From Gelidibacter pelagius (GTDB lineage: Bacteria > Bacteroidota > Bacteroidia > Flavobacteriales > Flavobacteriaceae), in the NCBI RefSeq assembly GCF_017581925.1, contig NZ_JAGEVG010000019.1:1-64000 (forward strand): 64,000 bases of DNA, written 5' to 3'. A program made the position numbers and the translations under genes. Shown here one piece after another: positions 1-64,000 of this stretch (position 1 is the stretch's first letter; each line of letters starts with the position of its first letter). The notes beneath the pieces were generated by a model. That model was not told where the DNA came from, made no database searches, and saw nothing but the letters and a program-made list of their open reading frames with translations.

Positions 1-83
1 AAAACCTTAACACTGAATGTTGACAAGGGTTTGGAAGAGTAAAAAAACTCCAAAATAAGCGAGAAATTAAAGGTGTGGTAAGT

Positions 84-980
84 CTATTCCTTTTTACTTC
101 CTGGTTTTATCGGATACATGGTTTGCTTGACAAATGTTTTTGGAAAATCGTCTTCGTCATGAAATCCAAGTTCAATATCCCTTCCATCATGTGGTACATG
201 ATGTGTGTTGAAAATATAATCCCACAGGCTTAAAGTTAATCCGTAGTTCATACCATACTTTTTATGCTCTGGTAATTCTTTAACATGATGCCAGATATGC
301 ATTTTCGGATTGTTGAAAATGTATTTCAACGGCCCGTAATTCCATCCTAAATTGGCGTGGTTCAAATGTCCAATCACGATGGAGAAAAAGTAAACAATGG
401 AAACATCCTGTACATTGAAACCTCCAATTATGGCAACAGGGATGTATAATATAGAATTATAGACCACTGGTTCCATCCAATGGTAGCGCAAATGTGCGGC
501 AAATCCCATTTCTTTAACGCTGTGATGTACTTTATGGAAATTCCACAACCACGGTACACGATGCAATAAGATATGAGTATTCCATTGAACAAAGTCGATG
601 ATCAAAAAGAAGATCAGTAACCCCAACCATTTTGGTAATTCGCTCACACTAAAAATCTGTAAACTATCTACATGCCAACCAAAAAGGCCAAGGATATCAT
701 TGAAGAACTCTGCCGTAGTATTGGAGAGAGCAATGAGTACAATCAAATTCAGTAAGAAGAAATTGAAGAACATATAAAAGGTATCCAACCAAAAATCCTT
801 TCTGAATATGGATTGGTTTTTGCGCCACGGAAACATAATTTCCAATAGCCAAACCACTAAGGAAATCACGATTAAACCATAAAAATAATTGTCCCAATGG
901 TAAACGTGCGTTAACTCATATTTGAGATAACGCCAATATCCAGAGTAGGATTTTAAAATAATGTCGATGTATTTTTCCAT
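84..980 (-). CDS. Sterol desaturase / fatty acid hydroxylase family membrane protein
   Basis: A 298-residue polytopic membrane protein of the di-iron fatty acid hydroxylase superfamily. Three histidine boxes that would hold the two irons are visible: HILLH at residues 136-140, HKVHH at 149-153 and HIWHH at 228-232. Hydrophobic stretches lie near residues 34-50, 68-86, 117-133 and 172-205. The family oxidises C-H bonds in lipids such as sterols, sphingolipids, carotenoids and alkylglycerols. The substrate here cannot be read from sequence, and a sterol is unlikely for this group. The ATG at 980 lies only six bases from a repeat hairpin beginning at 986, so the native promoter may have been displaced by the repeat. 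The 83 bases before the gene's stop at the window edge show nothing I recognise. Confidence 0.85.
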   Translation of the reverse strand: MEKYIDIILKSYSGYWRYLKYELTHVYHWDNYFYGLIVISLVVWLLEIMFPWRKNQSIFRKDFWLDTFYMFFNFFLLNLIVLIALSNTTAEFFNDILGLFGWHVDSLQIFSVSELPKWLGLLIFFLIIDFVQWNTHILLHRVPWLWNFHKVHHSVKEMGFAAHLRYHWMEPVVYNSILYIPVAIIGGFNVQDVSIVYFFSIVIGHLNHANLGWNYGPLKYIFNNPKMHIWHHVKELPEHKKYGMNYGLTLSLWDYIFNTHHVPHDGRDIELGFHDEDDFPKTFVKQTMYPIKPGSKKE

Positions 981-1272
981 ACCTCATTCCTGCGAAAGCA
1001 GGAATCTCATAATTTAAACGTTAAAAACACCTTTCTTCTGAAAGGCAAATTCCAAATAACTTATACTATAGTCGTATTTTTAATAATTGCTTACGCATAT
1101 TTCCTTGTCCCAAAATATGAATGTCGTTTGCTGACTTCACAGCGCTTTCTGCTCTAAATAAAATCTCTGAATTTTCATTTGAAAAAATTATTGATGGCTT
1201 ATTGAAGCTTTCAGGTTTCACCATAGTTTTAACAAGTTTAGTTGGGAAACCTTTCAGGTTTTCAAAACCTGA
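981..1272. repeat. Repeat unit A1 of the punA-side array
   Basis: This about 290-bp unit starts with the hairpin attcctgcgaaagcaggaat (986-1005). It runs through a body nearly repeated at about 2290-2520 and ends in the palindrome acctttcaggtttt... at 1249-1271, here cut short on its right arm. The minus-strand body can be read as a 69-codon frame (1275 to 1066) whose last 40 or so codons recur in the second copy. It is better seen as a decayed coding fragment carried by the repeat than as a gene. Confidence 0.75.
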
Positions 1273-1284
1273 CACGTCATAATT

Positions 1285-1842
1285 CTATTCTATATATAAT
1301 TTTTCGATGTCTTTATTCATCAAAAGCTTTCTTTGTTTATGAACATATTCAAAATTTTTGAGGTTGTCGAACCAAGAAATTACCTCTTCTCTTTTCAGTT
1401 TAGTCGCTGAATTTGATAAAAATGAATTGTAAGAAGAATATGGATACTTTGAGAAATCAATGTTCTTATTATGATGCTCAGGATTCAGATGAATATATAA
1501 AACAAGTGATCTTAAATAATCTTCTTTATTTATCTTGATTCTTTTAAATGGTTTTTGAAATATACTTCCAGTTCGATGATATTTTAAATTCATGGCTTTG
1601 GTATAAGCGTTAAATAAATTTGAAAACTGCTGTGAAGGGTATGATAAATTGTCATTAATTCTCAATAACAAATGGAAATGATTAGGGAGAAGACAATAAC
1701 AAAATATACTACAATTTGGCTCTATGTGTTTTTTAAGAAGTTTTAGAAAATACAAATAGTTAGCATGTTCAAAAAAAATGTCTTCTCGATTATTTCCTCT
1801 ATTATAAATGTGATAGTAATGACTCTCTTCAATTCTTTCCAT
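1285..1842 (-). mobile_element. REP-associated tyrosine transposase (RAYT, Y1_Tnp/IS200-like)
   Basis: A 185-residue single-strand DNA transposase of the HUH/Y1 type. The metal-binding HUH motif is in LLPNHFHLLLRI (about residues 52-63). The family signatures YHRTGSIFQKPFKR and YIHLNPEHH follow. RAYTs are single-copy host-kept relatives of IS200 transposases that act on REP palindromes rather than moving themselves. The context fits: its stop codon is 13 bases from a palindrome at 1249-1271 and its start is 43 bases from a full copy at 1886-1914. More copies lie at 2174, 2532, 2826 and 21064. The reading frame is intact, so it may be active. No IS-type ends or target duplications were found. 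Confidence 0.88.
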
Positions 1843-1885
1843 TATGCTTCAATTTTTTCCATTATGAAAGATTTAATTAAACAAG

Positions 1886-1914
1886 ACCTTTCAGGTTTTG
1901 AAAACCTGAAAGGT
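1886..1914. repeat. 29-bp palindrome P, likely REP target of the RAYT
   Basis: A near-perfect inverted repeat with arms acctttcaggttt / aaacctgaaaggt. Other copies are at 2174-2202, 2532-2560 and 2826-2854. A truncated copy is at 1249-1271 and a mutated one at 21064-21094. This copy lies just upstream of the transposase start. Confidence 0.85.
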
Positions 1915-1929
1915 AAACCTGAAAATACT

Positions 1930-1977
1930 TTACAAACTCTTAATCGATTTCCTAAACAATAAAATCATATCCGGTTC
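1930..1977 (-). pseudogene. punA 3'-end copy 1 (15 codons plus stop)
   Basis: Read on the minus strand this 48-bp piece gives EPDMILLFRKSIKSL and a stop. The real PunA C-terminus is EPDMIVLFRELIKNL. It is the most diverged of the three copies and the furthest from the gene. It has no start codon of its own. Confidence 0.8.
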
Positions 1978-2218
1978 CGTAAATTCCTGCGCAGGCAGGA
2001 ATCTCATAATTCAAACGATTAAAACGACTTTCTTCTAAAAGGTAAATCTCATATGGTTAGTATTATAGTTGTATTTTTAATAACTACTTACACATATTCC
2101 CTTTTCCAAAAATATGAATTTTGTTTTTCGATTTTACGGAGTTTGCGAAATGCTGTTTGAATTCAGCCGATAAACCTTTCAGGTTTTTAAAACCTGAAAG
2201 GTCTCTGCCTTAAATATT

Positions 2219-2266
2219 TTACAAACTCTTAATCAACTCACGAAACAACACAATCATAGCCGGTTC
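2219..2266 (-). pseudogene. punA 3'-end copy 2
   Basis: Minus-strand reading gives EPAMIVLFRELIKSL and a stop, two residues different from the gene. It is bounded upstream by the hairpin at 2272-2291 and downstream by palindrome P at 2174-2202. Confidence 0.82.
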
Positions 2267-2576
2267 CGTAAATTCCTGCGCAGGCAGGAATCTCATAGTT
2301 CAAACGTTAAAAATACCTTTCGTTTGAAAGATAAATTCCATATAACTTGTATTATAGTCGTATTTTTAATAAATGCTTACGCATATTTCCTTGTCCCAAA
2401 ATATGAATGTCGTTTGCTGATTTCACAGCGCTTTCTGCTCTAAATAAAATCTCTGAATCTTCATTTGAAAAAAATTATTGACGGCAAAGCCTTCAGGCTT
2501 CACCCAAATTTTAACAAAGTTTAATTGGGATACCTTTCAGGTTTTTGAAACCTGAAAGGTCTCTGTCTCGGATATT

Positions 2577-2624
2577 TTACAAATTTTTAATCAACTCTCG
2601 AAACAACACAATCATATCCGGTTC
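2577..2624 (-). pseudogene. punA 3'-end copy 3
   Basis: Minus-strand reading gives EPDMIVLFRELIKNL and a stop, identical in protein to the last 15 residues of PunA. At the DNA level it matches the gene end and its following palindrome over 86 bp with one difference. Confidence 0.85.
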
Positions 2625-2870
2625 CGTAAATTCCTGCGCAGGCAGGAATCTCATAATTCAAACGATTAAAACGACTTTCTTCTAAAAGGCAAATCTCACA
2701 TGGTTAGTATTATAGTTGTGTTTTTAATAATTACTTACTTACGTCTATTCCCTTTTTCCAAAAATATGAATTCTGTTTTTCGCTTTTACGGAGTTTGCGA
2801 AATGCTGTTTGCATTCAGCCGATAAACCTTTCAGGTTTTTGAAACCTGAAAGGTCTCTGTCTCGGATATT

Positions 2871-3683
2871 TTACAAATTTTTAATCAACTCTCGAAACAA
2901 TACAATCATATCAGGCTCTGCTTTTTCCGCCATGGCAATAATTTCCGAAATATCTACAGGTTTCAGATTGCTTGGATCACATTCATCGGTCAAAACTGAC
3001 ACTGCTGCTACTTTTAATTTTAAATGATTGGCCACAATAATTTCAGGGACCGTACTCATTCCAACGGCATCCGCACCTATGATTTTTAACATGCGGTACT
3101 CTGCTCTTGTTTCCAACTGAGGTCCGACTACACTTGCATAAACACCTTTGTGAAGCGTGATGTTGTGGTTTTTGGCAATTTGCTCAAATTTGGAATTGAT
3201 TTCCGCATCATAAGGAGCACTCATATCCGTAAAGCGCTCACCCAAATGTTCTACACCTTTAAACGCCAAAGGTGAACTTCCTTGCAAATTAATGTGATCT
3301 TCAATGAGCATCAATTCTCCTTTCTTGAAATTGAGATTGATCGCTCCGGATGCATTGGATACCAAAAGCGTATGAATGCCCAGTTTTTCCATAATGCGAA
3401 CAGGGTAAGTCACATCTTGCAGTGAATAGCCTTCATATATATGAAAACGCCCTTGCATGATGATGGCTTTTTTATCTTCTATAATTCCGTAAATCAACTT
3501 TCCTTTGTGAAATTCAACCGTTGCCGTGGGGAAATTCGGAATATGGTTGTAGCTGACTTCGTGAAGGATTTCTACGGCATCGATCAATTGACCCAATCCG
3601 GTACCGAGGATAATGCCGATTTCTGGATTTTCAAAGCCCTTCTTTTGTAAGTACTCTGTAGTTTCGTTGATGAATTTTATCAT
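2871..3683 (-). CDS. punA: Purine-nucleoside phosphorylase (trimeric PNP/MTAP type)
   Basis: A 270-residue enzyme that splits purine nucleosides with phosphate into base and ribose-1-phosphate. The phosphate loop GTGLGQL is at residues 27-33. GADAVGMSTVPE is at 203-214, and the base-binding Glu of LETRAEYR is at 191. Asp233 (in LTDECD) sits where inosine/guanosine-specific PNPs have Asn243 (human numbering); Asp there is found in MTA phosphorylases and loosens specificity toward adenine. The gene overlaps the arsenosugar glycosyltransferase stop by 4 bp (ATGA-type coupling), so it belongs to that operon. It may remove adenine from the ArsS product, which is my inference. Its 3' end is copied three times downstream. 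Confidence 0.92.
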   Translation of the reverse strand: MIKFINETTEYLQKKGFENPEIGIILGTGLGQLIDAVEILHEVSYNHIPNFPTATVEFHKGKLIYGIIEDKKAIIMQGRFHIYEGYSLQDVTYPVRIMEKLGIHTLLVSNASGAINLNFKKGELMLIEDHINLQGSSPLAFKGVEHLGERFTDMSAPYDAEINSKFEQIAKNHNITLHKGVYASVVGPQLETRAEYRMLKIIGADAVGMSTVPEIIVANHLKLKVAAVSVLTDECDPSNLKPVDISEIIAMAEKAEPDMIVLFRELIKNL

Positions 3684-4354
3684 TTTATATTGTGAAATTT
3701 TTTAAGTTGTTTATAATGTCTCATGTCTTCAAAGGTATCGATATCATTCAATTCTTTCAACAAATGGACGGTGCAATTTTGAAGGTCATTCAATGTGTTT
3801 TTCAGAACTGTCGAAGTTCCCCATTCTTTATTTTTAAAAACTTGGTGATACAGGTTTTTCATTCCCAAGAGATAATACCCACCGTCTAATGCTGGTCCAA
3901 TGACCACATCATTAAAATCGAGTTGTACAAATGCAGTATGGACGATTTCGGCATCCAAGTCCAAAAGATCACTGCCGATAATAGCGACTTTTTCGTAGCC
4001 CATTCCAAACAATTCTACAAAGGCATTTTCCATCCGTTGACCTAAATCGTCGCCATTTTGCAGTTTTTTACGAAAAGTTCCAATGTCCCAAAGGTCGTCC
4101 TTTATTATATTTTCAGAATAGAAGACATAGCGATCAGCTTTGACCTCTTTTGCAATTGAAGCGGTATGATTTAAAAGAAACTTATAGACTTCCAAAGCAT
4201 TTTCATCTCCAATAGTTTTTGCCAATCGCGTTTTGCATTTACCCAATTCTGGATTGCGGGTGAAAATGATCAGTGCTTTTTTAGAGGTTGGAAAATGGAA
4301 ATCGGTGACCATTTCATTATCGCCATCCGTATCTTTTTTGGAAAGTAATGCCAT
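3680..4354 (-). CDS. TIGR04282-type arsenosugar biosynthesis glycosyltransferase (DUF2064)
   Basis: A 224-residue GT-A-like protein. The nucleotide-sugar-binding start ALIIFTRNPELGKCKTRLAK lies at about residues 27-46 and the DxD-like GSDLLDLDAE near 120-130. The subgroup with this N-terminus is repeatedly found beside ArsS and is proposed to act late in arsenosugar formation; the exact reaction is not proven. The first 20 residues are polar and not conserved-looking, so translation might begin later. It ends inside the punA start codon (4-bp overlap). A 280-bp gap separates it from arsS. Confidence 0.82.
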   Translation of the reverse strand: MALLSKKDTDGDNEMVTDFHFPTSKKALIIFTRNPELGKCKTRLAKTIGDENALEVYKFLLNHTASIAKEVKADRYVFYSENIIKDDLWDIGTFRKKLQNGDDLGQRMENAFVELFGMGYEKVAIIGSDLLDLDAEIVHTAFVQLDFNDVVIGPALDGGYYLLGMKNLYHQVFKNKEWGTSTVLKNTLNDLQNCTVHLLKELNDIDTFEDMRHYKQLKKFHNIK

Positions 4355-4362
4355 GTGTGGGA

Positions 4363-4634
4363 GTTCAAAATTTAATGTTCAGAATTCAGAGTTCACGCCT
4401 TTGCTTCGATGTAGACGGGAAAACAAAGTTCGGGAAAAATGGTTGAAAAGAGATGGGAAGGATGTTGAAAATGAAGTTCAAAATGTTTGTAAAGTGTTTG
4501 TTCCTAAATAAATTTTTAAGCACTTTAAATTTCCCTGATTAGCGTTGACCGTTATTCTTCAAAAATCAACATTCTCCAATCGTTAATCGTTAATCAAACT
4601 TCGTCTCTATCCTCTACTCACTACCCACTAAAAC
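4363..4634. repeat. Intergenic spacer with degenerate heptamer repeats
   Basis: Two tracts with a 7-base period are visible. One is at 4363-4397, steps such as tgttcag, aattcag, agttcac. The other is at 4574-4634, aatcgtt, aatcgtt, then tctatcc, tctactc, actaccc, actaaaa. Between them (4398-4570) nothing is recognisable. No gene is supported in this spacer. Confidence 0.55.
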
Positions 4635-5687
4635 CTACGTCACACTCCCCTGACAACTACTTCCTGCACCAGCCGTGCAACCATAGCAATGTTGAGAAAT
4701 CATAATCGTTCTTCCTTCTAAAAGTTCTTCGTTATAGTCTGATATATGTTTGACTTTGCTGTTTACTGGCAAATTCAGCATCTGGTTGAAATCGCAATCA
4801 TACAAATAACCATCCCAAGAAATGGAGAGGGTATTGGTACACATCACACTTTTTACGGTTTGCGGATTGTAAGCTTCTATCAAAGCGTACATATAATCTT
4901 CGTAGTTTTCAGAAGCTATCAAATAATCCAAAAATCGGCTGATTGGTAAATTGGTGATGGTAAATAAATTATGAAAATTGATTTCGAAATCGTCCAATAA
5001 GGCTTTTTTAAAGTCTTTCTCCATACTGGCTTGATTGCCCGGTAAAAATGCCCCAGACGGATTATAAACCAAATCCAGTCGCAAGCTACTATCTGGCATC
5101 CCATAACCAACGGCATTGAGTTCTTGTAAGGCTTTTATTGATTTGTCAAAAACACCAGTACCACGTTGTTTGTCCGTTTTTCCTCTAGTCCAGTGTGGCA
5201 TGGAAGAAATGACATGGACGTTGTGCTTTTTGAAAAACTCTGGTAAATCGTAGTATTTTTTATTGGCTCTGATGATGGTCAAATTGGAACGCACAATAAA
5301 ATCCTTAACGCCAACTTTTGAAGCTTCTTCTACAAACCATCTGAAGTCAGGATTCATTTCGGGTGCGCCTCCGGTCAAATCTAAGGTATGAGCTCCCGTG
5401 TTTTTGATGACTTCGAGACATTGTTGCATGGTTTGCCTGGTCATGATTTCCTTACGGTCTGGACCGGCATCCACGTGGCAATGCTCACAAACTTGGTTGC
5501 ACATATAACCAACGTTGATTTGTAGAATTTCAAGTTTTTTTGCTTTTAACGGAAATTGTCCCGTCTCAGCGATTTTATCCTTGAATTTTGGTAAATCTCC
5601 ATTTTGAAAAATTCCATTGGATAAGATTTCGAGCTGTCTTTTACTATTTGCTAATTCGCTATTTCTTTTATGTAGGGATTTAATCAT
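4635..5687 (-). CDS. arsS: Arsenosugar biosynthesis radical SAM protein ArsS
   Basis: A 350-residue radical SAM enzyme. The [4Fe-4S] motif CNQVCEHC has cysteines at 63, 67 and 70, followed by a GG(A)PE segment that binds SAM (LTGGAPEMNP). A Cys-rich tail reads HCYGCTAGAGSSCQG. ArsS links dimethylarsenite to the 5'-deoxyadenosyl group of SAM, giving 5'-deoxy-5'-dimethylarsinoyl-adenosine, the precursor of oxo-arsenosugars. The arsenic methyltransferase ArsM that makes its substrate is not in this window. Immediately upstream lies a heptamer repeat tract (5692-5793). Confidence 0.92.
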   Translation of the reverse strand: MIKSLHKRNSELANSKRQLEILSNGIFQNGDLPKFKDKIAETGQFPLKAKKLEILQINVGYMCNQVCEHCHVDAGPDRKEIMTRQTMQQCLEVIKNTGAHTLDLTGGAPEMNPDFRWFVEEASKVGVKDFIVRSNLTIIRANKKYYDLPEFFKKHNVHVISSMPHWTRGKTDKQRGTGVFDKSIKALQELNAVGYGMPDSSLRLDLVYNPSGAFLPGNQASMEKDFKKALLDDFEINFHNLFTITNLPISRFLDYLIASENYEDYMYALIEAYNPQTVKSVMCTNTLSISWDGYLYDCDFNQMLNLPVNSKVKHISDYNEELLEGRTIMISQHCYGCTAGAGSSCQGSVT

Positions 5688-5691
5688 TTTT

Positions 5692-5793
5692 AAGTTCTAA
5701 ATTTAAAGTTCCAAATTCAAGATTCAGAGTTCAAGTTTGTCCAAAGTTAACAATTCAAGGTACAATGTTCAAGGCGTCAAAATTCGAAGTTCT
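5692..5793. repeat. Heptamer-period tract upstream of arsS
   Basis: About 14 imperfect 7-base steps on the theme aaattca / agattca / gagttca / agttcaa. The same period appears to continue a short way into the arsS 5' codons (about 5641-5670). It differs in consensus from the other heptamer tracts in the window. Confidence 0.55.
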
Positions 5794-5845
5794 TTAACTT
5801 AGAAATTCTGTCCATCGTCATCTGTCTTAAGACTTTTTTTTAAAG

Positions 5846-5900
5846 ATCCCGATGAAACATCGGGATGAGCGATTCACACAATCCGATAAAATATCGGGAT
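5846..5900. repeat. Two hairpins with the atcccgat motif
   Basis: atcccgatg-aaa-catcgggat (5846-5866) is a perfect 9-bp stem, and atccgata-aaat-atcgggat (5881-5900) is a near-copy. They sit between the AhpD-like gene's stop and arsS, and could act as a terminator or processing site or be REP-like elements. Confidence 0.6.
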
Positions 5901-5911
5901 TGGTTCTCTGC

Positions 5912-6247
5912 TCACATCTCTAATTTGTTGACTTTATTCATCATTTGCACACCATGCACCAAGGTTGCACCACCTTTAATAGCAGCGCCAACATGTAAGG
6001 CCTCCATCATTTCTTCTTTGGTAATACCGCGTTGCAAGCCATCTTGAGTGTAGGCGTCAATACAGTAAGGACATTGCTCGGTATGGGCGACCGCTAAAGC
6101 AATCAATGATTTTTCACGAGCGGAGAGTTTTCCTTCTTCGAAAACCTTAGCATAGTAATCGAAAAATTTGTTGCCAAGTTCTTCACTCCATTCAGTAATC
6201 TTTCCAAATTTCTTTAAATCTGCGGGATCGTAATAGGTTTTTTGCAT
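5912..6247 (-). CDS. Arsenosugar biosynthesis-associated peroxidase-like protein (CMD/AhpD family)
   Basis: A 111-residue carboxymuconolactone-decarboxylase/AhpD-fold protein with the redox motif EQCPYC (Cys59, Cys62) inside AVAHTEQCPYCIDAYTQDG. The family includes alkylhydroperoxidases. This subgroup occurs with ArsS and the TIGR04282 glycosyltransferase, so a redox step on the arsenic centre is plausible but unproven. The length is normal for a one-domain member. It lies in the same direction as arsS, 224 bp upstream with two hairpins in between, so co-transcription is uncertain. Confidence 0.85.
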   Translation of the reverse strand: MQKTYYDPADLKKFGKITEWSEELGNKFFDYYAKVFEEGKLSAREKSLIALAVAHTEQCPYCIDAYTQDGLQRGITKEEMMEALHVGAAIKGGATLVHGVQMMNKVNKLEM

Positions 6248-6361
6248 CTGTTGAGTTGTTAGTTGAACTTATGAAAAAGTATAAGTTACCAGTTTAAGTC
6301 GAAGAACATCACTTATGATTACATCTTCAACTATTTAATTTTTAAATCTAAGCTTAGGGAA

Positions 6362-6841
6362 TCAATAGACGGTTTTATCGTCTTTGGAACTCCATTTCTG
6401 AAACGGTTCCAAGGCTATATCTCGTGCTATTTGTTCAAAAGGAATACTCCGTTTATTATAGGGTAATTCAATTTCCTTATAAATAAATGCGTCATCAAAA
6501 TCAATATCTGCTGCATCTTGGTGACTGCACCCATAAAAAACTTTGTCTGGTCTGGCCCAATAGATGGCACCAAAACACATCGGGCAAGGCTCGCAGGAGG
6601 TGTAAATCTCGCAACCTTCCAATTGAAAGGAATTGAGGTTTTTGCAGGCATCCCGAATGGCGATAATCTCTGCATGTGCGGTAGGATCGTTATGGGAAGT
6701 AACCTTATTGTTACCGCGACCTATGATTTTTCCGTCCTTTACGATGACACACCCAAACGGACCGCCTTCGTTATTATCCATGCCTTTAAGTGCGGCATTA
6801 ACCGCTTCAAGCATAAATTTATTTTTGTTTTCTTTGTTCAT
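6362..6841 (-). CDS. guaD: Guanine deaminase (CDA-fold nucleoside deaminase)
   Basis: A 159-residue zinc deaminase of the cytidine-deaminase fold. HAE with the proton-shuttling Glu is at residues 56-58. The zinc-binding PCPMC has Cys86 and Cys89. The N-terminal GGPFGCVIVKDG and the C-terminal WSSKDDKTVY resemble Bacillus-type GuaD rather than tRNA adenosine deaminase. It would turn guanine into xanthine. It starts 11 bp after the mazF stop and so probably shares a transcript with the toxin pair. Its closeness to punA suggests purine-base handling, but it is separated from that operon. Confidence 0.82.
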   Translation of the reverse strand: MNKENKNKFMLEAVNAALKGMDNNEGGPFGCVIVKDGKIIGRGNNKVTSHNDPTAHAEIIAIRDACKNLNSFQLEGCEIYTSCEPCPMCFGAIYWARPDKVFYGCSHQDAADIDFDDAFIYKEIELPYNKRSIPFEQIARDIALEPFQKWSSKDDKTVY

Positions 6842-6852
6842 ATATTGGCTTA

Positions 6853-7176
6853 TTAATCTACAAAAGTCTCCTTAATAATGGCTTTACACTTGGTGATTTC
6901 TATTGAGGTCAACGTTTCAAAGGTCTTGATGATTCTAATTTTATCAATAGTTCTGATTTGATCAATGGCAATCATTCCTTTTTTTTCATTGTGTTTTACC
7001 GAAACTCTTGTGGGGTATTTTTTTAAACTTGTGGTTATTGGAGCAATAGCGATGGTATTCAAATAGGTATTCATTTCATTAGGTGAAATAATAACGCAAG
7101 GTCTGGTTTTCTGAATTTTACTTCCAATTGATGGATCCAAATTGACCAAAACAATCCGATATTGATTTAGTTCCAT
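6853..7176 (-). CDS. mazF: Type II toxin, MazF/PemK family endoribonuclease
   Basis: A 107-residue PemK-like protein with the family landmarks RPCVIISPNEMN (residues 26-37), IAIAPITTS and KKGMIAIDQIRTIDK. The family cuts mRNA at short sequences when released from its antitoxin. Its start overlaps the antitoxin stop by 10 bp, the usual order for translation coupling. Confidence 0.9.
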   Translation of the reverse strand: MELNQYRIVLVNLDPSIGSKIQKTRPCVIISPNEMNTYLNTIAIAPITTSLKKYPTRVSVKHNEKKGMIAIDQIRTIDKIRIIKTFETLTSIEITKCKAIIKETFVD

Positions 7177-7412
7177 TCTTCAAAATTTTCGTCCTCAAAA
7201 ACATCGTCGATTAACAGCTTGTCGCCACCTTGAGCATTCATTTCTTTAAATGCTTTCTCCCATCCCTTTCGTGGCGCTTCAATTGGTCTTAAAATTATTT
7301 GGTCATCCTCAAGGATCAATTGCACTTTGTCCTGAATATTATATTTTTCCAGGATGGTCTTGCTCAAACGAAGTCCTTTTGAATTTCCAATTTTTATGAT
7401 TGCTGCTTCCAT
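7167..7412 (-). CDS. mazE: Antitoxin, MazE/AbrB family
   Basis: An 81-residue protein with an N-terminal SpoVT/AbrB swapped-hairpin DNA-binding domain (IKIGNSKGLRLSKTIL, residues 6-21). The acidic tail ends DDVFEDENFEEWN and would wrap the toxin. The pair should repress its own promoter, whose -7 box lies 19-26 bp upstream of the start. Confidence 0.9.
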   Translation of the reverse strand: MEAAIIKIGNSKGLRLSKTILEKYNIQDKVQLILEDDQIILRPIEAPRKGWEKAFKEMNAQGGDKLLIDDVFEDENFEEWN

Positions 7413-7430
7413 AACTTTAAAATGTAGTTA

Positions 7431-7461
7431 CAAAGTTATTACATATTAAATCGTAAAGCAA
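7431..7461 (-). promoter_or_regulatory. Predicted mazEF promoter
   Basis: On the minus strand TTG is followed after 20 bases by TAACTTTG (7438-7431), close to the Bacteroidota consensus TTTG-N19-TAnnTTTG. It ends 18 bp before the mazE ATG. Confidence 0.55.
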
Positions 7462-7476
7462 CACTTATGGACGATA

Positions 7477-9759
7477 TTAAAACGGATATCCAATCGCAAA
7501 GTTCAAGATAGGATTACTCACGTCAAAGTTAAAACGTTCTCCTTTTTTGAGTGAAGGATCATGGAAAGGCGCCGCCAAATCAAAACGGATCACAAAGCTC
7601 TGGATGTCCACACGAAGTCCGACACCGGCTCCCATGCCTAGTTCACTTATAAAATCTTTAGAGAATTTGTCCTTCCCTCCAAATGTTGGATTTTCTTTGG
7701 TGTTCCAAATATTTCCTGCATCAGCAAAAACGGCACCTTTTAAGAAAGAAACTATTGGGAAACGATATTCAAGATTGGCTTCTAATCTGATATTGCCTGT
7801 TTTGTCGAAGAAGTTCTCGCTGGTATTGTTAGGGTCTTCTTCAGCATTATAAGTCCCAGGACCCAAAGAGCGGATCCTGAAAGCTCTAACGCTATAAGGT
7901 CCACCGGCATAATATTGTTTTACAAAAGGGATCACATCAGAGTTGCCATAAGCCATTCCGTAGCCACCAAAGATACGGGCGGCAATAGTTTGTTCTTTTC
8001 CGAAGTTGAAGTGATAACGCACGTCGATATCTGCTTTGGCATATTGTGCATATTCCATACCAAGGAATGTTTTTGGGGCGTCAGGACCTTCATCTTTTCC
8101 AAATAGGCTGATAGAGTTTCCGGCCACATCCAACATAAAGTTCAGATATTTTTGATGCGTTTTTTGTTTATCGATCATCTCATTATAAGTGAACGAATAG
8201 GTCAGACCTGAAATAAACTGCTGTTCAAAACTGCGTTTCAAAAAGGGATTGTCATTTAAAATAACCTCAAACTCAGGAGTGGTCTTCATAAGATCCGTAT
8301 AACTCACGGAGATCGGGTTGATTTCATGGGTCACATATCTGTTGGCATCCCACACGTAACCAAATAATGCGGTTCCTGATAGCAGGGTATATAATTTTCT
8401 CCGATCTTGGAAATCAATGCTCACTGAAGTTTTTGTTTTTGGAATGGAATACTTGAAAAAATCATCATTGATTTTTATAGGGAAAATGACCCTCGGAAAA
8501 ATTAATTCGTTCTTCAAACCAAGTTCCAAGCTACTGTCTCCTGATGTTTTTCCGCCTCCCAATTGGGCTTCATATCCTATTTTTGCTGTTGTATTATAAG
8601 TTTCGCCACCTCCAAATACATTGCGATTGCTATAGGTTAATTCCAATGCTGGCCCTGTAAAGCTGTTGGATTTAGTCACTACCTGTAACGCCGCCGAAAA
8701 AGCGCGTTTGTTTAATGGCGATAAATAAATATTGGCTTCCAAAAGCCCTAAACTGTCCGTTACCAAGGTATCAACTTCTCTATATTGTATGTTGACAAAT
8801 TTGTAGGCACCAATGGTTGATAATCGTCTTGCCGTATTTCGTGAGGTTTCTGGGTTGTAAAGCTCACCCTCTTCTAATTTTATAAAGGGATCTAAGTGCT
8901 TTGGCTTGAAAAAAACTTCTTTCTGAATGAAATTTTTCTCTTTAAAGCGAATCGTATCGACTTGGATTGAATCGCCCGTTTCATAATTTGGGTATACGTT
9001 GACCCGAGAAATTCTATAAGGAACTATAGATTTTTTGGGTACTGCCTTCTTTAATTTGAGGAACAAATCGAAGTGTTTGTTGTCATAACGATTGGTATCT
9101 GCTTCAAAAATCAAAAAACTTTCGTTGAAATTGTAATAGCCTAGCCTCTTAAGATTTGCATCAATGCGAAGACGTTCCAGTTTCATCTTATTCAAATCAA
9201 AGCGCATCCCTTTACTTAAAGGTGACTCGGTAACCAAGGAGTCAATTTCTTTGTGGATTGGAGCAGGTAAGGAGTCCAATTGGTAGGTTTCCATCCGGTA
9301 AGGCTTAGGTACTTTTACAGTGTAAACAACTGATGCTCTTTTATCTGATTCTTCAAACTCTGAGGATGCTCTGCTATAGAAAAAGCCTCTGTTTTCAAGA
9401 CGATTAAGGAGTAGATCTTGAACTTCAAAGGTTTCCACATCCGATTGATATACCGGTTTTTCTCCAAGTTTTTTGTATAACCAACGGTTGATGAATCCTG
9501 GCTTTTCCTTTTGATTTTTATAGTAATAGTAGAGTCCAGGATACATGCCCAACAGTTTTGAATTGGGTTCAGGAAGCATTACCGATTCCAGTTCTGTTCT
9601 TAAACCCGCTTCATTTCTAATGACAGAATCAGAGACAATGGTCAGTTCTGCGCCAGTGTACAAGCGTTCGTTTTCAGGAATGTACTTGGCAATACTGCAG
9701 GAGTAAAAACTTCCGAATATGAAGAGTGAAAAAAGGATGTATTTTAAATAGAATTTCAA
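7477..9759 (-). CDS. tamL: TamL, lipoprotein form of TamA (BamA/Omp85 family)
   Basis: A 760-residue outer-membrane protein. A lipoprotein signal with Cys21 (SFYSCSIAK) sets it apart from proteobacterial TamA. POTRA-like repeats fill residues about 30-370. A 16-strand Omp85 barrel follows, with GGPYSVRAFRIRSLGPG (the conserved L6 loop, VRGF-like) and a final strand ending in aromatic GYPF. With TamB it would move lipids or help insert proteins across the envelope. It follows tamB by 90 bp on the same strand, so an operon is likely. Confidence 0.9.
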   Translation of the reverse strand: MKFYLKYILFSLFIFGSFYSCSIAKYIPENERLYTGAELTIVSDSVIRNEAGLRTELESVMLPEPNSKLLGMYPGLYYYYKNQKEKPGFINRWLYKKLGEKPVYQSDVETFEVQDLLLNRLENRGFFYSRASSEFEESDKRASVVYTVKVPKPYRMETYQLDSLPAPIHKEIDSLVTESPLSKGMRFDLNKMKLERLRIDANLKRLGYYNFNESFLIFEADTNRYDNKHFDLFLKLKKAVPKKSIVPYRISRVNVYPNYETGDSIQVDTIRFKEKNFIQKEVFFKPKHLDPFIKLEEGELYNPETSRNTARRLSTIGAYKFVNIQYREVDTLVTDSLGLLEANIYLSPLNKRAFSAALQVVTKSNSFTGPALELTYSNRNVFGGGETYNTTAKIGYEAQLGGGKTSGDSSLELGLKNELIFPRVIFPIKINDDFFKYSIPKTKTSVSIDFQDRRKLYTLLSGTALFGYVWDANRYVTHEINPISVSYTDLMKTTPEFEVILNDNPFLKRSFEQQFISGLTYSFTYNEMIDKQKTHQKYLNFMLDVAGNSISLFGKDEGPDAPKTFLGMEYAQYAKADIDVRYHFNFGKEQTIAARIFGGYGMAYGNSDVIPFVKQYYAGGPYSVRAFRIRSLGPGTYNAEEDPNNTSENFFDKTGNIRLEANLEYRFPIVSFLKGAVFADAGNIWNTKENPTFGGKDKFSKDFISELGMGAGVGLRVDIQSFVIRFDLAAPFHDPSLKKGERFNFDVSNPILNFAIGYPF

Positions 9760-9849
9760 GGTGTTCTTTGTTTATGGTTTTCTCAGTTCCTAATATGATT
9801 TGAATCTGCTTTTGATAGCTTGTTTGATTATTAGAACAGATGTTATTTT

Positions 9850-12800
9850 TTAATTCTTCTTCTTTTCGATGCTATCATCAATGGTGTCTTCTTTTGCTTT
9901 TTGCGCTTCTCTTGCAGCCTTTAATTTGGCTTTTTCTTCCTTTTCTGCTTTAGTTGTTGATTTTACCAACGCATCCCAAAGTTCATTAAACTTGTTGAAC
10001 TCTTGAGTGAAAATCACAGCAATCCCACTCACAATAATCTGTCCGTCAATGACGTTTTCAAACTCATTTCTATGGAAACCTTTTAATCTATAACGTCCGT
10101 TTTCAGTCAGGAGGTATTCAATACTCACATTACCAATAATTGGTGTCTCTTCGCCAGTTGGGCTGCTCCCTTCAACGTCTACTTCGCTACCAACACTGAC
10201 AATCAATCGGTCATTGAACATTTTCTTCTGAGCTGCAATATCCAATTGTGTCCGATCTGTAGGCGTACTTCCTTGGTAATCTGTATAACTGTCCAGTCCG
10301 AAATTAAGTTCAAAACCAGAGTTGCCCAACAACTTATCAGAGAACATATTAAGTTGGTCAGACACGGCATCATTTAAATTATCTCGTGCAATGGACGCCA
10401 CACCACCAGTACTCCCATCACTTCCGGGATCAGGATAAAATCGGTTCAATACCAATAATGAAAACACTTGTCTGTTCAGTTCATCTTCCTGTTGATTGAG
10501 TTGCTGTACCCTGCCGTATACTTGCCCGCCAATAGCACCTTGTTCGTCTTTTGGCATGTCTAAATTAAAATTTATTTTTGGCTCCATCAATTGTCCGTCA
10601 ATATTGAGATACACATAAAAAGGAAGCACCTGACGGAATTTTCCTTTAGCGGATGGATCCAAGTTTGACGTGGTTGGCGCCATCAAGGCCGATGCTGAGG
10701 TTTTGACATCATAGAGCGCCGTAACATCCAGTTTTGCATCAAATGGGTCGCCAGACCAGGTGATACGACTTCCTGAAACAAGATTGAATTTTCTGTTGAC
10801 AAGATTGTATAAATTCAATTCATAATGACCACTCTGTACTTCATAAATACCCGAAAGAGAGATGTTTCCGTTAGGTTTCATGGTAAAGTTCAAATCCCCT
10901 TCGCCAGACACATTAAAGTTATCTCCAGTGGACTCATCAATAATGATGGTTACTGCTGCATCTTGACCAATCTTCAACAAGGCGTTCATGTCAAAGCCAG
11001 TTATGGTTGCCGTTTTTTCTTCCGTTCTGGTTAAGATGGCGTCAGGATTTTCACGATTCACAAAAATGACCACACCATCTCGTTCTTCAATATTTACGGT
11101 GGCCGAAGGCATCACATAAGTTACATCTGTATCTGACCCAACGGTTGCCTTAAGATCTATTTTTGGAATCTGCAGATCGCCAGTGATTTTTGCATCGGCG
11201 TCAAAGGTGACTTTTCCGTAAAGGAAATCATTATCTTCTTTTGTGGCGTTGAGTACTTGAAAATTATCAGCGCTGATCTGTAAGTCAAATGTGGGATTGA
11301 TGAACGATTGTGTTCCGATCTTACCCGAAGCTATCAGGGTGTTTTCATTTTCATCCCTAATGGTGAAACTATTTACAGAAAGACCATCGTTGTTGATGTT
11401 TAATGTTTCTTTGGCAAGTGAGAATGCTGAATTAAACTTCTTTATCTTAAAATCGGCTTCATTGAAAGTCAAACTACCTTCATATTTTGGCTTGTCCAAT
11501 GTTCCTTCCAATTTGAATTTTCCAGAAAAACTGCCATCGGTTTCTGTGATTTCGCCTTGCGACAACCCGGTAAGTGCTTTCATATTGAATTGGTTGATGT
11601 CCAAATCCAAATCGAGGGTGGCGCCTCCTGGAAATGCAACATAATCACCTTTTAAATCTAAGTCAATCTCACCACCGTTCATGTCTACATTAAAATCATA
11701 GCTATCGCTTCCAAGAGATTTTGCATCAAGACTTAAATTGCCCATATCAACTTGCATAAAACTCAATTTCGAGATGTCTAAATCGGCAATAATTCCGGTG
11801 TTTTTAAAAGGTTCTACCAAGACAAAATCGCCGTTGAGGTTGCCCGTTGCCAATTCCTCATCAGGGTTAAGGTAATTTAAAAACTCGCTCAATTTAAAAT
11901 TCTTAAAATCTACGGCAATATGTTCCTTAGAAACAGATGGCAGGTCGTCAGTAATCTCAAAAGATTGGTTCTCACGACTGAAAACGAAGTCATTAAATTC
12001 CATTTTTTTGTCACTAATCAGAATTTCGTTGTTTTCTGGAGTGTTCCAAGGAGTCTTGTTTAAGACCAAATCTTCAGGATTGACATGAAAACGTAAGAGT
12101 TGTCGATTTCCCGTGATTTTACTGGTGATCTGCGTTAATATCTCATCTTTATGATAAGCGATGAATGCCAGAGAAAGCTCATTATTAGATTGATCTCCAG
12201 TCATTTTTGTTTTCTGTATGTTTAATGGCCCCGCCTTAATTCTGTTAAAACCTAAATCAAAGATAAATTTATCCTTGTCCGTATCCATTGAAAATGCCAA
12301 GCTGTCCAATTCATATCCACTATAATTGATATGTGGCGCAGTAATCCTGGCCGTTAATTGTCGTTCTTTTTCTTTATAATCAACGTCAAATTTAACGGTG
12401 TCCAATTTCTTTACATTCACCAAAAAGACGTCGTTCAATATTGGGGCTTCAATGATCTTTGCCCGTAATTTTAAATTGACAGGATTGGCAATGCTGTCCG
12501 GAACCTTCTCATCATTATAGAAATAGCTCAGCAGATGGCGCCTTATGGATTTGCTAAACGTTTCAGGATCCGTATTGGATTGCAGCAAGACATCCACCAA
12601 TTTATTTTTAATGGACACTGACGTCGTATCTTTTCTGACGTGGGCAAGTGCATTGAGATCTCCCAACAAATAGGTTTTGTTATCGTACACTACCACACCT
12701 TCGTCTACAATGGCCGCCACATCATAATTGATAGCATTACCCTTAAAATCGGCATAGATTTTCATGCCCGTTTTGACGTCACGTTGCATGAGTCCCAGAG

Positions 12801-14940
12801 CCTTTAGGTCGGCACCAATAATATTCAATTCTACGTTGGCTTCAGGGGAGACAGAATCTAATACAACGGTGGCATATAAATCCATGTCAAGGTTATAGTC
12901 CTTATATTTTGAGGTCACTTTTCCGCTCCCATTTTTGATATCCCCAATAAGTTTTAAGTCGTTGATATCATAATTATTGTATTTAAAACTGGACACAGTC
13001 GCTTCAATATGGGCGTCGAGATCATTTATGTTTTTTCCCTTCCCGTTGGCTTTTACAGATAAACTCAAAGTGCCCAATTGTTCATTTTGTAGCAACTCGT
13101 TCAGTTTGTAATCTTCAATGGAAAGATCCGCATCAAACTCTAACGTTTTTCCGCTTTTAAAATGTCCATCTACAGAAGCGATGCCTTGTGTGGTGGTCAA
13201 GGTTGCATTGGCGTAAATATCGTTGGGGTTTCCTTTAATGTTTCCTGCTAATTTAACCTCTTCGGGCAGGCTCACACCCAAGTCTTTTTCATCAACAAAT
13301 TGAACAATATCAGCACGGGCTGAAATGGCCGAAAAATTAGGGATGTTAAATTGAATGTTCTCTGGATCCGTAATATTTTGAATTTTTCCGTTTGCCGAAA
13401 TGTGCGTGTTTGCCCAATTGACATTCATGCGGTTAAGGTTGACATCGGACAAATAACCATTCGCCGTGGTGTTTCCGGAGAGCAAATGTTGACTTAAGGC
13501 ATTGAGATATGGATTTTTTTTCAGTTCTGGTTGAATGAGAAATACATCTTTCAAAGACACTCGAAATGTGGGAATATCAATAGCAATCTTTGATTTTTCA
13601 GGCGATTCGATCAATGCCGATAATTTAGGGTAATCGAGTCGTAAATTGGCGTTTAAACTGTTGTTGTTTAAAGCAGTCCTCAAATCAGACACTTTCAAGA
13701 TGTTATCATCAGCGCTGAACTTAAGGCTCAGTTCTTTTAAATTAAATCCAGAAATCTCTTTGAACGTAGAGTTTTCAATATGAAGTTCGGCTTTTTTATC
13801 CTTCAGGTTGATGCTGTTGGCTTGAAGATTCAAATCGTCTAAAACAATCGCATTCGGATTGAAACTGCCAGATTTTGCTTCCGCGGAAGCGACAAAATAA
13901 CTGAACTTATTATTTTGGAAATCGACAGCCCCAATGGCAAGTCTTAGTTCTGGCCATTCAAAGGTTTGAATATCCTGCTTGATGTCCTGAGTGACTTCCA
14001 CCACTTTTTGGGTAACGGCATTGGTCTCGGTTTCAGTATTTAGTACGATGGATGAGTTTTTTAGACGAAAGCTGTCCACTTCAAAATCGCTATTTGCTAA
14101 ATCTACCTTCGGGATTTTAGCGAATAATTCTTCGATATCAATTTCTGCAGCAATCCGATCGCCATACGATTGGTAGTCGGCAAACACATTGTTCAAGGTT
14201 AAACTTTCTACAGAAAGTGACGGTAAGGGCGCAGGATCTTCTTCAGGAATAATGGGTACTGGGGTTTGGATAAATTTGATCCGGGCGTCAGATAGTTCCA
14301 ATGCTGAAGCTTCAAATAACATATTTTCCAAATCGGTGGTTTTCATAGCGGCATTGAGCGTCCCTATTTTAAATCGGCTGTCAATTCCGGCAACAGCATC
14401 GTCAAAAACAATGTCGAAATCCTTGAAATTCAGTTTTCCTATAACAATATTTAAAGGTGCTGCGGTGGTATCTGCTACAACAGTTGTGGTGTCTTCAGCA
14501 GCAAATGCGTCAATCAAAAATTGGAAATTATAACCAGCGATAGAATCTTTTCGGATGATATTGGCACGAAGCCCTTCCCAATGCAAGGTATCAACACCAA
14601 TGCCTTCACCACGAATCATAGCCCAAAGAGGCACATTGGCTTCCAGCGATTTTGAATAAACTAAAGTGTCACCTTTGGTATCTTCCAGAAATAAACCATC
14701 AATTTGAAGGTTGCCGTCAAATGTGAGAAATAGACGCTCAATTTCAACTTTGGTATTGGTTTTATTGGAAATGTAAGATGTAGCCTTGTCAACAATGATA
14801 CCTTGGCCCCACGGACTTCTGATAAATAATATCAACAGGAATAAGAATATAAGAACGCCGAGAATAATTCTTCCAATTATTCTGAGGGCCCTATATTTTC
14901 TTTTTGTAGGTTTTTTTTTATCGCTGTCGTTCTCTTCCAA
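9850..14940 (-). CDS. tamB: Translocation/assembly module protein TamB
   Basis: A 1696-residue AsmA-like protein that bridges the periplasm. One membrane helix lies near residues 20-42 (GRIILGVLIFLFLLIL). It is followed by a very long beta-rich groove and a C-terminal TamB domain (DUF490) from about residue 1250, with a basic/acidic tail (KAREAQKAKEDTID). It is a bridge-like lipid transporter family member working with TamL. The start codon is TTG at 14940: no ATG occurs in frame before the membrane helix, and a -7 box at 14960-14967 leaves only a short leader. Confidence 0.9.
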   Translation of the reverse strand: MEENDSDKKKPTKRKYRALRIIGRIILGVLIFLFLLILFIRSPWGQGIIVDKATSYISNKTNTKVEIERLFLTFDGNLQIDGLFLEDTKGDTLVYSKSLEANVPLWAMIRGEGIGVDTLHWEGLRANIIRKDSIAGYNFQFLIDAFAAEDTTTVVADTTAAPLNIVIGKLNFKDFDIVFDDAVAGIDSRFKIGTLNAAMKTTDLENMLFEASALELSDARIKFIQTPVPIIPEEDPAPLPSLSVESLTLNNVFADYQSYGDRIAAEIDIEELFAKIPKVDLANSDFEVDSFRLKNSSIVLNTETETNAVTQKVVEVTQDIKQDIQTFEWPELRLAIGAVDFQNNKFSYFVASAEAKSGSFNPNAIVLDDLNLQANSINLKDKKAELHIENSTFKEISGFNLKELSLKFSADDNILKVSDLRTALNNNSLNANLRLDYPKLSALIESPEKSKIAIDIPTFRVSLKDVFLIQPELKKNPYLNALSQHLLSGNTTANGYLSDVNLNRMNVNWANTHISANGKIQNITDPENIQFNIPNFSAISARADIVQFVDEKDLGVSLPEEVKLAGNIKGNPNDIYANATLTTTQGIASVDGHFKSGKTLEFDADLSIEDYKLNELLQNEQLGTLSLSVKANGKGKNINDLDAHIEATVSSFKYNNYDINDLKLIGDIKNGSGKVTSKYKDYNLDMDLYATVVLDSVSPEANVELNIIGADLKALGLMQRDVKTGMKIYADFKGNAINYDVAAIVDEGVVVYDNKTYLLGDLNALAHVRKDTTSVSIKNKLVDVLLQSNTDPETFSKSIRRHLLSYFYNDEKVPDSIANPVNLKLRAKIIEAPILNDVFLVNVKKLDTVKFDVDYKEKERQLTARITAPHINYSGYELDSLAFSMDTDKDKFIFDLGFNRIKAGPLNIQKTKMTGDQSNNELSLAFIAYHKDEILTQITSKITGNRQLLRFHVNPEDLVLNKTPWNTPENNEILISDKKMEFNDFVFSRENQSFEITDDLPSVSKEHIAVDFKNFKLSEFLNYLNPDEELATGNLNGDFVLVEPFKNTGIIADLDISKLSFMQVDMGNLSLDAKSLGSDSYDFNVDMNGGEIDLDLKGDYVAFPGGATLDLDLDINQFNMKALTGLSQGEITETDGSFSGKFKLEGTLDKPKYEGSLTFNEADFKIKKFNSAFSLAKETLNINNDGLSVNSFTIRDENENTLIASGKIGTQSFINPTFDLQISADNFQVLNATKEDNDFLYGKVTFDADAKITGDLQIPKIDLKATVGSDTDVTYVMPSATVNIEERDGVVIFVNRENPDAILTRTEEKTATITGFDMNALLKIGQDAAVTIIIDESTGDNFNVSGEGDLNFTMKPNGNISLSGIYEVQSGHYELNLYNLVNRKFNLVSGSRITWSGDPFDAKLDVTALYDVKTSASALMAPTTSNLDPSAKGKFRQVLPFYVYLNIDGQLMEPKINFNLDMPKDEQGAIGGQVYGRVQQLNQQEDELNRQVFSLLVLNRFYPDPGSDGSTGGVASIARDNLNDAVSDQLNMFSDKLLGNSGFELNFGLDSYTDYQGSTPTDRTQLDIAAQKKMFNDRLIVSVGSEVDVEGSSPTGEETPIIGNVSIEYLLTENGRYRLKGFHRNEFENVIDGQIIVSGIAVIFTQEFNKFNELWDALVKSTTKAEKEEKAKLKAAREAQKAKEDTIDDSIEKKKN

Positions 14941-14959
14941 TAAATATGATCTAGGAGTA

Positions 14960-14967
14960 CAAATTTA
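14960..14967 (-). promoter_or_regulatory. Predicted -7 promoter box of tamB-tamL
   Basis: A perfect TAAATTTG on the minus strand, 19 bp before the TTG start. No matching -33 TTTG at the usual spacing was seen. Confidence 0.45.
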
Positions 14968-15145
14968 TCATATTAGAGGTTGTGACGTGTCTCTAAACAC
15001 GATTATTAGTGACTCTAATCTTAAAATTGGGTAAAATTAACATCTTTTTTTCGTTTTGGAGGTTTTATGTTAAAGTTGTACAAATTATACTACATCAGCT
15101 CGTTTCATACGTATATATAAATATAAACCAATAAATAATTGAATT

Positions 15146-15796
15146 ATGATGATTAAAAAATCGAGTATATTATTTGCCGCTGCCTTGACAGCATTTGTTT
15201 TTATGTCGTCTTGTGAAGATGGTAAAAAGAAAGAAGAGCAGATGAGAATTGAAACCGAACGAGTGGAAATGGAGGCTGCTGAAAACGCTAAAATAGAATT
15301 GGAAGCTGAAAAAGCGAAAGAAGCTAAAATTAAAGAAGAGGCGAGAGCCAATAGTGTTGCCGGACAAGCCATGACGAATGAGAATTTGACCACTTTGGCG
15401 GGTGCTTTGCAAGCTGCTGATTTGTCTACTATGTTGTCTGAACCAGGCGAGTACACAGTATTTGCACCATCAAATCAAGCTTTTGAGAAATTATCACAAA
15501 AAAAGCGCGATGAATTAATGCTACCGGAAAATAAGGAAATGTTGAGCGAGGTCTTGACCTATCACGTGGTTCCTGGAGTAATTAATTCTGAAAAATTAGC
15601 AGCAGCTATTAAAGGCGCCAACGGATCCTATACGTTTAAAACGGTAACCGGAGAAGAATTGACGGCTTCAATGAGCGGAGATCAATTTGTGATTAAAGAT
15701 GGCTCTGGTAAGAAAGCACAAGTTATTTTAGGAAATGTGCCAGCTTCAAACGGTATCATTTATATTATTGACACCGTATTGATGGCTAAGAAATAA
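15146..15796 (+). CDS. Fasciclin (FAS1) domain lipoprotein
   Basis: A 216-residue predicted lipoprotein with signal peptide and lipobox MSSC (Cys23). Residues about 27-72 are a highly charged E/K/A-rich helix, probably coiled coil. One FAS1 domain then follows (about 78-215), with the H1 motif YTVFAPSNQAFEKL and H2 motif LTYHVVPGVI. FAS1 domains mediate adhesion or matrix contacts. The exposed coiled-coil stalk suggests the domain is held away from the membrane. Single gene with its own terminator. Two ATGs occur in a row; either could be used. Confidence 0.88.
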   Translation: MMIKKSSILFAAALTAFVFMSSCEDGKKKEEQMRIETERVEMEAAENAKIELEAEKAKEAKIKEEARANSVAGQAMTNENLTTLAGALQAADLSTMLSEPGEYTVFAPSNQAFEKLSQKKRDELMLPENKEMLSEVLTYHVVPGVINSEKLAAAIKGANGSYTFKTVTGEELTASMSGDQFVIKDGSGKKAQVILGNVPASNGIIYIIDTVLMAKK

Positions 15797-15820
15797 TACT
15801 TATTTTATTTTTTATAGATA

Positions 15821-15850
15821 AAGACCTAACGTGAAGTTAGGTCTTTTTTT
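15821..15850 (+). terminator. Rho-independent terminator after the fasciclin gene
   Basis: A perfect 10-bp stem aagacctaac / gttaggtctt with a 5-base loop, followed by a run of T. Confidence 0.85.
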
Positions 15851-16039
15851 ATGAAGTGTTTTGGCGGGTGAATGGTATGGTGATTAAACTTTTTTAAAAG
15901 CTGAAATATTAAATTCATAAAATTCAAGTTTTGGATAGTGGATAATGAATTAAATCCTGACGATGGAAATGAGTGTTGTGGAAACAAAGATTAAGATTCA
16001 AAGAATAATGTATCTTGTGAGAAATTAAAAGACCTCTTC

Positions 16040-16552
16040 TTGACTAAGCATATCTCATTGATTAAGCATATCTCACTATTCGTTGTTTTCCAATTCATTA
16101 TTTCAATTGCCTTCTCCCAATCCCTAACCGGAAAAGTGGTAGGCATCATGGATGGCGACAGTTTTAAACTCCTCACGCTTGATTCGACAGTAGTTAGAGT
16201 GCGATTGGCCAATATTGACTGCCCAGAAAAAAAGCAGCCTTTTTCTGCCAAGGCTACCCAATTTACCGCCGATGCCATTTTCGGGAAGATGGTGACTATC
16301 AATATCCAAAAGACAGACCGATACAAACGTTATATCAGTAACGTAACTTATAATGACTCTTTAAGTTTGTGTCATGAACTGGTTAAAAATGGTCTGGCTT
16401 GGCATTATGTGAAATATTCAAAAGATAAAACCTTGCAGGAAATGGAGGACAAGGCCAAAGCTGCCAAAGTAGGCCTCTGGCAAGACTCTCACCCCACAGC
16501 ACCTTGGGAATGGCGGAGTTCCAAAAAGAAGAAAAAAGTAAAATTAGAATGA
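16040..16552 (+). CDS. Secreted thermonuclease-family nuclease (SNase)
   Basis: A 170-residue protein with a signal peptide and a staphylococcal-nuclease OB fold. The catalytic set is complete: Arg55 and Glu63 in RVRLANIDCPE, and Arg97 in DRYKRY, matching Arg35, Glu43 and Arg87 of the S. aureus enzyme. It should cut DNA and RNA with calcium outside the cytoplasm. No in-frame ATG precedes the signal peptide. TTG at 16040 or TTG at 16058 must be the start, and these lie in an 18-bp tandem duplication. The stop overlaps the next gene's start (ATGA). The basic tail is KKKKKVKLE. Confidence 0.85.
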   Translation: MTKHISLIKHISLFVVFQFIISIAFSQSLTGKVVGIMDGDSFKLLTLDSTVVRVRLANIDCPEKKQPFSAKATQFTADAIFGKMVTINIQKTDRYKRYISNVTYNDSLSLCHELVKNGLAWHYVKYSKDKTLQEMEDKAKAAKVGLWQDSHPTAPWEWRSSKKKKKVKLE

Positions 16553-16911
16553 AATTATTTAGACTTTTCCTGTTTGTCGGGGTAATGGCCTTTGCTTGTG
16601 ACCTCTCGGCACAAACTGTTTATGTAACCAAAACTGGAGAAAAATATCATAAAAACACCTGTCATTACCTGAAAAACTCCAAAAAGGAAATCGATTACAA
16701 AAAAGCTATTGAACTTCGTTATACGGCCTGTTCTGTATGCAAGCCAAATGCACAGTGGAGTCCGTTAAGTATTAGATCTACATCGATAAAATCTACCACC
16801 TCACCAACCATTAAAACTACCACAAGCACGCAATGCACTGGAAAAACGAAAGCCGGAGCACGCTGTAAACGAATGACCAAAAGCGAGAACGGGCGCTGTT
16901 ATCAGCATTAA
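16549..16911 (+). CDS. Small secreted Cys-rich protein (DUF5763-like tail)
   Basis: A 120-residue protein with an N-terminal signal peptide (MKLFRLFLFVGVMAFACDLS). A first Cys/His module has Cys at TCHYL and at ACSVC. A Thr/Ser-rich linker (SIKSTTSPTIKTTTS) leads to a second module CTGKTKAGARCKRMT...GRCYQH. Similar modules are found beside or fused to SNase-type nucleases, and the C-terminal one resembles DUF5763. They look like small zinc-binding knuckles. The start at 16549 overlaps the nuclease stop, so the two are translated together and may act as a pair. The function is unknown. Confidence 0.7.
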   Translation: MKLFRLFLFVGVMAFACDLSAQTVYVTKTGEKYHKNTCHYLKNSKKEIDYKKAIELRYTACSVCKPNAQWSPLSIRSTSIKSTTSPTIKTTTSTQCTGKTKAGARCKRMTKSENGRCYQH

Positions 16912-16969
16912 AGTTAATCTGTTTTAGATTCACTAAATGTTATTTGTTGTGACTATTAATGATTGCTTA

Positions 16970-17126
16970 GAACACTGAACACTGAACACTGAACATTAGT
17001 CCATCTTCAAAAATCAAAAATCAAAAATCAACATTTTTCAACCCGCCCCTAACTAAGAAGGTACGTTCGGGCAAGTCGTTACTTGTTAACAGTGTACCCT
17101 AATCCCCAATCCCTCATCCCTAATGC
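16970..17126. repeat. Three successive heptamer tracts
   Basis: gaacact repeats (16970-16996), aaaaatc repeats (17008-17031) and aatcccc/aatccct/catccct/aatgcct steps (17101-17126) each have a 7-base period with different sequence. They fill most of the spacer between two convergent genes. Confidence 0.65.
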
Positions 17127-18116
17127 CTATAACACTTCCTCACGTTCCAACTGTTCCCTCCCCTTATTCGTAGCAATCACACTAATGATCAGAATCTGAA
17201 GGGCATGGTAAAACATCAACGGTAATAACATAATACCGACAATACTCGTTTGTCCAAATAAAGCTTCAGAGAAAACCGTACCGTGAACCAGTGACTTTTT
17301 AGTGCCACAAAATTGATTGGTGATTTGATCCGCATGATTGAATTTTAAGAGTTTCCCAATCCAGCCGGTCAACGAATACACCAGGAAAAATAAAATCAGT
17401 ACCAAGACGACCATTGCTGCCATTTCAAGGAGAGTGACACTGCTGAAAATCTCATCTTCAAAAGACTTAACGAAACTTTTATAAATGATGAGTAAAATGA
17501 TAAATTTATCGAACTTGTTAAGAGTGCGTTTGTTTTTTAATGCCCACGCTCCAAGAAAACGTCTGAGCAACAATCCCAGTGCCAGTGGAATGACAATTTC
17601 GGTGATCAGTTGGAAATAAATTGCAGAGAAGTCAAAAGCAACATCCGTTTGTTTCACAAAGGACAACATCCATAGAGGCGTTAAAATAATACCGATAATT
17701 CCCGAAATACTGGCATTAAAGATGGCGCCAGGTAAGTTTCCTTTGGCCATAGAGACCATCACCACAGAAGAAGATACGGTAGAAGGCAAAGCTGCCATAA
17801 ATAAGAAGGCCAACCAAAGCAATTCGTAGGAGGTGTCTTTCACGAACGGGAAAAACGGCAAAATCAGCAATGGAAATAATACAAAGGTTGAGGCTTGAAC
17901 AGAGACGTGCAGTTTCCAGTTTTTTAGTCCGTTTCTAATCGCTTCTGAACTTAGGCTCAAGCCATAGAAAAAGAAGATAAAAGAGATGCCCAGACTGCTG
18001 ATGAGGTTCATCGGCACGGGACTGTCCGAAGCCCCGAGTTGCGGAAAGAAATAGGCAATGACAATACTAATGACAATGGCGATGACAAAGGTGTCTATTG
18101 GTGATTTTTTGAGCAT
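17127..18116 (-). CDS. Bile acid:sodium symporter family (SBF-like) membrane protein
   Basis: A protein of about 329 residues with about ten hydrophobic segments, from FVIAIVISIVIAYFFP near the N-terminus to MLLPLMFYHALQILIISVI near the end. It resembles the YfeH/SBF-like branch of the bile acid:Na+ symporter superfamily, whose bacterial substrates are mostly unknown. GTKKSLVHGTVFSEALFG is the conserved late motif. A longer frame would begin at 18152, but a -7 promoter box at 18137-18144 lies inside it, so ATG 18116 (or 18125) is preferred. Confidence 0.8.
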   Translation of the reverse strand: MLKKSPIDTFVIAIVISIVIAYFFPQLGASDSPVPMNLISSLGISFIFFFYGLSLSSEAIRNGLKNWKLHVSVQASTFVLFPLLILPFFPFVKDTSYELLWLAFLFMAALPSTVSSSVVMVSMAKGNLPGAIFNASISGIIGIILTPLWMLSFVKQTDVAFDFSAIYFQLITEIVIPLALGLLLRRFLGAWALKNKRTLNKFDKFIILLIIYKSFVKSFEDEIFSSVTLLEMAAMVVLVLILFFLVYSLTGWIGKLLKFNHADQITNQFCGTKKSLVHGTVFSEALFGQTSIVGIMLLPLMFYHALQILIISVIATNKGREQLEREEVL

Positions 18117-18136
18117 TTGAGACATTCGGTTTAGTG

Positions 18137-18144
18137 CAAATATA
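18137..18144 (-). promoter_or_regulatory. Predicted -7 promoter box of the SBF-like gene
   Basis: TATATTTG on the minus strand, 20 bp before ATG 18116. It decides against the upstream ATG at 18152. Confidence 0.5.
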
Positions 18145-18243
18145 ACGAGCATAGAGGTTATAGTCGGAAAAAAAACTAAAGATTCAGAGGGTTTGTGAGC
18201 GATATTTTAGCAGTAGGAAAACTTGTTAAATTTAAAAACCTCT

Positions 18244-18732
18244 CTACAGGCTACTCATAAACCTTACCACTTCTTCCTCAAAAACATCCAAAGGAATCCG
18301 ATGTTCCAAGTCGTGCCGAATGCTGATGTTATAATCCTGTTTCTGCATTAATAAATCGCCCAAAAAATGAAGCGTATCTTTAGGGTCCACGACTCTGTCT
18401 TTTGAACCTAATACGATATGGATCTTGCCATTGTTGGTTTCTGGTGTGTCAGGTACATTTTGAACCACGCTTCTCTCAGCCAACGCAGGATTGAATACCA
18501 ACGCTGGTAGTTGTAGTAGTTTTGATAGATAATAGCCCGCGAATCCGCCCATACTGCTGCCCATGACCACATCTGTTTTGGTGTCCTTATATTGGTTGTA
18601 CAGCCATAAAATGCTATCTGGATTGTTTTCATAATCGATGGATGGTGCTTCAACGGTGCCGTGGCGTTCTAAAATTTCTCGTTTTTCGGGAATTAGACTG
18701 CCATTGAGACCGTGGATATATAGGATATTCAT
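18244..18732 (-). CDS. YqiA/YcfP-family alpha/beta-fold esterase
   Basis: A 162-residue compact alpha/beta hydrolase of the UPF0227 type. NILYIHGLNGS is the first strand and oxyanion region, and the nucleophile elbow GSSMGG has Ser60. Asp in GSKDRVVDP and His in DLEHRIP complete the triad. It is related to E. coli YqiA, an esterase of unknown natural substrate. It is a single gene, 91 bp from its upstream neighbour in the opposite direction. Confidence 0.82.
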   Translation of the reverse strand: MNILYIHGLNGSLIPEKREILERHGTVEAPSIDYENNPDSILWLYNQYKDTKTDVVMGSSMGGFAGYYLSKLLQLPALVFNPALAERSVVQNVPDTPETNNGKIHIVLGSKDRVVDPKDTLHFLGDLLMQKQDYNISIRHDLEHRIPLDVFEEEVVRFMSSL

Positions 18733-18845
18733 TTTATCTGATATTTGATTTCAAACTAAGGAAATATTATGGTTCTTTTTGTGAATTCTTACAAGTTTTT
18801 ACGTTTTCGAACGGTTTAATACGTAATGTGTGTTTCCCAATTGGC

Positions 18846-18853
18846 TATCTTTG
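18846..18853 (+). promoter_or_regulatory. Predicted -7 promoter box
   Basis: TATCTTTG ends 17 bp before ATG 18871 and lies inside the longer frame that could begin at 18826, arguing for the later start. Confidence 0.5.
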
Positions 18854-18870
18854 GAGTAAAGTTGGATATC

Positions 18871-19176
18871 ATGACAAACCCTCACAGATTTAGGTTCCCG
18901 AAGACAGTGGTGTTTGTAATTACCGCACTCTACCTGATTTTAATGTTAGCCACTTATTTTTTGTACTTTAAAGATCCTTTCATAGACTGCGCAAAACGAA
19001 TCTTGGTCGCCCAATCTATTGCCTTGATTTTTCAATTGGTGCTGAATTATGTCAATTTCCGTTCTCAAAGAAAGATTGTGATTCTCGCTACACTATTTGT
19101 GAGTGCGACGCTTTTTTCAGGCGTGCTTTCAACCTTTTTCAATTTGGAGTTCATGTGTCGCTATTATGGGTTTTGA
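18871..19176 (+). CDS. Small membrane protein of unknown function
   Basis: A 101-residue protein with three predicted membrane helices (about residues 13-34, 47-66 and 70-92) and a basic N-terminus (MTNPHRFRFPK). No family is recognised. It stands alone with its own -7 box. Codon use looks like that of its neighbours. Confidence 0.6.
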   Translation: MTNPHRFRFPKTVVFVITALYLILMLATYFLYFKDPFIDCAKRILVAQSIALIFQLVLNYVNFRSQRKIVILATLFVSATLFSGVLSTFFNLEFMCRYYGF

Positions 19177-19317
19177 TGCTGTGAATTTTGTGTTTTGAAT
19201 CATATAATTCATCATGTTTTCTTCCTTAAATTGCCGCTGTTTCCCAACATCAACCATCACCATAACAACATCTATTGTGGCGAAATAAACACGAAAATCA
19301 CTTTTGGATAAAGCATT

Positions 19318-20610
19318 TTAACTTCCTATTTTAATGGAAAGCCAACGTTCTAATGCTTTTTTAAGCTTTTCTCTCTCACTTGGTGTCATTTCTGTGATGT
19401 TTGCCGTGCCATGATGTTTTCCGTTCATCATAAACCATAAAGCATCTACTTTATCAGATTTTGGTACAGCTGAAGCAGACCAGGTGTCTAAAGTTCCATA
19501 AATGTGTATGATTTTATTACCGTGTTTAGGAAGCCAAGCATTTAGGGCTTTTAAAGATTTATCGTTAAATGGAACTTTCATCTGATTAGGTGTGAAAGCA
19601 GCATGCGGATTTGTATCCGTAGGCAATTCGTCCAAAAGTCCTTTGAATTTACTGGTGTCATAGCCGTAATAACCAAATTCGTTGGCGGATTGGTAATAAT
19701 GGGATGCATAATCCGTCATCGTCTGGTCACTAAAAAACGTGATGTCAGACACTTTAGTCAAGTATAAAAATGATTCATAGGCAGAAGCGGTTTCATCAGG
19801 AATTGAATCGCAGTCTGAGCCGTATTGCCAAAATGAAAATGGATATTCCATCACTGAAAACTCGAAGGCTTTTTCGATGTTTTGATAGGTGAAACTCGCT
19901 TTAGCACCCACGCTGTAAGCTTTCATAAGCGGTAGGATCTCAGCTTTATTTTCTAAAACATGTCTTTGGAATTTTTCGATTTTTTTGCGACAATCTGCTG
20001 TCCCTACAGTGTCCAAAAACTTATAAATACGCTGTTCTTCAAACGACGTATTGATTGGCCCCACATAATTGACACTAACATCTACATCTTCTGGATAAAA
20101 ATAGCGATAAAACAAGGTCGTTGCACCGCCTTTGCTACGCCCTGTAGAGACCCACTTTGTCGGATACAAATTTCGGAATAGGGTGTTGATATGATGTAAA
20201 TCGGCGGCAACTTGTTCTAAGGTCAGGTATTGATAATCGATTTCGGCGGGATTGCTTTTTCCAAAATAGCGATGCTCAATCCTGAGTTGGTTAGCATCGA
20301 TAAAATGCGTTAACTCATCAACTCTATTTCTGACAGCAGTGTAACCTTCCGTGATCATCACTGTGGGTAGCTTAAAATCTTTGTGTGACAAATAGGCTCT
20401 TTGATAAAAATGGCCTTTGGAGGGATCTTTGTGATCAAGAGGCTGTTTAATCTTTAATTCATAAGCCGCTTTATAATTATGGGGAGTTTCAATTTTTGTG
20501 AAAATAACATCAGGCAATTCGTAAAGGAGTTGTTCCAGTGTCTCTGATTGCGCATTCAAAAAATGTGTTAATCCGAAGATAAAAAGTAAAGTGTATATCG
20601 ATTTTTTCAT
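19318..20610 (-). CDS. Secreted S37-family aminopeptidase (PS-10 type)
   Basis: A 430-residue alpha/beta-hydrolase peptidase with a signal peptide cleaved after LNAQ (about residue 21). The nucleophile motif GRSKGG (Ser159) and the HRYFGKS segment (113-119) match the peptidase S37/S28 group of tripeptidyl and prolyl aminopeptidases. Late triad residues are likely in YGTLDTWSAS (Asp) and GKHHGTANI (His). It probably trims extracellular or periplasmic peptides, which fits with the peptide-uptake locus elsewhere in the window. Single gene. Confidence 0.82.
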   Translation of the reverse strand: MKKSIYTLLFIFGLTHFLNAQSETLEQLLYELPDVIFTKIETPHNYKAAYELKIKQPLDHKDPSKGHFYQRAYLSHKDFKLPTVMITEGYTAVRNRVDELTHFIDANQLRIEHRYFGKSNPAEIDYQYLTLEQVAADLHHINTLFRNLYPTKWVSTGRSKGGATTLFYRYFYPEDVDVSVNYVGPINTSFEEQRIYKFLDTVGTADCRKKIEKFQRHVLENKAEILPLMKAYSVGAKASFTYQNIEKAFEFSVMEYPFSFWQYGSDCDSIPDETASAYESFLYLTKVSDITFFSDQTMTDYASHYYQSANEFGYYGYDTSKFKGLLDELPTDTNPHAAFTPNQMKVPFNDKSLKALNAWLPKHGNKIIHIYGTLDTWSASAVPKSDKVDALWFMMNGKHHGTANITEMTPSEREKLKKALERWLSIKIGS

Positions 20611-21128
20611 AATTGAAATGTAGTAATATAGTGGATGTGTTTTGGTAAAATTAAGAACTACTCCGGTAAAACAAGCTCAAAAATTAAATTATGTCTGAAA
20701 TTTCATGCCATTCTCATGAATCCATTGGATTCATACGTTTCTTGCTATTTGGTTCGACCCCGCTGGGGTCGCATGTAATTTCTATTTTGCTTCAAAGATT
20801 CCATCCCTACGGGATTTGTTGATGATTTTGTGAAGATTGGATTTAGCTTCCTTTGTTTGGCTGTTTTTATTTATGCCGTTGTTGGTGTTTTCTACCAACA
20901 ATATTTTATATTAAAAGCACTTGCATTTTACGAAACAAATCAAAACCATTTTAAATCCCAGCAGCTGAAAAAGCCAATATCCTGAATCCGCAGGATTCAA
21001 ACATTTATAGGAATTTAGTATGTGGATTGCTCCCGACCCCAGCGGGGTCGCACCTATGATTAAGACCTTTCAGGTTTTTAAAGCCTGAAAGATCTTTAAA
21101 AAGATTCCGTTTCAATTTCTTCCGATAG
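20611..21128. repeat. Palindrome cluster in a 518-bp spacer
   Basis: No gene is present. Six palindromes occur: gaatccattggattc (20717-20731), cgaccccgctggggtcg (20754-20770), atccctacgggat (20802-20814), gaatccgcaggattc (20984-20998), cgaccccagcggggtcg (21034-21050) and a mutated copy of palindrome P (21064-21094). The gaatcc/cgacccc pair occurs twice in the same order, about 270 bp apart. Confidence 0.8.
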
Positions 21129-21174
21129 CTATCGAGATCCATCTTCATCTTCCTGCCCGTCCGTCAGGCGGGCA
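21122..21174. repeat. Two palindromic elements inside the cusA 3' end
   Basis: ccgatagctatcg (21122-21134) contains the cusA stop codon. The hairpin tgcccg-tccgtcagg-cgggca (21154-21174) encodes part of the last residues. Both look like intergenic REP-type elements rather than coding sequence. Confidence 0.7.
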
Positions 21175-24100
21175 TCCTTCTTTGGCTTATTCACCCACCA
21201 ATACAAAGGTGGAATTATAAGTGGCGCAAACAATAACGTGCTCGTCAATCCTCCAATAATTACCGTTGCCAAAGGTCTTTGAACATCTGATCCGATCCCG
21301 CTTGAAGTAGCTGCTGGCACCAATCCGAAGATAGCCAAAACAAGAATGGTCAATACCGCTCGCAATTGCTCCTTTGAGGTTGCCGTAATCATGGTTTTGC
21401 TCAATGGATCTTTTGCGGAGGCTCTGTTTAATGCGGATACCAATAATACGGCTGCCATTACAGAAATCCCCAAAATAGAAACAAAGCCAACACCAGCAGA
21501 GACGTTAAAATAATAGCCTCTAAGCAACAGTGCCATTACACCTCCACCCAAGGCAAAAAGAATACTACTGGCGGTAATTAACGTATGTTTGAAATTTCTG
21601 TATAACATAAATAGGAATGCAATCACCAGAACTAAGGTCAGCGGAATGGTAAACGCCAACTGCTTTCCGGCACGTTCCAAGTTTTCATATTGTCCGCCAT
21701 AAACAATTTCATAACCTTTGGGAATCTCTATTTGCTCGTCAATTTTATCTTGTAATTCCCGCACATAACCACCTTGATCCCTGCCTTGGATATTGGCACG
21801 AACCGTCACCATACGTTTATTGTTAAGTCGGTAAATGTTGGTTTGTCCTTCCACATAACCAATGTCTGCCAATTGATCCATAGGCACCAATGCTCCAGTA
21901 GCCGAAGGAATCAGCAGTGTTTTTAGATCATTGATGTTTTCTCTAAATTCCGGGAGGTAGCGTACCACAATATCATAGCGTTTGGCACCGTCATACAAAA
22001 CCGAGATTTCTTTACCACCAATTGCGGCTTCAATCATATCTTGAATATCCGCTACGTTAATCCCATACCGTGCTGCTTGCTCCCGATTGATGTCAATGGT
22101 TAATTGATCTTGAACATTCTCTTGTTCAATATCGACACCTTCACTGCCCTCCATCTCACTCATGATTCCCGAAATAAGTTCGGCTTTTTCACGCATCATG
22201 ATCAAATCGTCACCAACAATGGAAACGGCTAAATCGGCAGCACTGCCCGTCACAATTTCCATCACTTGGTCAATAATAGGTTGTCCGGAAGCAAAGGCAA
22301 CTCCTGGGAATTCATGCTCCAGATCGCTGCGCATTTTTTGCACCAATTGTTTCTTTGAAAGCGTATCACTCCATGTAGAATAATCCTTTAAGCCGACTAA
22401 AATCTCGTTTCTATTGGCAGGAAACGGATCCGTACCATCATCGTTCCGTCCGGTTTGTGTAATGACATAAGACACTTGCGGGAATTTGGAAATTACTTCT
22501 CGGATTTTAGGCGCGTATTTCGCATTTTCAGTAATGGTGATTCCTGCTGGGAAGTTGGCTTGTAAGAAAATCGACCCTTCATCTAATTCCGGTAAAAATT
22601 CCGAACCTAATTTCGTTCCAAAAGAAATCAAAACAAGGACGATGGCGAATCCAATCACCACGGTTTTTTTGTAATGTGTTGTAAAAACATTCAAAACCTT
22701 GACATATTGTTTCTCTAAAAACGTCAAGACAAAGTTTTTAGGTTCTTTAAATTTCTTGTCGGGTTGGGACATGGTTTTGCTGTACACATATGAAATAACC
22801 ACGGGAATGAAAGTCAGTGCTGCCAGCATAGACCCTAAAACGGCAAAGGAAAGCGTTAATGCCATGGGCGAAAACAGTTTGCCTTCTACACGGGTCATCA
22901 ACAAAATTGGTAGATAAGCCAAAATGATAATCGTTACTGAGAAAAAGATTTCACGACCAACTTCTTGGGCAGACAATAGGGTAATTCTAACAATTCCACT
23001 TTTCCGTTCTTCTGGGGTTGAGGTGCGATATTTCCGAATGAGATGTTCGGTCATGACCACGGCACCATCCACAATAATTCCGAAATCAATGGCTCCCAAC
23101 GATAGGAGGTTGGCTGGGATGCCTGTAAATCGCATGATAATAAAGGCGAATAACATCGAAAACGGAATCGTCAAAGCCACCACCAAAGCACTTCGGACAC
23201 TTCCCAAAAAGAAAATTAGGATGATGACCACAATACTCACGCCTTCAAACAAGGTCCAACCCACAGTATTCAAAGAGTGATCAATTAAAAATCCGCGGTC
23301 GTAAAGCGTTCGGATGGTCACATCTTGCGGAAGTTCGTTGGCTTGTAAGTCGGCAATGCGCTGTTTAAGTTCTACAAGAACTTCACTTGGGTTTTCAAAT
23401 TTCCGAAGTAAAATAATACCTTCTACGCCATTATTCACCTCGATATTTTCATCAGGTACCGAATAGCCTAAAACGCCACTCGGTGGTGGTGGGGCAATTT
23501 CTACACTCGCCACATCACGGATAAATATCGGAACGCCTTTAACCGCTTTTAAGACGATATTTTCAATGTCTTTTTCGTTTTTGATGGCACCCAAACCACG
23601 CACGGCAAAACCTTGACCACCACGTTCCATGATGTTTCCTCCGGTGTTAAGGTTGTTGGCAACCACCGCCTCTTCAATGTCAGAAAATGACAGATCGTAC
23701 TTGCGGAGTTTATCCGGATCAATAAGAATATGAAACTGTTTTAACGGACCTCCAAAAGTGGTAATGTCGGCTACGCCATTGGTCTGAAGTAAATAGGGCT
23801 CAATCACCCAATCCTGTAAATCCCTTAATTCCGTAGGGGAATAGCTTGGTGGTGCTTCTACAACATATCTAAAAATCTCACCCACGGCGGTGGAAAGAGG
23901 CGCCAATTCAGAGATCACGCCTTCGGGTAATTCGGCGCTTGCGAGTCGCTCCATCACTTGTTGACGGGCAAAATAATCGTCCGTATCATCTTTAAACGTC
24001 AGTTGTACCACAGAAAGTCCAAAAATAGTTCGGCTTCTTCGGTCAATGACATTTGGTACATCTTGCAGCACCCTTTCTAAAGGAATGGTGACTTGCTGCT

Positions 24101-24284
24101 CCACTTCTTCGGCAGCACGACCTTGGTATTGCGCCACCACAATCACGTTGGTGTCGGCAATATCCGGATAGGCTTCTATTTTGAGCTCTGTGAAACTATA
24201 ATACCCGATAGCCATGATGAGTAAGCTGAGACCTACTACCAATGGGCGGTTTTTATGTGAAAATATGAGAAGATTTTTAATCAC
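21129..24284 (-). CDS. Heavy-metal RND efflux permease (CusA/CzcA family)
   Basis: A 1051-residue inner-membrane proton-driven pump with 12 membrane segments and two large periplasmic loops. TM4 carries DFGIIVDGAVVMTEH, the charged proton-relay signature of the heavy-metal (HME) branch rather than the drug branch. It forms a tripartite channel with the adaptor (24655) and the TolC-type protein (25659); gene order on the minus strand is TolC, adaptor, DUF190, permease. The metal (Cu, Ag, Zn, Co, Ni) cannot be fixed by eye. The last 15 or so residues (DARLTDGQEDEDGSR) are encoded by palindromic repeat sequence, and the stop codon itself lies in one palindrome. Confidence 0.92.
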   Translation of the reverse strand: MIKNLLIFSHKNRPLVVGLSLLIMAIGYYSFTELKIEAYPDIADTNVIVVAQYQGRAAEEVEQQVTIPLERVLQDVPNVIDRRSRTIFGLSVVQLTFKDDTDDYFARQQVMERLASAELPEGVISELAPLSTAVGEIFRYVVEAPPSYSPTELRDLQDWVIEPYLLQTNGVADITTFGGPLKQFHILIDPDKLRKYDLSFSDIEEAVVANNLNTGGNIMERGGQGFAVRGLGAIKNEKDIENIVLKAVKGVPIFIRDVASVEIAPPPPSGVLGYSVPDENIEVNNGVEGIILLRKFENPSEVLVELKQRIADLQANELPQDVTIRTLYDRGFLIDHSLNTVGWTLFEGVSIVVIILIFFLGSVRSALVVALTIPFSMLFAFIIMRFTGIPANLLSLGAIDFGIIVDGAVVMTEHLIRKYRTSTPEERKSGIVRITLLSAQEVGREIFFSVTIIILAYLPILLMTRVEGKLFSPMALTLSFAVLGSMLAALTFIPVVISYVYSKTMSQPDKKFKEPKNFVLTFLEKQYVKVLNVFTTHYKKTVVIGFAIVLVLISFGTKLGSEFLPELDEGSIFLQANFPAGITITENAKYAPKIREVISKFPQVSYVITQTGRNDDGTDPFPANRNEILVGLKDYSTWSDTLSKKQLVQKMRSDLEHEFPGVAFASGQPIIDQVMEIVTGSAADLAVSIVGDDLIMMREKAELISGIMSEMEGSEGVDIEQENVQDQLTIDINREQAARYGINVADIQDMIEAAIGGKEISVLYDGAKRYDIVVRYLPEFRENINDLKTLLIPSATGALVPMDQLADIGYVEGQTNIYRLNNKRMVTVRANIQGRDQGGYVRELQDKIDEQIEIPKGYEIVYGGQYENLERAGKQLAFTIPLTLVLVIAFLFMLYRNFKHTLITASSILFALGGGVMALLLRGYYFNVSAGVGFVSILGISVMAAVLLVSALNRASAKDPLSKTMITATSKEQLRAVLTILVLAIFGLVPAATSSGIGSDVQRPLATVIIGGLTSTLLFAPLIIPPLYWWVNKPKKDARLTDGQEDEDGSR

Positions 24285-24343
24285 AGGACATATGATTTAT
24301 AAATTATAGATATTAGATTTAAAGCGGAAGTCAATGATTTTAC

Positions 24344-24643
24344 TTACCAAAGATCGACCCGATGGGTGATGATGAATCCGCCGCGATACTGTTCTCTTAG
24401 AACACTTAAGGTTGTTTTTACTTTTTCTTCAGAATCAACAAAGGTGATCAGCATGGACGCTTCATCAAAAGAAAATAGTCGGGAAGGTTGTTTCAGTCGA
24501 TGATGTCTGCCGAAACCAGAATATCCCATCACGGAGGTTGCACCTGCAATCCCATTGTCGATGAGTAAATTCATAATAAACTCATGTAAAGGTTTGACGC
24601 CTTTGAGTTCGTCTTTATCGATGAAAATTTGTGCTTGTAACAT
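24344..24643 (-). CDS. DUF190 family protein (PII-like fold)
   Basis: A 99-residue protein of the DUF190 family, which has a ferredoxin-like PII/CutA-type fold. The N-terminal MLQAQIFIDKDELKG and the central GIAGATSVMGYSGFGRHHRL are typical. Members are small trimeric proteins thought to sense ligands and often lie beside transporters. It sits between the adaptor (11 bp) and the permease (about 60 bp) on the same strand, so it is co-transcribed with the efflux pump. A regulatory contact with the pump is my inference. Confidence 0.85.
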   Translation of the reverse strand: MLQAQIFIDKDELKGVKPLHEFIMNLLIDNGIAGATSVMGYSGFGRHHRLKQPSRLFSFDEASMLITFVDSEEKVKTTLSVLREQYRGGFIITHRVDLW

Positions 24644-24654
24644 GTTTTTATTTT

Positions 24655-25659
24655 TTAATATCCGAACGATAGACCTTTGAGTTGTAAAACGCCTTCGATG
24701 GCAACTTCATCATCAGCAGAAATCCCATCAAAAATGATGATCCGATCGCCAATATGTTGACCGATTTTGACTTCCTTACGCTCAAATTCATTTTCGGAAG
24801 TTTTTATAAATACATAATGCTTGCCTTGAACGGTCACCAGTGCATTTTTGTTGACACTTACATTATGGTCGTCGCTCAGGTCAAAACTCACATTGGCAAA
24901 CATGCCCGATTTCAGTTTCTTCGAGGAATTGTTGACGATAATTCGCGCTTTGACCATTCGTGTGCTGTGATCGACAACGTCGGCAATGGCATCCACTTTT
25001 CCGGTGAATTCGGTGTTTGGGAAGGCATTGAATCGAATATCGCACGTGTCACCTTCTTCTATATTTCCAATTTGATTTTCCGGAATATCACAGATGAGGA
25101 ATGCTGTTCCCGCTTTTGCTTTTCGCAAAACATCCGGTGAAAACCCTTCGGAAATTAATTTGGATTCGTGTTCGGTCAAAGCTGCCTTTTCATTGGAAAG
25201 TAAACTTTGTTCCATCGTCAAAGCGCTTTCAGCATCCATCAGATCCTGACCTGTGGCGACGCCGTGGGCACTCAGATCCTTGGTGCGTTCCAATTCCAAC
25301 TGACGCTGCTTGAGGTTGACGTTGGCAATTTGATTGATGCTGATCTGTAATTGATTCAGCTGTGTATAATGGCTGGACAGTTCAGGGTTTTCGAACAAAA
25401 TCAGATTCTGTCTCGCACCTTCGCGTGATGGTAATACGGTGGCAGCGACGTTTGCCGGTGCGGTAAATTTCGCCGAAAGCGTATCGTTATTGAGATGCTC
25501 AGTCTTGAAAAAATCCAAGTGTGCAGTTTCTGGAAACTGAATGGTTGTCCCGCCATTGGTGATAATGGGGGAGGCTCTATGGGTCTGTTCTGTTTTGGTT
25601 TCACTGCCACAAGATGACAACAGGAGTAAAACAAAAGCTGTGAAAATTGCGTGTTTCAT
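24655..25659 (-). CDS. RND efflux periplasmic adaptor (CusB/HlyD family lipoprotein)
   Basis: A 334-residue membrane-fusion protein. The start at 25659 gives a lipoprotein signal with lipobox SSCG and overlaps the tolC-like stop by one base (TAATG), a coupling arrangement. A longer in-frame start at 25764 would destroy that signal and lie inside the upstream gene. A lipoyl/barrel-sandwich region flanks a helical hairpin (about residues 95-165). It is followed by a beta-barrel (FNAFPNTEFTGKVDAI) and a membrane-proximal domain. It links permease to outer-membrane channel. Confidence 0.9.
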   Translation of the reverse strand: MKHAIFTAFVLLLLSSCGSETKTEQTHRASPIITNGGTTIQFPETAHLDFFKTEHLNNDTLSAKFTAPANVAATVLPSREGARQNLILFENPELSSHYTQLNQLQISINQIANVNLKQRQLELERTKDLSAHGVATGQDLMDAESALTMEQSLLSNEKAALTEHESKLISEGFSPDVLRKAKAGTAFLICDIPENQIGNIEEGDTCDIRFNAFPNTEFTGKVDAIADVVDHSTRMVKARIIVNNSSKKLKSGMFANVSFDLSDDHNVSVNKNALVTVQGKHYVFIKTSENEFERKEVKIGQHIGDRIIIFDGISADDEVAIEGVLQLKGLSFGY

Positions 25660-26918
25660 TATTGGGCTAATTGATTGATTAAACCTGCTACGTACAGCAG
25701 TTGTATATGACTTTGACGGTATTGCTCTAAAACGTCGTTGTATTCTTCCTGGGTTTCCAGCCAACTACTTTGGGCTTCCAAGAAATCGATGATGCTGGTG
25801 CCACCTCTGAGATAGGCATACTTAATGTTATCTAAAATGGTTTGGGATTGTTCCAAAACCGATTGATAATTTTCTATATTTTGTAACTGAACTTGATGAC
25901 TTTCATAAGCCGTGGTGATTTCAGTTTCAAGCTGTGCCTGCAAAGTGTGAAGTTGCTGCTCAGCCTGGTCTCTTTGGATGAGGGATTTTTTGATTTCACC
26001 TTGATTCCGATCAAAAAATGGCAAATCTATGGACGCGACGAATCCAACATGAGGAATTTTGTGCTGTACGTTGTAAATTACGCCTATTTCAGGTTGCGGA
26101 TAAGCCATGCTTTTTTGCAGATGGATGTTACTTTCAGAAACGTCAACCATGGATTTTGCGGATTGTATGGCACTTCGAAATGCTAAAGATTGTTCTTGCA
26201 ATTCATTTAAAGAAGTCAGACCGTAGCTTCCAAGATCTTCTGAAGTATCAATTTGAATAGTATCTTGAATCCCCATTAGAAACTGAAGTTCCTTTTTTCT
26301 GTTTGCTAATTCTTGACGCTCTGTTGTGTATTGCAACGCATATTGTTTGGCTAATAGTTCCGTTCGGAATACATCGGTTTGGGTGATGACTTGATTTCTG
26401 TATCGATGTTGATTGGTGATCACTAAACTGTCAATATTATCTTTTGCAGATTTAATGAGTTCCAATTGCTTTTGGGCGGTCCAGACTTCGTTCCATTTTT
26501 CGGCGACCTCAAAAAGAATATCACTTTCTATTTCCGTGTATTCTTTTTGAGATAATTGGGCACTTTTTTGAGCGACATCAATTTTATTTTTGCGCTGCCC
26601 CATAATTTGGAAGGTTTTCGACAACTGCCAAAGCACTTCGCGATTTTCAGGATTTCCCCAATTCGTGCTATTCTCAAAATCTGATGAATTGGCGATTTGA
26701 ATGGTTTCATTACTCAACACCAAATTCGGGCGCAATTCAGCACTAAGGATATCGCTTTCGGCAATGGCAATATTATAATGCTCCGACTTTAAAACCGGAT
26801 TATTGCGTTTTGCCGTTTTCAAAACTTGTTCTAAAGTGAACGGTGTTTGCGCATTTACAGGCTGTAATAATCCGACAGCGAGAGCTAAATAGAGAAATGT
26901 TTTAAAAATGAACTTCAT
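25659..26918 (-). CDS. TolC-family outer-membrane efflux protein
   Basis: A 419-residue protein with signal peptide (cut after VNAQ, about residue 24). Two outer-membrane-factor repeats of long coiled-coil helices follow (about 30-210 and 225-415). It is the first gene of the efflux operon, and its closest relatives in function would be CusC/CzcC. The region before it (26919-27224) holds no clear -33/-7 promoter pair. An imperfect box AATCTTTG is seen at about 26962-26969 on the minus strand. Confidence 0.9.
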   Translation of the reverse strand: MKFIFKTFLYLALAVGLLQPVNAQTPFTLEQVLKTAKRNNPVLKSEHYNIAIAESDILSAELRPNLVLSNETIQIANSSDFENSTNWGNPENREVLWQLSKTFQIMGQRKNKIDVAQKSAQLSQKEYTEIESDILFEVAEKWNEVWTAQKQLELIKSAKDNIDSLVITNQHRYRNQVITQTDVFRTELLAKQYALQYTTERQELANRKKELQFLMGIQDTIQIDTSEDLGSYGLTSLNELQEQSLAFRSAIQSAKSMVDVSESNIHLQKSMAYPQPEIGVIYNVQHKIPHVGFVASIDLPFFDRNQGEIKKSLIQRDQAEQQLHTLQAQLETEITTAYESHQVQLQNIENYQSVLEQSQTILDNIKYAYLRGGTSIIDFLEAQSSWLETQEEYNDVLEQYRQSHIQLLYVAGLINQLAQ

Positions 26919-27224
26919 GTCAGCTTTTTAATGAATTGTTCTGCGGTTTGCATAGAATTACAAAGATTGACCTACTTTATCTATTTGTCAGTTAGAGAAG
27001 TCATAGAAAAATATTAGAATTTCATTAGAAAAAGGAAAGGTGTCGAGTTAAAAGCGTCATTGCGAGGAGGCACGACGAAGCAATCTGTAAGTTGCAATAT
27101 CGAATTTTCGTATATTGATTTTACAATTTACGGTTAGTTTTATTAGTTATCCATAATGCTAAAAACTCATTAAAAGTTATCGTTTTGGTAACTTTTTTTG
27201 TATGTTTGCTACAAATAGCTTGAT
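26919..27224. other. Spacer between efflux operon and higBA
   Basis: No gene is seen in 306 bp. It holds a copy of a dispersed repeat beginning cgtcattgcgaggagg and ending gaagcaatct (27055-27086), a type seen in many bacterial genomes, and the higBA -7 box (27201-27208). Confidence 0.6.
27201..27208 (+). promoter_or_regulatory. Predicted -7 promoter box of higBA
   Basis: TATGTTTG ends 17 bp before the GTG start of the toxin gene. Confidence 0.45.
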
Positions 27225-27518
27225 GTGAAAATTTTTTCAAGAGGAACATTACGAGATTTTTGGGAAAAACATGGCAATTGCGAATTGCAATTGAAGACGT
27301 GGTATCGTGAAATCGAAAAATCAAATTGGTCATCCATTAATGACCTTAAATCGAATTATCCGAACGCAAGTATTTTGAAAGATAATCGAATTGTATTTAA
27401 CATTAAAGGCAACGATTATCGACTGATTGTTAAATTCAATTTTGAGTATCAACTTGCGTGGATCCGTTTTATCGGAACGCACGCTGAATACGATAAAATT
27501 AACGCAAACGAAATTTAG
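27225..27518 (+). CDS. higB: Type II toxin HigB (mRNA interferase)
   Basis: A 97-residue HigB-type toxin of the RelE-like fold. The start RGTLRDFWEKHGNCELQLKTW, the middle NIKGNDYRLIVKFNF and the end IRFIGTHAEYDKI are diagnostic. The translation start is GTG at 27225, as the nearby ATG (27223) is in another frame. The toxin gene comes first and its stop is 1 bp before the antitoxin ATG, the usual higBA order. Confidence 0.9.
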   Translation: MKIFSRGTLRDFWEKHGNCELQLKTWYREIEKSNWSSINDLKSNYPNASILKDNRIVFNIKGNDYRLIVKFNFEYQLAWIRFIGTHAEYDKINANEI

Positions 27519-27519
27519 G

Positions 27520-27876
27520 ATGAAAATAAAACCGATTAGAAACGAAAAGGATTACCAAAATGCACTTGAGCGTTTGGAAGTCATCTTTGATGCAAAAAAA
27601 GGAACTGACAATGGAGACGAATTGGAAATCCTTGCCATCCTAATTGATAACTACGAAAATGAGAATTTTCCAATTGGAATGCCAGATCCTATTTCAGCCA
27701 TTTCTTTTAGAATGGAGCAAATGGGCTTGAAACAAAAAGATTTAGTTGATATGATTGGGTTTAAAAGTCGAGTGAGCGAAATAATGAATAGAAAACGTAA
27801 ATTGACTTTAGAAATGATTAGAAAATTGAACACCAATTTGAATATTCCGACAGAGGTATTAATACAAGATTATTAA
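27520..27876 (+). CDS. higA: Antitoxin HigA (HTH XRE family)
   Basis: A 118-residue antitoxin with an N-terminal helical region that contacts the toxin and a C-terminal helix-turn-helix (about residues 68-115: MGLKQKDLVDMIGFKSRVSE and IMNRKRKLTLEMIRKL). The ATG at 27520 directly follows the toxin stop; the longer frame from 27427 overlaps the toxin and is not needed. Likely represses its own promoter. Confidence 0.9.
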   Translation: MKIKPIRNEKDYQNALERLEVIFDAKKGTDNGDELEILAILIDNYENENFPIGMPDPISAISFRMEQMGLKQKDLVDMIGFKSRVSEIMNRKRKLTLEMIRKLNTNLNIPTEVLIQDY

Positions 27877-28200
27877 ACATCATTGCGAAAAGTTCAATGG
27901 GCAAAAAAGTACGATCTCTTTGTTTAAGTTGATTTTTAGACACGGATTACACGAATTACACAAATCCGCTCATTATTAAATGAATATACTTTTTAACCTG
28001 ATTCTTAATGACACGAATTATAACAGACTTGTAGTCCGTATCGGGAGGACGGAGATAGTACTTTAGTCTGTAGTGGTCTTGCTTTTGAATGCTATTGAAA
28101 CATACCGATTCCAGCAGTTTTTGGAATAAAAATGAAGTGTTCTGAAATCTTCACAATCTAAGTCTTGATTCTTGATTCTAACAGCGAAGCGGTCTTAATT
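27877..28200. other. Spacer with nonamer and heptamer repeats
   Basis: No gene is present in 324 bp. Seen are a degenerate catcattgcgaa element just after higA (27878-27890), 9-base steps cacggatta/cacgaatta/cacaaatcc (27945-27971) and a short 7-base repeat cttgatt (28164-28178). Confidence 0.5.
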
Positions 28201-29565
28201 CTAATTTGGAAAACTAACATAGAAATCCGTCCCTTCACCTAACTTAGAAGTCACTGAAATTGTCCCTTTATGCAGCAGGATTATTTTCTGGGTCAATGGT
28301 AACCCAATCCCGTTTCCATCGGCAAATTTCTGATTGTCGCCTCGATAGAATGGTTTGAAGATGTTTTTCAGATCAATTTCTGAAATCCCAATCCCATGAT
28401 CTGAAAATTGCAGTTGGATGTTGTGGTCTTTAAAAAGAATGGATGCTTTTGAATGATGATCTTTCGAGAATTTACAGCCATTTTCAAAGAGATTTGCAAA
28501 AGCGACTTTTAAAAGATATTCATTCCCGTTGATGGAGATTTGCGCATCGTTTTCAAAATCGTTTTCAAAGTGAATGTCTATTTTATAATTTGGATTGGCT
28601 TGTTGCACTTGCTGTCTGGCATCCAATAAGACTTCGTCAATGCGTACAGATTTAAAAGATATTTCAGAAGGATCGTAACTCGCTTTTGCCATATCCAAAA
28701 GACTGTTGGAAAGCCGAACAATTTTTTTGGCATCTTTTAAACTGTTTTGGATGGCGAGTTTGTAATCTTCACTTTGCCGCTCTTTTCCAAGCGATAATTC
28801 CAACTCCGTAATGATTGCCGCTAAAGGCGTTCGGAGTTCATGTGAAATGTTCGAAACAAAATGTTTCTGGGCATCAAAGGATTGTTCCAGCCGATCCAAC
28901 ATCGCATTAAAAGTTTGTGCGAGTTCGGATAATTCATCTTTATTGTCCTTGGAAGGCAATCGTAAATCCAGATTTGTTGCGGTGATGTCCTGTGCTTTTT
29001 CGGTCATCTTACTAATCGGCTCAAACGCTTTTTTTGAAAAGAAAACCCCAGCGATATAAATAAATACAATGGAAATAACGAAAACAAAAATACTTGTTTT
29101 AAGCAAGCTGTTCAATTTGTTATAGCCGTATTGGTCATACGATGTAGCGGTAATGATATAGGTTTGGTCTTCAAACTCAAATCGCATTCCCACCACTTGC
29201 CAACCTTCTTGGTAGAATTTAATTTCGCCTTTTTTGTAGATGTCGTCAATCATCGGTTTGGTTTCTTTGACAAAGTCGATATCCACCGCATCATGGTACA
29301 ACAAATTGAAATCCTGATCGTAGATAGCAACTTCAACTTCGTTTAAGATTTGCCGGTTGCTACGGTAGATATCCTGTAGGGTCTGTGGATTAACTTTTGC
29401 ATTAAAAAACAAATTGGCTTTCGTGACTGCTTCTTTTTTAAGTAGTGTATAAAATTCACGTTCGCGACTTTCCTGAGTGGAATAATAAATGACAGCCGCA
29501 AACGCCAATAGAATGGTGGCAGTGATTACTGTAAATAATAAGGCGAGTCGTGTTCTGGTTTTCAA
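28201..29565 (-). CDS. HAMP-domain sensor histidine kinase
   Basis: A 454-residue membrane kinase. TM1 is at about residues 8-28, a periplasmic sensor region at 29-156, TM2 at 157-176 and HAMP at 177-232. The HisKA domain has phospho-acceptor His242 (VSNISHELRTPL). An ATP-binding domain contains N (NLFENGCKFS), G1 (DHGIGI) and G2 (GNGIGLPLT) boxes. It resembles CusS/ArlS-like kinases. It lies downstream of its response regulator with a 98-bp gap and near the metal-efflux operon, so metal stress is a reasonable but unproven signal. Confidence 0.9.
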   Translation of the reverse strand: MKTRTRLALLFTVITATILLAFAAVIYYSTQESREREFYTLLKKEAVTKANLFFNAKVNPQTLQDIYRSNRQILNEVEVAIYDQDFNLLYHDAVDIDFVKETKPMIDDIYKKGEIKFYQEGWQVVGMRFEFEDQTYIITATSYDQYGYNKLNSLLKTSIFVFVISIVFIYIAGVFFSKKAFEPISKMTEKAQDITATNLDLRLPSKDNKDELSELAQTFNAMLDRLEQSFDAQKHFVSNISHELRTPLAAIITELELSLGKERQSEDYKLAIQNSLKDAKKIVRLSNSLLDMAKASYDPSEISFKSVRIDEVLLDARQQVQQANPNYKIDIHFENDFENDAQISINGNEYLLKVAFANLFENGCKFSKDHHSKASILFKDHNIQLQFSDHGIGISEIDLKNIFKPFYRGDNQKFADGNGIGLPLTQKIILLHKGTISVTSKLGEGTDFYVSFPN

Positions 29566-29663
29566 AATATTGATTAAAAATTTAAGACACTAATTTCACT
29601 AATTGTCACGAATCTATTCGCTTCTTTAATATGAAATACTATTCATTTCACGAATAATACCGA

Positions 29664-30350
29664 CTATACATCTTCCCGTTTCAATACGAAACCCATTCCG
29701 GGTTTGGTGTGGATGAGTTTGTGTTCAAATTCTCGGTCTATTTTCCTGCGTAAATAATTGATATAGACATCGATAAAATTCGTGCCGGTATCAAAATGCG
29801 TATCCCAGACTTTTTCGGCAATTTCTATACGTGATAGCACACGCTCCGGATTTTGAAGCATATATTCCAACAGCTTGAATTCTTTCGGCGTTAAACTGAT
29901 ATCCTGGTCGTTACGCTTGACCATTTTTGTATGCAGATTCATTTCAAGATCGGCATAATTGAGAATGGTGATGGAATTGTTATTGCTGTTAGTCCGTCTG
30001 TTGAGCAACGCTCGGATTCGTGCTACAAGTTCGCGCATTTCAAAGGGTTTGACCAGATAATCATCTGCACCGGCATCAAAACCATCTACTTTATCATCGG
30101 TGGTGCCCAACGCGGTCAACATGATGATGGGCATATTCGGTTTGGATTGTCTAATAAATTTACACAAATCGATACCATCCATTTTTGGTAGGATAATATC
30201 CGTGATGATGAGGTCGTAATCATTTTGTAATGCCAATTTTTTACCTGAAACGCCATCATACGCCAAGGTTGGTATAAAGCCGTGTTCTTCCAGACCTCTT
30301 TGCAAAAGCTCGGCAACACGTAAATCGTCTTCAATAATTAAAATCCTCAT
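29664..30350 (-). CDS. OmpR/PhoB-family response regulator
   Basis: A 228-residue regulator. The receiver domain has acidic pocket Glu7-Asp8-Asp9, phospho-acceptor Asp51 (DLIITDIILPKMDG) and Lys101 (LVKPFE). It is followed by a winged-helix DNA-binding domain (about 130-226, SLTPKEFKLLEYMLQNPERV). It should act with the kinase at 28201 and probably controls the RND efflux operon, in the manner of CusR. A TAAATTTG box lies only 6 bp before the ATG (30356-30363), which would give an almost leaderless message, so I do not rely on it. Confidence 0.9.
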   Translation of the reverse strand: MRILIIEDDLRVAELLQRGLEEHGFIPTLAYDGVSGKKLALQNDYDLIITDIILPKMDGIDLCKFIRQSKPNMPIIMLTALGTTDDKVDGFDAGADDYLVKPFEMRELVARIRALLNRRTNSNNNSITILNYADLEMNLHTKMVKRNDQDISLTPKEFKLLEYMLQNPERVLSRIEIAEKVWDTHFDTGTNFIDVYINYLRRKIDREFEHKLIHTKPGMGFVLKREDV

Positions 30351-30477
30351 AGATGCAAATTTACAAATTCATTGACGCTTTAACATGGGAACAAAATAAT
30401 ACTTATTTGATTGTAGTCATAGCATTTGATCGACTCAAAAAATCAAAATTCTTTAAAGTGTTTCCTAAAAAGTTAAG

Positions 30478-30485
30478 TAGGTTTG
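30478..30485 (+). promoter_or_regulatory. Predicted -7 promoter box of the MATE gene
   Basis: TAGGTTTG lies 48 bp before ATG 30534 and overlaps an upstream TTG (30483), ruling that out as start. Confidence 0.4.
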
Positions 30486-30533
30486 TTGAGGTTTAAATCG
30501 GATGCGATTTTTATTCACAACCATTATCTTTTA

Positions 30534-31859
30534 ATGAAACAGAACAATTACCTCTATATCATCAAATTGGCAATCCCAATCATCATTGCCAATGCCTCCG
30601 TGCCCTTATTGGGGTTGGTAGATACTGCGGCGATAGGTCAAACCGCATCCGCTTCCGATTTAGGTGCAATTGCCCTTGCCGCACTGATTTTTAGTTTTGT
30701 GTATTGGGGGTTTGGTTTTCTTAGAATGGGAACCACTGGGTTTATCGCCCAAGCTTCAGGAGCTGAAGATAATGATGAGCTGCACGCTTTAGTATTCCGA
30801 TCTGTTTTTCTCGGAGCAGCCATAGGTTTGGTGCTTGTTGTCTTGCAGAAATTAATTGGAGAGCTGTCGGTTTATTTACTGAGTGCAAGTGATGAAATCA
30901 AGGAATTGGTCAAAGATTATTTCTACATCCGAATTTGGGGTGCACCTGCAACCTTGATTACATTTTCATTATTGGGAACGCTCATCGGTATGGGGTGGAC
31001 GAAGCGATTGCTATGGGTACAATTGTTTCTGAACGGTTTAAATATTGCGTTTAATGTCACTTTTGTCGTCGGATTTGGAATGGGAGTGAAGGGCATCGCA
31101 CTCGGAACGGTCTTGGCAGAATGGCTAACTTTGTTTTTTGCAGGGTATATCTTGTTTAAAAGGCTTGAAATTAACCGACCTTGGGAACGGGTTCGGGAAT
31201 TGAAAGCGCTCATTTTCGACATGCCTAAGTTAATCGCTTTATTTAAGGTGAATTCGGACATTATGATTCGCACTTTGGCATTACTGAGCGGCTTTGCTTG
31301 GTTTGCTAATCAAGGCGCAAAGTTTGGAGATCATACGCTTGCTGCCAATCACGTGTTGCTGCAATTTGTGACTTTATCAGCGTTCTTTTTGGATGGCTAC
31401 GCGCACGTGGTGGAAATGCTGGCGGGAAAAGCTTTTGGCGCTAAAAACAAATCGCTTTTCATGCTTCAGGTTAAGCAATCAACGGTTTTGGCCGGTGGTA
31501 CTGCGGTTTTGCTTGCGTTGATAGTATTTGTATCGAGCGATACCATTATTCCCTTATTGACTAAAGATCTTCAAGTGCAAACCATAGCCTCTAATTATAA
31601 GAATTATGCGGTGTTTTATATCTTGTTTTCTTTTATAGCGTTCCAGTTGGATGGTGTTTTTATTGGGGTGACCCGAAGTAAGGATATGCGTAATGCAACC
31701 CTGTTATCCATGGTCGCATTTATTGGTTTGGGAATGATATTGGTGCAGTATTATGGCAATACTGGTTTATGGGTATCGTTTATCTTTTATGTGGTGGTAA
31801 GAGGGTTTGCCTTGGGGCTTTATTATCCTGGGATTCTTAGGATGTTGGAAGTAAAATAA
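30534..31859 (+). CDS. MATE-family efflux transporter (DinF-like)
   Basis: A 441-residue, 12-helix antiporter built of two six-helix halves. The N-terminal MKQNNYLYIIKLAIPIIIAN and LVDTAAIGQTASASDLGAIALA match the DinF branch, which exports cationic compounds or peptides using Na+ or H+. The ATG at 30534 is chosen because the additional 17 residues from 30483 are polar, unlike family starts, and overlap the promoter box. It is transcribed away from the two-component system and probably alone. Confidence 0.88.
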   Translation: MKQNNYLYIIKLAIPIIIANASVPLLGLVDTAAIGQTASASDLGAIALAALIFSFVYWGFGFLRMGTTGFIAQASGAEDNDELHALVFRSVFLGAAIGLVLVVLQKLIGELSVYLLSASDEIKELVKDYFYIRIWGAPATLITFSLLGTLIGMGWTKRLLWVQLFLNGLNIAFNVTFVVGFGMGVKGIALGTVLAEWLTLFFAGYILFKRLEINRPWERVRELKALIFDMPKLIALFKVNSDIMIRTLALLSGFAWFANQGAKFGDHTLAANHVLLQFVTLSAFFLDGYAHVVEMLAGKAFGAKNKSLFMLQVKQSTVLAGGTAVLLALIVFVSSDTIIPLLTKDLQVQTIASNYKNYAVFYILFSFIAFQLDGVFIGVTRSKDMRNATLLSMVAFIGLGMILVQYYGNTGLWVSFIFYVVVRGFALGLYYPGILRMLEVK

Positions 31860-31870
31860 ATTTATAAACA

Positions 31871-31919
31871 TAGACGCAATGCATTGTTTTTTTGGCGGAG
31901 ACGCAATGCATTGCGTCTC
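31871..31919. repeat. Palindrome gagacgcaatgcattgcgtctc with adjacent half copy
   Basis: A perfect 22-bp palindrome at 31898-31919, preceded by an incomplete copy (agacgcaatgcattg, 31872-31886). It lies between the MATE stop and the tRNA terminator. It is of the REP-like type. Confidence 0.7.
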
Positions 31920-31936
31920 TGCCACCATTAAAAACC

Positions 31937-31965
31937 AAAAAACCCGAACAAATGTTCGGGTTTTT
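31937..31965 (-). terminator. Terminator of the tRNA-Phe gene
   Basis: Stem cccgaac / gttcggg with loop and flanking A and T runs on both sides, so it can work in both directions. It lies 3 bp past the tRNA CCA end and can also serve the convergent MATE gene. Confidence 0.85.
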
Positions 31966-31967
31966 GA

Positions 31968-32043
31968 TGGTGGTGCCTCCAGGAATCGAACCAGGGACAC
32001 AAGGATTTTCAGTCCTTTGCTCTACCAACTGAGCTAAGGCACC
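31968..32043 (-). tRNA. tRNA-Phe (GAA)
   Basis: A 76-nt cloverleaf on the minus strand. The acceptor stem is GGTGCCT / AGGCACC and the D-arm GCTCAGTTGGTAGAGC. The anticodon arm AGGACTGAAAATCCT has anticodon GAA. The T-arm is CCTGGTTCGATTCCTGG. The 3' CCA is encoded (31968-31970). Confidence 0.97.
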
Positions 32044-32063
32044 AGTCGTTTAAAACGAGGTTG

Positions 32064-32094
32064 CAAATATAGAAGCATTTTTATTATTCGCAAA
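32064..32094 (-). promoter_or_regulatory. Consensus promoter of tRNA-Phe
   Basis: On the minus strand TTTG (32094-32091), exactly 19 bases, then TATATTTG (32071-32064). This is a perfect match to the Bacteroidota primary-sigma consensus TTTG-N19-TAnnTTTG, 20 bp before the tRNA. Confidence 0.85.
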
Positions 32095-32120
32095 ACTAAA
32101 AGATATAAAAATTGCTTTTG

Positions 32121-32128
32121 TAAATTTG
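32121..32128 (+). promoter_or_regulatory. Predicted -7 promoter box of the coaX operon
   Basis: TAAATTTG ends 17 bp before the coaX ATG. No clear TTTG at -33. Confidence 0.5.
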
Positions 32129-32145
32129 CAGCTTATAATTAAGCT

Positions 32146-32874
32146 ATGAATTTAATTGTTGATGTCGGCAACACGCTTGTCAAATTTGCTGTTTTTCAAG
32201 AAGATGAACTTGTGGAGAAAATTATTGTGGAGCTTTTTGAGTTTGGAAAAACACAAAAAAATATTTCAATAAATCATCCAAAAATCCAGAAATGCATCCT
32301 CGCATCGGTGGGAAAATTGTCAAAAGAGATGGTTTCTGAGCTCGAAAAACAATACAAAGTGCTCATTTTAGATTCTAATTTAAAATTTCCATTTCACAAC
32401 CGCTATAAAACACCCACTACTTTGGGAGTAGATCGCATGGCGCTCGTTTCTGCGTCGGTAAATCAATATCCAAATGACAATGTATTGATAATTGATGCGG
32501 GTAGTTGTATTACTTACGACTTCATAACGCAACAAAATGAGTATTTAGGAGGTGCTATTTCTCCAGGAATCCGCTTGCGTTATAAGAGTTTGCATAATTT
32601 CACGGCAAATCTCCCGTTATTAGATACTGAAATCCCAGAAGCCCTCATTGGAGACAGCACTGTAGGTGCAATTCATTCTGGTGTGGTCAATGGAATAATC
32701 AAGGAAATTGATGGGGTAATTGATGAATATCTAGAGAAGTATTCAGATTTAACAGTTATTTTAACAGGAGGTGATGCCAATTTCTTGTCAAAGCAATTAA
32801 AAAATAGCATATTTGCCAACTCGAATTTTCTTTTAGAGGGTTTGAACTTTATTTTAGAATATAATACACACTAA
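32146..32874 (+). CDS. coaX: Type III pantothenate kinase
   Basis: A 242-residue ASKHA-fold kinase that makes 4'-phosphopantothenate, the first step of coenzyme A synthesis. The phosphate motif DVGNTLVKFAVF is at residues 5-16. GVDRMALVSA and the catalytic DAGSCITYDFI segment with GGAISPGIRLR follow. The late ILTGGDANFL closes the ATP site. It is first in a run of envelope genes; its stop overlaps the next ATG by one base (TAATG). Confidence 0.95.
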   Translation: MNLIVDVGNTLVKFAVFQEDELVEKIIVELFEFGKTQKNISINHPKIQKCILASVGKLSKEMVSELEKQYKVLILDSNLKFPFHNRYKTPTTLGVDRMALVSASVNQYPNDNVLIIDAGSCITYDFITQQNEYLGGAISPGIRLRYKSLHNFTANLPLLDTEIPEALIGDSTVGAIHSGVVNGIIKEIDGVIDEYLEKYSDLTVILTGGDANFLSKQLKNSIFANSNFLLEGLNFILEYNTH

Positions 32875-34181
32875 TGATAAAAAAACTTGTAATAGTTTTC
32901 ATCGTCGTTTTCGCATTTCAGGCGCAAGCGCAAGACGGCTCAGCATCCCCTTATTCTTTTTACGGCATTGGAAGTCTAAAATTTAAAGGAACAGTAGAAA
33001 ACAGGAGTATGGGAGGCCTAAGTTTCTTTACAGACAGCATCCACGTCAATTTACGTAATCCGTCCGGTTATGCAGGTAATAACCTTAAGATATGGAACAA
33101 TGAAAGTAGACCTGTAAAATTCACGGTAGGCGGAAGTTCAAGTCACTTAAATTTAAAAACAGAGGAGGAGAGCCAAAAAGCGAACTCAACAACCTTTGAT
33201 TATTTGGTTCTTGCTGTACCGATGGGTAAATTCGGATTGGGTTTCGGATTGATTCCTTACTCATCAGTAGGCTATAAATTGGAATCGTCCAATACAGCTG
33301 GCGACCTTGATCAACGTTTTAGAGGCGAAGGCGGAATGAACAAGGCATTTATAGGGTTGGGATATCAAATCACACCTAAATTAGGCATTGGTGTTGACGC
33401 GAGCTATAACTTCGGAAACATTCAAAATAGTGCGCTCCAGTTCAGATATCAAGATGGAGAGTCACTTCAATACCATTCTAAAGAGAATAATCGTTCTAAT
33501 TTGAGCGGTATCAATCTTAACTTTGGAATGAATTATAAAACCATGATTACTGAAAAGCTCGAACTGACTACAGGATTGACCTTTATGCCAAAAAGTAAGA
33601 TCAACTCTGATAATGAGCGCTACTTCTCTACGGTAGTTGTGGATCCTTTCTCAAATCAAGAATTAATAATAAACACTGTTGAAGCTGATTTGGACGGTCA
33701 AAATTTGAGAACAACAGATTTGACTTTGCCATCCCTGTTCTCTTTAGGTGCAGGTATTGGTAAACCGCAAAAATGGTTTGCAGGTGCCGAATATACCTTT
33801 CAGAAAACCAGCGAATTCGACAATCCTATTTTTACCATAGGAAATGCTGAATTTGTTGATGCCTCTACAATTGCAATTGGTGGATTTTATATTCCAGACT
33901 ACAAATCGTTCTCAAATTACTGGAAACGAATTGTTTATAGGGCAGGTGTAAGGTTTGAGAACACGGGCCTTGAGATAAATAATCAAACGATTAATGAGTT
34001 TGGCATGTCTTTTGGGATTGGGTTACCGGTTGGAGCCGACTTCTTCTCAAATGCCAATATTGGTTTCGAGTTTGGTAAAAGGGGAACTACGAAAGCAAAT
34101 TTAATTCAAGAAAACTTTATGAATTTGCAAATTAGTTTATCTTTAAACGATAGATGGTTCCAAAAACGAAAATATAATTAA
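32874..34181 (+). CDS. Outer-membrane beta-barrel protein of unknown role
   Basis: A 435-residue protein with a signal peptide (cleaved after QAQAQ, about residue 19) and a series of alternating amphipathic strands ending in LSLNDRWFQKRKYN. The opening PYSFYGIGSLKFKGTVENRSMGG resembles the OmpP1/FadL- and PorV-like barrels common in Bacteroidota. It is translated with coaX by one-base overlap and followed by a TPR protein and LptC. That context suggests a job in outer-membrane or LPS assembly rather than CoA metabolism. Confidence 0.75.
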   Translation: MIKKLVIVFIVVFAFQAQAQDGSASPYSFYGIGSLKFKGTVENRSMGGLSFFTDSIHVNLRNPSGYAGNNLKIWNNESRPVKFTVGGSSSHLNLKTEEESQKANSTTFDYLVLAVPMGKFGLGFGLIPYSSVGYKLESSNTAGDLDQRFRGEGGMNKAFIGLGYQITPKLGIGVDASYNFGNIQNSALQFRYQDGESLQYHSKENNRSNLSGINLNFGMNYKTMITEKLELTTGLTFMPKSKINSDNERYFSTVVVDPFSNQELIINTVEADLDGQNLRTTDLTLPSLFSLGAGIGKPQKWFAGAEYTFQKTSEFDNPIFTIGNAEFVDASTIAIGGFYIPDYKSFSNYWKRIVYRAGVRFENTGLEINNQTINEFGMSFGIGLPVGADFFSNANIGFEFGKRGTTKANLIQENFMNLQISLSLNDRWFQKRKYN

Positions 34182-34199
34182 CAGAATAAATTTAATACG

Positions 34200-35582
34200 A
34201 TGAAAACACGATTTACTTTATTACTTCTTGCTTTGTTCATGGGGTTCAATGTCAGTTTTGCTCAGCAAGATGAAGAATGCATGCTTAACTTGACATTAAT
34301 GAGTGATTATGCGAAGAGCAAAAAATTTGACGAAGCTTATGAACCATTTATGAAGCTTCGTAACAAATGTCCTAAATTCAATTATGCCATTTATTTTTAT
34401 GGTGATAGAATTCTAAAAGACAAAATTGAGAGAGCTTCTGGAGCTGAAAAAGTGAATTACATCAATGATCTGATGAAGGTGTGGGATGAAGGGATTGTAA
34501 ATTTCCCAAATAAGTACACTGCTGGAGATATTCTGCAAGATAAAGCCTTGTTGAAATATGACCATAGAGAAGCTTTAGGCTTAAATAATAAACAGGTGTA
34601 TGATGCTTTTGATAATCTTTATAAAAAGGAACCTGCAAGTTTTACCAATCCAAAAGGGTTATATGTTTATTTCTCTACTATAGTTGATATGCATGATGCT
34701 AAAGAGGTAGAGGTGTTGGATGTTTTTAATAAATATGACGATGTCACGGATAAAATCAATCAAGAGATTGATAACTACACTGAAAAGCTGAATCCACTTA
34801 TTGAGAAAGAAGAAGATGGGACTGAATTAGATAAAAAAGAAGCACAGTATAAGAGACAATATGAAAACTACTTGGAGAACTATGCTAAGATCTCAGGGAG
34901 TATTGATAGCAAGCTTGGTATTTTGGCCAATTGTGAGGTGTTGGTTCCGTTGTATACAAGAGATTTTGAGAAGTTTAAAACTGATGCGGAATGGTTAAAA
35001 CGTGCGGTAAGCAGAATGTATAATAAAGAATGTACGGATGATGCACTATACACCAAGTTGGTTAAGGCATATGATGAGTCATCACCTTCTGCGGATACAA
35101 AATTCTTTGTTTACAATTTGTTGATGAAACAAGGCAAGGAAAAAGAGGCAAAACCATATTTGGACCAATCGTATGATCTTGAAAAAGATCCATTGAAAAA
35201 ATCAAGGTTGGCTATGCGTTTTGGCAATAGCTTGAAATCTCAAGGTAATTATGGTGCGGCCAGGAACTATTACCAAAGATCAGTGGAATTGAATCCATCA
35301 AATGGTAGAGCGCATATTGAAATTGCTCAAATGTATGCCGCCAGTGCAAACAATTGTGGAGACACTACGTTCAACAAAAGAGCAGTGTTCTGGTTGGCCG
35401 CTGCAGAAGCTAGAAAAGCAGGTAGAGTAGACGCCAATTTAAGATCGTATGCTGAAGGTTTAGCTGCGAATTACGAAGGAAAAGCACCTCAAAGATCTGA
35501 TATTTTTACTGAGGGGAATAGCGGAGAAACCATAAGAATTGGATGCTGGATTGGGTTAAGTGTTACCGTTCCAAAAATATAA
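34200..35582 (+). CDS. Secreted TPR-repeat protein
   Basis: A 460-residue protein with signal peptide (cut after VSFAQ, about residue 22) and helical repeats. The clearest TPR is near residues 345-385 (KSRLAMRFGNSLKSQGNYGAARNYYQRSVELNPSNG, broken into its two helices). A charged helical segment lies at about 185-235. It lies 18 bp after the barrel gene, with lptC starting one base after its stop, so it is co-expressed. TPR domains mediate protein contacts, perhaps with the barrel protein or LptC. The exact function is unknown. Confidence 0.75.
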   Translation: MKTRFTLLLLALFMGFNVSFAQQDEECMLNLTLMSDYAKSKKFDEAYEPFMKLRNKCPKFNYAIYFYGDRILKDKIERASGAEKVNYINDLMKVWDEGIVNFPNKYTAGDILQDKALLKYDHREALGLNNKQVYDAFDNLYKKEPASFTNPKGLYVYFSTIVDMHDAKEVEVLDVFNKYDDVTDKINQEIDNYTEKLNPLIEKEEDGTELDKKEAQYKRQYENYLENYAKISGSIDSKLGILANCEVLVPLYTRDFEKFKTDAEWLKRAVSRMYNKECTDDALYTKLVKAYDESSPSADTKFFVYNLLMKQGKEKEAKPYLDQSYDLEKDPLKKSRLAMRFGNSLKSQGNYGAARNYYQRSVELNPSNGRAHIEIAQMYAASANNCGDTTFNKRAVFWLAAAEARKAGRVDANLRSYAEGLAANYEGKAPQRSDIFTEGNSGETIRIGCWIGLSVTVPKI

Positions 35583-36149
35583 ATGAACTATAAATCATCA
35601 TATAATTTATTCTACATAGTCACAGCGTTTGCTGTGACTATGTTTTTTTCATGTAAAAATAACTTTAAGGAAGTACAGCAAATTGGCATTAAGCAAAATG
35701 AACCTATTGGTGTCGCTGAAAACATGAATCTTAAATACACTGATTCAGGGCGCTTGAAAGCCAATCTAATCAGTCCGAAAATGCTGGATTTCTCCAATAG
35801 GGAATTCTCTTATAACGAGTTCCCAGATGGCGTCACCCTTTATATATATGACGAACGGAATAAAAGAAGCACTATTGTTGCAGATTATGCGATATCGTAT
35901 AATAATACAGACTTGATAGATTTAAGGGGCAACGTTCTTATAACGACAGAAACTAAGGATAGTATTTTTGCAGAACAGTTGTTTTATGATCAAAAACGCG
36001 ATTGGGTGTTTTCAAATAAACCTGTAAGATATGTGTCGCCTACTAGTATAGTGACCGGAAACGCTTTCGATTCTAATCAGGATTTCAGTAGTTATGGCGT
36101 TAGTGAGGTGACAGGTGTACAGTACTTTGATGACGATGATTCGTTCTAA
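35583..36149 (+). CDS. lptC: LPS export ABC transporter periplasmic protein LptC
   Basis: A 188-residue protein. A lipoprotein-like signal peptide ends at MFFSC (Cys24). A beta-jellyroll LptC domain follows, with NMNLKYTDSGRLKANLISPK and later LRGNVLITTETKDSIFAEQL and VTGNAFDSNQDFSSY. LptC receives LPS from LptBFG and passes it to LptA in the periplasmic bridge. Codons 11-23 encode a perfect terminator-like hairpin (35614-35649), a strange place for one. It ends in the acidic tail FDDDDSF. Confidence 0.88.
   Translation: MNYKSSYNLFYIVTAFAVTMFFSCKNNFKEVQQIGIKQNEPIGVAENMNLKYTDSGRLKANLISPKMLDFSNREFSYNEFPDGVTLYIYDERNKRSTIVADYAISYNNTDLIDLRGNVLITTETKDSIFAEQLFYDQKRDWVFSNKPVRYVSPTSIVTGNAFDSNQDFSSYGVSEVTGVQYFDDDDSF
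35614..35649 (+). terminator. Terminator-like hairpin inside lptC coding sequence
   Basis: A 13-bp perfect stem acatagtcacagc / gctgtgactatgt (35614-35626 with 35631-35643), loop gttt, directly followed by a run of seven T (35643-35649). It has the complete form of an intrinsic terminator but lies in the signal-peptide codons of lptC. Confidence 0.7.
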
Positions 36150-36269
36150 TTCTGAAGGGGGTATATTGTCGATTCCTTAGACCTGTCGTTTCTGGTAGTT
36201 GATAAGTTTAATCCTGAAACTGATTATTTCTAAATGAACGAAAACTTCAAGTTCAGATAAATAATTGAT

Positions 36270-36277
36270 TATCTTTG
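36270..36277 (+). promoter_or_regulatory. Predicted -7 promoter box
   Basis: TATCTTTG, 20 bp before the ATG of the small membrane protein gene. It suggests separate transcription of that gene and the CNNM/CBS gene from the coaX-lptC unit. Confidence 0.5.
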
Positions 36278-36297
36278 TCGCTAAATTAAAATGACCC

Positions 36298-36486
36298 ATG
36301 AAAACGATTCATAAAGTTATTCAATACGCTTACTTATTCATCGCTGTGTTTTTTATATATGAGGCAGTGAGATTGTGGAATGTAGAGAACGGTAAAGCAA
36401 TTATGCTATTGGTTTTCGCCCTTATGGCTGTCGGAATGTATTTCTTCAAAAAGCATTTCAGAAAAAAAATGAACAATAACCAGTAA
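36298..36486 (+). CDS. Small two-helix membrane protein
   Basis: A 62-residue protein with two predicted membrane helices (about residues 9-25 and 34-50) and a basic, Asn-rich tail (KKHFRKKMNNNQ). It lies 3 bp before the CNNM/CBS gene and is probably translated with it. No family name is known to me. Confidence 0.65.
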   Translation: MKTIHKVIQYAYLFIAVFFIYEAVRLWNVENGKAIMLLVFALMAVGMYFFKKHFRKKMNNNQ

Positions 36487-36489
36487 TTT

Positions 36490-37779
36490 ATGGACAGTAA
36501 TGCGCTTATCATTATTCTGTCACTTATTTTATCGGCTTTTTTTTCGGGTATGGAAATTGCCTATGTGTCGTCGAATAAGATTCACATAGAAATTGCCAAA
36601 AAGCAGAATGATTTCTTAGCCAAAACCCTCACAAAACTCACCGCAAAACCTTCCAAATTTATTGCCACAATGCTTATTGGTAATAATATTGCCTTGGTGG
36701 TGTATGGGTTTTTAATGGGCGACAAATTGGTGACATGGTTCAAAGAGATTTTGCCAACAGATTACGGTTTCTTGAATTATATGTTGCATGATTTGAGTCT
36801 GCTTACGCAAACCGTTATTTCCACATTATTGATATTGTTTACCGCCGAATTCCTTCCAAAAGTATTCTTTCAAATTTATGCGAATTCGCTCCTTAAAATA
36901 TTGGCAGTGCCTGCTTACTTTTTTTATGGATTATTCTCTTGGGTTTCTGATCTCGTCATTTGGATTTCTAATATGATCCTCAAACGCTTCTTTAAAACAG
37001 GCAAGGAGGACGTGCAATTGGTAATGACCAAGGTGGAGTTGGGAAACTATATCAGCGAACAGATGGAGTCTGTAGAAGAACATGATGAGGTGGACAGTGA
37101 AATTCAGATTTTTCAGAATGCGCTTGATTTTTCTGAGGTAAAAGCCAGAGAAGTCATGTTGCCACGTACCGAGATTATTGCCGTAGATATTAGCGAACCG
37201 ATTAAAAACTTGAAAGCTCTGTTCACATCTTCTGGCTTGTCCAAGATTTTGGTTTATAAAGATTCGGTGGATGATATTGTTGGATATGTTCATTCCTTTG
37301 AACTGTTCAAAAAGCCTAAAGACATCAAATCTGTAGTCAGAGGTGTGGAATTTGTACCAGAAACCATGTTGGTCAAGGATGTATTGAACGTACTTACCAA
37401 AAAGCGAAAAAGTATTTCCGTGGTCATTGATGAGTATGGTGGGACTTCAGGAATTATCACCGTAGAAGATATTATTGAGGAATTGTTTGGAGAGATAGAA
37501 GACGAACATGACACCATGGAATTGATCGAGGAGAAAATAGATGATGACAATTATAAGTTTTCAGCACGATTGGAAGTCGATTATATCAATGAAGTATATA
37601 AGTTAGACCTTCCTGAAGGAGAGAATTATGAAACTTTGGGCGGATTGATTGTTGATGAAACCGAAGAGATTCCACACGTAAATGACCAAATCCAAATAGA
37701 AAATTATCTTTTCACAATTTTAGAAGTCTCTACCACAAAGATTGATTTGGTGGCGTTAAAAGTTCTGGATGAGGATTAG
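36490..37779 (+). CDS. CNNM/CBS-domain transporter (hemolysin/CorC-HlyC family)
   Basis: A 429-residue protein. An N-terminal CNNM (DUF21) membrane domain spans about residues 1-180, with SAFFSGMEIAYVSSNKIHIE at its start. Two CBS domains (about 205-330) are marked by MLPRTEIIAVDI and SISVVIDEYGGTSGIITVED. A C-terminal CorC/HlyC domain lies at about 345-425. The family is linked to Mg2+ and Co2+ movement. The old name hemolysin is historical. Complete and of normal length. Confidence 0.88.
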   Translation: MDSNALIIILSLILSAFFSGMEIAYVSSNKIHIEIAKKQNDFLAKTLTKLTAKPSKFIATMLIGNNIALVVYGFLMGDKLVTWFKEILPTDYGFLNYMLHDLSLLTQTVISTLLILFTAEFLPKVFFQIYANSLLKILAVPAYFFYGLFSWVSDLVIWISNMILKRFFKTGKEDVQLVMTKVELGNYISEQMESVEEHDEVDSEIQIFQNALDFSEVKAREVMLPRTEIIAVDISEPIKNLKALFTSSGLSKILVYKDSVDDIVGYVHSFELFKKPKDIKSVVRGVEFVPETMLVKDVLNVLTKKRKSISVVIDEYGGTSGIITVEDIIEELFGEIEDEHDTMELIEEKIDDDNYKFSARLEVDYINEVYKLDLPEGENYETLGGLIVDETEEIPHVNDQIQIENYLFTILEVSTTKIDLVALKVLDED

Positions 37780-37794
37780 GTTTTAGTCGGCAGT

Positions 37795-37863
37795 CTTCAG
37801 TTTAAAATTCAAGATTTTAAGTTTAAATTTCTTTATCAATCATCAATCATCAATCATCAATCA
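37795..37863. repeat. Heptamer tract with atcaatc units
   Basis: Degenerate 7-base steps (aaattca, agatttt, aagttta) run into about four near-perfect copies of atcaatc (37834-37863). The rest of the spacer to 38035 shows no feature. Confidence 0.7.
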
Positions 37864-38035
37864 ATAATTTTCTGCTACCCATCCCAAAAATGCCCTTTCT
37901 TTCAGATTAATGGCCTTTCATATCCCAACAATCACAAACTATTCAAGATTAATTTAATAAAATGGAGTTCTACTTTTATTATTTGATAGAAATTGGTATT
38001 TTCGCGCACTTATATTTTCTAACTTATACAATAAA

Positions 38036-40183
38036 ATGGCAGTTTTAAATAAAATTAGGCAACGTTCTATTTTCCTCATTGTAATTATCGCATTAGCCTT
38101 ATTCGCTTTTGTGCTTTCTGATTTGTTCCAAAACAGTAGTGCTTTTGGGGATACACAGGATACTATCGCTACTATTAATGGCAACGACATTAGTCGTGAG
38201 GATTTCATGAGTCGTGTTGACAACATGCAACGCCAAATGGGGCCTAGCAGTACTACAACACAAACCATGAACAGGGTTTGGGACCAGGAGTTAAGACGTG
38301 CTGTAATGGAGAATCAGTTTGAAGGATTGGGACTTTCTGTAGAAAAAGATCAAATGAGAAATCTTTTGAGAAACAATTTCGCAGAGTTTCCAGAATTCAT
38401 GAATGAAGCCGGAATCTTCGACGAGAACAGATTGAATGAGTTTATAGCTAATTTAAAGGCCATCTCACCTGAGAGAGCTCAGCTTGGAAACTTCCAGATC
38501 AACTATTTTGAGTGGGTTAATAATGAAGCTGCTATTGCTGTTGGAGCACAAGAGCAAACCTATTTTAATCTCGTTAAAGCTGGTGTTGGTGCAACACTTG
38601 CTGAAGCAGAAGTGGAATATAATATGGAAAGTGCCAGTGTTGATGTGAAATTTGTAAATGTACCTTACGCTTCAATTTCAGACAGCTTGGTTAAGGTGTC
38701 CAAATCGGAAATTTCAGATTATATCAGTAAGCATAAAAAGAAATTTGAAGTTGAGGCTTCAAGAGATATTAATTTTGTTCTATTTCAAGAGTCTGCATCT
38801 TTAGATGATGAAAACGCGGTTAGAGATAATGTGGCTGCTCTATTAAATACGAGAGTGGAGTATAATGAAGTATCTAAATTGACTGATACTATCGTGGGTT
38901 TGAAAGCTACTAAGGATATAGAAGGTTTTATTAACTCAAACTCCGATGTGAAGTACACAAATAGTTTTGTGACGAAAACAAGTTTGCCAGATGTAGCCCA
39001 GGACAGTATTTTTAATCTAAGCGTAGGTCAGTATTATGGTCCTTACAAAGATAATGGCATGTTTAAAATCACTAAGGTGGTTGAAGAAAGGTTTATGCCA
39101 GACTCGGTTAAGTCAAGACATTTATTGATTCCATTTGTAGGGTCTCGTGCTGCAGATATGGAAACGACACAAACTGAGGAAGAAGCAAAAGCTACTGCGG
39201 ATAGTTTGTTGAATATCATCAAAAGGGACCGTTCTAAGTTTGTCGATTTATTGGATTTCTCTATCGATAAAGTCAGTAATGAAAAAGAAGGTGTTTTAGA
39301 TTGGTATGAGTACAATTCTATGGTGCCTGAATTTAGAGACTATACTTTTGAAAACAATAAAGGTGATATGGGTGTTGTGAAAACTGATTTTGGTTTTCAC
39401 GTGATTGAAATCTTAGATCAAAAAGCTAAGAAGCGTATGGTTAAAGTGGCCACGCTCGCTCAAAAGATCGAACCTTCTGAAAAAACGATTGACGATGTGT
39501 TCAACAGAACTTCTAAGTTTGAAATTGCCCTTCAGAAAAATGACTTTCAAGACGTAGCCAAAGAAAATGATGTTCAGGTTAGACCTGTGAACAATATCAA
39601 GGAACTTGATGAGAATATTCCTGGATTGGGAAGCCAACGAACTATTGTACGTTGGGCTTTTGAAAAAGGAACGAAAGTTGGAGATTACAAGCGTTTTTCA
39701 ATTCCAGGTGTTGGATATGCCGTTGTTCAGGTAACCGGTGTCAACAAAAAAGGATTGATGACTCCTGAGGCAGCCTCAGCGACTGTTATCCCTGAAATCA
39801 GGAAAGAGAAAAAAGCAAAGATGATCCGTGAAAAAATTTCTGGTTCCACTGTAGATGCAGTAGCGCAAAGTCAGAATATAGCAGCATCAACTGTAAACGG
39901 TATCAATATGAAAAACCCAACCTTATCAGGTGCTGGTTTGGAGCCTAAAGTAGTAGGTGTAGCTTTCGGTTTGAAAGAAGGCGAAACTTCTAAACTAATC
40001 GATGGTAATAAAGGCGTGTTTATGGTGGAAGTGACCAAGAAGACAGCCGCTCCAAAATTGGATAATTATCAAGCTATTGCCAACCGTTTGAACAGTTCAC
40101 GATTGAATTCTGCACAGATTAGTTCTTATGAAGCCCTGAAAGAAGCAGCAGATATTGTTGACAATAGAGCTACGTTTTATTAG
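38036..40183 (+). CDS. PpiD-like periplasmic peptidyl-prolyl isomerase/chaperone
   Basis: A 715-residue protein anchored by one N-terminal helix (about 13-30, FLIVIIALALFAFVLSDLF). A SurA_N-like chaperone domain follows (about 45-260). A parvulin-type PPIase domain lies near residues 340-465, with the ends SRHLLIPF and GDMGVVKTDFGFHVIEIL typical of rotamase domains. The C-terminal third is another helical/beta chaperone region. It helps fold outer-membrane proteins leaving the Sec channel. Good terminator follows. Confidence 0.88.
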   Translation: MAVLNKIRQRSIFLIVIIALALFAFVLSDLFQNSSAFGDTQDTIATINGNDISREDFMSRVDNMQRQMGPSSTTTQTMNRVWDQELRRAVMENQFEGLGLSVEKDQMRNLLRNNFAEFPEFMNEAGIFDENRLNEFIANLKAISPERAQLGNFQINYFEWVNNEAAIAVGAQEQTYFNLVKAGVGATLAEAEVEYNMESASVDVKFVNVPYASISDSLVKVSKSEISDYISKHKKKFEVEASRDINFVLFQESASLDDENAVRDNVAALLNTRVEYNEVSKLTDTIVGLKATKDIEGFINSNSDVKYTNSFVTKTSLPDVAQDSIFNLSVGQYYGPYKDNGMFKITKVVEERFMPDSVKSRHLLIPFVGSRAADMETTQTEEEAKATADSLLNIIKRDRSKFVDLLDFSIDKVSNEKEGVLDWYEYNSMVPEFRDYTFENNKGDMGVVKTDFGFHVIEILDQKAKKRMVKVATLAQKIEPSEKTIDDVFNRTSKFEIALQKNDFQDVAKENDVQVRPVNNIKELDENIPGLGSQRTIVRWAFEKGTKVGDYKRFSIPGVGYAVVQVTGVNKKGLMTPEAASATVIPEIRKEKKAKMIREKISGSTVDAVAQSQNIAASTVNGINMKNPTLSGAGLEPKVVGVAFGLKEGETSKLIDGNKGVFMVEVTKKTAAPKLDNYQAIANRLNSSRLNSAQISSYEALKEAADIVDNRATFY

Positions 40184-40211
40184 TAGTTTTTAAATACATA
40201 TTACATATAAT

Positions 40212-40245
40212 AAAAAGAGGTCTTAAAATATTAAGACCTCTTTTT
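40212..40245 (+). terminator. Terminator after ppiD
   Basis: Stem aaaaagaggtctta / taagacctcttttt with a short loop, 29 bp past the stop; T-rich on both sides, so able to act in both directions. Confidence 0.88.
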
Positions 40246-40983
<738 letters not shown>

Positions 40984-41898
40984 TTACAATGCCATATCTA
41001 CATAAGGAATGATAATATCGAACCCTCGCTCCTTAAAATAGGCCTCAGGTTGATCTTCAGACGCTGCCAATACGAAATCACCGCCCCAAGCACCAAGGCT
41101 TTTAATGCTGCCTTTAAAGTCTCTAAACAGACTTTCTTTGACCGGTTGCTGCTTAATTATTTTTGAGATAATGCTTTCATGGCATTGCATTAAAAACTGA
41201 AAGGCCTCTAAACTCGTGCAGCTAAGCATATCGTTGGTAATGGCGTTGATTTCAGAAAGTGCCTGATTGGTATTGTTTTTATTTTGTTGGTAGGTTGCAA
41301 TCCCATCTCTACTGTTCTGCTTTTTGTTGAGAAAAACAAAATATAAGTGTTCTTTGAATGCTGGATTAAAATTTCTTTCAATAACCGTTCTTCCATTTTG
41401 CTCAAGCTGATAGGTAATGGGCACATTGTGCATGGCACATGCAATGTCATACCCGCTACCACCAAAGGTGTCCTCCAGCAATTTATAGGGATCAATTGTT
41501 GCCCATTGTGCTATATTATTGATCAAAGTAGAGGAGGTTCCAAGTCCCCAGTTTCTTGGAAAGTCCAGTTGGGTCTTTACTTTCAATCCCGTTTCTCCCA
41601 TTAAGAAAATTGGATTTTGATTTTTTGTAGCCTTTAGAATTTGCAACAACCGATTCGCAATAGAATCATCAACTGCTTTTGCAGATTGAAACCCATGATG
41701 TTTGAGAATCTCAGTTTCAAACCATAATTTTCCGTCAGCGTCAAAACTTTCCCACTTTACAAGCGACTCTTCAAAAGGTTCTACCGTAAGCGATTGTCCG
41801 TATTTGGTTGGAATGGCCAAAGCAAGTGCACCATCAAGAACAAGATATTCTCCCGTAATCAGTAGTTTTCCGTTGCTATAAAATTTTTGAGGATTCAA
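40984..41898 (-). CDS. GYDIA-family GHMP kinase
   Basis: A 304-residue kinase of the galacto-, homoserine-, mevalonate-, phosphomevalonate-kinase fold. Motif 1 is GKLLITGEYLVLDGALALAI (residues 10-29). The ATP-binding loop is WGLGTSSTLINNIA, and GGSGYDIACA gives the subfamily its name. It lies 54 bp after HMG-CoA reductase on the same strand. The natural reading is therefore mevalonate or phosphomevalonate kinase activity, but the substrate of this subgroup is not established as far as I know. Confidence 0.85.
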   Translation of the reverse strand: MNPQKFYSNGKLLITGEYLVLDGALALAIPTKYGQSLTVEPFEESLVKWESFDADGKLWFETEILKHHGFQSAKAVDDSIANRLLQILKATKNQNPIFLMGETGLKVKTQLDFPRNWGLGTSSTLINNIAQWATIDPYKLLEDTFGGSGYDIACAMHNVPITYQLEQNGRTVIERNFNPAFKEHLYFVFLNKKQNSRDGIATYQQNKNNTNQALSEINAITNDMLSCTSLEAFQFLMQCHESIISKIIKQQPVKESLFRDFKGSIKSLGAWGGDFVLAASEDQPEAYFKERGFDIIIPYVDMAL

Positions 41899-41952
41899 TT
41901 TTTGATCGTTGGATTTTTAAATTTGGTATTTGATACGTGGTATTTTGATTAT

Positions 41953-43284
41953 TTAGGATTCGTTGCTTAACAATCTCAAGTTGCTCAAAGCTGCTTCAAC
42001 CGCACTATGGGTTACGGTATTGTTTTTAAAATGCGCGACCATTTTCTCCTTTTCGGTGATGGTAGCATTGAGTTGATTAAGCATATTCATCAAGTGCATC
42101 TTCATGTGGCCTTCTTGAATTCCTGTGGTGGTCAAGGAGCGTATAGCGGCGAAGTTCTGTGCCAAGCCGGCTGCGGCTACAATTTGCATCAACTCTTTGG
42201 CCGATGGGTGCCCCAGCATCTCCAAGGCCACTTTTACCAAAGGATGTAAATTGGTCAATCCACCTACAGTACCAAGGGCTAAAGGAATTTCCATCCAAAA
42301 CTTAAACACGCCATCTTTTATTTCAGCATGAGACAAACTACTATAATTCCCATGTCTTGCCGCGTAAGCATGTACTCCAGCTTCTACAGCTCTAAAGTCA
42401 TTGCCCGTGGCAAGAACAACCGCATCAATACCATTCATGATGCCTTTGTTGTGTGTGACAGCTCTGTAGGGCTCTATTTCAGCAATCTTAATGGCTTGTA
42501 CAAATTTGTGGGCAAATTCTTGTGACCCTTCTGATGAATTTTGAATCAGATCATCAACAGGACATGACACCTCGACCTTTACCAAACAATCGGGTACATA
42601 GTTGGACAAAATACTCATCACTATTTGGATATGTCTTTCTGCCTCTGAAAAATCCTCAAAATGAAGTGCTTCAGTTCTAAAGGTTTTTGCAAACTGTTCC
42701 AAGCATGAGTTGATGAAATTGGCGCCCATGGCATCCAACGTTTCAAAGGTGGCATGAAGCTGATAATAATCCTTTAAATCTTTAGTTTTGTCCTTTAGCT
42801 CAATATCCAGAATGCCGCCACCACGTTTTTCCATGCTTTTAGTGATTTGCTGGGTGTCTTCAATGAGTTTAGGTTTTACGGTTGCAAAGAACTTTTGAAG
42901 CTTGTCTAGACTTCCGTTGTACATAAAATGGACTTGGCCAATTTTTGTGGTTGAAATGACTTCCGTTTTAAATCCACCACGATCCAACCAAAACTTGGCA
43001 GCATTACTCGCCGCGGCCACAACTGAGCTTTCTTCAATGGCCATGGGAATGGTATATAGTTTACCATTGATTAAAAAGTTGGGTGCGACCCCAAAAGGCA
43101 AATAGTAATTGGTGATGGTGTTTTCGATAAACTCATCATGAAGCTGTTGTAGCTTTTGATCGGTATTCCAATATTGTTTAATGGCTTGTTTTGCGGCATC
43201 TGAATCTTTAAAATAAGTGGCGGTAATCCATTCAATTTTGTCTAATTTGGATAGTTTTGAGAAGCCGTTAATTGGTTTACGCAT
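41953..43284 (-). CDS. Hydroxymethylglutaryl-CoA reductase (class II type)
   Basis: A 443-residue enzyme. The catalytic Glu is in PMAIEESSVVAAASNAAKFW (about 81-100). DAMGANFINSCLEQ, HNKGIMNGIDAVVLATGNDFRA and LGTVGGLTNLHPL are the other conserved blocks. It lacks the membrane anchor of eukaryotic class I enzymes, as in bacterial class II. In Flavobacteriaceae it serves isoprenoid synthesis by the mevalonate route, though class II enzymes are often named degradative. It pairs with the GHMP kinase downstream. Confidence 0.92.
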   Translation of the reverse strand: MRKPINGFSKLSKLDKIEWITATYFKDSDAAKQAIKQYWNTDQKLQQLHDEFIENTITNYYLPFGVAPNFLINGKLYTIPMAIEESSVVAAASNAAKFWLDRGGFKTEVISTTKIGQVHFMYNGSLDKLQKFFATVKPKLIEDTQQITKSMEKRGGGILDIELKDKTKDLKDYYQLHATFETLDAMGANFINSCLEQFAKTFRTEALHFEDFSEAERHIQIVMSILSNYVPDCLVKVEVSCPVDDLIQNSSEGSQEFAHKFVQAIKIAEIEPYRAVTHNKGIMNGIDAVVLATGNDFRAVEAGVHAYAARHGNYSSLSHAEIKDGVFKFWMEIPLALGTVGGLTNLHPLVKVALEMLGHPSAKELMQIVAAAGLAQNFAAIRSLTTTGIQEGHMKMHLMNMLNQLNATITEKEKMVAHFKNNTVTHSAVEAALSNLRLLSNES

Positions 43285-43302
43285 AAGGTGTGTTTATAAA
43301 TG

Positions 43303-43310
43303 CAAAGATA
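43303..43310 (-). promoter_or_regulatory. Predicted -7 promoter box of the HMG-CoA reductase operon
   Basis: TATCTTTG on the minus strand, 18 bp before the ATG. No matching -33 box. Confidence 0.45.
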
Positions 43311-43430
43311 CTATTCTTGCCATGAATATAAAGTCACAAATTTTAGCTTTGCGCTTTTAACTATTAAAGGTTAGTGTTTTTGCATTATTTTTACTAAACT
43401 TGACAGCATTTTATCAAAACAAATCCCTTA

Positions 43431-45599
43431 ATGAAGTATTTGAAAAGTTCCTTGTTAGTCTGTCTTTTGGTAACTGTTTTAACCTCAGCCCAAAACAAGG
43501 AGATCACCCTCGATGCCATCTGGAATGGCACCTTTAGAACCGAAGGAATGCAGTCTTTGCATTCAATGAATAACGGAAAACAGTACGCCGTTTTAAATTT
43601 TGAACAAGGTTCGACAGCAATAGATGTCTACGATTATAAAACCTTGTCAAAAGTTGAGACTTTGGTGAATTCATCAGATTTGGATGCCGTAAAGTACTTT
43701 TCTGATTACACTTTTAGTGCAGACGAAAGTAAAATCGTTTTGGCCACTGAGGTTGAACCCATCTTCCGCCGCTCGACTTTAGGGATATTCTACGTTTATG
43801 ACCTCAAAACGAAATCATTGGTTAAGATTGCCGATGAAAAAATACAGGAACCAACCTTATCTCCAGATGGAAAGAAGGTAGCCTATGGGTTTAATAACAA
43901 TCTTTACATCAAAGATTTTGAGAGCAACCAAACCACTCAGATTACTTTTGATGGAGAGAAGAATAAAATCATCAACGGTATTACGGATTGGGTTTACGAA
44001 GAAGAATTTGCTTTTGTCCGCGCCTTTGAATGGAATGCCGATGGCAGCTATTTAGCGTTCATCCGTTTTGATGAGACCGAAGTGCCAGAGTTTTCAATGG
44101 ACGTGTATGGACAGGGGTTATATCCTGAACAAGAAGTTTTCAAATATCCGAAAGCAGGTGAAGCCAATGCGCTTGTCTCGCTTCATATTTACGATTTGAA
44201 ATCGAGAAAGATTAATGATGTGAAGCTGTCAAAGCCTTATTCGGATTTTTATATTCCTCGTATTGAATGGACCAATGACGCCAACGTACTTAGTGCGCAA
44301 TACACCAACAGACATCAAAACGAACTTGATTTATGGATGATCAGCGCCAATGACATGAGTTCTAAATTGGTACTTGCAGAAAAAGATAAAGCTTACATCG
44401 ATGTGACTGATAATCTGACTTTTTTAAAGGATAACAGTTTTATTTGGACTTCAGAAGCCGATGGCTACAATCATATCTATCATTATTCGAAAGACGGCAA
44501 ATTGATCAACCAGGTGACCAAAGGGCCATGGGAAGTGACCAATTACTATGGTTTTGACGAAAAGAACAATACGGTATTTTATCAATCTGTAGAAAACGGT
44601 TCCATTAATAGGGATGTCTACTCCATTAGTATTAACGGGAAGAGCAAAAAGCGCCTCACTCAAAATGAAGGTACCAACTCAGCCGATTTTAGTGCAGATT
44701 TTACCTACTTCATTAATACATTTTCAAGTGCAACCAAGGCTCCGGAATACACCTTGCATACCGCAAAAGACGGAAAATTGGTTAAGGTAATCAAAGAGAA
44801 TTCTGCTTTAGAGAAGAATTTGGAAGCCTATGATCTCCCAAAAAAGGAGTTCAGCACCATAGCCGTTAACGGTAACGACTTGAATATGTGGATGATCAAG
44901 CCAACCGATTTTGATGCCTCCAAAACTTATCCTTTATTTATGTTCCAATACTCTGGGCCAGGTTCTCAATCTGTTAAGAACTCATGGAATAACGCCAATG
45001 ATTATTGGTATTACTTTTTAGCTCAAAAAGGATATATCGTTGCGTGTGTAGATGGCAGAGGAACCGGATTTAAAGGAGCCGATTTCAAAAAAGTGACGCA
45101 GAATGAATTGGGCAAATATGAAGTTGAAGATCAAATCCAAGCAGCAAAACAATTAGGCGCTCTGAATTATATCGATCAAAACCGAATGGGTATTTGGGGA
45201 TGGAGTTACGGCGGATTCATGAGCAGCAACGCATTATTTAAAGGTAATGATGTCTTTAAAATGGCCATTGCGGTAGCACCGGTAACCAGCTGGAGATATT
45301 ACGACACGATCTATACGGAACGTTATATGACCACACCTCAGGAAAATCCTTCAGGTTACGATGACAACTCTCCAATATTTCATGTGGACAAATTGAAAGG
45401 AAATTTCTTATTGATCCATGGATCAGCCGATGATAACGTCCATGTTCAAAATACCATGCAGATGGTAGAAGCGTTAATACAGGCCAATAAACAGTTTGAA
45501 TGGATGATATATCCAGATAAAAATCACGGTATTTACGGTGGGAATACCCGACTGCATTTATACACCAAAATGACTAACTATATTAAAGATAACCTATAA
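43431..45599 (+). CDS. S9-family dipeptidyl peptidase IV-like protease
   Basis: A 722-residue secreted protease. The signal peptide ends near TSAQ (about residue 20). An eight-bladed beta-propeller (about 25-490, including WVYEEEFAFVRAFEWNADG with the DPP-IV double-Glu motif) precedes an alpha/beta-hydrolase domain. The catalytic triad is Ser592 (GWSYGG), Asp667 (GSADDNVH) and His699 (KNHGIYG). It removes X-Pro/X-Ala dipeptides from peptides in the periplasm. It lies 12 bp before the first of three POT peptide transporters, forming a digest-and-import unit. Confidence 0.92.
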   Translation: MKYLKSSLLVCLLVTVLTSAQNKEITLDAIWNGTFRTEGMQSLHSMNNGKQYAVLNFEQGSTAIDVYDYKTLSKVETLVNSSDLDAVKYFSDYTFSADESKIVLATEVEPIFRRSTLGIFYVYDLKTKSLVKIADEKIQEPTLSPDGKKVAYGFNNNLYIKDFESNQTTQITFDGEKNKIINGITDWVYEEEFAFVRAFEWNADGSYLAFIRFDETEVPEFSMDVYGQGLYPEQEVFKYPKAGEANALVSLHIYDLKSRKINDVKLSKPYSDFYIPRIEWTNDANVLSAQYTNRHQNELDLWMISANDMSSKLVLAEKDKAYIDVTDNLTFLKDNSFIWTSEADGYNHIYHYSKDGKLINQVTKGPWEVTNYYGFDEKNNTVFYQSVENGSINRDVYSISINGKSKKRLTQNEGTNSADFSADFTYFINTFSSATKAPEYTLHTAKDGKLVKVIKENSALEKNLEAYDLPKKEFSTIAVNGNDLNMWMIKPTDFDASKTYPLFMFQYSGPGSQSVKNSWNNANDYWYYFLAQKGYIVACVDGRGTGFKGADFKKVTQNELGKYEVEDQIQAAKQLGALNYIDQNRMGIWGWSYGGFMSSNALFKGNDVFKMAIAVAPVTSWRYYDTIYTERYMTTPQENPSGYDDNSPIFHVDKLKGNFLLIHGSADDNVHVQNTMQMVEALIQANKQFEWMIYPDKNHGIYGGNTRLHLYTKMTNYIKDNL

Positions 45600-45611
45600 A
45601 AATTAGATTTT

Positions 45612-47195
45612 ATGAGTCAAGAGAAAGATCTCGGATTAATCACGCATCTTGCCAAACGTGGTATAGATGACAAAATGGTAATGGGGCATCCAGCAGGATT
45701 GTTCGTGTTGTTTTTCACTGAAATGTGGGAGCGTTTTAGTTATTATGGAATGCGTGCGTTGCTCGTTATATTTTTGGTTAGTCAGGTGGCTGATGGAGGA
45801 TGGGAATGGTCCCGATCAGAAGCCATGAATCTCTTTGGACTTTATACCATGTTGGTTTATTTTACACCGTTGTTAGGTGGCATTATAGCCGATAGATTTA
45901 CGGGGTTTAGAAAAGCAATAGTTTGGGGTGCCGTTATTATGACATTGGGACATGCTTCCATGGCACTTGAAACGATCAATCCTAATTTTTTCTACATCGG
46001 TCTAGGTCTGATGATTTTAGGAAATGGGATGTTTAAACCTAATATTTCCTCTATGGTAGGTCAATTATACCCCGACAACAGTACTAAAAAAGATGCTGGA
46101 TACACCATTTTTTATATGGGTATTAACGCTGGGGCGTTCTTAGGCATGTTGTTGTGCGGCTATATCGGAGAGAAAGTAGGTTGGCATTACGGTTTCGGTT
46201 TGGCTGGAGTATTCATGATGTTTGGTGGACTACAATTTTATTTTGCCACTAAGTTATTTGGAGTTGTAGGGGAATCACCAAAGGAACATAAGGAATCAGT
46301 TAAAACAGGTGTTGAAGAAGAAGAAGAGGAAATACTTCCAAAAAATGTTGTTAGGGATCGTTTGATTGTTGTGGGAGTGTTGATGTTTTTTAGCATCTTC
46401 TTCTTCCTTTCCTTCGAACAGGCTGGAGGATCCATGAGCATTTTTGCACTTGATTATACCCAACGCGTTCTGCCAGGAGATGCTGGAACGATATTTATGT
46501 GGGTTGATACTATATTAACATTATTTCCCTTGGTTATAGTGACTTACGTTTTGTGGTCATTAGGCAAGAAGATTTATTCTAAATATCCTACCACAATAAT
46601 TTTCACCGCCATTTCGTTTTTAATTGTTTGGGGTCTTGGACTTTGGAAAATTGGACGTGAATTCAATGCTATTGAAACAGAAGTTACAGCTTCTTGGTTC
46701 CAAATTTTGAATTCATTCTTCATTATTACTTTAGCTTCGATTTTTAGTAAAATGTGGGAAAAAGTATGGAATCCACCAGGGCCGGTCAAATTTGCACTGG
46801 GCTTGATCTTGGTTGGAGTTGGATTTGCTGTTTTGGCTTACGGTGCCAAGGATATTCCACAAGGAGCACAAACAGCTTCGGTAAGTATGATTTGGTTAAT
46901 CGCAGCTTATTTTTTCCATACTACTGGAGAGTTGTGTCTGTCGCCCGTTGGTTTGTCTTATGTAAGTAAGCTTTCACCTAAAAAATTCGTAGGACTGATT
47001 TTCGGACTTTGGTTTACAGCTTCTGGAATTGCAAATGGCTTGGCAGGTTTTGGCGGCGGGTTGATTGATAGGATTGCTGAAGAGCACTCCCTGTCCTATT
47101 TCTTTGGAATATTTGCAGTAATGCCAGCTGCAGCAGGTTTCGTTCTGATATTGATTTCGCCAATTTTGAAGAAAATGATGCACGGAATTCATTAG
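45612..47195 (+). CDS. POT-family proton-coupled di/tripeptide transporter 1
   Basis: A 527-residue MFS transporter of the PTR2/POT family. The proton-coupling signature EMWERFSYYGMR is in TM1. FYMGINAGAFLGMLLCGYIG is the PTR2 motif in TM5. A cytosolic acidic linker (TGVEEEEEE) separates the two halves. It is expected to import dipeptides and tripeptides released by the S9 peptidase just upstream (12-bp spacing). A weak hairpin terminator follows. Confidence 0.92.
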   Translation: MSQEKDLGLITHLAKRGIDDKMVMGHPAGLFVLFFTEMWERFSYYGMRALLVIFLVSQVADGGWEWSRSEAMNLFGLYTMLVYFTPLLGGIIADRFTGFRKAIVWGAVIMTLGHASMALETINPNFFYIGLGLMILGNGMFKPNISSMVGQLYPDNSTKKDAGYTIFYMGINAGAFLGMLLCGYIGEKVGWHYGFGLAGVFMMFGGLQFYFATKLFGVVGESPKEHKESVKTGVEEEEEEILPKNVVRDRLIVVGVLMFFSIFFFLSFEQAGGSMSIFALDYTQRVLPGDAGTIFMWVDTILTLFPLVIVTYVLWSLGKKIYSKYPTTIIFTAISFLIVWGLGLWKIGREFNAIETEVTASWFQILNSFFIITLASIFSKMWEKVWNPPGPVKFALGLILVGVGFAVLAYGAKDIPQGAQTASVSMIWLIAAYFFHTTGELCLSPVGLSYVSKLSPKKFVGLIFGLWFTASGIANGLAGFGGGLIDRIAEEHSLSYFFGIFAVMPAAAGFVLILISPILKKMMHGIH

Positions 47196-47318
47196 TCTTG
47201 ATCTTATAAGCCATAAATCAATGTGAAAAATACTGTGTTAATCGATCTTGGATTGAAGAACAATTAGGGCTTTATAAAAAAGTAACGATAAAAACCGGAT
47301 GGAGTTTTTCTTATAAAG

Positions 47319-47340
47319 CAAGCAATGAGAATTGCTTGTT
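47319..47340 (+). terminator. Hairpin after POT 1
   Basis: Stem caagcaat / attgcttg with loop gaga, followed by tttt. A modest terminator about 120 bp after the gene, in the 291-bp spacer before POT 2, which otherwise shows nothing recognisable. Confidence 0.5.
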
Positions 47341-47486
47341 TTAATGAATATAAATGGATGTTGACCTATTTCATGGATGTTCAATGGAGGTTCATTTGAA
47401 ACTATAAAATGTAGATTATTTGTGATATTGGCAGATTCACAATAATTAATACACTATTTTTAAAATCTAAAATAATCTAAAATCTT

Positions 47487-49319
47487 ATGTCAACAACCGT
47501 ATCTCAACCCAGAAATCGCAAAGAAATCTTTGGGCATCCAGCAGGTCTTTTTATATTATTTTTCACTGAAATGTGGGAGCGCTTCTCATACTACGGGATG
47601 CGAGGGATTTTGGTACTGTATATAGCTACTTCTGCCACGGCAATTGATCCAGGATTGGGTTGGAGCAACAAGGATGCTATTTGGCTCTATGGCTGGTACA
47701 CCATGCTGGTTTATGTGGCTTCCATTCCTGGAGGTTGGATTGCCGATAAATTTTTAGGACAAAAGAAAACAGTGCTCTTGGGAGGGCTATTACTTTGTTT
47801 TGGTCATGGTATTCTGGCAATTCCACAAGACTGGGCTTTTTTCACAGGTCTTATCCTAATTATATTGGGTGTTGGCGGATTAAAACCTAACATCTCAACC
47901 ATGGTGGGTGGCCTATACCAAGAAGGCGATATTAGACGCGATAGCGGATTTACAATTTTTTATATAGGCATTAATATTGGTGCTTTCCTTGCCAGTATTA
48001 CCGTAGGGTTTGTAGCCTATTATTACGGATGGCATTATGGGTTTGGTCTTGCAGGTATCGGAATGCTGATTGGTCAAATCGTCTTTGTTTGGGGTCAGAA
48101 ATTCCTTAAAGGTGTTGGAGAGTTTTCTGGGGGTGAATCGGCAAGCGAGGCAGAAAAAATAGCCAGAAAGAAACCGCTAAGTAAAATAGAGAAAGATCGT
48201 GTTATCGTATTGCTTATTTCATTTTTGATTGTCATTGTTTTTTGGGGTGCCTTTGAGCAAGCTGGAGGTTTGATGAATCTTTATACCGATTCTAAAGTTG
48301 ACCGTACTGTTGGCTTGAGCTGGTTGGAAGAAATTCCTGCTGCCGTATTCCAATCTCTGAACGCAGGGTATATTATCATCTTCGGAACCCTCGTAGGTGG
48401 TTTTTGGATTTGGTGGAAAAAGAAAGGAAGAGAATCCTCGTCCTTATTTAAAATGGCTATTGGAACGATTATTATGGGCTTAGGATTTGTCTTTATGATG
48501 TTCGCCTCAAAAGAAGCAAGTGCTGAAGCTTTTGGAAAAGCCGCCATGTTCTGGATCTTTTTGGCATACCTATTCCATACGATTGGCGAACTATGTACCT
48601 CTCCGGTTTCTTTATCGTTTATCACCAAATTGGCCCCTCTCAAATATGCATCGATCATGATGGGTGTATATTTTGCAGCAACCGGTTTTGGAAATAGATT
48701 GGCGGGAAGTATCGGTTCGTCTTCGCAATTGGAACCGTTTCAAGGAGAAATGATTGTAAGCAAACAGGAGGTTATACCGTTTGTTTCTAAGGATTCCATG
48801 AAAATAAGAAATGCGCAAAAGAAAATCGTCACCATTTATGATTACCCGATCAATGAGGATAAGAATTTCAGTATCAAAGCAGAAGTTTTTGCTGAAAATG
48901 ATAAAGTCATTTACAAAGATGTAAAAAGTGGAGCAACGTTAAATGATCTTTTTGAATTGTCACAGAAAGCTGATGCCAATACCAACGAATTATTGACAAC
49001 ACTTAAAGAAGATGGGATTACCGCTTCTAATCCTTACCATGCCCGATTGGTTTTTGAAAAAGATAAGGACAAGGCGCAGAATTTGGAGAATAAAGGAGAC
49101 GGGAAAGATTATGGAGTGTCCTTTGTTTTAGAAGAAGATCAAAGTGCACAAGAGTATGCCACGTTTATGTGGTTGACAATTTTTACGGTAGCCTTTGGTC
49201 TACTTTTGATTGTGTTCTTGAAAAAGCTTAAGAAATTGACGCATGGTGCAGAAGATCATGAACACGAAATCAAGGACAATGAACCTTTTGAACTTGCAGA
49301 CCCTGACATTAATAACTAA
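47487..49319 (+). CDS. POT-family peptide transporter 2 with a large soluble insertion
   Basis: A 610-residue POT transporter with EMWERFSYYGMR in TM1 and FYIGINIGAFLASITVGFVA in TM5. Unlike its neighbours it carries about 130 polar residues between the last two membrane helices (about 410-550, including FVSKDSMKIRNAQKK and FVLEEDQSAQEYATF). By topology these face the periplasm. The His-containing tail is GAEDHEHEIKDNEPF. The insertion could bind peptides or another protein. The rest looks functional. Confidence 0.9.
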   Translation: MSTTVSQPRNRKEIFGHPAGLFILFFTEMWERFSYYGMRGILVLYIATSATAIDPGLGWSNKDAIWLYGWYTMLVYVASIPGGWIADKFLGQKKTVLLGGLLLCFGHGILAIPQDWAFFTGLILIILGVGGLKPNISTMVGGLYQEGDIRRDSGFTIFYIGINIGAFLASITVGFVAYYYGWHYGFGLAGIGMLIGQIVFVWGQKFLKGVGEFSGGESASEAEKIARKKPLSKIEKDRVIVLLISFLIVIVFWGAFEQAGGLMNLYTDSKVDRTVGLSWLEEIPAAVFQSLNAGYIIIFGTLVGGFWIWWKKKGRESSSLFKMAIGTIIMGLGFVFMMFASKEASAEAFGKAAMFWIFLAYLFHTIGELCTSPVSLSFITKLAPLKYASIMMGVYFAATGFGNRLAGSIGSSSQLEPFQGEMIVSKQEVIPFVSKDSMKIRNAQKKIVTIYDYPINEDKNFSIKAEVFAENDKVIYKDVKSGATLNDLFELSQKADANTNELLTTLKEDGITASNPYHARLVFEKDKDKAQNLENKGDGKDYGVSFVLEEDQSAQEYATFMWLTIFTVAFGLLLIVFLKKLKKLTHGAEDHEHEIKDNEPFELADPDINN

Positions 49320-49338
49320 TTATTTTGAGTAGCGTATT

Positions 49339-51126
49339 ATGAACACTGACATTGAAAACCTCTTTAAAGACACCGTTCTTGGGCATCCAATAGGCCTATT
49401 TATTCTCTTTTTCACAGAAATGTGGGAACGCTTCTCTTTCTACGGAATGCGAATCCTTTTGATCTTGTTTTTAACCGCGCCTTTAGTGAGTGATAATCCG
49501 GGTTGGGATTGGCCGCGTGAGCATGCCCTTTCATTAATTGGCACCTATGCATCACTTTTATATTTAACACCCATCATTGGAGGTTGGATAGCGGATAAGT
49601 GGACGGGTTACCGTATGGCCGTAGTTATTGGCTGTATCATTATGACGCTTGGTCACGCCGCAATGGCGCTTGAAACTACCATGTCATTTTATTTGGGTTT
49701 GGCCTTATTGGTACTCGGAACAGGATTTTTTAAGCCAAATATCACGTCGATAATCTCGGAGATGTACAAAACCAGAGAATCCAAAAAAGACGGCGCCTAC
49801 ACCATTTTCTATATGGGTGTCAATGCTGGAGCTTTCTTTGGAATGATGCTTTGTGGGTACTTAGCTGAAAATTACGGATGGGCCTACGGATTTGGACTTG
49901 CAGGGATTTTTATGTTATTGGGGATGTTACAGTTTCTATTGGCTCATAAAATATTTGGAAAAATTGGCGCAGCACCATCAAAGAAAATAGATGTGGTATT
50001 CCATGAAGGTGAAGATGTCACTGATCCGGAAGTTATTAAGGAGGAAGTCGAAGTTGCCTCAAAATTGAACCCATTTATTACATTTGACAAAATACTTATT
50101 GCATTATCATCGGTTGGGGGACTCATCTATCTTTTTAATGATCCAATCGAGAAAATCGGTGGAAGCACAATGTTGCCTTTTGAGTTCATGGGGATGAGTG
50201 GTTCAAATGTGGTCGTAATTGCCGCACTTGTACTTTTCCTAATATTGCTAATCATGCGGATTTCGCGCTATATTCCTATTGTTAGAGATCGTCTGGTTGC
50301 TGTTTCCATTTTCGCACTCTTCACAGTCTTCTTTTTTGCATTCTTTGAGCAATCCCTTGGATCAATGACTTTGTTTGCAAGTGACTATACCAATCGTGAT
50401 TTAACTGGAAATACAGCGACTATCTTTAAGATTGTTGACGGATTATTGACCACCATTCCGCTCATCATCATTACTTATGTTATTTTCTTGATTTTCAAAA
50501 AGACCTTTACAAAAATCGGGGCATCAAATATTGTGTTGGCTATCGCCTTCCTTGGCTTATGGATCCTTGTAATTTACCGTATTTACGACAAGTCTTTCTC
50601 TGAAGAATTGAAAGTTGATGCCACTTGGTTCGGAATCTTAAACTCATTCTTTATTATTACATTGGCACCCATTTTTTCAAAATGGTGGGAAAGCAAATAT
50701 AATCCGAGTGCGGCTATGAAGTATGCTCTAGGTTTGGTGTTGTTGGGTGTTGGATTTGCAGTTTTGGCTTACGGCGCATCAGATATTCCATCGGGAGCAC
50801 AAACAGCTTCCGTAAGCATGATTTTCCTAATATTGGCCTACCTGTTCCATACTATGGGCGAGCTTTGTCTATCACCACTAGGATTGTCGTATTTAAGTAA
50901 ATTAGTGCCAGCGCGTATGATCGGTTTCATGTTCGGGGTTTGGTATTTGGCAATTGCTGTTGGCCAAAAACTTGCGAACACTATGGGCGGTATGATTGAT
51001 AAGATCTCCGCTGAGTATTCTTTGGGAACCTTCTTTTTGATTTTCGCTGTCATTCCTATTGCCGTTGGTTTTGTATCCATGGTGTTGAATCCAGTTCTCA
51101 AAAAACTGATGCACGGGGTGAGATAA
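49339..51126 (+). CDS. POT-family peptide transporter 3
   Basis: A 595-residue POT transporter with EMWERFSFYGMR in TM1 (Phe in place of the usual second-last Tyr) and FYMGVNAGAFFGMMLCGYLA in TM5. Between the two halves are two more hydrophobic helices (about 245-262 and 285-310), as in bacterial POTs with the HA/HB pair. It starts 20 bp after POT 2, so the two are co-transcribed, and ends at a strong terminator. Confidence 0.9.
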   Translation: MNTDIENLFKDTVLGHPIGLFILFFTEMWERFSFYGMRILLILFLTAPLVSDNPGWDWPREHALSLIGTYASLLYLTPIIGGWIADKWTGYRMAVVIGCIIMTLGHAAMALETTMSFYLGLALLVLGTGFFKPNITSIISEMYKTRESKKDGAYTIFYMGVNAGAFFGMMLCGYLAENYGWAYGFGLAGIFMLLGMLQFLLAHKIFGKIGAAPSKKIDVVFHEGEDVTDPEVIKEEVEVASKLNPFITFDKILIALSSVGGLIYLFNDPIEKIGGSTMLPFEFMGMSGSNVVVIAALVLFLILLIMRISRYIPIVRDRLVAVSIFALFTVFFFAFFEQSLGSMTLFASDYTNRDLTGNTATIFKIVDGLLTTIPLIIITYVIFLIFKKTFTKIGASNIVLAIAFLGLWILVIYRIYDKSFSEELKVDATWFGILNSFFIITLAPIFSKWWESKYNPSAAMKYALGLVLLGVGFAVLAYGASDIPSGAQTASVSMIFLILAYLFHTMGELCLSPLGLSYLSKLVPARMIGFMFGVWYLAIAVGQKLANTMGGMIDKISAEYSLGTFFLIFAVIPIAVGFVSMVLNPVLKKLMHGVR

Positions 51127-51151
51127 TTGAAGAATTTGTTAAATAAACGTC

Positions 51152-51178
51152 AAATGCTCCAACTTTGGAGCATTTTTT
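51152..51178 (+). terminator. Terminator after the peptide-transport operon
   Basis: Stem aaatgctcca / tggagcattt, loop actt, then T run. The same stem sequence, extended, recurs at 60020-60057. Confidence 0.88.
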
Positions 51179-51190
51179 GTAGTTTCCACT

Positions 51191-51198
51191 TAGATTTG
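51191..51198 (+). promoter_or_regulatory. Predicted -7 promoter box
   Basis: TAGATTTG, 15 bp before ATG 51214. With the terminator just upstream it shows the thioredoxin gene is transcribed alone. Confidence 0.5.
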
Positions 51199-51213
51199 CA
51201 AAAAATGAATAAA

Positions 51214-51762
51214 ATGAAGAAGTTAGTATTTATAGGGGTCTTGACATTGTTAATGTCCTTTAGTGGTATCGCGCAACAAATTAACTGGGTGACTTTTGAA
51301 GAGGCATTGGAGCTCCAAAAAAAGAAACCTAAAAAAATCATGATGGACGTTTATACCAATTGGTGCGGCCCATGTAAGATGTTGGATAGAAATACCTTTC
51401 AAAATCCTGATGTTGCCAAATATGTGAACGCTAATTATTATGCCGTAAAATTTGATGGCGAGGGTAATGAGGTTGTCAAATACAAAGGGAAGACCTACGC
51501 CAATAAGGACTATAAGCCAGAAATGGCCAGCCGTCGGAACAGTGTACACGATTTAACCTATGCGTTTCAAGTAAATGCCTATCCAACGATCATGTTTTTT
51601 GATGAAAAAGGCGATATTATTACGCCCGTCAGAGGCTATCAAAATCCGCAGCAACTGGAATTGTACCTTAAAATGTTCCTGAACGACAAACATAAAGAGA
51701 TGAAAACTCAAGAAGATTTCAATGCCTACCATACCGCTTTTAAACCTGAGTTTAAGGGATAG
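51214..51762 (+). CDS. Secreted thioredoxin-family protein
   Basis: A 182-residue protein with a signal peptide (MKKLVFIGVLTLLMSFSGIA) and a thioredoxin fold with active site WCGPC (Cys51, Cys54). The cis-Pro region is NAYPTIMFFDEKG. It likely keeps periplasmic cysteines reduced or aids cytochrome maturation. The start is ATG 51214 (ATG 51205 possible). A longer frame back to 51127 runs through the upstream terminator and is rejected. Confidence 0.88.
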   Translation: MKKLVFIGVLTLLMSFSGIAQQINWVTFEEALELQKKKPKKIMMDVYTNWCGPCKMLDRNTFQNPDVAKYVNANYYAVKFDGEGNEVVKYKGKTYANKDYKPEMASRRNSVHDLTYAFQVNAYPTIMFFDEKGDIITPVRGYQNPQQLELYLKMFLNDKHKEMKTQEDFNAYHTAFKPEFKG

Positions 51763-51856
51763 GTACGCGATTGCTGGCGAGCTGTTAAGGCCTAGTTCTC
51801 ATTAGGAAATTATATCCTACTTGATCTTTAAGTCATGTCTTTTAAATATAAAAGTG

Positions 51857-51886
51857 CCCTTTTTACTGTTCGTGTGAAAAGGGTAT
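51857..51886 (+). terminator. Possible terminator between thioredoxin and comEC
   Basis: Stem cccttttt / gaaaaggg with a 10-base loop, T-rich after it. It lies between convergent genes and is weaker than others here. Confidence 0.4.
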
Positions 51887-51962
51887 TTTGTCTTCTTATT
51901 TTGAGCTTGACAAGTCTCTGCGTAAATCCCCGAAATCCTCGGGAAACAAAACGACAATAGAA

Positions 51963-54005
51963 TTACTGTTTTCTCAACACAAATGCACCATCTCTACCCG
52001 TCGAATGAAATGGAATGTTTTGATCCATACAACTAAGCTCCCATCGCTTAAGATAACTTTTGTAATTGCTCCCATCTGCAATAATCAATTGAGGTTTTAT
52101 GGAATCCAACAAACGGCTTAGGTTTATCTTTGGCGAATCTCTCAAAACCACATAGTCGGGATGGAGATGCGGGATTTTGTAAATGCCCAAACTGTCAACC
52201 ACCAAAATCCGTGTAGCCCCAAATGCATAGATGTTTTCCAAAGTATCATTCTTGATGTCTTTTATCGCATTGCCAACTTTATAATTCTTGATGACATTGT
52301 CCCTAATTGAAGTGACGCTGTCAAAATTATGCGCCACACTTAAAGTCATATTCTTTTTTATACCAATAAGGCTGTGTTTACTTTTTTGAAAGACCACAAA
52401 TTCTTCAGTCTGGTTCCTTTTCTCTTCAAAAATTAATGCCGATTGGAATATCAATACTGCAAACATGGCAGTTGTCAAGCGTTTGAAATTTTGTTTTTTG
52501 GATAAGAAAGCTAAAGTTATTATTAGCAGATAGGCTGTGAGCACTTGAAGTAAACTGAAGGATAGATCTGAAAAAACAAATCGTTCCTGAAGTGAGATCC
52601 ATCGTACAAAACTGTTCATAATACTGATGATACCGCCATAAATATCGGCAAGCCAAAATGGAAGTATATTTATCGAAGCCAATAGAATAATGATAATACC
52701 CATCCCCAGAATAATTCCTAAAAAAGGAATAATAACCAGATTGGATAGAAAGAACAAGCCTGGAAATTGATTGAAATAAAATAAACTAATCGGTACGACG
52801 CCAAACTGTGCGGCCAATGTCACCGTAAATATTTCCCATAATTTTCTAGCAGGTTTGAATTGTGGTCGCCATAATCCTTCCAAGAAAGGTTGAAAACTTA
52901 CGATGGCAATTACTGCCAGATAACTCATTTGAAATCCCACATCAAATAAGAATAGAGGTTTGAAAAGCAAAAGGAAAAACATGGAGATAGCAAGCGTATT
53001 GAAAATGTTGGAAGGTCGCTTTAAGTTCATGCCGATGGCCACAACACTGAACATTGTTACCGCACGGGTCACCGACGCCGATAATCCGGCAACCACGGCA
53101 AAACCCCATAAAATGAGCAGGATAAATATGATTTTTACCGTTTTTCCGTGTTTGAGATATTCCAAAGGTCTGAACAATGAGTTGAGAAGTAATAAGACAA
53201 TACCCACATGCAATCCAGAAACGGCTAAAATATGGACGGCACCTGCTCTGGAATAGCTATTGTAGATTTCTGGACTGATATCCTGCCGTTGGCCCAATAA
53301 TAGGGCGTTTATTAAAGCAAGCTCGTCAGGTTTAAAATTATAGTATTTTAATTTTGAATTGATGTGGGTTCGCAATTGGGCAGCGTAACCAAAAATCGTA
53401 TTTGTGTCTGATGGAACGGACAAAAGTTCATTTTTGTTTGTGAAGATTTGGTGATAGATATATTGTTTTTCGAGATATTTTTTATAATCGAATTGGTTGG
53501 GATTAATTGGAGGATTCAAATCTGTTAGAGCTGATGAAGTTATAAAAATAGCATCCACTTTAAATGGCTGGAGAAAACTGTCCCTTTGTACGTTTAAAAG
53601 TGTTTTTCCAACAAGCTGCTGATCGTTTATATTAAGAATCTCAACCCTGTATTTGTCGTGATACACACTTGGTTTGAGTACTTCCCTAATCCGAAAGCTG
53701 ATCGTTTCTACCGTATCTGTAACAGGGTCAAAATGTTGGGTATAGTGTTTCCTAAACGACTTCTGATCATGAAGTTGATAGTTTAAAATACCTATCGCTA
53801 TAAAAGTGAAAATAGTCAGAATCCCGAATCCAGATGATTTAACCAAATGCTTCTTCTCGACTATTAGAAAGGTTAGAAGAACTATGGTTAAAATTAAAGT
53901 GAATGGTAAAACAAGGGAAATGGAGAGGTTAAAATAATGCGCAACAAGAATGCCTACTATGAGGCATATTGTAATTTTGATGATCGCAAAATTCAGTAAC
54001 TTCAT
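51963..54005 (-). CDS. ComEC/Rec2-family DNA uptake channel
   Basis: A 680-residue membrane protein. Two N-terminal helices come first, then an OB-like DUF4131 domain (about 100-200). The competence domain has many helices (about 225-510) and contains ALLLGQRQDISPEIYNSYSR and AGAVHILAVSGLHVGI. The C-terminal part after residue about 530 corresponds to the metallo-beta-lactamase domain but lacks the HxHxDH metal motif, so it is not an active nuclease. ComEC carries single-stranded DNA through the inner membrane in natural transformation. Confidence 0.9.
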   Translation of the reverse strand: MKLLNFAIIKITICLIVGILVAHYFNLSISLVLPFTLILTIVLLTFLIVEKKHLVKSSGFGILTIFTFIAIGILNYQLHDQKSFRKHYTQHFDPVTDTVETISFRIREVLKPSVYHDKYRVEILNINDQQLVGKTLLNVQRDSFLQPFKVDAIFITSSALTDLNPPINPNQFDYKKYLEKQYIYHQIFTNKNELLSVPSDTNTIFGYAAQLRTHINSKLKYYNFKPDELALINALLLGQRQDISPEIYNSYSRAGAVHILAVSGLHVGIVLLLLNSLFRPLEYLKHGKTVKIIFILLILWGFAVVAGLSASVTRAVTMFSVVAIGMNLKRPSNIFNTLAISMFFLLLFKPLFLFDVGFQMSYLAVIAIVSFQPFLEGLWRPQFKPARKLWEIFTVTLAAQFGVVPISLFYFNQFPGLFFLSNLVIIPFLGIILGMGIIIILLASINILPFWLADIYGGIISIMNSFVRWISLQERFVFSDLSFSLLQVLTAYLLIITLAFLSKKQNFKRLTTAMFAVLIFQSALIFEEKRNQTEEFVVFQKSKHSLIGIKKNMTLSVAHNFDSVTSIRDNVIKNYKVGNAIKDIKNDTLENIYAFGATRILVVDSLGIYKIPHLHPDYVVLRDSPKINLSRLLDSIKPQLIIADGSNYKSYLKRWELSCMDQNIPFHSTGRDGAFVLRKQ

Positions 54006-54030
54006 AAATCTAAGTTACTAAAAATAAGGA

Positions 54031-54552
54031 CTATAAAACACGTCTTGCCTGTACGAAGGCAAAGTACCAATATTTTTCTGCAAGATTGGAAACTATGACG
54101 CCACTGCTGGTGCTTGCATGTATAAACTCTACGTTTCCATTATGAGCTTCCGTAACAATTCCCACATGATTAACATTTCTACTGTTCTTTCGTGTGGCAA
54201 AAAATAACAAATCGCCCTTTGTAACTTCTTTTAGATCCACCCAATCTCCAGTGGTTGATAAGTCACCAGTGGTTCTTGGCAAAGAAATATTTTCACTGTC
54301 AAAGGATGTTACTATTAACCCAGAGCAATCCATGCCTTTTCTTGTGGTACCGCCATATTTATATCTCACGCCGTCAAATTTGAGCGCATAATCCACCACT
54401 TTATCTGCTTGGGGATTGAAGGAAGTTGAAGCTGATTTACGAGCACGAGAATCGATTTTTGCAATCTTTGACTTTGTCGTCACAACCCGTTTAGAGGATT
54501 TACAGCTACTAAAAGTGATCAATAAAAGAAGGAGTAGGACAATCTTTTTCAT
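54031..54552 (-). CDS. NlpC/P60 (C40) peptidoglycan hydrolase lipoprotein, copy 1
   Basis: A 173-residue lipoprotein (lipobox FSSC, Cys17) with an NlpC/P60 domain. Catalytic Cys76 is in GMDCSGLI, His129 in NHVGIV and a third polar residue His145 in FIHAST. The enzyme cuts the D-Glu/meso-DAP bond in peptide stems. It is a near twin of the gene at 54634, and both follow one another on the minus strand. Confidence 0.9.
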   Translation of the reverse strand: MKKIVLLLLLLITFSSCKSSKRVVTTKSKIAKIDSRARKSASTSFNPQADKVVDYALKFDGVRYKYGGTTRKGMDCSGLIVTSFDSENISLPRTTGDLSTTGDWVDLKEVTKGDLLFFATRKNSRNVNHVGIVTEAHNGNVEFIHASTSSGVIVSNLAEKYWYFAFVQARRVL

Positions 54553-54633
54553 TTGTAGAAAGGTAATTTTTTATAAAAATATTAATTTATTACAACTTTG
54601 AGCAAAAAGTTCATTATTTAGTTGGAATAACTA

Positions 54634-55245
54634 CTATATCACACGTCTTGCTTGTACAAAGGCAAAGTACCAATATTTTTCTGCCATGTTAGAAACGATC
54701 ACGCCATGGTTGGTACTGGCATGGATAAATTCTACAAACCCATCTCTTGCCGTCGTAACGATTCCGACATGGCTTATGGTCTTGCTATTCTTACGGGTGG
54801 CAAAAAATAATAAATCGCCTTTACTGACCTGTTTTAAATCAATTAAGTTGCCGGTACGTGCCATATCTCTCGAGACTCTTGGCAAAGAAATATTTTCGCT
54901 GTCAAAAGTGGTGACTACCAATCCTGAACAATCCATGCCGTCTATTGTTGTGCCACCACGTTTGTACCTTACGCCATCAAATGCAAAAGCATAATCTACA
55001 ATTCTGTTGGCTTTTGTGTTAATAGTTTTTGGAAGTGCACTTTTAATATTCAGACTAAGAGGTTTTAAATCCACTGGGGTTAATTCAATACCATTGATAT
55101 CAATGGGGAGAATAGGGTTGGAGGTGGGTTTTACTGGCTTTGATTTAAGTTGGGCGACTTGGGATTTGGTCACCACAATATCCTTAGTAGAATTACAGCT
55201 GCTAAATGTGATGAATAAAAGAAGGAGTAAGACAATCTTCTTCAT
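54634..55245 (-). CDS. NlpC/P60 (C40) peptidoglycan hydrolase lipoprotein, copy 2
   Basis: A 203-residue paralogue of the preceding entry with triad Cys106, His159 and His175 and lipobox FSSC (Cys17). It differs by a 30-residue longer Pro-rich linker between the lipid anchor and the domain (KPTSNPILPIDINGIELTP). The ATG at 55245 is chosen because it gives the same signal peptide as copy 1. A frame from 55296 would add 17 residues before it. The 82-bp spacer between the copies and the sequence upstream share AT-rich pieces, pointing to a whole-gene duplication. Confidence 0.9.
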   Translation of the reverse strand: MKKIVLLLLLFITFSSCNSTKDIVVTKSQVAQLKSKPVKPTSNPILPIDINGIELTPVDLKPLSLNIKSALPKTINTKANRIVDYAFAFDGVRYKRGGTTIDGMDCSGLVVTTFDSENISLPRVSRDMARTGNLIDLKQVSKGDLLFFATRKNSKTISHVGIVTTARDGFVEFIHASTNHGVIVSNMAEKYWYFAFVQARRVI

Positions 55246-55353
55246 AAGGTTAATATAGCTTTTTATAAAAATAATCTTAGTTGTTATTCTATTCATAACA
55301 ACATGTTCATTAAACGCTGATCGAATTTCTAAAGTATAAAGTTTTTCGAAAAA

Positions 55354-56481
55354 TTATTGTGTTTTACCCTTTTTGACCTCTTGATAAATCAATTTTGCCG
55401 TTTTTTCACTTGCACCTTTTCCGCCGAGCTTCTTTTCCAAATGAAAGTAATCCATAAAAAGAGCTTCTCTTTTTTCGGGTCGTAAAATATCCTGCAATTC
55501 CTTTGTGAGACGTTTGGAATTAAAATCATCCTGAATCAATTCGGTTACTACAGGTTTGTCCATGATCAAATTGACCAAGGAAATATACTTTAAATTAATC
55601 ACGCGTCTTGCAATTTGATAAGACAGCCAACTTCCTTTATAACAAACTACTTCTGGCACCTTAAACAGAGCAGTTTCTAAAGTTGCAGTTCCTGAAGTAA
55701 CCAAGGCAGCAGTAGCCAAACTCAAAAGATCGTATGTTTTATTGTTGACGAACGAAATGTTTTCTTTTTTAATGAAGGTTTTATAAAAATCATAGTCTTG
55801 GCTTGGAGCACCGGCAATAACAAATTGATAGTCTTCAAAGTCCTTGACAACGCTTAGCATGACAGCAAGCATCTTGCGAATTTCCTGCTTTCTGCTTCCC
55901 GGTAATAATGCGATGATTGGTTTGTCTGAAAGCCCACGTTTGGCTCTAAACTCATATTCGCTCACTTGATGACGGTCTGCAATGGCATCAATTAATGGAT
56001 GTCCAACAAATTCAACAGGATAATTATGCTTGTCTTCATAAAACTCTTTTTCAAAAGGTAAGATGACATACATTTTATCAACATCTCGCTTTATAGCGTG
56101 AATCCTGTTTTCTTTCCAGGCCCAAATTTGAGGAGATATATAATAATGGGTTTTATATCCTTTTTGCTTTGCCCATTTGGCAATGCGTAAGTTAAAACCC
56201 GGATAATCAATGAAGATAATGACATCTGGCTGATAGCTTTCAATATCGGTTTTACAAAAATTAAGATTTTGGGTGATAGTCCTTAAATTCATGACGACTT
56301 CCAAAAAACCCATAAAAGCCAAATCACGATAATGTTTGACAATAGTAGGGCTAACAGCCTCCATCAAATCACCTCCCCAAAATCTGAATTGCGCATTGAC
56401 ATCTTGTTTTTGCAGTGCTTTCATGAGGTTGGCACCATGTAAATCTCCAGAGGCCTCGCCAGCAATGATGTAGTATTTCAT
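55354..56481 (-). CDS. lpxB: Lipid-A-disaccharide synthase
   Basis: A 375-residue GT19 glycosyltransferase that joins lipid X and UDP-diacylglucosamine to make the lipid A disaccharide at the inner face of the membrane. It has the N-terminal AGEASGDLHGANL (residues 7-19), the conserved SPQIWAWKENR (about 115-125) and LLPGSRKQEIRKML (about 195-208), with VTSGTATLETAL near 260. It follows surE and a small membrane gene in the same direction, probably one operon. Confidence 0.95.
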   Translation of the reverse strand: MKYYIIAGEASGDLHGANLMKALQKQDVNAQFRFWGGDLMEAVSPTIVKHYRDLAFMGFLEVVMNLRTITQNLNFCKTDIESYQPDVIIFIDYPGFNLRIAKWAKQKGYKTHYYISPQIWAWKENRIHAIKRDVDKMYVILPFEKEFYEDKHNYPVEFVGHPLIDAIADRHQVSEYEFRAKRGLSDKPIIALLPGSRKQEIRKMLAVMLSVVKDFEDYQFVIAGAPSQDYDFYKTFIKKENISFVNNKTYDLLSLATAALVTSGTATLETALFKVPEVVCYKGSWLSYQIARRVINLKYISLVNLIMDKPVVTELIQDDFNSKRLTKELQDILRPEKREALFMDYFHLEKKLGGKGASEKTAKLIYQEVKKGKTQ

Positions 56482-56538
56482 CTTTTTAAGAATCGTAATT
56501 TATAGGATCAAAAACACGCAGATGTAAAGCAGTTTTTA

Positions 56539-56823
56539 TTACTTGTAATTTAATAAAAAGGTGGCAATCGTAACAACAATTGTGGCCATAATAACACCTC
56601 GCGCTCGATAATCACGCCTTTGTTTGATGAACAGGAAAAACACAACCAAGTTAAGAAGCGCTCCCATACTTACCAGTTTGCTGAAAAATCCTTGTGCTAA
56701 GGATTGTCTATAAGCTGTAGCGAGATCTTCGCCATTTCCAAAAATGAGGATTGCGATGATAAAACCGATGGCGTTGGCAATCAATCCTACTATAAAGCCG
56801 ATAAATACTTCTTTTTTAATCAT
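56539..56823 (-). CDS. Small membrane protein between surE and lpxB
   Basis: A 94-residue protein with three predicted helices (about 5-28, 50-66 and 74-91). GFIVGLIANAIGFIIAILIF begins it and RDYRARGVIMATIVVT ends it. The start overlaps the surE stop by 8 bp. Unknown function; it seems a conserved companion of surE/lpxB in this group, from memory only. Confidence 0.7.
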   Translation of the reverse strand: MIKKEVFIGFIVGLIANAIGFIIAILIFGNGEDLATAYRQSLAQGFFSKLVSMGALLNLVVFFLFIKQRRDYRARGVIMATIVVTIATFLLNYK

Positions 56824-57592
56824 TTAAATTCCAGGAGTTTAAATTTTGAATGCAATGGTGTGCGGTCAAATCGAATTGAACAGGTACTAAAGAAATATAG
56901 CCATTTTCCAAAGCCCATTCGTCAGTGTCTTGACCTTCATCCAAATTAACGAATTTTCCGGCCAACCAATAATAGTCGCGCCCACTCGGGTTTTGACGTT
57001 TTGTAAACTCTTCTTCCCAATTCGCTTTAGCTTGACGGCATACTTTGATGCCCTTAATTTCTTCTTTTGGTAAATCAGGGATATTAACGTTGAGCACCAC
57101 ACCTTCTGGAAGGCCGTGTTCCAAAACATTTTCAGTAATAGTTTTTACGTAGCCCTTACTCGCTTCAAAATCGGCACTCCAATTGTAGTTGCTCAGCGAA
57201 AAACCAATAGCTGGAATACCTTCAATGCCTGCTTCCAAGGCTGCACTCATAGTTCCGGAATAAATAACGTTGATGGAAGAGTTGGAGCCGTGGTTGATGC
57301 CAGAAACGCAAATATCAGGTCGTCGTCCCAGAATTTGTTTAACCGCCAATTTCACGCAATCTACCGGAGTGCCAGAGCAACTATACTCCGTTTGGGCGTT
57401 ATTATCTATTTTAACCTTTTCTACATATAAGGTAGAATTGACCGTAATGGCATGTCCCATACCGCTTTGAGGGCTGTCTGGAGCCACCACTACAACCTCG
57501 CCAATGGTGTTCATGACTTCAATCAATGTTCTTAATCCCGGTGCCGTTATCCCATCATCATTAGTCACTAAAATCAGTGGTTTCTTATTCAT
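56816..57592 (-). CDS. surE: 5'/3'-nucleotidase SurE
   Basis: A 258-residue acid-phosphatase-like enzyme. The metal site begins at LVTNDDGITAPGL (Asp12, Asp13), with SGMGHAITVN, CSGTPVDCVKLA and SGINHGSNSSINVIYSGT following in the family order. It removes phosphate from nucleoside monophosphates under stress. It is first in a surE-small gene-lpxB run. Confidence 0.95.
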   Translation of the reverse strand: MNKKPLILVTNDDGITAPGLRTLIEVMNTIGEVVVVAPDSPQSGMGHAITVNSTLYVEKVKIDNNAQTEYSCSGTPVDCVKLAVKQILGRRPDICVSGINHGSNSSINVIYSGTMSAALEAGIEGIPAIGFSLSNYNWSADFEASKGYVKTITENVLEHGLPEGVVLNVNIPDLPKEEIKGIKVCRQAKANWEEEFTKRQNPSGRDYYWLAGKFVNLDEGQDTDEWALENGYISLVPVQFDLTAHHCIQNLNSWNLND

Positions 57593-57780
57593 TCTGCAAT
57601 ATTATTTAGAGTGCTAAAATACATAAATTAGACGTTATAATCCCAATCAGAGTGGTTTAACAAAAAATTAGTAGGCAATGGTTTTATTGGCATGGTTTTT
57701 TCTTTTACTTTAGTAAAAAATATTAAAGGGTCTATAGCGTTTAGACTTAATCAATGCCGCTAAAAAATATGAAAGATATT

Positions 57781-60000
57781 ATGAAAAGGAATTATAAGAT
57801 TTTATTGTTGGCGCTTATGTTGGCGTTTGCGTCATGTAGTTTCACAACTAAAACTTTTGAAGATCCAGATAAGGATAAATTATTGATGCAATTAATAACT
57901 TATGTGCTTGAAGAGGGGCATTACAGTCCGAAGGAAATAAATGACGAATTCTCCGAAAGTGTTTTTAGAGCCTATTTGGATCAATTGGATCCATTTAAAA
58001 GATATTTCTATGCCTCGGACATTAAAGAATTTGAAGCCTATAAAGATAAAATTGACGATCAGCTAAAAAGTCAGGACTTGACATTTTTCAATCTGACCCA
58101 TGGACGTTTGTTACAAAGACTGGAAGAGTCTCAAGCGATGTACAGAGATGTTTTGGCCAATCCGTTCGATTATAGCATAGATGAAGAGATCAATACGGAG
58201 TACAAGAAATTGGCTTATGTCACTTCAAAAAAAGAAATGAGAGAGCGTTGGAGAACACAACTCAAGTTTTCGGCCATTGCCAATTACGACGATTTGATTT
58301 CACAACAGGAAAATACACTTTCTGATAAGATAAATGTTAAGAAAATGAGTCATGTGGATGAATTTGATTCTGATGGGATTAATGAAAATGTCTTAGTTGA
58401 TACTGAAGTGAACTCTGAGAAAAAGGATAAGAAATCACTAACGGAATTAGAGGCCGAAGCACGAAAAACTACGCTCAATTCCTTAAATGAGCTCTATGAT
58501 TATATCGATGAACGCGAACGTCAAGATTGGTTTGGCGTCTATTTAAACGCCATTGTTGCTGAATTTGATCCACACACGTTTTATTACGCACCTGAAGATA
58601 AAGAGCGTTTTGATGTGGCTATGTCGGGAAAATTTGAAGGTATCGGTGCCAGGCTTCAAAAGAAAATGGATGTGGTGACCATCATTGAAATTATTAGTGG
58701 CGGACCAGCCTGGAAAAATAACGAATTAGAGGCAGGTGACCAGATCCTCAAAGTGCAACAAGATGATGGAGAGCCTTCAGTTAATATAGTAGGAATGCGT
58801 TTGGAAGATGCTGTAAAATTAATAAAGGGACCTAAAGGAACCGATGTCATCCTGACTGTTAAAAAGGTAGATGGTACTATTGAAGACTTGACCATTACCA
58901 GAGATGTTGTAGAGTTGGAAGAAGTTTATGCAAAATCTACGACCGTTATTAAGGACGATAAAAAGTTTGGCGTCATTAATCTTCCAGGCTTTTATGTCAA
59001 TATGGAAGATTATAAGAAAAGGAATGCAGCTACTGACGTGAAACTTGAAATAGAACGTTTAAAGGAAGAGGGTATTGAAGGCTTGGTTTTAGATCTTAGA
59101 AACAATGGAGGTGGATCTTTGCAAACTGTAATTGATATGGCTGGTTTGTTCATTAAGGAAGGTCCGATTGTGCAGGTTAAAACAACTGGAGGACAAAAGG
59201 AGGTTTTAAGAGATAAAGACAAAACCGTAACTTGGGATGGCCCATTGGTCATTATGGTAAATGAGAACTCTGCCTCAGCTTCTGAGATTTTAGCTGCTGC
59301 CATGCAGGATTATAAGCGTGCCTTGGTCATTGGTAGCAAACAAACTTTTGGAAAGGGAACCGTACAGACCGTATTGGATCTTAACCGTATGGTGAGAAAT
59401 AATACTAGTGGTGATATGGGAGCTCTAAAATATACCATTCAGAAATATTACAGAATCAACGGTGGTTCAACGCAATTGGAAGGGGTTAAAAGTGATGTGG
59501 TGGTTCCAGATCGCTACAGTTATATTGCTTTAGGTGAAAAGAATCAAGATAACCCTATGGCCTATGATAAAATTGATGCCACAGATTATAAACTTTGGGA
59601 TCACAATATAGATTATCAAAAAGCCATCGCCAACAGTAATGCACGTATTCAGAATAACGAACAATTGAAACTTATTGATGATAACGCAAGATGGGTTAAG
59701 AAAATCAGAGATAAAGAGGAATACTCACTTAAATATGAGACCTATAAAGCAGCTTTGAAATTAAACGAAGATGAGGCGAAACAGTTTGAAAAATTGACGG
59801 ATTATAAAACAAACTTGACGTTCAGTTCTTTGCCTTATGAAAATAAATTAATGGCCGCAGACAGTATTTTGAAAGAAAAACGTGATCGCTGGCATAAAGC
59901 TTTGAGTCAAGATGTTTACGTTGAAGAGGCATTAAACCTTTTGGGTGATTTAAGAGCAACTTATGATATTAAGAAAGTTGTTAATAATGTGAAGGAATAA
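57781..60000 (+). CDS. Carboxy-terminal processing protease (S41, Tsp/Prc type)
   Basis: A 739-residue lipoprotein (lipobox FASC, about Cys18). It has an N-terminal Tsp helical domain (to about 270) and a PDZ domain (about 280-370, with GIGARLQKKMDVVTI). The S41 serine/lysine core (about 390-580) has the Ser in ENSASASEIL near 495 and the Lys in GSKQTFGKGTVQ near 520, followed by a C-terminal DUF3340-like domain. It degrades periplasmic proteins from exposed C-termini. ATGs at 57754 and 57769 are also in frame; 57781 gives the best signal peptide. Confidence 0.9.
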   Translation: MKRNYKILLLALMLAFASCSFTTKTFEDPDKDKLLMQLITYVLEEGHYSPKEINDEFSESVFRAYLDQLDPFKRYFYASDIKEFEAYKDKIDDQLKSQDLTFFNLTHGRLLQRLEESQAMYRDVLANPFDYSIDEEINTEYKKLAYVTSKKEMRERWRTQLKFSAIANYDDLISQQENTLSDKINVKKMSHVDEFDSDGINENVLVDTEVNSEKKDKKSLTELEAEARKTTLNSLNELYDYIDERERQDWFGVYLNAIVAEFDPHTFYYAPEDKERFDVAMSGKFEGIGARLQKKMDVVTIIEIISGGPAWKNNELEAGDQILKVQQDDGEPSVNIVGMRLEDAVKLIKGPKGTDVILTVKKVDGTIEDLTITRDVVELEEVYAKSTTVIKDDKKFGVINLPGFYVNMEDYKKRNAATDVKLEIERLKEEGIEGLVLDLRNNGGGSLQTVIDMAGLFIKEGPIVQVKTTGGQKEVLRDKDKTVTWDGPLVIMVNENSASASEILAAAMQDYKRALVIGSKQTFGKGTVQTVLDLNRMVRNNTSGDMGALKYTIQKYYRINGGSTQLEGVKSDVVVPDRYSYIALGEKNQDNPMAYDKIDATDYKLWDHNIDYQKAIANSNARIQNNEQLKLIDDNARWVKKIRDKEEYSLKYETYKAALKLNEDEAKQFEKLTDYKTNLTFSSLPYENKLMAADSILKEKRDRWHKALSQDVYVEEALNLLGDLRATYDIKKVVNNVKE

Positions 60001-60019
60001 TCATTTAAAGTTGCATATA

Positions 60020-60057
60020 AAAATGCTCCAAAGTTCACGAAACTTTGGAGCATTTTT
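60020..60057 (+). terminator. Terminator after the S41 protease
   Basis: A 15-bp stem aaatgctccaaagtt / aactttggagcattt, 5-base loop, T run. Shares its outer stem with the terminator at 51152. Confidence 0.9.
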
Positions 60058-60173
60058 TATTCCCACTTGTGGGTTTTAGTAATTCGAGTATTGCTTCGTT
60101 CGAAAAGTCACTTCCTTCTTCCATAGCTCGTGAGCATGGCATAAGATTCTTGAGCTATAAAATTGAATGCTGA

Positions 60174-60788
60174 TTAATTTTGTTTGAGGGCATTCATTTG
60201 CTGATTCGTACTGTCAATCTCATTCAGCACTTCATCCCTTCCAACGGCAGAGGCGGAAGAGGTAACAAAGTATTTAGGAGTTTCCTCCCATGTTTTGAGT
60301 AGTTCTTGCAAATAAGCTGCTACGTTGCGTTCAATAGCTTTCGGTTTGAGTTTATCTGCCTTAGTGAAGATGATGGAAAACGGAATGCCGTTTTCGCCCA
60401 TATATTCCATAAATTCAAGATCAATTTTTTGAGCCTCATGTCTAATGTCCACTAAGACAAAAGCTAACACCAACTGTTGTCTTTCCTCAAAGTAATCAGT
60501 AATAAATCTTTGGAATTTTTTTTTGGATGTTTTAGAAACGCGAGCATAACCGTATCCAGGTAAATCCACCAGGAACCAGTTCTTATTGATTAAAAAATGG
60601 TTGATAAGTTGCGTTTTACCTGGTCTCCCGGAGGTTTTTGCTAAGTTTTTGTGATTGGTCAGCATGTTTATCAATGACGACTTGCCAACGTTGCTGCGCC
60701 CAATAAATGCGTATTCTGGCAAGGTGTCCTTAGGGCACTTGGCCACTTCGGAGTTGCTCATTATAAATTCAGCAGATTTGATGATCAT
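60174..60788 (-). CDS. engB: Ribosome biogenesis GTPase EngB (YihA/YsxC)
   Basis: A 204-residue GTPase needed for assembly of the large ribosomal subunit. The Walker A motif GRSNVGKS is at 30-37, G2 GRPGKTQ at 54-60, G3 DLPGYGYA at 75-82, G4 TKADK near 142 and G5 TSSASAVG near 180. Complete and normal in length. Confidence 0.95.
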
Positions 60789-61196
60789 GTTTTTTTAGGA
60801 TTTTTGTTTTAAGTCCTCAGTTTTCAGTCGGCAGTCGGCAGTCGGCAGTCTTCAGTTGGCATTCTTCAGTTGGCAGTCTCAGTCCTCACTCGCCTCTCAC
60901 CACTCACAAAACTCATAACTCTGAGCGCATCGGTCATCCGTCCTCAAATTCACCACGTGCTCTTTGCCTATAAAATATGATCTAACTTCATGTATTTTAA
61001 AACATCGATTTAAGATTGCATCTTATTAACTGAGCAGTTTTTGTAAAATTTAAACGCAAAGATCACGAAGGTTGCGCAAAGAAAGCAAGTTTTTCCTGAT
61101 TATTCTATTTGATATTCGAACTTCGATATTTAAAACTTGATTAAATCACCTTTCAGCCTTTGTTTCTTCGCTTTGAATGGGCAGGCAACTTCAAAT
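60789..61196. repeat. 408-bp spacer with a long heptamer tract
   Basis: From 60811 to about 60915 the DNA is made of 7-base steps (agtcctc, agttttc, agtcggc three times, agtcttc, agttggc, and so on), drifting to actcgcc/tctcacc/actcaca. The remaining 280 bp show no gene; a gcaaagatcacgaag-type piece occurs near 61055. Confidence 0.7.
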
Positions 61197-61961
61197 TCAA
61201 AGTCCCTTCTTTCCCAACCATTCCACAAGTATCGCATTGAACTCATCCGGATGTTCCATCATAGCGGCATGTCCACATTTGTCAATCCAGTACAAATCAG
61301 AATCCGGTAAAAGTTCATGAAATTCTACGGCAACTTCCGGTGGGGTCACGATGTCATTTTTACCCCAAATGATGCAAACTGGCAAATCCATCTTAGGTAA
61401 ATCCTTGGCCATATTATGACGGATGGCACTTTTGGCAATCGCTAAAGTTTTAATCAATTTATTTCTGTCATTGACTGTTTCATAAACTTCGTCCACGATT
61501 TCCTTCGTCGCTACTGCTGGGTCATAAAAAACATCTTGTGCTTTTTTCTTGATCACTTCGTAATCGCCGCGCTTGGTGTATCCACCGCCCATAGCGCTCT
61601 CATATAAACCTGAACTTCCGGTGATTATAAGTGCTTTTACTTTTTCTGGATAGAGTTTTGTATGGTAAAGACCGATGTGGCCACCAAGTGAATTTCCCAA
61701 TAGAATAACATCATCCAATTCTTTATAGGTTATAAAGTCATGAAGATATTTTGCAAAATTCCGTACGTTGGTTTTTAATAAAGACATCGAATAAATTGGC
61801 AATTCGGGAATAATGACTTTATAGCCCTTGTCTCCAAAATACTCCAAAACACCATCAAAATTACTAAGCCCTCCCATTAATCCATGAAGAATTATAATGG
61901 GTTGGCCTTCACCTACTTCAATATAGCTGTACTTTTTTTCTTTTTTTAGGAGATGTCTCAT
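61197..61961 (-). CDS. Alpha/beta hydrolase
   Basis: A 254-residue hydrolase. The oxyanion strand is IIILHGLMGG (22-31) and the nucleophile elbow GNSLGG has Ser91. The Asp is in WGKNDIVTPPE (about 210) and the His in DKCGHAAMMEHP (about 237). It resembles bacterial esterases/lipases of the BioH/MhpC type; the substrate is unknown. The position between engB and mraZ, divergent from mraZ, is one I recall as common in Flavobacteriaceae. The -7 box is 27 bp before the ATG. Confidence 0.85.
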   Translation of the reverse strand: MRHLLKKEKKYSYIEVGEGQPIIILHGLMGGLSNFDGVLEYFGDKGYKVIIPELPIYSMSLLKTNVRNFAKYLHDFITYKELDDVILLGNSLGGHIGLYHTKLYPEKVKALIITGSSGLYESAMGGGYTKRGDYEVIKKKAQDVFYDPAVATKEIVDEVYETVNDRNKLIKTLAIAKSAIRHNMAKDLPKMDLPVCIIWGKNDIVTPPEVAVEFHELLPDSDLYWIDKCGHAAMMEHPDEFNAILVEWLGKKGL

Positions 61962-61988
61962 TAATGGTTAGTCGTTATGCATAAAAAA

Positions 61989-61996
61989 CAAATATA
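61989..61996 (-). promoter_or_regulatory. Predicted -7 promoter box of the alpha/beta hydrolase gene
   Basis: TATATTTG on the minus strand, 27 bp upstream of the ATG. Confidence 0.5.
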
Positions 61997-62180
61997 GTTA
62001 TTTCAATCAAATTTTATTTCTTTTTAGCCAGTTTCGAGATAATACTTCTACAATATTTGTTTACATACTAAAAATGCTTTTATCCCACTTTTTAATATTC
62101 TGAAAAACAAGAGTTTATTTATTCCTCCTTTTGCCCGTTTATCGAAAATACTGCTCAAAATCAAAAACTTATCAACAAAA

Positions 62181-62208
62181 GTGGTAAATTGTGGTAAATG
62201 GTGGTAAT
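62181..62208 (+). promoter_or_regulatory. Probable MraZ operator (three 10-bp-spaced repeats)
   Basis: gtggtaaatt, gtggtaaatg and gtggtaatat follow one another exactly every 10 bp. MraZ in other bacteria binds three or four TGGGN boxes spaced 10 bp apart in front of its own gene. The repeats end 9 bp before the -7 box and overlap the -33 region, so binding would block transcription. Confidence 0.75.
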
Positions 62209-62216
62209 ATTTTCAA

Positions 62217-62224
62217 TATATTTG
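62217..62224 (+). promoter_or_regulatory. Predicted -7 promoter box of mraZ (dcw cluster)
   Basis: TATATTTG, 33 bp before the TTG start of mraZ and directly after the operator repeats. Confidence 0.6.
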
Positions 62225-62257
62225 AATCGTAGTCGTTAGATAAACAAACAAAAGCTT

Positions 62258-62728
62258 TTGAACTCATTAATAGGAACATACGAATGTAAAGTTGATGCCA
62301 AAGGTAGGCTTATGTTGCCTGTTGCCATCAAAAAACAGTTGTTGCCTGCACTTCAAAACGGATTTGTTTTAAAAAGAGCGGTTTTCCAGCCTTGTTTAGA
62401 GCTGTATCCAATGGCCGAATGGGAATCTTTGATGCAAAAAATGAACAAACTTAACCGCTTCAAAAAGAAAAATAACGATTTCATCCGAAGATTTACAGCG
62501 GGTGTAAAAGTGGTAGAAGTTGATAGTACTGGGAGATTGTTGATTCCGAAGGATTTGATGGTCTTTTCTGGCATTTCAAAGGAAATCGTAGTGTCTTCAG
62601 CAATAAATATTGTGGAGATTTGGGATAAAGATAAATATGAACAAGCTATAGACGATGCGGCTGACGATTTTGCAGATTTAGCCGAGGAAGTTATGGGACA
62701 AGATGATGACGACGATGGAATATCATAA
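62258..62728 (+). CDS. mraZ: MraZ, transcriptional regulator of the division/cell-wall cluster
   Basis: A 156-residue protein made of two SpoVT/AbrB-like MraZ domains. Each holds a DxxGR box: VDAKGRLMLPVAIKKQL near residues 12-28 and VDSTGRLLIPKDLMVF near 88-103. It represses its own operon by binding repeats in the promoter. The start codon is TTG, since no ATG is present in frame before the first domain. The acidic tail (AEEVMGQDDDDDGIS) overlaps the rsmH start. Confidence 0.93.
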   Translation: MNSLIGTYECKVDAKGRLMLPVAIKKQLLPALQNGFVLKRAVFQPCLELYPMAEWESLMQKMNKLNRFKKKNNDFIRRFTAGVKVVEVDSTGRLLIPKDLMVFSGISKEIVVSSAINIVEIWDKDKYEQAIDDAADDFADLAEEVMGQDDDDDGIS

Positions 62729-63611
62729 TCCGGTATTACTTACGGAGGCAGTGGATGGATTGAATATCAACCCAGATGGCGTGTATGTAGATGTGACATT
62801 TGGCGGTGGCGGTCATAGCCGTGAGATTTTAAAGCGCTTGGGTCCAAAAGGAAAGTTATTCGCCTTTGATCAAGATAAAGACGCTCTTTTAAATACAATT
62901 GATGATTCGCGTTTCACCCTGATCAATGAGAATTTCAGGTATTTAAAACGTTTTTTACGATTTTATGGAGCCAAGGAAGCGGATGGGATTTTGGCAGATT
63001 TTGGTGTCTCTTCCCATCAGTTTGATGTTGCTGAACGCGGATTTTCAACACGCTTTGAAGCTGATTTGGACATGCGTATGAATCAAGACAGTAAGTTGTC
63101 GGCATTCCATGTCATCAATAAATATGATGAAGAGCAGATTAAGGATGTGTTCTTTCATTATGGTGAGTTGCGTCAAGCTCCAGCAATGGCGAGAGTTATT
63201 GTGGAGGAGCGCTCAACAAATGAAATCAAGTCGAGTGAGCATTTAAAAGAGGTGTTGAAAAAATTCGTAAAGCACAAGAACGAAAATAAAGTGTTGGCGC
63301 AAATCTATCAAGCTATCCGTATAGAAGTGAACCAAGAGATTGAAGCCTTAAAGGAATTATTGCTTCAGACTCCTGAAGTTTTAAAAAAGGGAGGTCGCTT
63401 AAGTTGTATTTCATACCATTCGTTAGAGGATAGATTGGTGAAGCGTTTTATAAGAAATGGATTGTTTGAAGGAGAGCCTGAACGTGACGTTTATGGGAAT
63501 TTCGAAGTGCCATTAAAGAAAGTTGGTGGTTTGATTGTGCCATCAAAAGCTGAAGTGAAGGGAAATAGCAGGGCGCGAAGTGCAAAGCTTCGGGTTGCGG
63601 AAAAAATATAA
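62715..63611 (+). CDS. rsmH: 16S rRNA (cytosine1402-N4)-methyltransferase
   Basis: A 298-residue methyltransferase that modifies C1402 of 16S rRNA in the P site. It has MEYHNPVLLTEAVDGL at the start, the SAM loop DVTFGGGGHSREIL, ADFGVSSHQFD and the late RLSCISYHSLEDRLVKRFI. The ATG at 62715 is preferred as it gives the standard family N-terminus; ATGs at 62703 and 62706 are also in frame. It overlaps the end of mraZ by 14 bp. Confidence 0.95.
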   Translation: MEYHNPVLLTEAVDGLNINPDGVYVDVTFGGGGHSREILKRLGPKGKLFAFDQDKDALLNTIDDSRFTLINENFRYLKRFLRFYGAKEADGILADFGVSSHQFDVAERGFSTRFEADLDMRMNQDSKLSAFHVINKYDEEQIKDVFFHYGELRQAPAMARVIVEERSTNEIKSSEHLKEVLKKFVKHKNENKVLAQIYQAIRIEVNQEIEALKELLLQTPEVLKKGGRLSCISYHSLEDRLVKRFIRNGLFEGEPERDVYGNFEVPLKKVGGLIVPSKAEVKGNSRARSAKLRVAEKI

Positions 63612-63836
63612 GATCAAAAAATTTCCCTCCTTAATTTAAGGGAAGGTGGATTAAATTCCAGAAAAGGAATTTAAGAAGGAAGGGTAAACCTTATAGGTTT
63701 AAAAAGTAAACGGTCTAATTAAAAAGGAGATTCCTGCTTTCGCAGAAACGAATTCAGGTTAAAACAAAAACAATTCTTCCCAAGCCTGCATTGAGCGCAG
63801 TCGAAATGGGAAGATGTCCGTAGGACAGATGGGAAT
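63612..63836. repeat. Repeat-filled gap within the dcw cluster
   Basis: Three unrelated repeat-like elements lie in 225 bp. One is a folded piece with ttccctccttaatttaaggg and aggaatttaagaaggaaggg arms (63625-63687). One is gagattcctgctttcgcag (63728-63746), kin to the hairpin at 986. One is cctgcattgagcgcagtcga (63784-63803). No gene is seen. Confidence 0.6.
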
Positions 63837-64000
63837 ATGAAAAACAATATTTATCACATATTAAGAGGTAAGTTTTTGGTCAGCGATGATTCCTTCAAGA
63901 ATTGGAGAATCATCATTTTTATTTCTGTGCTGGCGATTGTTATGATTGCAAGTTCGCACAGTGCAGATAAAAAAGTTCATGATATAGCGCGATTGAATAA
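63837..64000 (+). CDS. ftsL: FtsL-like division protein, N-terminal part (runs off window)
   Basis: The first 54 codons are visible: MKNNIYHILRGKFLVSDDSF, then a membrane helix (IIIFISVLAIVMIASSH, about residues 24-40) and the start of a periplasmic, probably coiled-coil region (ADKKVHDIARLN). Its place after rsmH and its one-helix form match FtsL, part of the FtsQLB complex that activates septal wall synthesis. The partial reading limits certainty. Confidence 0.75.
   Translation, partial: MKNNIYHILRGKFLVSDDSFKNWRIIIFISVLAIVMIASSHSADKKVHDIARLN

Follow-up and report, generated by a model that had tools for sequence, protein, structure and literature searches.

Tandem duplications that adjoin a hairpin foot at punA and other genes of Gelidibacter

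The punA-FAH interval of Gelidibacter pelagius

The window is a stretch of 64,000 nucleotides from the 4.49-Mb genome of G. pelagius (G000:C14:1-64000). It carries a cofC-like gene, punA, a gap and FAH in this order, all on the minus strand. The gap contains copies of the punA 3' end and two kinds of repeat: an oriented hairpin (HP), defined as ATTCCTGC-N4-GCAGGAAT with RAG in front, an 8-bp stem and a 4-nt loop, and a 29-bp palindrome (PAL). The features are listed by coordinate.

84..980, minus strand: FAH, fatty-acid-hydroxylase family gene (PF04116); by synteny the gene beyond the array in 9/9 genomes
986..1008 (hairpin 986-1005), minus strand: fourth perfect HP, 5 nt ahead of the FAH start codon
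1249..1277, no strand: PAL with 2 mismatches, flanking RAYT on its 3' side
1285..1842, minus strand: RAYT, Y1 transposase-like gene between two PALs; NHFH motif visible in the sequence
1886..1914, no strand: PAL after punA-end copy 3 that also flanks RAYT on its 5' side
1930..1977, minus strand: punA-end copy 3; 10 nt and 4 aa changes relative to the true end
1983..2005 (hairpin 1983-2002), minus strand: HP ahead of copy 3, perfect match
2174..2202, no strand: PAL after punA-end copy 2
2219..2266, minus strand: punA-end copy 2; 7 nt and 2 aa changes
2272..2294 (hairpin 2272-2291), minus strand: HP ahead of copy 2, perfect match
2532..2560, no strand: PAL after punA-end copy 1
2577..2624, minus strand: punA-end copy 1; 3 nt and 0 aa changes
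2630..2652 including GAG (hairpin 2630-2649), minus strand: HP ahead of copy 1, GAG + ATTCCTGC-CTGC-GCAGGAAT
2826..2854, no strand: PAL after the true punA end
2871..2918, minus strand: true end of punA, last 15 codons plus stop
2871..3683, minus strand: punA, purine nucleoside phosphorylase (NF006054, 337.6 bits, cut-off 218; PF01048), donor of the copied 3' end

Read in the punA sense, the gap runs from the punA end through a PAL and a spacer to an HP, then through a punA-end copy, PAL, spacer and HP, and so on to the last HP at FAH. The RAYT gene is located near the end of the gap that is farthest from punA. An earlier sequence-only reading of this DNA had noticed that the 48-bp gene end recurs three times, each time followed by the palindrome as at the real gene, and that divergence increases with distance from the gene (0, 2 and 4 residues). 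Both observations held, and the hairpin that it had seen bounding each copy upstream is a perfect HP in all three cases. The 3' foot of the HP at 2630..2652 lies 5 nt from copy 1. The HP at 986..1008 has no punA copy after it, like the single HP of G. mesophilus described below.

In the window, five HP matches with ≤3 mismatches were found (expected 0.30), the fifth of which, at 63730, is unrelated to the punA array; for PAL, six matches with ≤3 mismatches compare with a shuffle mean of 0.00. The array units are spaced by 289, 358 and 294 bp, and the segment 986-1278 is a further member of this repeat family (88% identity to 2272-2561). A 39-aa reading of the spacer between PAL and HP found matches at the punA locus alone, in 4 of the nine Gelidibacter genomes searched. 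A distant donor of the spacer was set aside, as this reading matched no other locus in the nine genomes.

The punA-end copies and the RAYT gene across the genus

The gene order cofC-punA-gap-FAH was conserved in 9/9 Gelidibacter genomes: G. pelagius (G000), G. algens (G001), G. gilvus (G002), G. japonicus (G003), G. maritimus (G004), G. mesophilus (G005), G. salicanalis IC162 (G006), G. sediminis (G007) and G008. Counted between the final sense codon of punA and the first matched FAH codon, its length ranged from 46 to 1893 bp. The gap was short in G. salicanalis (46 bp), G. sediminis (48 bp) and G008 (51 bp), intermediate in G. mesophilus (385 bp) and G. algens (437 bp), and long in G. gilvus (753 bp), G. 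japonicus (761 bp), G. maritimus (1798 bp) and G. pelagius (1893 bp). Copies of the punA end were present in 4/9 genomes, three each in G. pelagius and G. maritimus and two each in G. japonicus and G. gilvus. Unit number downstream of punA differs between species (0, 2 or 3 copies), a comparison that the sequence-only reading had proposed for sister strains. Since the copies occur in the separately deposited genomes of four species, they are not an artefact of one assembly.

Every punA-end copy starts a few nt past an HP foot, in all four species. The gene-side endpoint was ~48-51 bp from the punA end in G. pelagius, G. maritimus and the distal unit of G. japonicus, 66-73 bp in the proximal unit of G. 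japonicus, and 135 bp in G. gilvus by DNA alignment (52 codons by tblastn). The 48 bp are no fixed boundary and differ between species. Three gene-side endpoints combined with a constant hairpin side indicate that the fixed point is the HP foot, not a site in punA. The proposal that units were inserted again and again at a single position close to the end of punA survives in part: repeated events at one locus have left the gene end intact, but a fixed site in punA is contradicted by the endpoints.

Integrative elements at gene 3' ends restore the gene end after each event, and the array had been likened to them. In contrast to such elements, the punA units have no fixed attachment site and no ORF of integrase size; ORFs wholly inside the units reached only 46 and 41 aa in a search with a minimum of 40 aa. 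The analogy is also dispensable, because a tandem duplication that starts in the gene leaves the gene intact anyway.

G. mesophilus has a single HP directly before FAH and zero punA copies, which suggests that the HP beside FAH predates the copies. In a tree of the units, the proximal unit of G. japonicus (unit 0) clustered with the G. gilvus units (support 0.95), and its unit 1 clustered with the gene-adjacent unit 0 of G. pelagius (support 0.99). According to this tree, the present punA end in G. japonicus is part of a unit from another lineage, and the older end is located downstream. The tree fits repeated addition beside punA together with recombination between lineages. Among 80 sampled loci, real punA-end copies were found in three, all from Gelidibacter. 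Note that four more punA matches of 16-21 bp in the 80 loci were taken as chance.

The RAYT of the window is a Y1-family protein. It scored 23.7 bits with PF01797 (cut-off 23) and 49.1 bits with NF047646, below the cut-off of 80, and matched PDB entry 4er8 with E=0.006. Within the genus it has eight relatives with 43-54% identity, and the one in G. maritimus is 92% identical. PAL (≤4 mismatches) was found on both sides of RAYT in 6 of nine family loci (L184, L194, L198, L205, L206 and L208), on one side in two (L185 and L203) and on neither in one (L202). The gene and its palindrome agree with the REPtron layout, in that a Y1 protein with an HUH motif has its own palindrome on both sides; the substrates and cleavage of RAYT (TnpA-REP) are treated in PMC8266576 and the classes of Y1 transposases in PMC6006769.

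We found little association of this gene with the HP. Only the two punA arrays, among the nine family loci scanned, have a perfect HP, and a RAYT of this family occurs in just 2 of 69 HP loci (L039 and L247). More broadly, 30 Y1-transposase loci were scanned; the 28 outside the punA arrays were without a perfect HP, with three having an HP with 2-3 mismatches. RAYT is located within the punA-FAH gap in G. pelagius and G. maritimus, whereas the gaps of G. gilvus and G. japonicus have no RAYT despite their punA copies. G. japonicus has units and a single PAL where the other two hold PAL-RAYT-PAL. A family RAYT lies ~5-6 kb from punA in G. gilvus, G. mesophilus and G. salicanalis. RAYT and PAL look like a small element of their own that differs between species. 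The repeat at the unit boundary is the HP, and PAL is internal to the unit, so the RAYT's own repeat is not at the boundary. Judged from these gene neighbourhoods, the RAYT that had been put forward as the candidate enzyme is probably a bystander.

Duplication of HP flanks at other genes

HP copies are numerous in G. pelagius. We counted 75 with ≤1 mismatch, and the reversed pattern, used as a control, gave 0. The pattern RAG-ATTCCTGC-N4-GCAGGAAT was listed completely for G. gilvus (55 sites), G. japonicus (45) and G. maritimus (15), giving 115 oriented sites, or 112 after removal of identical flanks. In G. pelagius a sample of listed sites was used, contributing 26 loci with an oriented HP to the per-locus count. 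For each site, the 80 nt past the HP foot were sought within ≤1.3 kb upstream. The 3' flank was duplicated just upstream in 38 of the 112 oriented HPs (15/55 in G. gilvus, 18/42 in G. japonicus and 5/15 in G. maritimus), as compared to 0/233 random positions in the same loci. By locus, and with matches <25 bp excluded, 17/69 HP loci were duplicated. One sample that was biased to clusters is left out of these rates. As a side observation, one of the 38 (L083) is a mere match to the adjacent HP. Within one genome, no stretch above 137 bp was common to the flanks of a sampled HP and another sampled HP locus (matches ≥40 bp considered).

Other genes supply the same layout. Behind an HP in G. japonicus, the last ~33 bp of fba (class II fructose-bisphosphate aldolase) plus downstream sequence are present in seven copies, the last one partial; this is another duplicated gene end beside the hairpin. 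The fba array contained no PAL at ≤6 substitutions. PAL was consequently rejected as the active repeat or boundary, being located inside the punA units and missing from the fba array. At a GIY-YIG gene of G. gilvus, the HP is antisense and the unit includes the first part of the gene.

In copA, a copper-translocating P-type ATPase (TIGR01511, 402.6 bits, cut-off 397; 895 aa scored), the layout occurs within a reading frame. The G. gilvus protein has three HMA domains and two HP-type linkers, one coding EIPASAGI and the other with an enlarged loop; a 266-bp unit runs from the start codon to the HP with ~90% identity to the next unit. G. maritimus copA encodes two HMA domains, whose linker contains one enlarged HP. 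G. japonicus has three domains and one HP, but its first domain is only ~70% like the others and may represent an old domain repeat rather than an HP event. The copA genes without HP in their linkers encode two HMA domains in G. pelagius, G. algens, G. mesophilus, G. sediminis and G008, and three in G. salicanalis. The last case indicates that a gain of copA domains needs no HP. The copA frames are stop-free, and G. gilvus copA is one clear in-frame domain duplication with the HP layout. Not all arrays end at the foot, as the repeat extends 62 and 43 bp beyond the last HP at L061 and L089, respectively.

The HP itself is asymmetric. When 38 G. pelagius copies were oriented by the loop alone, RAG was on the left in 32/38 and mirrored in 0/38, which gives HP orientation an independent basis. 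Counting duplications whose original is not preceded by an HP, the 3' foot was used by 36/143 oriented HPs and the 5' foot by 3/143. By locus, such terminal copies were found at the 3' foot in 14 and at the 5' foot in three (p=0.013), but by distinct site the numbers were ~10 and 3 (p=0.09); the 14 loci include four punA and two copA entries. The three mirror-foot loci (L038, L089 and L091) fall within the 14, and the per-HP count also gave L074. HPs without the RAG mark (n=10) had four duplications at the 3' foot and two at the 5' foot, and doubly marked HPs (n=10) had none. When any duplication was counted, including inner array copies, the two feet gave 47 and 38 of 143. The one-sidedness of the HP is thus suggestive. 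Note that the distance of 0-11 nt between copy and foot is in part a product of the search, which retained only matches with a start ≤15 nt from the foot.

Microhomology at the junctions was not significantly enriched (14 hand-chosen junctions, P=0.07; 0.30 without L095). On the HP-sense strand the third-position skew was weakly negative (88 loci, of which 33 were positive; mean -0.03, p=0.004), and at the 14 terminal-copy loci the skew was negative in 10, zero in one and positive in three. A skew this small does not distinguish fork direction from HP polarity.

The HP in other genera, related repeats and possible mechanisms

At least one perfect oriented HP was present in 36 of 100 Flavobacteriaceae genomes, G. 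pelagius included. From the other genera we sampled 68 of 72 HP sites (8 genomes, 60 loci) and found a 3'-foot duplication at 1/68 HPs, or 1/60 loci, compared to 17/69 loci in Gelidibacter (p=1.7e-4). Since other genera possess the HP and yet have only 1/60 loci duplicated, the hairpin alone is insufficient. At the single positive locus (L303), the duplication covers the first codons of a polyprenyl-diphosphate-synthase-like gene (NCBIfam matches below cut-offs), and the HP is antisense to the copied gene. The sample also contained one 5'-foot duplication, a non-terminal one in G094. A route by retro-copying from mRNA was considered, as the copies have a fixed 3' end and a variable 5' end, and was discarded because of the antisense HPs at the GIY-YIG gene and L303.

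The HPs of the other genera also differ in sequence. GAYR, a TGTC-like tag on the opposite strand, is located past the foot in 29/68 HPs of other genera but in only 1/151 of Gelidibacter. The duplication joint in Gelidibacter thus falls at the place that the tag occupies elsewhere. When tag-less HPs were compared, 38/112 were duplicated in Gelidibacter and 1/39 in other genera (p=3e-5), or 0/39 if L303, which has GATG past the foot, is counted as tagged. With at most 1/39 of the tag-less HPs in other genera duplicated, tag loss alone is no explanation.

Several published repeats resemble the HP arrays. The sequence-only reading knew of no described element that does this, which was too strong: tandem REPIN/REP clusters with flanking sequence, three of them beside RAYT genes, have been described in Pseudomonas fluorescens SBW25 (PMC3116915). 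The HP arrays, with REP plus flank in tandem, correspond to such clusters. For those with copied flanks a second mechanism was postulated there; the passages of that paper on the clusters give it no name and describe no fixed foot and no copies of gene ends or domains. Among the papers listed in searches of an open-licence library, no title or abstract opening describes duplications of gene ends or domains that have their fixed end at a hairpin foot.

According to PMC3733652, CGTC-tagged REPs are known in five phyla and have no dedicated transposase. The CGTC-1 family is like the HP in its 8-bp stem with AT first, its 4-nt loop and its want of a dedicated transposase; its hosts include Bacteroidetes, and units occur inside ORFs, as with the HP (PMC3733652). 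The HP thus shares stem, loop and absence of a linked transposase with CGTC/dRS3-type REPs and differs in the CGTC/TGTC tag, which part of the other-genus HPs keep in TGTC-like form, while the Gelidibacter HPs are without it. On the CGTC strand the 3-nt tail at the opposite end of the HP reads CTC, compared to the REP consensus CCA (G at -3 in 29/38, A at -2 in 34/38 and G at -1 in 37/38). Grouped CGTC elements are called rare in PMC3733652, Neisseriae and Wolbachia excepted.

The neisserial dRS3 hairpin is very similar to the HP (Nf1 subtype ATTCCCRCCTRCGCGGRAAK), and neisserial intergenic arrays, with 30-160 bp units and dRS3, have a layout close to the HP arrays (PMC3898611). The same source mentions a 28-bp piece of a silent pilS 3' end in a dRS3 array, and silent 3' cassettes downstream of some neisserial genes; its passages on the maf and fha cassettes do not describe these as dRS3-bounded. 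In contrast to dRS3, which is used by a phage integrase (PMC3898611), no such use is known for the HP. With a short perfect stem and a motif directly 5' of it, the HP is also shaped like the perfect-palindrome REPs of the REPtron (PMC8266576), although its motif is RAG instead of GTAG and no RAYT is linked to it.

The phenomenon is real, recurrent and more general than the sequence-only reading held: the hairpin side is fixed, the gene side is variable, and both features recur at other genes and in other species. We favour, with a probability of roughly 0.6, the reading that the 3' foot of the HP is the fixed end of local tandem duplications generated by replication-based template switching, with RAYT and PAL as passengers. 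We infer the following chemistry. The HP would fold in single-stranded DNA during replication, and the new strand would be halted or nicked at the 3' foot. The 3' end of this strand would then re-prime upstream by template switching. Copying would run from a variable upstream point X as far as the foot, and joining of the copied segment would yield ...X...HP|X...HP.... With the HP located between punA and FAH, the copied segment would include the last codons of punA, PAL and the spacer, and punA itself would be unharmed, since a tandem duplication leaves its first copy whole. Further units would come from new duplications beside punA and from recombination, both between units and with relatives.

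Room for an enzyme is left by the lack of significant microhomology and by the near confinement of the duplications to Gelidibacter. A nuclease of HUH/Y1 or other type, not the neighbouring RAYT, might cleave single-stranded DNA at the HP foot and rejoin it to a site selected with little stringency; such one-ended transposition would deposit [X..HP] beside its donor. We consider this a serious minority possibility. It would account for the fixed foot and variable other end, the HP polarity (though weak by distinct site), the difference from other genera even for tag-less HPs, and the position of the joint where other genera carry GAYR. Against it stand the absence of an HP-linked gene, to judge from the 28 Y1 loci outside the punA arrays and the 2/69 HP loci with RAYT, and the limited flank sharing among sampled HP loci, which gives no sign of distant moves there. 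An IS110-type recombinase, considered by analogy with dRS3, was rejected as it occurs in G. gilvus, G. japonicus, G. maritimus and G008 (4/9) and is missing from HP-rich G. pelagius, which has the array.

Ordinary tandem duplication followed by unequal crossing-over among PAL and HP, with the hairpin boundary coincidental or derived from one founding event, appears unlikely. The unit tree does indicate recombination during later growth, and the CAGGAAT ahead of the L095 original may be the remnant of an HP. However, three punA endpoints share one hairpin side, and the foot recurs at fba, G. gilvus copA, GIY-YIG and other genes; moreover, the first copies have no recognisable HP before them, which argues that the founding join was not an HP-HP recombination. 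That RAYT keeps inserting the unit at a single position close to the end of punA is very improbable, and the model is largely refuted, given that no fixed punA site exists, that most RAYT relatives are flanked by PAL, and that G. japonicus has units without RAYT. In its favour is the presence of RAYT within two arrays and near punA in three other species.

A more specific proposal is that a tag-less hairpin of CGTC/dRS3 type is read with polarity by a putative Gelidibacter factor, which repeatedly copies the DNA on the 5' side of the hairpin to a sequence-independent end, making spare gene ends and the in-frame domain duplication in G. gilvus copA. We regard this one-ended copying as doubtful, the more so as the polarity was not significant by distinct site.

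In conclusion, the HP arrays represent tandem amplification of a REP plus its flank, and their fixed end is an unusual signature. Their joints are readable, one end being at the hairpin foot and the other free, which makes the strand, the foot and the factor involved testable. One-ended copying, if true, would supply the missing activity for the CGTC class of REPs. G. gilvus copA demonstrates that a protein can gain an in-frame domain by such a duplication, with the hairpin coding the linker. HP duplications can thus feed gene evolution, and not spacer DNA alone.

The RAYT element and its palindromes

The Y1 transposase-like RAYT gene inside the punA-FAH array lies between two copies of the 29-bp palindrome in G. 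pelagius (window 1249-1914), and the same arrangement is found in G. maritimus. In contrast, G. japonicus carries only one palindrome at the equivalent position (locus L038, 1622-1650). The RAYT element is a presence/absence difference between these sister species. Two further features belong to these families:

L247 (G. japonicus) 589-1182, reverse strand: another RAYT gene, immediately upstream of copA (copper-translocating P-type ATPase)
Window 21065-21093: palindrome copy with 2 mismatches, outside the punA array

The L247 RAYT is 45% identical to that of the window. It has a palindrome of its own, AGACCTAACAG...CTGTTAGGTCT.

Repeated gene ends and paralogous genes

Repetition of coding sequence was observed at the following positions:

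L089 (G. japonicus) 1377-2433: seven repeats, each led by the hairpin, containing the final codons of fructose-bisphosphate aldolase and a downstream stretch
Window 45600-51126: three paralogous oligopeptide:H+ symporter genes in a row, all three over the TIGR00924 cut-off
Window 54031-55353: two neighbouring paralogous genes, 73% identical across 374 bp

The latter pair is similar to murein endopeptidases, with an NF008096 score under the cut-off of that model. At locus L039 of G. maritimus, the 3' end of the fatty-acid-hydroxylase family gene (FAH) is present in two copies (3706-3847 and 4014-4155; 86% identical). No hairpin accompanies these copies, and the arrangement resembles the outcome of a gene-end replacement.

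The hairpin at start codons and within copA

An ATG often lies within 12 nt of the hairpin: a genus-wide pattern search returned 86 matches in six of the nine Gelidibacter genomes, counting both hairpin sides and recognizing ATG by pattern alone, irrespective of gene calls. The hairpin is also found within coding sequence:

L210 (G. gilvus) 1251-2024, reverse strand: tandem metal-binding (HMA) domains of copA with a hairpin-coded linker

The copA gene of G. maritimus (L257) likewise has tandem HMA domains joined by a hairpin-encoded linker. The linkers read from the hairpin in these two genes are EIPASAGI and enlarged variants.
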